NCBI RefSeq assembly: GCF_004027225.2
Contig: NC_044298.2
Coordinates: 558,001 to 622,000 of the forward strand
Length of the DNA: 64,000 nucleotides
Source: Strigops habroptila
Lineage: Eukaryota; Chordata; Aves; Psittaciformes; Psittacidae
Direction: 5' to 3'
Position numbers and translations under genes: made by a program. Each line of letters begins with the position of its first letter. Position 1 is the first letter of the stretch. The notes under the pieces were generated by a model that worked only from the letters and a program-made list of their open reading frames with translations, did no database searches and was not told the origin of the DNA. Below, in pieces: positions 1 through 64,000 of the stretch.

Positions 1-11
1 TTTCCATGTAG

Positions 12-3000
12 TACTACAAAAAAACAAAGCAGTTGCCTGTTCTGTTCAAGTGCTGTGAGGAAATCCAGCCTGATGAGTGGAAGCCTCCTGTGGAGAGAGA
101 AGAGCATCGCCTCCCTTTTTGGCTAAAGGTAGTTCCTACTTTAAACATACGGGGGGTGGTTGGTTTTGGTTGATTGCTTTTCTTGGTGGTGGGTTTTTCT
201 TTCTTCCTCTTCACAGCCTAGGGCCAGAGGGAGTTGTTGGGTAAGCTACAGCTCTGAAGTCAAAAGGGAGTCTGATTGTATTGCACAGGACCCTCTGTTA
301 TCGTGCCTCTTGCTAGTAAATGTAGCAAACCCAGTAGTACTTAGCAACCTGTAAGTATTAGACACTACTCTTGGTGCTTGTCTGCCCAGCTGCCAAGCTG
401 CTTGAAGTTATCATGGCCATACATGATATCCTTGGTTTGCTGCATGAATCTGGTTTGATATGTTGATGTTTGTTACTTGGCTTTGTGAAGTTGTTAATCA
501 GCACAGACTGACCCTTATGGTCAGCAGTGCTGCCACCTTTCCCACTGTATTGCAGCCATGAGGGGGGATGTTCTTCCCCCTTAAAACCTCACCTTCTAAG
601 GGGAAAGAATTAATCTGAGGGTTTGGGGTGGGGTTTGTTAACACCTGCAGTGTTAGTTGTGTTATACCCAAATGCCTCGTGCTCTGCAAGGATTCTTTCT
701 CTGAGGTTCTTTGCACAAGGACGACTAAGTTGGAGGCGTAGTGACCATGTCTGTGGGTCAGAGGGCTGTGTCTGAGGGAAGAATTAGGCTCAGATGCCAT
801 GAAATCCAGTTCTCTTAACCACCCATTGTATTTCATTGCTACCGTGCAGCTTCCTTCCCACCAAGTCTTGTATTTACTAAAGGAACCTTTATGAAGCAAT
901 TCAGTTCTCTTGTTTCTCTCGGGCTCTTGGATTCTTTTGAAGGCTCTGAGTAAAACCCATGAATATAAAGTGATATACAGTAAATACCAAGTGATAGACA
1001 GTGATAAGCAGTAGTATAAAGTAAATTAAAAATGCTTTACTTTTAGAAGCAAGTTGCTCTCTGTTGCCTTCTGTGGTGCTGTGTGAAGGTGGTAACAGAG
1101 GAATAACCGAAGGACTGGCACAATAAACTCTTGTTCCCTTTAGGCAAGCTTGCCCTCCATTCAGGGGGAGCTGAAGCAATTGGCAGAAGATGCCAGGGAG
1201 GCACCAGGTTCACCTGATGCAGAAGCTGTCCTTCTGGGGACAGGAAAGGAAACTTCAGACACAGAATGTGATGAAAAATACCCTCTCCTCATGCCAAAGG
1301 GACTCGTACTGACCCTAAAGCCCCTTGCCAATCGATTCTCGAGGAGAGCGTGGAGGAGGCAGAGGTCTTCAGCTCTTAAGCCTGTCCTCATTCGACCGAG
1401 TCCTTGTCTGCAGCCCAGTACTAACACTATTAACATCCAGAGAACTGTGAAGCTCTCCCAGTCAGAAGCTCCTCCCAGCAAAGTGATGGTTCAGATTCCT
1501 CGGCTGATCCAGCCAGCTCCAGTCATGCAGCCGGTGCCGGGAGTGCAGCCCTTGAACGTTCCAGCAGTGGTAGGAAGTGGGGATGGCTTGGAATTCCAGA
1601 ACGTGCTCTCCGCTTCCCACTCAGACTCCAGACAGGCTTTCTCAGCTGCTGTACCACCAGCTCTTGTGTCCTCAAATCCAGTAGCTATTCAGCCCAAACT
1701 GATGTTGCCAGCTTTGGCTGGAGCAAAAGTGCGCAAACCCTGTGTTCGTAAGGGGTACCAGAGGAAGAAAGGGGCAAAATCTGCCCCACTGATCAAGACT
1801 TCCCCTTTGATTCAGCCATCTCCTGTCATCCTTACTGTACCTGCTGCCACAGTGAAAGTGGTTAATATAGGCAATGGCTGCAATATGATTCAGCCCATAA
1901 ATACCACAGTTGGTAGAGGCACTCAGGCGATCCCAGTTACAACCTTACTGGTAAATCCATCCACTTTCCCCTGTCCATTAAATCAGCCTCTAGTGACTTC
2001 TTCAATCCCTTCGCTTATAGTGTCTCCTAACCCTGTTGGTCTTTCTGCATCATCTGTTGGTGAAAACGAAGAACAGCTGAATCTGGTTCCTTCCTGCCCT
2101 GCTGGAAACAACAAAAGTACAGCGGAGCCCAAGGCTGAACCCGCAGAGTTGTACCCTTCATGCTCTGCTGTCTCCCCCAAGAAGGACTGTGGTACAAATC
2201 CTGCCACTGCAAATACTGGCAGTCAGGAGAAGGTGAATAAGAGTGATTGCTGCAGCTGGACAGTGGTGGAAGGAGAGGAGAACGCTTCAGAGTCGTTGTC
2301 TGTGGACCTTTTGCCTCATTTAGAAGCTCCAGATGAAACAGTGAAAATTGAATCTGAAGAATCAAATGATGCTACCAAGGAAGTAAACCCAGCGCAGAAG
2401 AGGGATCTTGTATGTGCTGAAGTGAAGGAGGAATTCATGCTGGATCTTGGCCAGGAGCTGAACATGGAGGCTGCGTGTTCATGCTCAGATGGCCTGAAAG
2501 AGATGAAAAAGGAACATGCATTGTGTGATAAGAAGGGAGAAGAACAACGCTGGGCTTTGCAGTCATCTCCCCATGGTGAACAGCAGATGGATGCAGGTGG
2601 TGTTGCTGCACCACAAGTGAGCAGTGAGTCTCCAAAGAATCCTTCTTACACGGCAGATGTTGAGGCAGAGTTTAGTAGCCCACTGGGAAGACCAGAGGAT
2701 TCATCCAGCATAGATGGGCAGTCTGTGGGGACACCAGCTGGCCCCGAAGCCGGAGGAGAGAGAGAAGGACAAGAAGAAGAGGAAGAAGATGACTTTGATG
2801 ATTTTACACAAGATGAGGATGAAGAAATGTCATCAGCCTCAGAAGAATCTATTCTTTCAGTGCCGGAACTTCAGGTAAGAGCAAGCAGAAGTTTCTAAAC
2901 CTTGCTAATGACAAATATTGGTGTCCTGAGACACCCCAGTGGAGTCGGGGCAAATCACAGTTGGAATCCAATTGGAAAGCTGGCCTGTGAACTGTGGGAT

Positions 3001-6000
3001 GGCAAGTGCTTTAAGTGACAGTTATTTCCAGCTCACAATTCCAGCAAGACTTTAGGAGCTGAGATGATCATTAAGGAATTCTGTCCAACTTCAGGCTTTT
3101 AGAAGTGGCAGATTCTGAAATACAAAAATAAGCAGAGCTGGTGGTTGGTGGATTCTTGCCCTTCAGTGGAACCCTTTAGTTGGTCAGATTTTGATCTGTG
3201 AAATTGGCTGTAATTCTAACAGCCAATTCTAATTGCTCCTGGAGTGTTACTCATGGAGGGAGCTGGTTGCTGAATGATACTGAACACTAAAAGAAAACAA
3301 TATGATGTTGGTTGTTGTTGCTTTCTAAGGAGACAATGGAAAAACTTACTTGGCTGGCAACAAAGAGACGTTTAAGCCAAGAAGGAGATTCTGAAGAAGA
3401 GAATTCCCAGGAAGAGAACTCTGAGCCTGAGGAAGAGGAGGAGGAGGAAGGGGAAGGAATAGAGAGTTTACAGAAAGATGATGAAATATGTGGAGATACA
3501 TCAGAGGAACCCAAATCTGCCTTCCCATTAGCAAAGGCAGCTCCGCAGGTGGAAGCCCACAGAATTCCACCCGGTGAGTCCTGTGGGTTTCTTGGGACAC
3601 GGGGCAATGGAGCTGCTTCTGCATGAACAGCAAAGTGATGGGGAGACTGTATCTGGTTCGGTTTCACTTGGTTGCTTATCTGTGGTGCTGACTATTCCTG
3701 TAAGTAAGAAGCTAAAAGAATCCTTTGCGAGTGTTACCAGCCAGCTCTGGTGCTCATAGCTTAGCTCTGCTCACCCACTACAACTGGTTTGCCCCTGGTG
3801 TGCAGTAGATGTATCTGGTAGTAGGTCTGAGTAACAGCTAGGAGAGATTTGCTGCTGTACCCAGAGACTTTTCCTGCCAGATGCTATAAAAAGAAACAGG
3901 CAATGTAAAAGGTGTTAGTAGCCTGATTAATGACGAGTGCATTGCTCATACACTTAGAGGAGAGTGTAACCAGGTAACTCCTCACCAACTCTGGAAACCT
4001 TCTTTCCTATTGCAATATTGCTCTGGAAGAGGAGTTGTCTGCCAGGGAATTGTACAATTTGCTTTGTGCTTCTTCCCAGGGGAAAACATGAAAGCCCCTG
4101 GGAAAAGCAGGAGTTCCCACAGAACCAGGAATAAGAGGGGACGGGCTCGGGCCAGCAAAGATACATCCAAGCTGCTGCTCTTGTTTGATGAAGACATCCT
4201 GGAGAGAGATCCCCTGCGGGAGCAGAAGGATCTGGCATTTGCACAAGCCTATCTAACCAGGGTAAGCCAGGCCAGCAGGTAACCCAGAAAGAGGAGCAAG
4301 AGACACTTTGAGTCCTCCAACACTGCTCAAGTAGCAAGAGATGAAGGATTCCTAAATGAACGTGTTTTCTTCCTGGCTAACGTGTAGTCCTGTTGCTCTT
4401 TGCAGGTGCGGGAAGCTCTGCAGCATGTTCCTGGGAAGTATGAAGACTTCCTCCGGGTTATCTATGAGTTTGAGATCAGCACAGACAAGCGAACGGCCGT
4501 GGATCTCTATTCGACCCTACAGAAGCTGTTGCATGACTGGCCACAGTTGCTCACAGATTTTGCTGCCTTTCTTTTACCAGAGCAAGCTTTGGAGTGTGGG
4601 CTGGTAGGTAGAATGAGAGAAGGAGGCCAGATGTTAAGCAGATAATGTGAATGCTTGTGGGAGTGAAAGAATAAGGAGTTCTTTCTAGGGCAAGAAAGGT
4701 AAAGAGCTGGTAAGTCGTTTGCTTACCTTGTTGGTTTATTCAATAGTGTTTTGTTTAAGTCTCATACTCAGTATTACTTTGGAGAGTCAGAACCTGACTG
4801 CAGAGACAATGTGCAGATACAGCAATTGGAATGGTTCCCTTGTCTCACAAATCAGCCTTCCACTTTGTAGGACAGATGTTTTCACCTGGAAACCTCTATC
4901 CTACCAAAATCCCTTCTGGATTTTCCTGTCTGATGTGCATCTGATAGAAGCAAAGCTTTATAGCTTACAGAAAGACTTGTTCAAAGACTTGTTTCTCTTC
5001 CACCTCTTCCCAGTTTTGCACTGGGTGTCAAGAGGAATGGGAGACAAACAGCAAGACAGGCACTTTGTACTCTGCATAAGCAACTAGAGACTCTTGGGCA
5101 TAGGTTCTTGAACAGGAGTGGTGAATGTTCTTCCTTTGGTCAGTTCGAGGAGCAGCAAGCGTTCGAAAAGAGCCGCAAGTTCCTCCGGCAGCTGGAGATC
5201 TGCTTTGCTGAAAACCCTGCCCACCACCAGAAGATCATCAAGGTCCTGCAGAGCTGCACAGACTGCCTCCCCCAGGAGATCGCAGAGGTGAGCAGTGCTC
5301 CTTCCTCTCACCCCCCCGGGAATGCAGTTAGCCTGCTTCAGGGTTCCCTTGTGCTGCTCATGGAGACACACGAGTTTATCAAGTGGTAGAGAATCGAAGC
5401 TGCTCCTTCAAGAGGCTTTATAAGTAATTGGCCTCTTTTGTCTCCTCTCTCTTACCTCCACCTTGCTTTTATCTATTCTAGTTTAGTGCTACGGAGTCTG
5501 CCTAGGCTTTTAGAGGGATATTTCTATGCTAATCATAGCCTGGTTTGTGTTGGAAGGGACCTTAAAGCTCCTCCAGCCCCAACCCCTGCCACAGGCAGGG
5601 ACACCTTCCACTAGAGCAGGTTGCTCCAAGCCCCTGTGTCCAACCTGGCCTTGAACACTGCCAGGGCTGGGGCAGCCACAGCTTCTCTGGGCACCCTGTG
5701 CCAGCGCCTCAGCACCCTCACAGGGAAGAGCTTCTGCCCAAGAGCTCATCTCCATCTCCCCTCTGGCAGATTAAAGCCATTCCCCTTGGCCTGTCCCTAC
5801 ATCCTTTGTCCAAAGCCCCTCTTCAGCTTCCTTGTAGCCCCTTTCAGGTATTGGAAGAGACTGTTACAAGGTCTGATAGCTGGATGTGGAATGATTCCAA
5901 AATACCCATGAAGTAGTACCAATGCAGGCATAAACTTCCATGGTGGAGGTCTGTTAAGCCTTGATGCTCTCCTTGCTTTGAGAAACCCTTCTGCGAAGAC

Positions 6001-9000
6001 TGCGACAACATGGAATGAAAGCCTCATTTTCTCTGGATTTCTCTCTTTCAGCTGAAGACCCAAATGTGGCAACTGTTGAAAGGACACGACCACTTGCAGG
6101 ATGAATTCTCCATTTTCTTTGATCACTTGCGGCCCTCTGCCAGCCGCATGGGGGATTTTGAGGAGATCAACTGGACGGAAGAGAAGGAATATGAGGTGGA
6201 GCAATCTTTTCCCTAAGACCACAAAAGCTAAAGGAGGAGATACTGGACTTGTTTGAATTTGAAGACCTCAACTTGAGGCTGCCTTTGCAGAGCGAGGGAA
6301 GCAGAGGGGTGGGATAGCTGTTGGTGAACTAAGCAAAGTTTCTAGTGTGAGGTGTCCCTGCCCATGGCAGGGGGTTGGAACTGGATGATCCAAGATCCTT
6401 TCCAACCCAAAGCATTCTATGACTTTCCAGCATTTATGTCTCCTCTGACGTAGTTGAACTTGTCATGTCCTGGAACTGAGCTCAGTTTTCATGGGGAAAA
6501 TGAAGTTGGGTCTGTCATAATCGAGCAGGTTTTCTGTTTCTCTCCTGTAGTTTGATGGCTTTGAAGAAGTGTCCCTGCCAGATGTAGAGGAGGAGGATGA
6601 ACCACCCAAGATGCACGCAGCCTCCAGAACTAAGAAGCGGAAAGAGATCGGAGGCCAGAACAATGACAAGGTGGGCCTGGGGTGTCTCACTCGTCCACAT
6701 GTCTGGACTCTGAGCAAATGCCCATGAGGATCAATGTCTTCTTGAGAGGCAGGACAAGAGCCTGGAAAGAGTTGAAGAGAGGGGATTGAAATGGTTCTGT
6801 TGTGCTTTGCTTGGCCAGCAGCAAAATCGCTTCAGCCCTCGCTGGGTGTGTGCAGTGGCCCAGCCCTGCTGCTCCCTCTGGGGCTCACCTTCCCCTGCCT
6901 CTCATCTTTGTGTTCCATGCACATTTGTCAGCTGGAGTATGTCTGTTTCCAGGAGGTCGAGTGGGTAGATGGGATGAAGGAATGTTCATGTTCCTGCCAT
7001 GAAGGGAGTAGCGATCTCAAGCTAAAGAAAAGCAAAAGGAGGACCTGCAGCCATTGTAGTAGTAAGGTTAGTTGATAGACACCCCTCCAAGACACTGGAG
7101 GGGTGAGTGGAAAGTAGAGTCCTGCCAAGAGTCCCCCTGTTGTGATGATCTGTCCAGCCTCGTGTCTCCAACACGATGTGTTGAGGAAGAAAGTAAATCA
7201 AAAGATGACCAGTAGCATCTTCCTCTCTGGAGCTCTGAGCGCACAGCCTGCCCTTCCCCTCTCTATCTCCTGCTCACTTTCCACTGCCCCTCCTTGCTGT
7301 GCTCAGTAATGTCAAGTTGGATGTTCTTTTAAATGGAAGATGCTTTTGTGGCCACTGTGAAAAGAACTGTGCCTCTTCATAAGAAAAAAGACTCATCTTT
7401 CTAACACAAACATATTGCCAAACTGAAGCCTTTGTGAGGGCCAAGGAGTACTTTGGAAGCAAAGGCTGAGGTGTTAGGTTTGAATGGATATCTACCACAT
7501 CTGTAGCTGTATCCCTCTCTATTGATTTACAGGTGTGTGAAAACAAATTCTATAAAAATAAGGATTCTCAAGAGCTCGCTGCAAACCATGTTCAACAAGA
7601 GTCAAGTCCTCAGCCTGAAGGGAAGGATTCTGGAATGTCTAAGGAACCTGCAGAAGAAAGCCTGGAGAACAGAGATGAGGGAGAGGACGTCCAGAGCAGA
7701 ACAAAAACTGGATCTAGGAAAGCAGAGTCTCTGGCTTCAGGTGTGTAAAAGTCTGGGTACAGACAGGTCTGTCAGTCACCTCTGACCTGGTTCACACAAG
7801 TGGAAATAGGGGTAGTTTAATAATCTTTCATTTTCTTATCTTGTGTTCATCCACTCTGGATGCTCTAAACATGCATTTATCACAGAATCCCAGCCTGGTT
7901 TGGGTTGCAGGGACCTTAAAGCTCATCCAGCTCCAACCCCCTGCCACGGGCAGGGGCACCTTCCACTGGAGCAGGTTGCTCCAAGCCCCTGTGTCCAACC
8001 TGGCCTTGAACACTGCCAGGGATGGGGCAGCCACAGCTTCTCTGTGCACCCTGTGCCAGCGCCTCAGCACCCTCACAGGGAAGAGCTTCTGCCTCAGAGC
8101 TCATCTCAATCTCCCCTCTGGCAGGTTAAAGCCATTCCCCTTGTCCTGTCCCTCATCCAAAGCCCCTCTCCAGGTTTCCTGGAGCCCCTTTAGGCCCTGG
8201 AACTGCTCTAAGGTCTCCCCTTCAGGAGCCTTCTCTTCTCCAGGCTGCCCCAGCCCAGCTCTCTCAGCCTGGCTCCAGAGCAGAGCTGCTCCAGCCCTCG
8301 CAGCAGCCCCGGGGCCTCCTCTGGCCTCGTTGATCCCATCCCTTCCCTCCAGCATGTTACTGCAGCACCAGCTCGGTGTCATCACAACCTTGCCGAGGGT
8401 GCGCTTGGTCCCACCGTCCGTGTCAAAGGTGTTGAACAGCTCCAGTCCCACCACCCAGCCCTGATATTCCTTTAAACAATCTCCTTGGTTTTCCTTCAGT
8501 CTGGTGCAAAGGGAAACATTATTGCAGGATCAATAACCTGAAAGGGATCCCTTCCTTCTTCAGTATCTTGTCTCAGTTAACACACAGGTTAAATCCAGTG
8601 GTTTAAGTGTAGTGCAGCATGATGTCTGGTCCACAGTGGGGTCTGTAAGTAGGGCACCAAGAGCACCAATGTCTGCTTCACTGGAGAGTGCTGGTCTGAG
8701 CAATGCACTTGAGTTTTTTCATGTGTTCAGCACTTCTTCACCCAGGAGCTGGTTGTAGTAACCCGCAGTGGTGAAGAACATTGACTTCTTTGAAGTACAA
8801 GATGGGTAAACTGCAGCTGGAATTCCAGAGCTGCTCCCAGGCTGTGTTCCCATTCCCCATGTTATGCTCCAGAATAGTAATAACCATAATGAAACCTCCC
8901 CAGGTTTTCTAACAGCTCATCTCCGCTCGTGTGGGTTTCTCACAGGATCTCACCAGGAAGGGAAGATTGTTTCCAGCAGCCATGAACCTCCTGAACAAGC

Positions 9001-10936
9001 TGCACTTCCTGACACCCGGGTTCTGGAGGCGGGTGTCGGAGCTGGTGTCAGGGCTGCAAAGGACAGTGACTCTTGTGGCAGCGGCCCCAGATGGACACAG
9101 CTACAAAAAGCTCCTCTAAAACTACCTCAAGAAACCAAAGACTGCCCTTGCACTGTGGGGAGGGAGGGACTGACCCAGCAGCAAGGAAGTGCAGATGCTT
9201 CCCTTGGGCTGAGCAGAGACCTGCTGCTGCCCTCTCGTTCTGCTACAGAAAAGGGTTTAATGGGACCAAGTTCCTCTTCCGGACAGAGTTTGTGTCAGAC
9301 TGAAGGGCTTCATCCTGATTCAGCAGCTGCCTTTGGTCACGCTGCAAAATCAGGTGTGAAAGAGCTTGAGGGCTCACCTCTGCCTCTGGAAGGAAAACCT
9401 GAAGCAAAGCAGGGCTGGATAACAGCAGGGAGAAAACCAGCGCTGGGGAAGAGCTGCAGCTCCCAGTCCCCTGAGCACTGTGGTTCGGAGCCGGATGAGA
9501 TGGGCTGTGCTGAGAGCAGATCGAAGTCAAATGCAAACCAGTGCTTCCAGGGGCATCAGCATTCTGAGCAGGTAGAGTACAGCGTGGTTTCTGCCTCCCT
9601 GGGGCAAAGGGATGAGGAGCAGCAACAGCAGCGAGTCACAGAAGCAACTGTGTGTGCCAAGAACAGCAAAGTCAGCTCGACCGGGGAGAAGGTTGTCCTC
9701 TGGACCAGGTAGATCTGCCTGAGCTGCCTCTTCCATCCTTTGAGCATTCAGTGTCTGGCTTCAGCTTTCATACTATGGAGTCCTTTGTTTTGTATTCCCA
9801 TTTTCTCATGTCTTCTGCCCCCTCCCTTTGACTGTTCCTGCCTTGTTTCCTCTAACAACAGTCTGTCATTGCTGGTTCTGTGGGAAACAATGTCTGCTTG
9901 TGACAGTGTAATTGTAATACTTCAAGCTGGGAAAGATTTAACTTCTCTATCCTTCAAAAAGCTTTAAAACTGGGCCAAATGCAGCTCTGCTTCGAGCCAT
10001 GTCTTGTGATGGGTGAGTAAAGGAAGAAGCCATCTGGACTTGCTTTGCTCTCCTTCCCCAGCAACAGGCCTCTCGGGCTCGTGGGGGTTGAAGTGTGTCA
10101 AGTGTTGTTCTCAGCTGCCTTCCAGCTCTTGTGCTGTTTTGCAGGGAGGCCGACAGAGTCATCCTCACCACGTGCCAGGAGAAAGGAGCCCAGCTGGAAA
10201 CATTCCACGCCATCTCCCAGAAACTGGGCAACAAGACTGCCAGCGAGGTGAGGGGCTGGTGTGGGGAGGCTTCTCTCTGCTGCAGTGAATGGGGCAAGGG
10301 GGGGAAGGAAGGAGAAGTGCAGCTTTGCTGTCATGTTCGTCTCCCAGTTTGAACTTTAATTTGATGCTGCATCAGAGAAAAATAATCCCAATTGGAAAGC
10401 AAACCCACCAACCAAACCCCATGGTCCTTCTGACACTGCCACTGAGATTCCAGCCTTTCATTTGGTACCAGGCTTGGTTTGGTGACCGCTACTTCCACTC
10501 CAGTGCAAGGAACGTGTCAGGTTTTGTCTCTGCCTTCCCCACATCCCTGCAGAGGAACCTTCCCAACCTGCCCCTTTCTTACCTGCAGTCAGTAGAACGT
10601 AACTGTTCTTCCAAGGGAGACAGGAGCACCCAGTGCTCTCCCAGTTCCCTTTCTGCTTGAATCTTGCATAAAACTCTGGTTGTGGGTTTAACATAAAAGC
10701 ACAAAACACCCTCAACTTCAGACTGTGGAATTCCTGTGTTGCACCACTAAAAGATAACCCCAGCTTGCATTTCCCTTGTCCTTCAGGTATCCCACAGGTT
10801 CAGAGAACTCATGAGGCTGTTTCATACGTCCTGCGATGGGAGCTCTGAAGATGAGGAGGATGCTACTAGCACCAGTAACACAGACCAGTTGTCAGATAAA
10901 GATCTTCTGCTTTCTGAGGAAGAACCTGATGACTGA
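12..10936 (+). CDS. GON4L: GON4L, C-terminal part (5' end outside window)
   Basis: Nuclear chromatin corepressor of the GON-4-like family, known to work with YY1, SIN3A and HDAC1. Exons seen: 12-128 (start inferred from an AG), 1144-2874, 3330-3573, 4080-4261, 4406-4603, 5144-5287, 6052-6195, 6551-6670, 6953-7066, 7533-7740, 8946-9708, 10145-10247, 10787-10936. All junctions keep phase and the last exon ends in TGA. This gives about 1,405 residues; the human protein has about 2,240, so roughly the first third is missing to the left. The first exon carries the family motif [19 protein letters not shown]. The 577-codon exon is rich in Ile-Gln-Pro repeats and ends in an acidic run. Then come an acidic exon with a poly-Glu tract, a basic exon, two PAH-like exons, further acidic exons and a C-terminal SANT-like domain. 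The large exon opens with Ala-Ser, not at a start codon. The donor at 6196 (GTGGAG) is weak. Confidence 0.93.
129..1143 (+). other. GON4L intron, nothing recognised
   Basis: GT at 129 to AG at 1143. No gene, CR1 copy or structured RNA was recognised. Confidence 0.7.
2875..3329 (+). other. GON4L intron, nothing recognised
   Basis: No repeat or gene seen. The next introns, 3574-4079 and 4604-5143, also appear empty. Confidence 0.65.
4406..5287 (+). other. GON4L: GON4L paired amphipathic helix (PAH) region
   Basis: Two adjacent in-phase exons (4406-4603 and 5144-5287) encode consecutive PAH-like units. The first includes [16 protein letters not shown] and a Leu-rich helix ending at the exon edge; the second opens [21 protein letters not shown] folds are known from SIN3 as protein interaction modules. 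The assignment rests on motif similarity and gene context. Confidence 0.75.
5533..5876 (-). mobile_element. CR1 LINE 3' fragment
   Basis: The plus strand shows the antisense of the avian CR1 3' end, starting near the element terminus and running into its 3' region. It lies in a GON4L intron. Confidence 0.85.
6340..6424 (+). mobile_element. CR1 LINE terminal fragment
   Basis: Short sense-oriented CR1 end: the GGTGTCCCTGCCC block, then a purine-rich stretch, ending near CATTCTATGA. It lies in a GON4L intron. Confidence 0.7.
7877..8465 (-). mobile_element. CR1 LINE, longer 3' copy
   Basis: Antisense on the plus strand, about 590 bp, reaching further into the element than most copies here. It fills much of the GON4L intron 7741-8945; the rest of that intron shows nothing recognisable. 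Confidence 0.85.
10145..10876 (+). other. GON4L: GON4L C-terminal SANT/Myb-like domain
   Basis: The end of exon 8946-9708 (ending VVLWTR) continues through 10145-10247 ([20 protein letters not shown] and following) and the start of the last exon ([12 protein letters not shown]). Together they form the helix-turn-helix pattern of the SANT-like domain typical of GON4L proteins. A short acidic tail follows, ending in EEEPDD. Confidence 0.75.
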
Positions 10937-11569
10937 GGGGTGTTTCTGGCTTGAGAAGCTACTGAGTGCACCAGAAGGGGAGTTGTTTGCCAGTTTGCTG
11001 CTAGACATGTGCTGTGGGTAAAGGAAAAACGTTTGCACAGGTACTGAAGATGGCACCTTTTGGGGTGTTTTGGGGTTCATTTTCCTGCTACGCTCCTGTC
11101 AAGCTGCACTAAAGGACTGGAGAAAGGTGTTAGGGTGTAACAGCCTCTAGAACCTACATGGGGACCTCCAGCAGCAGAGTGGATGCTTGTGGACACTGGC
11201 CTCACTCCATGGTGAAGATGGGGCCACCAGCCTTTGAACCATGTAAATGTTGTATCATAAGATGTCTGTTTTCATGTGGAACAAACACGTGATTGGAGGG
11301 GTTTTGCAAGTTCTCCCCTTGTGTTGATTGTACGTGGGGAAGTTCCACCCTGAACTGTGTATTTATTGCGTGGTCGGATTCTGACAGAGCAAATTCATTT
11401 TGCAAAGGGGAAAAAAGCCCCCAAGCATAGGAAAGCAGCCCTCAAAAAAGCAGCTTTCCTCCTTTCCAACCCAAGTGCAGGGAGCTGCCCAGCTTCAGCC
11501 AGCATCTCTTCCAGGGTTTAGCTGAAATGAGAAGCAAGCAGCAGTGGGGCCATCCCAAAAGCCATTCCC

Positions 11570-11575
11570 TTTATT
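11570..11575 (-). terminator. MSTO1: MSTO1 poly(A) signal (AATAAA on minus strand)
   Basis: TTTATT on the plus strand reads AATAAA on the minus strand, 53 nt after the MSTO1 stop codon. A second minus-strand AATAAA at 11362-11367 could serve as a distal site. Both lie under the GON4L 3' UTR, so the two transcripts should overlap antisense. Confidence 0.6.
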
Positions 11576-11616
11576 CTGAAAGCGAGCGAAAGCGATTCTT
11601 CCTTCCACGCTCTAGT

Positions 11617-11622
11617 AATAAA
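11617..11622 (+). terminator. GON4L: GON4L poly(A) signal AATAAA
   Basis: Perfect AATAAA about 680 nt after the GON4L stop codon; no other AATAAA was seen between. Cleavage 10-30 nt further would fall inside the terminal coding exon of MSTO1 on the minus strand. Confidence 0.65.
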
Positions 11623-11628
11623 GCTGAG

Positions 11629-14600
11629 TTAGTCTGAATCTGCTTCATCTTCAGATTCATCTGCTTCAAACTCTGTCTCATAGCACTGGGAGAGAGTTCT
11701 TAGCTTGTGTAAGGCCTCCTGGAAGTCATCCTGCTCTACTCCAGCAGAGAAGAAACTGGCCCAGCGCCGCGTGTTCACCTTCTGCAGGTCCTTGTACAAG
11801 CCGTAGAGGAGTGTGTGGAGAACTGGGGCAGCCTGGAGGGCTGCCAGCACAGGGATGCTTTCAACAGCTGCAGGGACAAACATCTTTGTGTCAGCAGAGC
11901 CATCAAACCCTGTTTCTCTGCCCTCTTCTACTTCACAAGCAGTTGCTTTGCTTGTCCTCAGCGCAGCAGAGCTGCCAAACACACAGTTTTGCCCTACAAA
12001 CACCCAAAAGGTGAGCTTTTAAAGTCATTTTCTTTTCCCCTCTGTCAGACCCACATCATCTTTTCCTGTTGCAAAGCAAGTTTAAGGGGTGCTTGTTACC
12101 TGCTGGGGAGTGAGTGGGAGGTTTGTCCAGGAGGAAGCCTTGTCTGCTCAGAAGAGGAGAAAAGAACTGGGGGTACGGAGGTAGGGTGTAGCACGGCTGC
12201 TCAAGCACATGGGATGTGCTGTAAGGAAGAAGGTGAATAAAGTTATCCCAAACTCACTCTCCCTTCAGCTGCCAGGCAGCGTTCCCTGGTCTGTACCCAA
12301 ACCTGAATCCAAGTTACCCACCTGAAAGCCCCAGGAAACACAGTGTGTAAGTAATGCTGCAGGATGTGCTCAGTGCTCTCACAGGCGTGGAGGGGAGAAG
12401 GGGGCTGCCTTCCTGGGGAGCTGCTGCAAAGAAAACCAGCTCAAAACCAAGTCATGGGACGTGACTGAACCTGGGGGTGACTGAGTTCAGGTTTGCTCTA
12501 CAGGGAGTAACATACAACTGCCTGGAGCACCAGACACTACTAGGGTTGTGAGCACCAGTGCTGCTGAGAGCACTGGAGCTCCGGAGGGAAGAGTGCAGCT
12601 CAAATGCTCCTCACCTGCTGTGTCTGTCTTTGCAAACCCCTCGGAGCACAACGGACTGAGCGAAGCAGGAGCTGCCCTTTTGCTCCCTGCATGAAGCCAG
12701 GAGCTTCCAGGGCACATCCTGCTGGTGGGTGCAGAAAGCATCAGGGAGGGAGGAGCCGTGGAGGGCAGGAAAGGGAACAGAAGCCCACGCAGCCACAACC
12801 TACAGGAGAGGGGGTGACAAGTGATGATGCCCTAGAACCTTCTCTGTGTGTGGGGATGGATGTGGAGCAGAACAGCTCCTGTCCAGGCAGAGCCAACGGG
12901 CTCAGAGGGAGGTCGCTGCTCTTCAACCCTCACCTTTCTCCCTGAGAAGTTGAGTGTTTCAGCAAGGTGCAGCATCGAGCCCTGGGAGGAGCTGAGCCGG
13001 TAGGGAACAGTGAGGGTATCGAGTGCTGCTGCCAGGATGGCGCTGCTGTGGTAGTTCAGCGAGGCCTGTGGAGGGACACAAAGGGAAACGTGACAGGACA
13101 GGTCCCACTGAGCTGTTTCTTCGCTGGTTTTTGTGTATTTTAACTGCAGCAGATTGTGCTCTTGTAGAGGTTGTGGTTAACAGTTCAGGCTCTTCGCTAA
13201 CGTCATCTGCTTGGTGCCAGTCTTCTTGTCTCAGCAGCTTCTTGCTGAGCTGCAGTGACAAACTCCACAGAGGAGGAACACCACAGACAAGCACTTTGTC
13301 ACTGCTGCCACTGAAGCAGTGCAAAGGAGAGCAAAGGGAACGGGGTCCTGTTTGCTGCAGTATGAAAATGAGACGTTGGGGGTGAAGTCTCAGGGCCAAA
13401 GCAGGGAACAACCACACGTACATCATAGTTGATATATGGGAATGTGACAGGAGGTTGTGGCTTGAGTCCCAGGCTCCCGCTGAGGGACAGGGGGCAGAAG
13501 AGGGAGCTGTGGGTGGAGAGATGGACAATGCCCAGCGCTGTGTTCATCAGTCTGTAAACGTTCTTCTGGGAATCCTGGAGGGGGAAAATCCAACCATTAC
13601 AATCTTAAAAGCTGCCACCAAGGAACAGCCTGATCCGCAGCGGGCCCGAAAGCAGCGCCTGTTCTTGGCCTTTTCGCATTGTCTACTTACTCCCACGTTA
13701 CTCATGGCTGGAGTCAAGCCCCAGCTCAGGATTCCTTTTCCTGAATACTCATCACAGAGCAGTTCTGTCACCTTGGCACCGACTCCCGAGAAGCCGTTGT
13801 GTAGGTCACAGAGAACCTGAAAGCCCTGTGCAAAACAAGGGCAGCACCTGAGAGCCTTCAGAACCTTAACGGGAAGGTTCTTGAAAGCAAAGGGCAGCTG
13901 GGGCCGAGCTGTCAAACCTGAAGGTAATCACACTCCTCAACAAAGTAGTGCAACCGATCTTCCAGCTCCTCCATGCAGGCAGGATCCTGCAGGAGCCTTT
14001 CACCTTGGGCAAAGGCTTCCAGACACCCACAGTCCCTATGGAAAAAAGGAAGAATAAGAATAAAGCTTACTCTATTCCCCTCTAAATTATTCCTCGAAGG
14101 CAAAACGAAGCCCCTGTTCTGGACAAGCGATTCCAGCCCAGTCCTTCAGGCCATACCCATCGTGCATGTACTGCCGGGTGACATAGAGGCTCTTGGGATG
14201 CAACTGAACATTGAGGTGATCGGACCAGAGCTGCACGTTGCTGCCGGAGGGAACTTCCTGGGCAGCAGCGAGTGGGGAAGGGGCAGGAGCTGGACCTGGA
14301 ATGAGAGATGGGAAGAGGGAAGCTCCTGTCAGCTCTGAACAGCCGCTTGGATAAGAAAAAGCCAGTTTTGTTTTCATCTCATTCAGTTTCTTAACCTATT
14401 TACTGCTCTTTGACCCATCTTTCCACAAGCAGGAAATCTTATCCATAGTTTTCCTTCTCCCCTCACACTCGTTCACTGACACATTGGCCAGCATCAGTCC
14501 TAAGCAAGTAACCCAAACCCCTCAGGACAGCACCAGTGCCCCATCCCTGGCAGTGTTCAAGGGATGGGGGGCTTGGAGCAACCTGCTCTAGTGGAAGGTG

Positions 14601-15447
14601 TCCCTGCCCGTGGCAGGGGTTGGAACTGGAGGAGCTTTAAGGTCCCTTCAACGCGAAGGGGTCTGTGAGTCTCTGAGAACACAAGTACCGGGCACGCACC
14701 TCGAGCCGCAGCGCCGGCGCTGCCCGTGCTGCCGGAGGACGCATCTTCCTACGGGAGAAGCCCGGGCACGGCCGTTACTGCTGCTCCGCCGCGTCCCTCC
14801 GGTGTCAGCGGGCGGGAAGTCGCTGCCAACACCCCCCGCCCGCCCCGCCCGCCCTCACCGTGCGGCTCCCGGTGTCCCGCGGCGCGGAGGCCCCGCTCGG
14901 GCCGCGCTCCAGGTAAGCGGCGACCGCCCCGTTCCTGCAACACAAACCGGGGCAGCTCCGGCGGCCCCGCGCCCCCCCCCCCCCCCTCCCCCCGCCCCGC
15001 CCGGGCACTCACCAGGTCACCGGCGCCTCCGCGCCCGCGCCGCCGGTCCTCAGCGCGCCCGCGCCGCCTGCGAGAGAGCGCGGTCACGGCGGGGCCGCCC
15101 CGCAGCCCCCCGCACCGCACACACACACACACACAACCCCCCCCCCGCCCGCCCGCCCCGCCGGTACCTTTCAGCTCCAGCGCTACCAGGCGCGGCGTGT
15201 GGATCTCCCGCCCGCCCGGCGCCTGCCCGGTGCGCAGCAGCGCGGAGGAGCGGAGCTCGGCGGCCTCGGCGGGGCGGCGCAGCGCGGCGGCCTGCGGGGG
15301 GGTTCAGCGGCTCAGACCCGCGCCCGGCCCCGGCCCGATCCCACCGCCCCGTTCCCGGTGCCGGTCCCGCACCTGCAGCCCCCACCAGTGCGCTCCCGCG
15401 CTCCCCGCGTACGGCCCCAGCTGCAGCGTCACCGCCTCGCCCGGCAT
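11629..15447 (-). CDS. MSTO1: MSTO1 (Misato homologue), complete, 14 exons
   Basis: Tubulin-related Misato/DML1 family protein known to act at the outer mitochondrial membrane in mitochondrial distribution and fusion. Coding exons, first to last: 15373-15447, 15168-15291, 15013-15067, 14859-14934, 14700-14748, 14157-14295, 13918-14035, 13691-13825, 13422-13574, 12934-13065, 12615-12799, 12322-12423, 12100-12218, 11629-11867. They total 1,701 nt (566 residues plus TAA), close to human (about 570), with every phase compatible and GT-AG borders. The N-terminus ([17 protein letters not shown]) is the tubulin-like Misato start. The eighth exon has [20 protein letters not shown], matching the degenerate tubulin glycine loop. 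The acidic C-terminus ends EADSD. The ATG has A at -3. The first four introns are only 78-110 nt and very GC-rich. DAP3 lies just upstream on the same strand; GON4L converges. Confidence 0.95.
14535..14678 (+). mobile_element. CR1 LINE terminal fragment
   Basis: Sense-oriented CR1 3' end with a small internal deletion, in the MSTO1 intron 14296-14699. Confidence 0.8.
14972..14993 (+). repeat. Poly-C tract
   Basis: C run broken by one T, inside the 78-nt MSTO1 intron 14935-15012. On the transcribed strand it is a G run. Confidence 0.9.
15118..15135 (+). repeat. (CA)n microsatellite followed by C run
   Basis: Nine CA units, then a C-rich stretch, in the 100-nt MSTO1 intron 15068-15167. Confidence 0.9.
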
Positions 15448-15588
15448 CGTGCCCCGCGCCGCACGCGGCGCATGCGCTTCCCGCACCCCGGGAACGGGAA
15501 GCGCGTCAGCACCGGCTCCCCCCCCCCGCCCCGCACAGACGGACGCGGACACCGGAGGACGCGGGACCCGCCGCCGCCGCCGCGGCCC
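15448..15588 (-). promoter_or_regulatory. MSTO1: Compact MSTO1 promoter between DAP3 and MSTO1
   Basis: About 140 bp separate the DAP3 poly(A) signal from the MSTO1 ATG, so the MSTO1 start must lie here or overlap the DAP3 end. The stretch is GC- and CpG-rich, contains the NRF-1 palindrome and shows no TATA box. Promoter role is inferred from position. Confidence 0.55.
15468..15477. promoter_or_regulatory. NRF-1 binding site (perfect palindrome)
   Basis: GCGCATGCGC, the core of the nuclear respiratory factor 1 motif, lies 21-30 bp upstream of the MSTO1 start codon. NRF-1 is known to drive nuclear genes for mitochondrial proteins, which fits MSTO1. Binding itself is inferred. Confidence 0.6.
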
Positions 15589-15594
15589 TTTATT
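15589..15594 (-). terminator. DAP3: DAP3 poly(A) signal 3 nt after the stop
   Basis: On the minus strand the TAA stop (15600-15598) is followed by three bases and then AATAAA. If used, the 3' UTR would be only about 20-40 nt. No alternative signal exists before the MSTO1 promoter. Confidence 0.65.
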
Positions 15595-15597
15595 GCG

Positions 15598-18500
15598 TTA
15601 GAGCGGCCCCGCCAGGCGGTCGAGCTGCCGCGGGTTGGAGCCGCTCAGGAACCGCAGCTCCTCCTTCCCGTCCTCCGTGCGCGCTGCAAGACACAAGGTG
15701 CGTTGTGAGCGCGGCTCCAGCGGGGCTCCCCCCCCCGCAGCCGGTCCCGGTGTGCGGAGCCCCCCGGTGCGGCGCTCACCGTTCTCATGCTGCAGCCACT
15801 TGCGGTCCAGGTAGTACCGGTAGCAGCTCTCGAACTCCCTCGGGCTGTAGTTTGGGACAGGGATGGGGACGAAGGGGTCCAGAGCGTCAAAGCCCTCCTG
15901 GGAAGCAAAGCTCGGGATTGGAGCAGGACCCTCGGAGGGGGGGACCCGGCCCCACTCCAGCAGAGTCAGTTCGAGGGATAAGGAAGAGGTTGGGAGTGAG
16001 GAAGGTTGAGGCTGCAGCACAGGCAGCGCTCCCCGAGCCGAGCACGCTTCCCCAGCCCGGGTTTGTGTTTGCTTCCCCATGGGAAGGGGGGAAAAAATAA
16101 CCAAGAGAGGCCGGGACTCACCTTCCCCAGCAGCTCCTGGGGCAAATAGGCTGAGCTGGGTTTGAAGAGAGAGCCAGTCTGGCTGAGGGTTGTCACTATG
16201 GCACCTCCGGTCTAAAAGGCAGATTAGAAACCCTTTGAGCTGCAAGCGTAGTAGCTGTGAAACAGTTGTGGGGCTTCCAAACTTAAAGGGGCTACAGGAA
16301 ACCCGGAGAGGGGCTTTAGACGAGGGATGTAGGGACAGGATAAGGGGAATGGCTTTAACCTGCCAGAGGGGAGACTGAGATGAGCTCTGAGGCAGAAGCT
16401 CTTCCCTGTGAGGGTGCTGAGGCGCTGGCACAGGGAGCCCAGAGAAGCTGTGGCTGCCCCATCCCTGGCAGTGTTCAAGGCCAGGTTGGACACAGGGGCT
16501 TGGAGCAACCTGCTCTAGTGGAAGGTGTCCCTGCCCGTGGCTGGGGTTGGAGCTGGAGGAGCTTTAAGGTCCCTTCAACCCAACCCACTCTGGGATTAGC
16601 ACAGGCTGATGTTACTGGCATGTACCTTTAATTGCTGAGGAGAACACCCACAAAAGGTAGAGACTGGAACTCACCCAGTCATTCATCATCATCTTCCTCA
16701 GGTTGTACACAAGCGTCAGCTCCTCTGGAGAGACCTGGTGAGGAGTGTCTGGGTCACTTGTTTTTGCCAGAAGTTTGAGACATAAATTCCCCTCCCCTGC
16801 TTCAAATCACACGGGAAGGATCATTTGCAGCCTTTAGGAGCACTTTCTGACTTGCTTTTACTTAGCACTCAGCCTTAGTGATGTTACCCAGGGAAATGCC
16901 CAACCCTCCCCTGCTCTAACAAGATGTTTCTGCGCTTTCCTCTTACTGAACTTCCTGCAGTAAGAACTGTCTAAGGCACCACATTGTGCGGGTCCCTCCA
17001 CGCCAGCAAAGCCAAACGTACATCTCCCAGGGAATACCATAGAACTGCCCTGCAGTGGGAATGCAGAAACAGCACCAGAGCAGATCGCTTCTTACAGGGC
17101 TTTTGTCTTCCTTCTTCAACGTCGTCCGTCCCCAGAGCGCGTTGACGCCGTCCACTGCCACGAGCAGCCTGAAGGAGCCGAGGTGACATTGCTGCTTCAG
17201 CTCCTTCAGCACAACCCCTACGGCATCGCTGGCGATTCTCACACGGGCTAAACCCTGCCAGTAAGAGAAAGCACAAAACTCAGGTTGGCTTTCGTGTTAA
17301 CACAGAACGCTGGTGGCTTTGAGCACTCTCTGCCCTTTTTAAGGGGGAAGGAAGATGAAACAGAAGCCAGGCTGCTCATTCCTTTCAAAGGAGCAATCTG
17401 ATCTAAGGGACTGAGCATCAAAGAAGTGGTGAATGCTCCATCCCTGGCAGTGCTCAAGGCCAGGTTGGACAGAGCCTTGGGTGACATGGCCTAGTGTGAG
17501 GTGTCCCTGCCCGTGGCAGGGGGTTGGAACTAACGAGTTTAAGGTCCTTTCCAAGCCAGTCTGTGCTTCTGTGATCAAAGACATCGGAACTTCCAAGTTC
17601 CACTTTTTGCTTCTATCCAAGTTCTCTGTACAAATTCCATCACATCTTCCACAACGTTTTCTGTAGCCACCCTGTTGACAGGGAAATGCCATTTCCTGGG
17701 GCTCATATTAGCAAGATCTTTAGAAGCAATTTGTTCTACATACACAATGATGGGATCTTCCAAAGCAGTGAGACAAAGGCAGAAGCAGTTGTTACCAGCT
17801 GTGACTCCTTACCTGCTCCACCACTTCACCCAGTGGTCTGCCCTCCTCTGTGATTTCTCGTTTGCCCCACACATATTTTCTCTGTGTTTTTATCTGCAGC
17901 AAAAGAACTACAATTAGATTGGGAACTCCATAGTGCAAAGGCAGCTTCGGCAAGACTGGGTGGCAAGAGACAAGCCAGGGGGTAGTTCTTAGCTACCAAC
18001 CAAGACAACTTGACAGGCTCTACAAACCTCTTTTAGGAAGCGCTCATTGGAGGTTTTGAAGTTCTTGAGCCAGGAGGATGCTTGCAGAGGCTGATCAAGA
18101 CGTTCTTTCTTGTAGGAAGACTGCAGCAGCTCCCTGCAGTTTTTCACCCAGAGATGAGCTGAAAGCAAAATAAACCAGTTGCTTTTCTTTTTCATCAAAA
18201 GAATGGTATGAGTTGGGGGGGGGGGTGTGTTTGTAGCTCTTATACTGCTACCCTGGGAAGAAAATCCCACCATCCTTAACAGAGAAGACTCCCCCTTGAG
18301 AGCAGAAGAGGTTACACAGACCCACACACAGTATGTCATCTTGTCATACTCACCACCAGTGCACAAAGACTGATGATAAGCATGTGAGAGCACGTGAAAG
18401 TAACTGTCATTCTGTTCTCCTTTATTTGGAGAGGTTTGTGCTTTAGAAGCCTTCTCCACTACAGAAAAACAACCACTTGCTGTGGCCAAGCCTGCACCTT

Positions 18501-21500
18501 TCTCTTGCAGCAGCATCTCCCCCATCCCATGTGTGTTTGATGTCGTAACACAACAGCATTGGTGTTCTTACCGTCCGGGATGTGCAGCACCAGCCAGCCT
18601 TGCCTTGTGCAGTAGTGAATCACGTGGCACAGGGTCATGGTTTTCCCTGTTCCCTTCTCACCATCTCCAACATGGACTGTCAAGGAAAGGCTCTGACAAA
18701 CCACTTCAGTGTATTCCTGACTCGATAAGGTATAAGGAAGCTCAAGGGTCATCAAAGCAAGGGTGGCATTCCATCCTGCTTTTGTTGGGCAGGACAACTA
18801 GCCTCAGGAGTTCCTTCTTTCTATACATCCCCACCCCAGTACATCAGAGCTGATGATCCCCATGCCCTTAGTTGTGCTGATAGCCTGTTTGTACATCTGT
18901 GCCATAAGCCAAATCAGAACCACCTCTGAAGACTAACCTGCAGTGGTCAGCATAGGATCAAACATCACCCTCATGTGGATAAATTCACCTGCTCGTATTT
19001 AACTTGCATTCTACTCTCAAGTAAGTGGTAAAAGATACAGATCACATATCTGACAGCTGGGTGTGCAAAGTTGGAGCTCTTCAGGTAGGTGAAGAGTTCC
19101 AGAGCTGGTTTTCGCACCATCAGGAAGGCTTCGTTGAAGGTCTTAATCTGAGAAAAGGAAGAGACTGTGAACAAGAAGCCAAGTGCTGGCACACGACAGC
19201 TCTTCCTGCATGACCCCATCTCTGGGACTGTGCAGGGTCTGAATGTCCGCTGCTGTCCCCTCGTTACCAGACCAGTCACCACAGAAGTGGATCAGGTTGG
19301 TCAAGCATGACTTGCCCTTGGTGAAGCCACGCTGACAACCCCGATGACTTCATTGTCTTTGTGTGCCTGGAAGTGATTTCCAGGCTTAGCTGTTCCATCA
19401 CGTTTCCAGAGATGGAGGTGAGGCCAAGTGACCATTCTATGATTCTAAGGTGGAATCGTCCAACCCTTCTGCCACTATTCTGGTTAGGCTGACTCCTATC
19501 TTAGATGTAGAAAAGGAGAGTAAGGACCAGGAATAATTGCGTTCTTGCAGCACATCACTCTCTCTTATTCCAACAGGAAAGCATCCCAACTACCCGATGG
19601 ATCTGGTTCTTCCCACCTCCCAGTCCACTCCCCACAAACCTGCTCTAAGACACGTACCTGCTGCTGGAACCGATAGGGCAGCCCGTGTGGGAACACAGCT
19701 CTGACCTCCTCCAGTGGAATGCTGTAGTGGCGCCCCTCGTGCTGCTCTCCGTGGTTGGCCTGGGAAGGTAAAATGCAAACTGTGACACTTGGCAGAGTCT
19801 GAGGTCTCTTTTCTGGATCCAGGAGGCCTGTGAGAACCAAACAGGGAGGGAACACTCAAAGCAAGTATCTACTTAGAGGCAGAACTACTACTGTATTAAA
19901 GTACACAGGAATTGCAGTACCAGGACACTAATGGCAGATGCTTAGGAAGAGTCTACAGAAAGGACCCTACCTGGCAAGAAACAATAATGGGCTTCCTTGA
20001 GCTTAGATATGAATCGTTGTGTTTCAGGCACCAGGGCCTTAAGCTTCATGAATTTCTCTCATCTTTTATTAGTCCACTTGTACTTCTGCTCACCACAACA
20101 CCTTACCAGCACCAGGGTTCCCTTTGGAGTTATCTGCTGGATTCAGATTGACTTTCCTTAAGCCTCTGACAGAACTGCTGTCTGTTTTGTTCTTTGCCAT
20201 CTCTCAGGAGCAATTCCTAACACACCATTTGCCTTGGTAACTGGCACTGTTGTTTAAGAACTCACAATCTGTTTTCCAGGGCAATCATTTCAAGTCTCTT
20301 GCTGGGACACATGTGGTCAGGATTACTGCTCCAGCAGACCAGCATCATTCTATGTTTATTTACAGTGATTACTTTCAGATCTCTGACTATGCACACAAAG
20401 AAACAGTACCTGAGAGTTTAATACCCATCTCATGCCTTGTTACACAGCGATGGTTTCATTATTCTATTTACCTACCATATACAATACTTGCAAAAGCACT
20501 TATTTACTCTTGGTCTAGTCATCAGGTTTGAGTCTTGTGCAATAAAGGCAGTATTTAGAGACACTATTCTGCAGCACTACCTGTGTGACTTGCAGCAACT
20601 TCTGTGCCAAGCTGGGCCTGCCTTTTCTAGCAGCTTTGTGCCAAGCTCTGGAGCTTATGTCATGTCCATGGATTGAAAGTTAAAAGCTCCTCCTCTTTAT
20701 TCTTGTGCATGCCAATCTCTTGCTTCCATTTTGGTTGCGATGGAACCAGACTCTAACAACTTCCTTCTTTTCTCTATTTTGCATAATAATGATCCAGGAA
20801 TAGCTTTATTTCCTATTTAGAAAGGAAAAGCAGCAGTCATGATTTCTGCCAGCTTTACCAGATCTGGGAGTTGAGCCACACGCTTTCCTTGTGTTCCCTA
20901 TTAGCTTTGCTGTGGACCCAGGGCTTAATTTACTGAGGCCAGAACAGAGGAGACAGTTCTGCTCTGGGCTTGGTCGCTCACCTCTGCCTGCTGCTTTGAC
21001 CAGAATGAATGGGGAAAACCAAGTTGTGCTGAGTTCTGCTTCCTGCTGTGTTCCTCCCAGGGAACCATGTGAGCAGCTCTACCTGCAGGTCTGCCGACTG
21101 CCTGCCTTTGCCATGAGTATTTGGCTTTTCCCAGTTCCTTGAAGGACTCTTCACATCTGCAGCTCTGTTGCAGACCCCTGAATTCTCTAGCCGAGGCTTC
21201 TGGCTACATTCCTTTCTTCAGATGAGACTTTCAGCATGCAGCATGCCTGGGCTCTTATCTTCTGCCCCCTCCACTCTGAAAAGTCCATGCTAATGACACC
21301 TCCATTCCATGCCTTACTGAGGACAGGTACTCCTAGGCCAGGTCAGTGTGTCCTGGACTGTATGCTCACCTTGGTCCAGCTGCAGGAGTCGAGGTGCCCA
21401 CAGGTTCGCCAGACTATTTATAGTAAGAAACCATTTGGTAACTTCAGCAAACTGCTCTCTCCGGTGCTTAAGTGGCCAATGTGGTGTTTACTGGTCAGTA

Positions 21501-24500
21501 AATCTTAGCAACAGGAAGAAAATGTTAAAAACCTGCTGGGCAATAGCTCTTCTGCTGTAAGATGTTATTTGGACATAGGCTAAAGAGGAGACCTATTAGT
21601 AGAGATGTCAATCTTTTTGCAGGCAGAGCTATATTTCAGTCTCTGGGCTGGATTCCCTGGAGCTTTCCTGCACGTGTTGGACACAGAGTTAACAGCACTT
21701 GTGCTTTTGCATGGCAATGTTACCCATGGACTTGAGCAGAAGAGCAGTGCTCCAGAGACCGTTTTCGTTCTGCTTCATCACTGACTTGCTGCATAACCTT
21801 GGCAAATTCCTTCACTCTTCAGCTCCTACCTCTCTAAAGTGGGTCAGAACCTTTATCCTCACGTTTAGTCGCTTTTGCTAATGGGAAGGTGGGTAAAAGC
21901 TAAGTCTTAGTTTTCATCTGGTCATCTTGACCCATTTTTAGTGGGGCTTTTACACACAAGCACGGGTGCTGCCGCAGGGAGCCAGCAGAGCCCCTCTGCT
22001 GCAGTACATGATGTGTGACACAGCAAGTCCAAGGAACATTGACCTGATAAATGAATAAGCAATGGTAGCTGTCGCCAAACATCAGGCACATGAAGCCAGA
22101 ATGCCAAAGCCAGTTGCCTGGCAACCTAAATGGTAGGCACAGGACAGTGGGGACAATCCTTGCCATCTGGACTCTTCTGTGCAATCTATAGAGACACTCG
22201 CATCACGTGAGTGAGATCATCTGCATGCTGCTGTTTCCATAGAGACCCCAGAGGAATCAGTATTGAAAGACTCCAATTACAGAGGCAGCAGCAAAGCACC
22301 TCAAAGGCTTATTCCATTCATTTATTCCACTTCATTTTGTGCTTGAGACAGAGAGTGTGAGGCTGGAATTATGATGCTGGAGAGCTGTGCTGAGGTCATC
22401 TGGGGTGTGTTTTTTACCCCCCTTCATAGCCAATTTGGGGAGGTTAGTTAGGGAAGAAAAACCCTGGAGTTGAAATTAATGGTGCCTGATCACAAGCTAA
22501 GCCACATCTGAGCTTCTACAATGCACGGCCTATCTCCTCTGTGCAACTGGAGAGAAGGAATCAATACTTGTTCCCAGGAGCTTTCAGGCAGAGGAGCAGC
22601 CCTGTGTTGTTTAAACCCAGGCAGGGGCAGTGCACAGCCAGGGCTGGTTTGCTTTGGGCTCGGGGTGATCCAGATGCCTGCTATTAAACCCATGTAGTCC
22701 CTTATCTTTACTAGGGCACACGAGCCCAGTGAGCACCCCTGGCTGCAGCATGTCCCAGGCACTTGCTGTCTGACAGTAACTCACCGGGTTGTTCTCACTG
22801 GTGTAGAAAACTGCTCTCGGTGGAGGTGCTGGGGTTTGGACATCCTGGCTGGCAGCAGCACTTAAGCAATCCTTGGCTGCCATATGGAGGGCACAGCCAT
22901 GGTCCAACTAAGGAAAGGAAAAGGCAAACAGGCATCAAACTTCTCAGCAGTCAAAGGAACCCAGTTGGTGGTTTGGTTTGTACGCTCATTGCATGCACGT
23001 TAGGGTGGCTATGAGGGAAGCGTGCAAGACCTAACAATTCTCTGCAATGAGAATAAAACCTCGTCATGAGAATGTGAATTCATCATGAAAAAGCACATGC
23101 TGTAGAGCCACATGTCACATTGAGAGGCTGCCTCTAAATCATTGCCATTCACTTCAGTCAGCTACCATACAAGTCATTTAGAGAGCCAAGCCCTGTACCT
23201 GGAAGAGTTCTCTATCCCCTTCAAGATTGCTTAAGTGCACAAATACAACCATCAGGATCTTATTGCTGGGACATTCCCCCAGTGTTTCTGCCTACCCTGA
23301 TGAATAGCAGCTAGTACTTTGAAAATTCCAGCTGTCTACTAGCTCAGAATCACGTCAGTGGTTGAGATTAGTGCAGCGCTACCCACTATTTGGTATTTAT
23401 AATGACATTCCCTACACTGATTTTCCTGACTGTGTCCCTGCATACAGACTCTTTCATTATAACACAGGCACGGCTGAGAAAGGGACAGCTAAGCTGATTA
23501 GTTCTTTTTTCCATAGAGAGACTGCTGAAGGATGCCTGTAAAGCTTGAGCCAAACCAGGCAAGAAAGTGAGGAGGAGAAGGACAAGCATTTTATGATGTT
23601 GTGGTGAAAGAGAATAGAAGCATTTGTCAGTGACTAAACCAACGTATCCTCCAAGCAGAGGCTGTGACCAAAGCAAAACTGAAAGTCACCCTTCCTGTTA
23701 CTGACTGGAACAGTTGCAGGCTCGAGCTGTAAACAGAGCAAGTAGTTTCCTATTTTGTCTGTCTGCAGAGATGAGAGTAGCCATAAAGTAAAGTTTAGAG
23801 ACAGGAGCAGCTGGTTCAGTTCTCCCTGGCATGATGCAATTCTGCTGTCATCCCACTTTTCCTCAGGGGGTCATTTGAAAGCCACAAGAAGCAAGTGTAA
23901 TGTTGGATTACCCCACATCCCAAACACACAATGGGCTCCTGAATCAGCATTTCAACACTCCCTCTCCTTTTAGGGAGGGAATTCAACTGGTTTGGGCTCA
24001 GTACTAGATACCTATCTAACTGCAGGTAGATAGTTTTGTCACCACGTATTTCTCTTGTTCCCACAATGGTCTTTTCCTCAAATCCAAACCATCAGTTTAG
24101 GATGTCCTACTTGGCTGTGTTCAGTTCACATCCACAGAAGTGTCTTCGTTTACAGCCCAGAGCAAAGCACCAAGATGATAATGTACTACATGAATAACTA
24201 GAGCATGCAACTGTTGTCTCCTGTTCACCTAGAAAAGGTCAGCCCCAAGTTATTCCGAACCTGGAGTCACGGTCCCTCTCATTTCCTTTGAACGTTCCAT
24301 ATTGCCTCCCTCTCAAGTGAACATCTTGAGGCTGTGAGCTTTGCTCACTTAAAAGGCAAGCTCACTGCTCTGGGGACATCCTTCCTCAGGAGTCCCGTGC
24401 AAATCCTGACCTGTGGAGCAGTGGATGAAAGTCAAGCAAGGATTCACTTCTCGCTCTGTGTGTTCAGTTCATGTGTGCCTAGAGAAAGACTCTGTCTTGA

Positions 24501-26002
24501 AGTCCCGTCCTCTGTTCTTGCAGCCAAGTACATGGAATTTCTCTTTTTCTATCAAGAGAACATATCCCATCTTACTACGTCCTTCTCCTGGAAGGATACT
24601 GGTTTAGAGCATCACTTCTTTGAACCTTAGCATGATAAGTCTTCCTCAGAATCACTGTGTAGCCTTGAGTGCTTTGGAACTTTCCCTTTGTGGAATGTAG
24701 CTTGTGCTGGGCTGTAGAAGCAGCTTCTAAGGTGTAATCCTTTCCTAACTCTCTGAAGTGCTACAAAATCAACACAAGCTCCTACAGCAGTGAATACAAC
24801 GCTACTCATAGTGAGTTGGTTACACACTGCTAATGCATTAGCTACTCTGACTTTACAGCAGCAACGTGCCACTTGGTCCCTCCTCCTGAATAAAAGGCAG
24901 TGGCTTATCACTGGTCCCCTTGGCTTCGTGCAGAATGCCAGAGACACATCCATACACCTTCCTGGCTCACTGTAGAGCTGTGTAGTAAATCCTAACGCGT
25001 AGAGAAGGTTCTCAGGTTTTCACATCACCTTTTAATGCTGTTCTCCTACTAGAGTGGGGTTTGTAGTAAGTTTGCATCTGCCAAAGGCCAGAGTAGTGTA
25101 ACTCGGATCCCTGAAATGGCAGCAAACCATCACGTGGTACGTGGAGATTAATCACAAAGTCATGTGCCATAAGGTGGAGCTGTTCCTACATGTTTCCACA
25201 TATTTTAGTCCCGAGAAAAGGCTGTTTATTTCATCAGGGCTGCCATCATAAGTACTGTACAGCCAGAATCTCATCTCTGGAACGAAGCAGTTATACAGCC
25301 ATCCTCTTTAACGGCTGCATGTCACGATGTGCTGGTGAAAAAGCCTTGAAAGGACAAGAGCAAACAAACCACCCGAGATTCTTTACCACTGTGAAGGCAT
25401 TCCAGATCTGCACCGTTAAACTCATTGTGCTGTTTATAGTCTAAGGAAGCTTTCCTGATAACACAGTGCTGCTGTATTGCTGTGGCAGAGCTGATATTAC
25501 TACACCCACCTGATGCAAAATTATCTTCCCACCAGCAACAGCCTTTGTGCAAGGCTGGGGGATCTGTTCTGTGGGAAGGGCTTCTCCCTTTGTACTTCCC
25601 AGCAGTGCAGAGCAAGTAGATTCTCTGTTTTCTGAGACACACTTGCAGCACAGATGTGGAATTCCAGCATTCTGGACATTGCAGAATGCCAAACTTTAAC
25701 CTTCTAACAAGTGTCTTAAGCCAACTCTCCTGCCTTGCTTCATGTCCTCTCCAGCCAACAGAGGGAAGCGCAGAAGGACTAACACACACAAGCTGTCTCT
25801 CTTTCCTTTGCCTACAGTGGGAGTTTACACTTGTGGGAGGCACCAAGACTTTAGATGACAAATGTAAGCAGCATCTCACTTTTGACAGTTGTAAATTGTC
25901 ATTCCAGTTCACAGGACAGCTGAAGCACTGGAAGCAGCATCACGCCATTGCAGGGCTTACCTTTAGAGGATGGGAGAGAAGTCCTTTCAAACTCCTCAGC
26001 AT
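15598..26002 (-). CDS. DAP3: DAP3 (mitoribosomal protein mS29), complete, 12 coding exons
   Basis: GTP-binding protein of the small mitoribosomal subunit, also known as a pro-apoptotic factor. Coding exons, first to last: 25961-26002, 22785-22907, 19658-19759, 19039-19147, 18572-18664, 18028-18158, 17813-17893, 17096-17254, 16675-16734, 16122-16211, 15780-15897, 15598-15683. Sum 1,194 nt, 397 residues plus TAA (human about 398), all phases compatible. The first coding exon gives [14 protein letters not shown], a short basic mitochondrial presequence; its ATG lies 5 nt into exon 2 with A at -3. Walker A GEKGTGKT is at residues 127-134 and the Walker B strand LLVAVDG near 257-263. Family blocks [22 protein letters not shown] and SQTGSLFKP are present. 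The C-terminus is family-typical. The intron before Walker A looks U12-type. CR1 copies sit in introns only. Confidence 0.95.
16275..16598 (+). mobile_element. CR1 LINE 3' fragment
   Basis: Sense-oriented CR1 3' end filling most of the DAP3 intron 16212-16674. Confidence 0.85.
17419..17578 (+). mobile_element. CR1 LINE terminal fragment, diverged
   Basis: Sense-oriented CR1 end with more changes than the other copies, in the DAP3 intron 17255-17812. Confidence 0.75.
18215..18225 (+). repeat. Poly-G run
   Basis: Eleven G in a row in the DAP3 intron 18159-18571. Confidence 0.9.
18665..19038 (-). other. DAP3: Probable U12-type (minor spliceosome) intron of DAP3
   Basis: On the minus strand the donor reads GTATCTTTT, one mismatch from the U12 consensus GTATCCTTT. 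Upstream of the acceptor is TTCCTTGAC (18679-18687), a full match to the U12 branch motif, with the branch A about 15 nt before the exon. The acceptor region lacks a polypyrimidine tract and skips a nearer AG. The exon join is fixed by the protein ([13 protein letters not shown]). Confidence 0.75.
19283..19460 (-). mobile_element. CR1 LINE internal fragment (reverse transcriptase part)
   Basis: On the minus strand it encodes [13 protein letters not shown], a conserved CR1 reverse transcriptase stretch. It is an internal remnant, not a 3' end, in the DAP3 intron 19148-19657. It is broken and non-functional. Confidence 0.75.
19760..22784 (-). other. DAP3 intron, nothing recognised
   Basis: About 3 kb. 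Only short chance ORFs; no repeat family recognised by eye. Confidence 0.6.
22908..25960 (-). other. DAP3 intron, nothing recognised
   Basis: About 3 kb with short chance ORFs only. Confidence 0.6.
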
Positions 26003-26007
26003 TTTTT

Positions 26008-27573
26008 CTGCAGAGAAAAAGTGGATTTTTAGGGGGATTTATTATGGTTAATGTATCTTATGCTGGGAGAGAATCATTCCTGCCCAAAGAGCTTCAAGTC
26101 TTGGCACACAAATCATTCAGACAAGCTGTCAGAACCTGCAGCAATGCAGTGGCTCCTGGTAACCAGCAACATTTGCTTAATAAAAAACTGTTCCTTTCTT
26201 GTCTTGCCTTTTTTCACAGATACATTAAAAAACCCCAGAACAAACCACCAAACCCAAACCTTACTTTAGAGGTCAGGATACTTCATTCATCTAGTAAGAG
26301 GCCAACTTCTTTCCCTAGGGAAGGGCATCTAGTTTGAGTGCAGCTGTTAAAGAGATGCAAAAGCAACAGCTACCCAGTGATTATTCTGAAGAAACTGGAC
26401 TAATGCAGAGACTGAAGATGCTTCCTGTTAATGTATAGTAATACCTCCTGATCCCACCAGGAGAAACAAAACCCCAAACCGAAACACTTGAGCAATTGTG
26501 ATGCAAAAAGAAAGGCAAAAAGGTCAGTAAATGGTTAAATCAGTCATCCCTGATGGCATTCAAGGCCTTCTTCATCCCACTCCTTGAGGGGAAGATAATG
26601 ACAACGCCTAAGAAAGATGCTTGAAGAATTCCTGGTTGCAGGAAGTTACCCAAATGCATTCCAAGGCAGATCATTACCTTGTAGGAATGGCTCGTAGTGG
26701 GATTGGTGCTTAACTGCAGCGAGCCCAAGATGCTTGAACCGCACAGAACGAGTAAATCCACCACATGGAGGGCGTTACTTTTCTTGAAGACGTGTCACGT
26801 TCCTTCCTCCAACAGTCAAAGCACAACCCAGAGCTGAAAAACAAGCCCCAGTTTTGCTATTTCGAGGATGAGTGAAGCTATCGGCCTGGGGAGGGTTTTT
26901 TTAAGCCTGTTACTTTGCTGTGCTGGTACAGGAGAGGAAGGAGAAGGTCTGTTCTGCACGAGAGCACAGCCCGTTTGTTTCACATCACAGTTCAACAGTG
27001 AAGAAAGGGCTGGCAAAGCTGTTTGCTCCAACACAACTGGACGTTTCTGTATCTTTAGGGCACCGCTAACACTGCGGCAGAGTCCTGGCCTGAGTCAACA
27101 GCGCTGGCAAGGTTCTTCTCCAGGGTTTGCCTGGCTCTGGGAGAGGAGCAGATCCAAACTGCAGCCACTTCCCTGGGTTGGTTTAAAGAACGGTCCCCCT
27201 CAGCACGCTGTTCCCTGACCGCTTGTGGTCTTCAGGGAAGGATTCAGGGATCAAAACTCGCTACTAAAACTGATGCAAAGAACCCTCAAAGTCGTATTCG
27301 CGGCCACCGCCAGGGAACCCTCACCCATCGCCTCCCCACACCGAGTCAGACCCAGCCTCCCGACTGCTCGCCCTGTACTCGCTCCTGGCTCCAGGAAGCC
27401 AAGCGCCAGGACCACGCCAGCAGAGACGGACACAGCTCGGAGCTGGTGCCCGCTGCCCCTCGGGGAGCCGTTCCCCGGGACCCCCCCCGCCCTCCTGCGG
27501 GCGGACCGGCCGCTGCCCCCGGCCCCGCCGCTGCTCGTTCCCCCCCGAACCCCGTCCTGCCCCCGGCACTCAC
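26008..27573 (-). other. DAP3 intron 1
   Basis: Between the non-coding first exon and the start-codon exon. It becomes GC-rich towards the CpG island. A chance open stretch ending in a GT-like donor near 26680 was considered as a first coding exon and set aside. Confidence 0.6.
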
Positions 27574-27660
27574 CGCAGGCCGCGCCGCCGGGATCCGCCA
27601 CACGCGCGGGCCGCTACGGGAGCCGCGCGGGGCCAGGTGCCGCCCGGCGGGGCGGGGCCG
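27574..27660 (-). other. DAP3: DAP3 non-coding first exon (5' limit approximate)
   Basis: The DAP3 start codon lies in a later exon, so an upstream leader exon is needed. A strong donor (GCG followed by GTGAGT) on the minus strand at 27574/27573 lies in the CpG island. Its transcription start is not visible; 27660 is a rough limit. Confidence 0.5.
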
Positions 27661-27719
27661 CGGCGGAGGGGTGTGGCCGCGCCGGGGGGGCGTGGCCGCG
27701 GCCGGGGCGCTCGCTCGCG

Positions 27720-27888
27720 GTGGAGCAGGAGCCGCCGCCATTTTGGTTTCGCTGCCTCGGCTCGGAGCAGGGCCGAAGCGGCGGCCGGTCCCTGCGGGTC
27801 CCGCCCTGGCCCCGTCCGCGCGGGCGGCCGGGAACGATGCGGCGCGGAGGAGCCCGGCCTCGGCCCCGGTCGTGTTGTCGCTGACACG
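27720..27888 (+). other. ASH1L: ASH1L non-coding exon 1 (5' limit approximate)
   Basis: The ASH1L start codon lies in exon 2 (from 33545), so a leader exon in the CpG island is expected. A good donor (ACG followed by GTGAGG) ends at 27888. A second donor at 28106/28107 (GTGAGT) could make an alternative longer or separate first exon. The transcription start is not visible. Confidence 0.45.
27734..27746 (-). promoter_or_regulatory. YY1 binding motif
   Basis: The minus strand reads CCAAAATGGCGGC, a strong YY1 consensus, common just downstream of TATA-less starts and near ribosomal-protein gene starts. It lies between the two divergent first-exon donors. Confidence 0.6.
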
Positions 27889-28083
27889 GTGAGGAGCGGA
27901 GCGAGCGAGCGAGCGGGGCGTCGGGCGGGGACTGGGACCGCCTCAGGCCCGGAGCCCGGGGGGAGGGGAGCCCGGCCGGGGAGCCGCGCCGCGGGGGCCG
28001 CCCCGCCCCGCCCCGCCGCTGCCCCGCATCCCCGGTCGCGGGGCCCGGTCGCGGGGCAGCCCCGGCGGCGGGGGCTCGGCGGG

Positions 28084-28106
28084 GCGGCGGCGGCGGCGGC
28101 GGCGGG
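28084..28106 (+). repeat. (CGG)n repeat
   Basis: CGG triplets in the CpG island, ending at a possible splice donor (GTGAGT). Confidence 0.85.
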
Positions 28107-28223
28107 GTGAGTCCCCGGCGGCGGCGGGAGTGCGCGGGGCCGCGGCGGGGGAGGGGGGGCTCGGCAGTGCCCGCGGCCGGAGTTGGAGCGGGGGGACCCC
28201 GGCGGGGCCGTTGCGTGAAGCGG

Positions 28224-28340
28224 GGCGGGGGATCCCTGACAGCCGGGCCCGCGCCAGGAGGGGGCGGGGGATCCCTGACAGCCGGGCCCGCGCCGGGGAG
28301 GGAGGCGGGGTATCCCTGCCACAGCGGGGCCCGACGCGGC
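28224..28340 (+). repeat. GC-rich tandem repeat in the CpG island
   Basis: Two nearly perfect ~33-bp copies containing GATCCCTGACAGCCGGGCCC, about 39 bp apart, and a third diverged copy. A weaker relative lies near 28487-28520. Confidence 0.8.
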
Positions 28341-28706
28341 GCGGGGGGTCCCGGCGGCGGGAGCGGGGCCCGCGGGAGGCCCGAGTGCCGGCGGGACGGC
28401 CGGGGCCGTGCCCTGCGGGGGTGCCGGCAGCCTGACAGCCGCGCTCATGCGTTGTGTCGGCCCCGCGGCGCGGGGAGGGGGGGGGCGGGATATCACCTGA
28501 CAGCTGGCCCGGTGCCGCGGCGGGGGGCGGCGGGCGCGGGTCAGCCCCGGCCCGGCCCCGGGGGTCGCCGGTGTCGCGGCGGGATTCAGGGAGTTTCCCC
28601 GGGATCGGGTCTGTTCCACAGCCCCGAACTTGGGGGCTGTGTGGGGCCGGGCGTGGGGGCGCGGGGCCCGGCCCCTCGGTGGTGGCGGTGCTGCGGGGGG
28701 GGGGGG

Positions 28707-31700
28707 CTCTGTACATGGCTGTGGCGTTCTGCTTGTTGGATGTTGTTGATGGGTCAGTGCCTTGTGGGCTTTTCTGCCTGCGATTCCCTCCTTCGTGCTG
28801 CAGAAATCTCACTTTTGTTGCGTTTTTATGCTCTTTTAGTTGAAGCAACCGGTAATTTGGGATGAGGTGGTTGTACCTAATGCACCTTAGCCTTACCCAC
28901 CTCTCGGCTGAGAAGCCAAGGTGTTGCTGTCCTTTGCTTAGTGTTAGATAGCCTCCTGACTTCCTAACTTCTGGGTTTCACCCTTGGTTTGTGGTTCCTT
29001 CACACTGTTAATTACGGAGCAGAGAACTAGAAAGCACTCGGAATGTGGGTTCCCATCAGATGGCCTCAGGACACGCATTCACTCTCCTGGTAGTTGTGTG
29101 TTGTCAGGAGCCAAGCTTGAGGTAGTGGGTTCTTGCACTGGCTTTCCAGGCTTGTTAGGAGAGATCTGGGGAGCAGGGATGGATGTGTGCTGAAGCTCTG
29201 GGACTTGACATTTAAATCCACTTAGTTTCCATTGTCAGACACGTCGTTTGCATGTTCTGGTGTTTGTTTTGCTTGTTTTCCGTGCACTGATACAGACTGC
29301 ACCTGCAAAGCAATGTTTGCCAAAGAATGCAGGGGGGTTTGGTGAATCCTGAAAGATTGGGTTTCACATGGTCATCCTTGAGGACCTCCAGCCCATCGCT
29401 GGTGCTTCTGCCTCTGCGTGAATGGGGAAGTTCTAGCAGCTGGTTGAACATATGGGTAGAGATGGGCTCTCAAATCATCATCTGTCTGCACACTTGAGTT
29501 CTTAAGCAGCATTTGTACTTGAAAATGAAAGCTTCAGTAGCTTTTCTACGCCGTATAATAAGACTTTGGGTTTATTATTTTGAGGGGGTCTGTGTTTAGG
29601 TGTAAAGACAAATCTTGGTTCCGTTTTACAGCCAAAGTTACCACAACTTTTTGGACTTCAGTTGCGTTTGATTGGCGCAGACAGTCAACAGCATCTAGAA
29701 AGCACTTAATGTTTGAGTGATAATAAACAGGAGAATGACTTGAGTCATGATTTACAAGAAGCAGCAGCTTGTTTTCAGTTGTTTGCAGAAGTTTAAACTG
29801 TCCTCGAGGATACAAAAAGCAGTTTGAACACTTGATGCAAGGGATGGGCTTATGGATAGAAATTGTAATGCTTGTTGTCACAAGAAAAGAATGGAAGGAG
29901 CACTGATAGTTACTGAATTACAGTTGGTTTGAAATGGGTATTGTTGTCGGATGGATTGTTGACTTTTAATTCAAGTAACTTGGTGTTGGCACGAGGAGGA
30001 CGTTTACCATTGGGGATGCGTTTCTTCTGCGCCACTGGGGTCGTGCATTTCATCTCTCAGCTTCCAAAAGGGAAAACCAAACGTCTGAGAGCTGACTTTT
30101 TCGGAGTTAGAACCTGTAAGCCGAGCGCACCTCAGAATGAAAGGAGAAGGAAGGAGAATTCCATAGGCTGTGAAAGCAAAACCTGGATTTGTTCCTAATT
30201 TTCTGTATCCTGGCATTACCTGTTGCGCCGCACAGCTTATGTGGTGTGTGGCCATCCTGGCCCTGGGTTCTTGGTGTAACCAAAGGCCTTGTCTGCACGT
30301 TATGGCAGGAGTTAAAGGTGGAATCATGGAATGGGTTGGGTTGAAGGGATCTTAAAGCTCCTCCAGCTCCAACCCCCTGCCACGGGCAGGGACACCTTCC
30401 ACCAGAGCAGGTTGCTCCAAGCCCCTGTGTCCAACCTGGCCTTGAACACTGCCAGGGATGGGGCAGCCACAGCTTCTCTGGGAAAAGTCTGTGCCAGCGC
30501 CTCAGCACCCTCACAGGGAAGAGCTTCTGCCCAAGAGCTCATCTCAGTCTCCCCTCTGGCAGGTTAAAGCCATTCCCCTTGTCCTGTCACTCCAGTCCCT
30601 GATGAAGGTCCCTCTCCAGCATCCTTGCAGCCCCCTTCAGACACTGAAAGTGGAACAGTGGGTTACTATGTCCCTTGTCTGATGTTGGGTCTAACAGCTT
30701 AAGGCTAAGTGACCCTTTGGTCTGATTAAATATGGGGTTTGTTATACAGTGTTTGGCAATTTCATGTTGATTTGCATATGGACAGTGAAACATCAAAATT
30801 ATCAGGCAAGTCCAAAGGGAATCTTGTGCTTCCAGCCTTTTCAGTCAAGGTAGAGCACCAGAGGTTAAGACACCAGAAGAAACATCACATCTGCCTACAA
30901 AGTTTCCCTCCCACTGGGGCGTGCTTGGAGTGTCATCATGCACCTCTTCCTACAACATCAGTGTCCTGCTCCCATTTCTTGTCCCAAGGTCCTTGAACTT
31001 CCATTTCAGTGACCTCCAGTGCTGCTTTGTGGAGAAATACGCTGGGGTTTTAGGGTACATTTCACTCTCTTTTTGAGAAAGAACTTCTGAGTGTGGTAGC
31101 TGACTTCCACAGCAGAAGAAAGAAGACAAGGCCTATGAGAAGCAATTCTAGGAGGCCAAAGACTTACTAGGAATGGTTTGGGATTTCAAACACTCAGCTG
31201 GATTTTTGGACATCCCTTGGAGCCGAAGCTTAGCGAAAGAAAAATACCTTCCAAATGGAAAATCCCTGGATGTTTTTTTGTCAACAGGAGCAGTAGCAGA
31301 AGTGAAGATCTGTAGTAAATTGGGCAGAGGAAAACAAAATCTCATTTAATATTGCTAATGGGATGGGGGGAAATGTATTGAGGAGCCTGCCATGGAAGTC
31401 AGCCCTTGGTACAGAAATCTTAGGAGATGATGGACAGAAAGGGCTTTGGATGTGTCAGCAGGGAAATAAGAATGACTAAAAAGTGTGAAACCTGTAAATG
31501 GCATTAGAACAATCATTCATGAACAGCATTTAGTTCTAGGTAGCACATGTCAAAGCGGCTGTTAAAATGCTTCCTAGTTAATCTTATGGGGAAGAATGAT
31601 TCCAGGAGGGATTTGAGACCTACAGAATCTACTGGATGAGAGACTGGCAGTTTGATGTGGTTTGCTTCTTGGGGTGATGGTTAAGGCATGTCTTGATCAT

Positions 31701-33544
31701 CACTTGTAAGGCTGTGTAGAGATTTGATACAAGATGGTTCTTAATCCAGGAAGCTCAGTCTTGTGTCGCTGCCTCTGAACTGTGGCAGTCATCATGTGGC
31801 TGCATTTGCACATGGAGATTTTAAGGCAGGAGCTGCAAGAAGAATGATAAAGATCCTGTAGGCAAAGTGTGAAGAGTAGCACAGAGAAAGCAGTGGTGTT
31901 ACTTAAATAAAAGGGGGAGGGATGAAGAAAAGCACACGTGCGATGGAATGTTGTCGCTGGTGAAACAGAAGCACCGAGGAGCAGGAACAAGTGAAGAACC
32001 AAGGTGCAGTTACCCACACCTTGAGGACAACACCAGGAAGCTTGAACTTGGTCAGGTGGGGAAGCAGCAGCGTTGTGGAGCCTCAAAGAGGTGAGATCTC
32101 ATCAGCTCGTGCTTAGGGAATGATCCAGTTGTCGGGTTTTCTGTGAATCAGAGTGGAGTAACTGGGGAGTCAGAGGGGAGGTGACAGTGATGGAGGCAGA
32201 ACGATGCTGAGCTCCAGGATTAGCATTTTTGTTGCCTGGGTAGAGAGGAATTAATGGCTAAATAAAATGACCTGCTATGTGTTTATGAGAGGCATCAGTT
32301 TGTGCCTTTGTTTCTAGGCTTGTTACTGATGCTGTTACTGCAGAACAATGCTTTAACACAGGTCTTTAATTCTCAGTGCGCGCTTTGTCATGGTCTTGCA
32401 GGTTCTAAGGTCAGTATATAAGAAGAATTGCTTCAGGTCTTGCTGTTAAGTACATTTGGAGCTAAGTACAGCAGTATAGATGGTGCTCTTTCAGTTTAAT
32501 TTGGTTTCAGATTTTAAGCTTACTCAATTGTATATGTAAGAAAACAACTGAAGGGGTGTAGCTGTTGTGGACCCCAGGCCCTAGGGAAGGAAACACTGGT
32601 GTGACCATGGATTTGAGAGCTCCGTGGTGGCCTGTAGGATTCTCTCTTATTCTTGAACTTGAATAATAAAGCTTCATGCATGAGTTTAGACTTATTTTAC
32701 TGCTGGACAGTTTGTGTGTGTGTGTTGACGTGCTGTAGCCTAATGGATTGAGGGCTTGATGGGAAAGGAGAACACACTGCACAAGTGGTTGGGATTTGAA
32801 GCCCTGGCATTAGCAAGTTGGGTGAAATCAACTGTTGCTTTAGTTAAGATGAAAAAGTTCCCTCTAATATCTTACGTTAAATAGGAAAGAACCATGTGTG
32901 TGCTGCTGGAAGTGTGGATTTCTCTGTTCCCATGCTCCAGGAAGTACAAATCGGTGTGTGCATGTGTTTGGTGGGGTTGTTCTGTGGGTTTCCTTCGGTT
33001 CTCCTCTCCTTCTTCCTGGATTGTGGAAAGTTCTTAACTAACAAGCAGCTTTTGTGGCACGTTTGCAAACCAGTGCGTAACTTGGGTTAAACTCAACTTT
33101 CCTGGGGGCTCAGGTGATGAAAATGGGATTGTTTCTGGGTTTTGGATGCTTTAGCATAGGTTTCATTAGCTACATCATTCCTTAGGTGCAACTGTTGCAG
33201 TAGGTCCAGACTAAGAGTGGCAGAACCAGGAGTAGCTGTGCTCTGGTTTTAAATAGAGAAAATACTTTGATGGTCAATATTAAAAGCCTTCACCATTATT
33301 TGAAGTGTCCTGGGGATGAATTGGAAATGACATTACAATAATCACCTCGGTTTGATTTTTCACCAGTCATTTAAAAGTGGCTTTACAATAAGTTGTATTT
33401 GTGTAGTAGGTTACAGGACAGGTTGGTGTTTTCAGCTGAGTAACTGGTTGTCTACAATAGGATCGTTTGCTTTTGGATTGGTTTTAATATTCATTTAATT
33501 CCTGCTAGAAAATCAAAGGTTAATTCTGGCTTTTCCTTCTGCAG
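28707..33544 (+). other. ASH1L intron 1
   Basis: Apart from the CR1 copy at 30323 no gene or repeat was recognised. Confidence 0.6.
30323..30652 (-). mobile_element. CR1 LINE 3' fragment
   Basis: Antisense on the plus strand, in ASH1L intron 1. Confidence 0.85.
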
Positions 33545-33641
33545 GGTAAAAGATGCTGACTGCCAGTAGTAGAACAGATCTTCTGTGGAACATATCTCTC
33601 TAAATCTTCCCTGCAGTTACCTGAAGGCATATTTTCCTGTG
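33545..33641 (+). other. ASH1L: ASH1L exon 2 leader with an upstream ORF
   Basis: Exon 2 begins after CAG at 33542-33544. Its 5' UTR holds an ATG at 33553 (A at -3) that opens 16 codons and stops with TAA at 33601-33603, 38 nt before the main ATG. Translation of this small ORF is a guess. Confidence 0.6.
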
Positions 33642-63428
<29,787 letters not shown>

Positions 63429-64000
63429 GTGAGGCCAACACAGGCTCCTCAGGTTGCTGCTTTGAGAACCTATATGAAGAGTTTAAGTAAGCTCTGTGTA
63501 TAAATGAAATGTGGAGTTACTACACTCTATATACCATATACCTTTTATAATACATATACCTTTTATAATGGATATAAAAGTTCTGTTCCATAAACTGTTC
63601 CATATAAACTGTTCTGTTCCATATAAACTGTTCCATATACCTTTTATAATACATACAGGGAATGCTATACAGAGAAAAATACCTACATACATGTTTGTGT
63701 GTGAATGCCCTTATCTTTACATAGCAGGGTAAGACAGAAGCTCTTTTGCTGTTTCAGTGGGGTTTTTGCATAATGGGATTCTGCACTTTCCTCTGAAACA
63801 CTTAATGCTATTTGCTGAAGGATGAGAATTTTGTACTCTCTAAACCACTGGTGTGGTTGCTGGATCTGTTTCTGTTCCCCCAGCAGCCCTGATGCCTCTC
63901 CTGTCCTGGTAGAAGTTGTCATGTCTCGTGTTGATCAAGAGTGGTTTATCAGAAGAGGAGGAAGATGATATTTAACATCTTCCATGATTGGACCCTCACA
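63429..64000 (+). other. ASH1L intron, cut by the window edge
   Basis: Begins GTGAGG after phase 1. The next expected exon (Asp-Val-Phe-Met-Thr-Gln) is not present before the edge. It contains the AT-rich repeat. Confidence 0.7.
63531..63660 (+). repeat. AT-rich interleaved minisatellite
   Basis: Repeats of ATACCTTTTATAATACAT and of CTGTTCCATATAAA, three to four copies each, alternating, in the ASH1L intron starting at 63429. Confidence 0.8.

Follow-up and report, generated by a model that had tools for sequence, protein, structure and literature searches.

Does the DAP3 gene carry a minor-spliceosome (U12-type) intron immediately before the codons of its Walker A motif, as a first-pass annotation of this locus had proposed, or is the intron an ordinary U2-type one in which U12-like motifs have arisen by chance? 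We addressed this question within the window, that is, the whole 64-kb stretch of DNA analysed, and concluded that the segment at 18665-19038 (-) is probably a genuine GT-AG U12-type intron of DAP3, a reading to which we assign, from the sequence, a probability of about 0.95.

DAP3 gene model and borders of the intron

The minus-strand coding region at 15598..19756 comprises 10 exons and 9 introns and encodes 341 amino acids with a stop codon at the end, the start of the protein being left out of the model. Judged by its translation, this gene is DAP3, encoding the mitoribosomal protein mS29. The joined 341-aa frame matched the best solved mS29 chain, 6gaw_Ag, over 338 residues gap-free (E 1.4e-181), and the five alignments shown of the 22 matched mS29 chains, all five of which we take to be mammalian, contained no gaps. 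Such a close match suggests a vertebrate source, and the short introns, the repeats and the neighbouring genes give an avian impression. The Pfam DAP3 profile matched the joined protein with E 1.5e-91, the Walker A sequence GEKGTGKT is present, and all nine introns of the model have GT-AG ends. A processed pseudogene was considered for this locus and is ruled out by the nine introns together with the intact 341-codon frame. Further downstream on the strand that carries DAP3, at 11632-14395 (-), we noticed peptides resembling by eye the exons of a gene that we take to be MSTO1 (misato); a Pfam match was found for none of the four open stretches tried there. On the other strand, an open frame of 1673 aa at 38816-43837 (+), very long for such DNA, gave a suprabasin repeat model as its sole Pfam match, below threshold, and could be a large single coding exon belonging to an adjacent gene.

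The intron at 18665..19038 (-) is 374 nt long, lies in phase 1 and has GT-AG ends. The upstream exon (19039..19147, -) ends in the codons for AVRYVI plus a single T, and the downstream exon (18572..18664, -) begins with AT followed by the codons for GEKGTGKT. The intron thus cuts a Tyr codon as T plus AT directly before the P-loop codons at 18639..18662 (-), and the earlier claim that it splits the exons at the P-loop agrees with this. Near the intron ends, 53 junctions with GT-AG, GC-AG or AT-AC pairs keep the frame without a stop; three of the 53 are length-neutral and, among the 25 nearest in length that were listed, the family sequence is restored only by 18665..19038, which bears out the coordinates first given, exact to the base, and the statement that the protein fixes them. 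When the exons were translated apart, the downstream exon matched Pfam DAP3 profile positions 29-61 from its very start (E 5.8e-11), and the upstream exon gave a weak, sub-threshold match stopping at position 28 (E 0.0056). The split of the profile between positions 28 and 29 lends independent support to the border.

Splicing signals of the intron

The 5' splice site GTATCTTTT (19030..19038, -) is preceded by exon bases TCT, with T at -1 and no AG at -2/-1. It departs from the U12 consensus RTATCCTTT by one mismatch, at +6, the same count that the first-pass annotation had given, and from the U2 consensus by four, while the eight other DAP3 introns show 5-7 mismatches to the U12 donor and 0-3 to the U2 donor. 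The lone deviation, U for C at +6, would still pair with U11 and U6atac as a G-U wobble. Matrix scoring of the donor also favoured U12 over U2: with matrices for donor, branch and acceptor that are approximations, it scored +9.0 bits as U12 and -4.4 bits as U2, a difference of +13.4. The eight control introns scored, on the same approximate matrices, -14.4 to -23.6 as U12 donors and +0.8 to +7.8 as U2 donors, with U12 minus U2 differences of -20.0 to -30.9 bits. Some of these eight are weak U2 donors and none is U12-like.

At the other end, the putative U12-type branch-point motif TTCCTTGAC (18679..18687, -), with the branch A at + 18680, is an exact match to TTCCTTRAC and scored 14.6 bits, as against 0.4 for the best of the eight control introns (approximate matrices). 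Fifteen bases lie between the branch A and the exon, so that the full match some 15 nt from the exon reported earlier was found again as described; the optimum for the distance from a U12 branch point to the 3' splice site is given as 11-13 nt (PMC3584512, in excerpt). The 3' splice site AG (18665..18666, -, GGAG before ATG) is the second AG past the branch point. It is a GAG acceptor with G at -3, followed by AT as the first exon bases, the U12 3' motif being CA plus G or C before AU (PMC10853781, in excerpt). As a U2 acceptor, GGAG followed by A scored -4.7, the lowest of the introns scored, with the controls at 0.2 to 7.9 (approximate matrices), and pyrimidines make up 59% of positions -20 to -4 versus 65-88% in the other eight introns, the end of intron 9 being set six bases off in this comparison. 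The lack of a polypyrimidine tract, another of the earlier claims, thus holds for the stretch between branch point and exon but not for the branch motif itself, which sits within a short pyrimidine run, CCTTTCCTT.

The same annotation had described a closer AG as skipped. An in-frame AG does exist, at 18677..18678 (-), 2 nt past the branch A; it is, however, the nearer one to the branch point and not to the exon. Its use would add four amino acids, replacing Y by FHVGD. In our view this AG is skipped because it lies too near the branch point. The CAG that it forms closes CCTTTCCTTGACAG, a modest U2 acceptor of +1.7 bits that falls inside the control range (approximate matrices), and an occasional isoform made from it may or may not exist. 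One could propose that this CAG is the main acceptor and is used by the U2 machinery, so that FHVGD would replace the Tyr that precedes the P-loop; the site is in frame without a stop and, on the approximate matrices, scores above the GAG site (+1.7 versus -4.7 bits). We hold this to be scarcely credible, as an insert of the FHVGD type was seen in none of the five mS29 alignments shown of 22 matched, the donor scores very poorly for U2, and the AG follows the presumed branch A by just 2 nt.

From these observed motifs, borders, frame and contrast with the other introns, we infer the spliceosome class and an order of recognition. U11 would recognise GUAUCUUUU at the donor, and U12 would pair with UUCCUUGAC, bulging the A at + 18680. 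The AG 2 nt past the branch A would lie too close to it to serve in the second step, leaving the next AG to be used, and the T joined to AT would then restore the Tyr codon directly before GEKGTGKT. We also considered a switch between two spliceosomes, by which the minor one would use the GAG and yield the normal P-loop, and the major one would occasionally use the CAG and yield an in-frame FHVGD form, the pyrimidine run and the CAG that overlap the branch motif letting the major spliceosome act. Such a switch is quite unlikely; if true, it would couple the nucleotide site of DAP3 to the level of the minor spliceosome.

Chance expectation of the U12 signals

A rival to the U12-type reading is that the borders are those of a U2-type intron whose splice sites are degenerate and whose U12-like motifs arose by chance. 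It has GT-AG ends, U12-like donors are found in some U2-type introns (PMC10853781, in excerpt), and each motif alone does arise by chance in a 64-kb window. Counted over both strands of the window, GTA-type donors within one mismatch numbered 3, where 30 shuffles gave 5.1 on average, and exact copies of the branch motif numbered 4, where the shuffles averaged 1.5. Either motif alone is thus unremarkable in 64 kb, but it is rare for the two to sit together at the ends that the protein sets for a single intron. When the intron itself was shuffled, such a donor appeared in 31 of 5000 shuffles and such a branch motif 8-20 nt from the end in 1 of 5000, giving a joint chance of about 1.2e-6 if the parts are taken as independent. 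An order-1 model of the other eight introns gave 1.2e-3 for the donor, 1.7e-4 for the branch motif and 2.1e-7 jointly. Against a U2-type intron stand this joint chance, of about 1e-6 to 2e-7, and the U2 scores of donor (-4.4 bits) and acceptor (-4.7 bits), both under those of all eight controls on the approximate matrices; the G at -3, the absence of a pyrimidine tract past the branch and the absence of AG before the donor point the same way. The prior for a U12-type intron is low, below 0.5% (PMC3584512, in excerpt), and even so we estimate the odds for the U12 reading at hundreds to one. We therefore regard a U2-type intron at these borders as highly improbable.

Two further pairs of motifs were seen in the window. 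At 37512 (+) there is GTATGCTTT, with one mismatch to the U12 donor, followed 1058 nt on, at 38570 (+), by an exact TTCCTTAAC; this pair has no protein-fixed borders and may be due to chance. On the minus strand, ATATCCATT at 63575 is followed 357 nt on, at 63218, by an exact TTCCTTAAC, with no protein-fixed borders. An Rfam scan of the 64-kb window returned nothing at gathering score.

Comparison with known U12-type introns

Biases of U12-type introns include T at -1 and a non-zero phase (PMC7367187; PMC10639083, both in excerpt), and the DAP3 intron, with phase 1 and T at -1, fits them. Validated human U12 GT-AG introns in one study have no AG before the donor and prefer A-T as the first exon bases (PMC10853781, in excerpt), and the exon bases CT at -2/-1 and AT after the acceptor fit this too. 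Vertebrate U12-type GT-AG introns share with the DAP3 intron the donor, the branch motif, the short spacing, most of the flanking bases and the non-zero phase. On the other hand, the GAG acceptor and the 15-nt spacing are off the values preferred in vertebrates, and the donor mismatch at +6 and an upstream CAG that makes the better U2 acceptor likewise count against the U12 reading.

Individual introns offer closer parallels. The U12-type intron of human UFD1 has, like that of DAP3, the donor GTATCTTTT, T at -1 and GT-AG ends, and it carries CCTTGACA at the branch; it belongs to another gene and differs in phase (2 versus 1) and in its acceptor (TGCAG versus GGAG) (PMC7367187 Table 1, in excerpt). 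The U12-type intron of SMYD2 has TTCCTTGAC in the branch region, followed in dog by A as in DAP3, and is also in phase 1, but it has AT-AC ends and lies in another gene (PMC7367187, in excerpt). Among the predicted U12 introns of Trichinella, two have GTATCTTTT donors (PMC2846911, in excerpt). Combined together, the donor, the exact branch motif, the poor U2 acceptor and the contrast with the eight other introns uphold the proposal of a U12-type intron before the DAP3 Walker A motif.

In the literature searched, outside which lay U12 databases and supplementary tables, we did not find DAP3 tied by name to a minor intron. DAP3 figures in PMC6201815 solely for its promoter region, and PMC6764500, which mentions both DAP3 and U12, is an expression study. 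Few human U12 introns are left to find according to one study (PMC10853781, in excerpt), and the DAP3 intron may already be present in U12 databases. Of 180 vertebrate intron clusters, 156 were U12-type across all eight lineages (PMC2831892, in excerpt); since vertebrate U12 introns rarely switch class, the DAP3 intron is probably shared with other vertebrates. We regard it as a convincing but unexceptional case of a class of introns that is already known.

Consequences for DAP3 and the mitoribosome

If the intron is retained, an in-frame stop at 18971..18973 (-) is reached after 22 codons, the frame ends ahead of the P-loop, and the P-loop and all later sequence are lost. Because retention stops the frame before the P-loop, functional mS29 would need minor-spliceosome activity, and it can soundly be inferred that the production of DAP3 would depend on this spliceosome. 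Since seven further introns lie downstream, we would expect the cell to degrade a message that retained this one.

The first-pass annotation had called the product a mitoribosomal GTPase. The gene does encode mitoribosomal DAP3/mS29, but the word GTPase is loose, since the nucleotide site of DAP3 is currently believed to bind ATP, according to a clinical paper (PMC11739875, in excerpt). The same excerpt relates that biallelic DAP3 variants in humans accompany a Perrault-spectrum disorder and that one of these variants, Thr132Ile, falls in the very Walker A motif that follows the intron. A role for DAP3 in regulating splicing in cancer is reported as well (PMC8980049, in excerpt). If the U12-type intron before the P-loop is real, the supply of a mitoribosomal protein in this lineage would hinge on the minor spliceosome, and defects of that spliceosome would be linked to mitochondrial translation.
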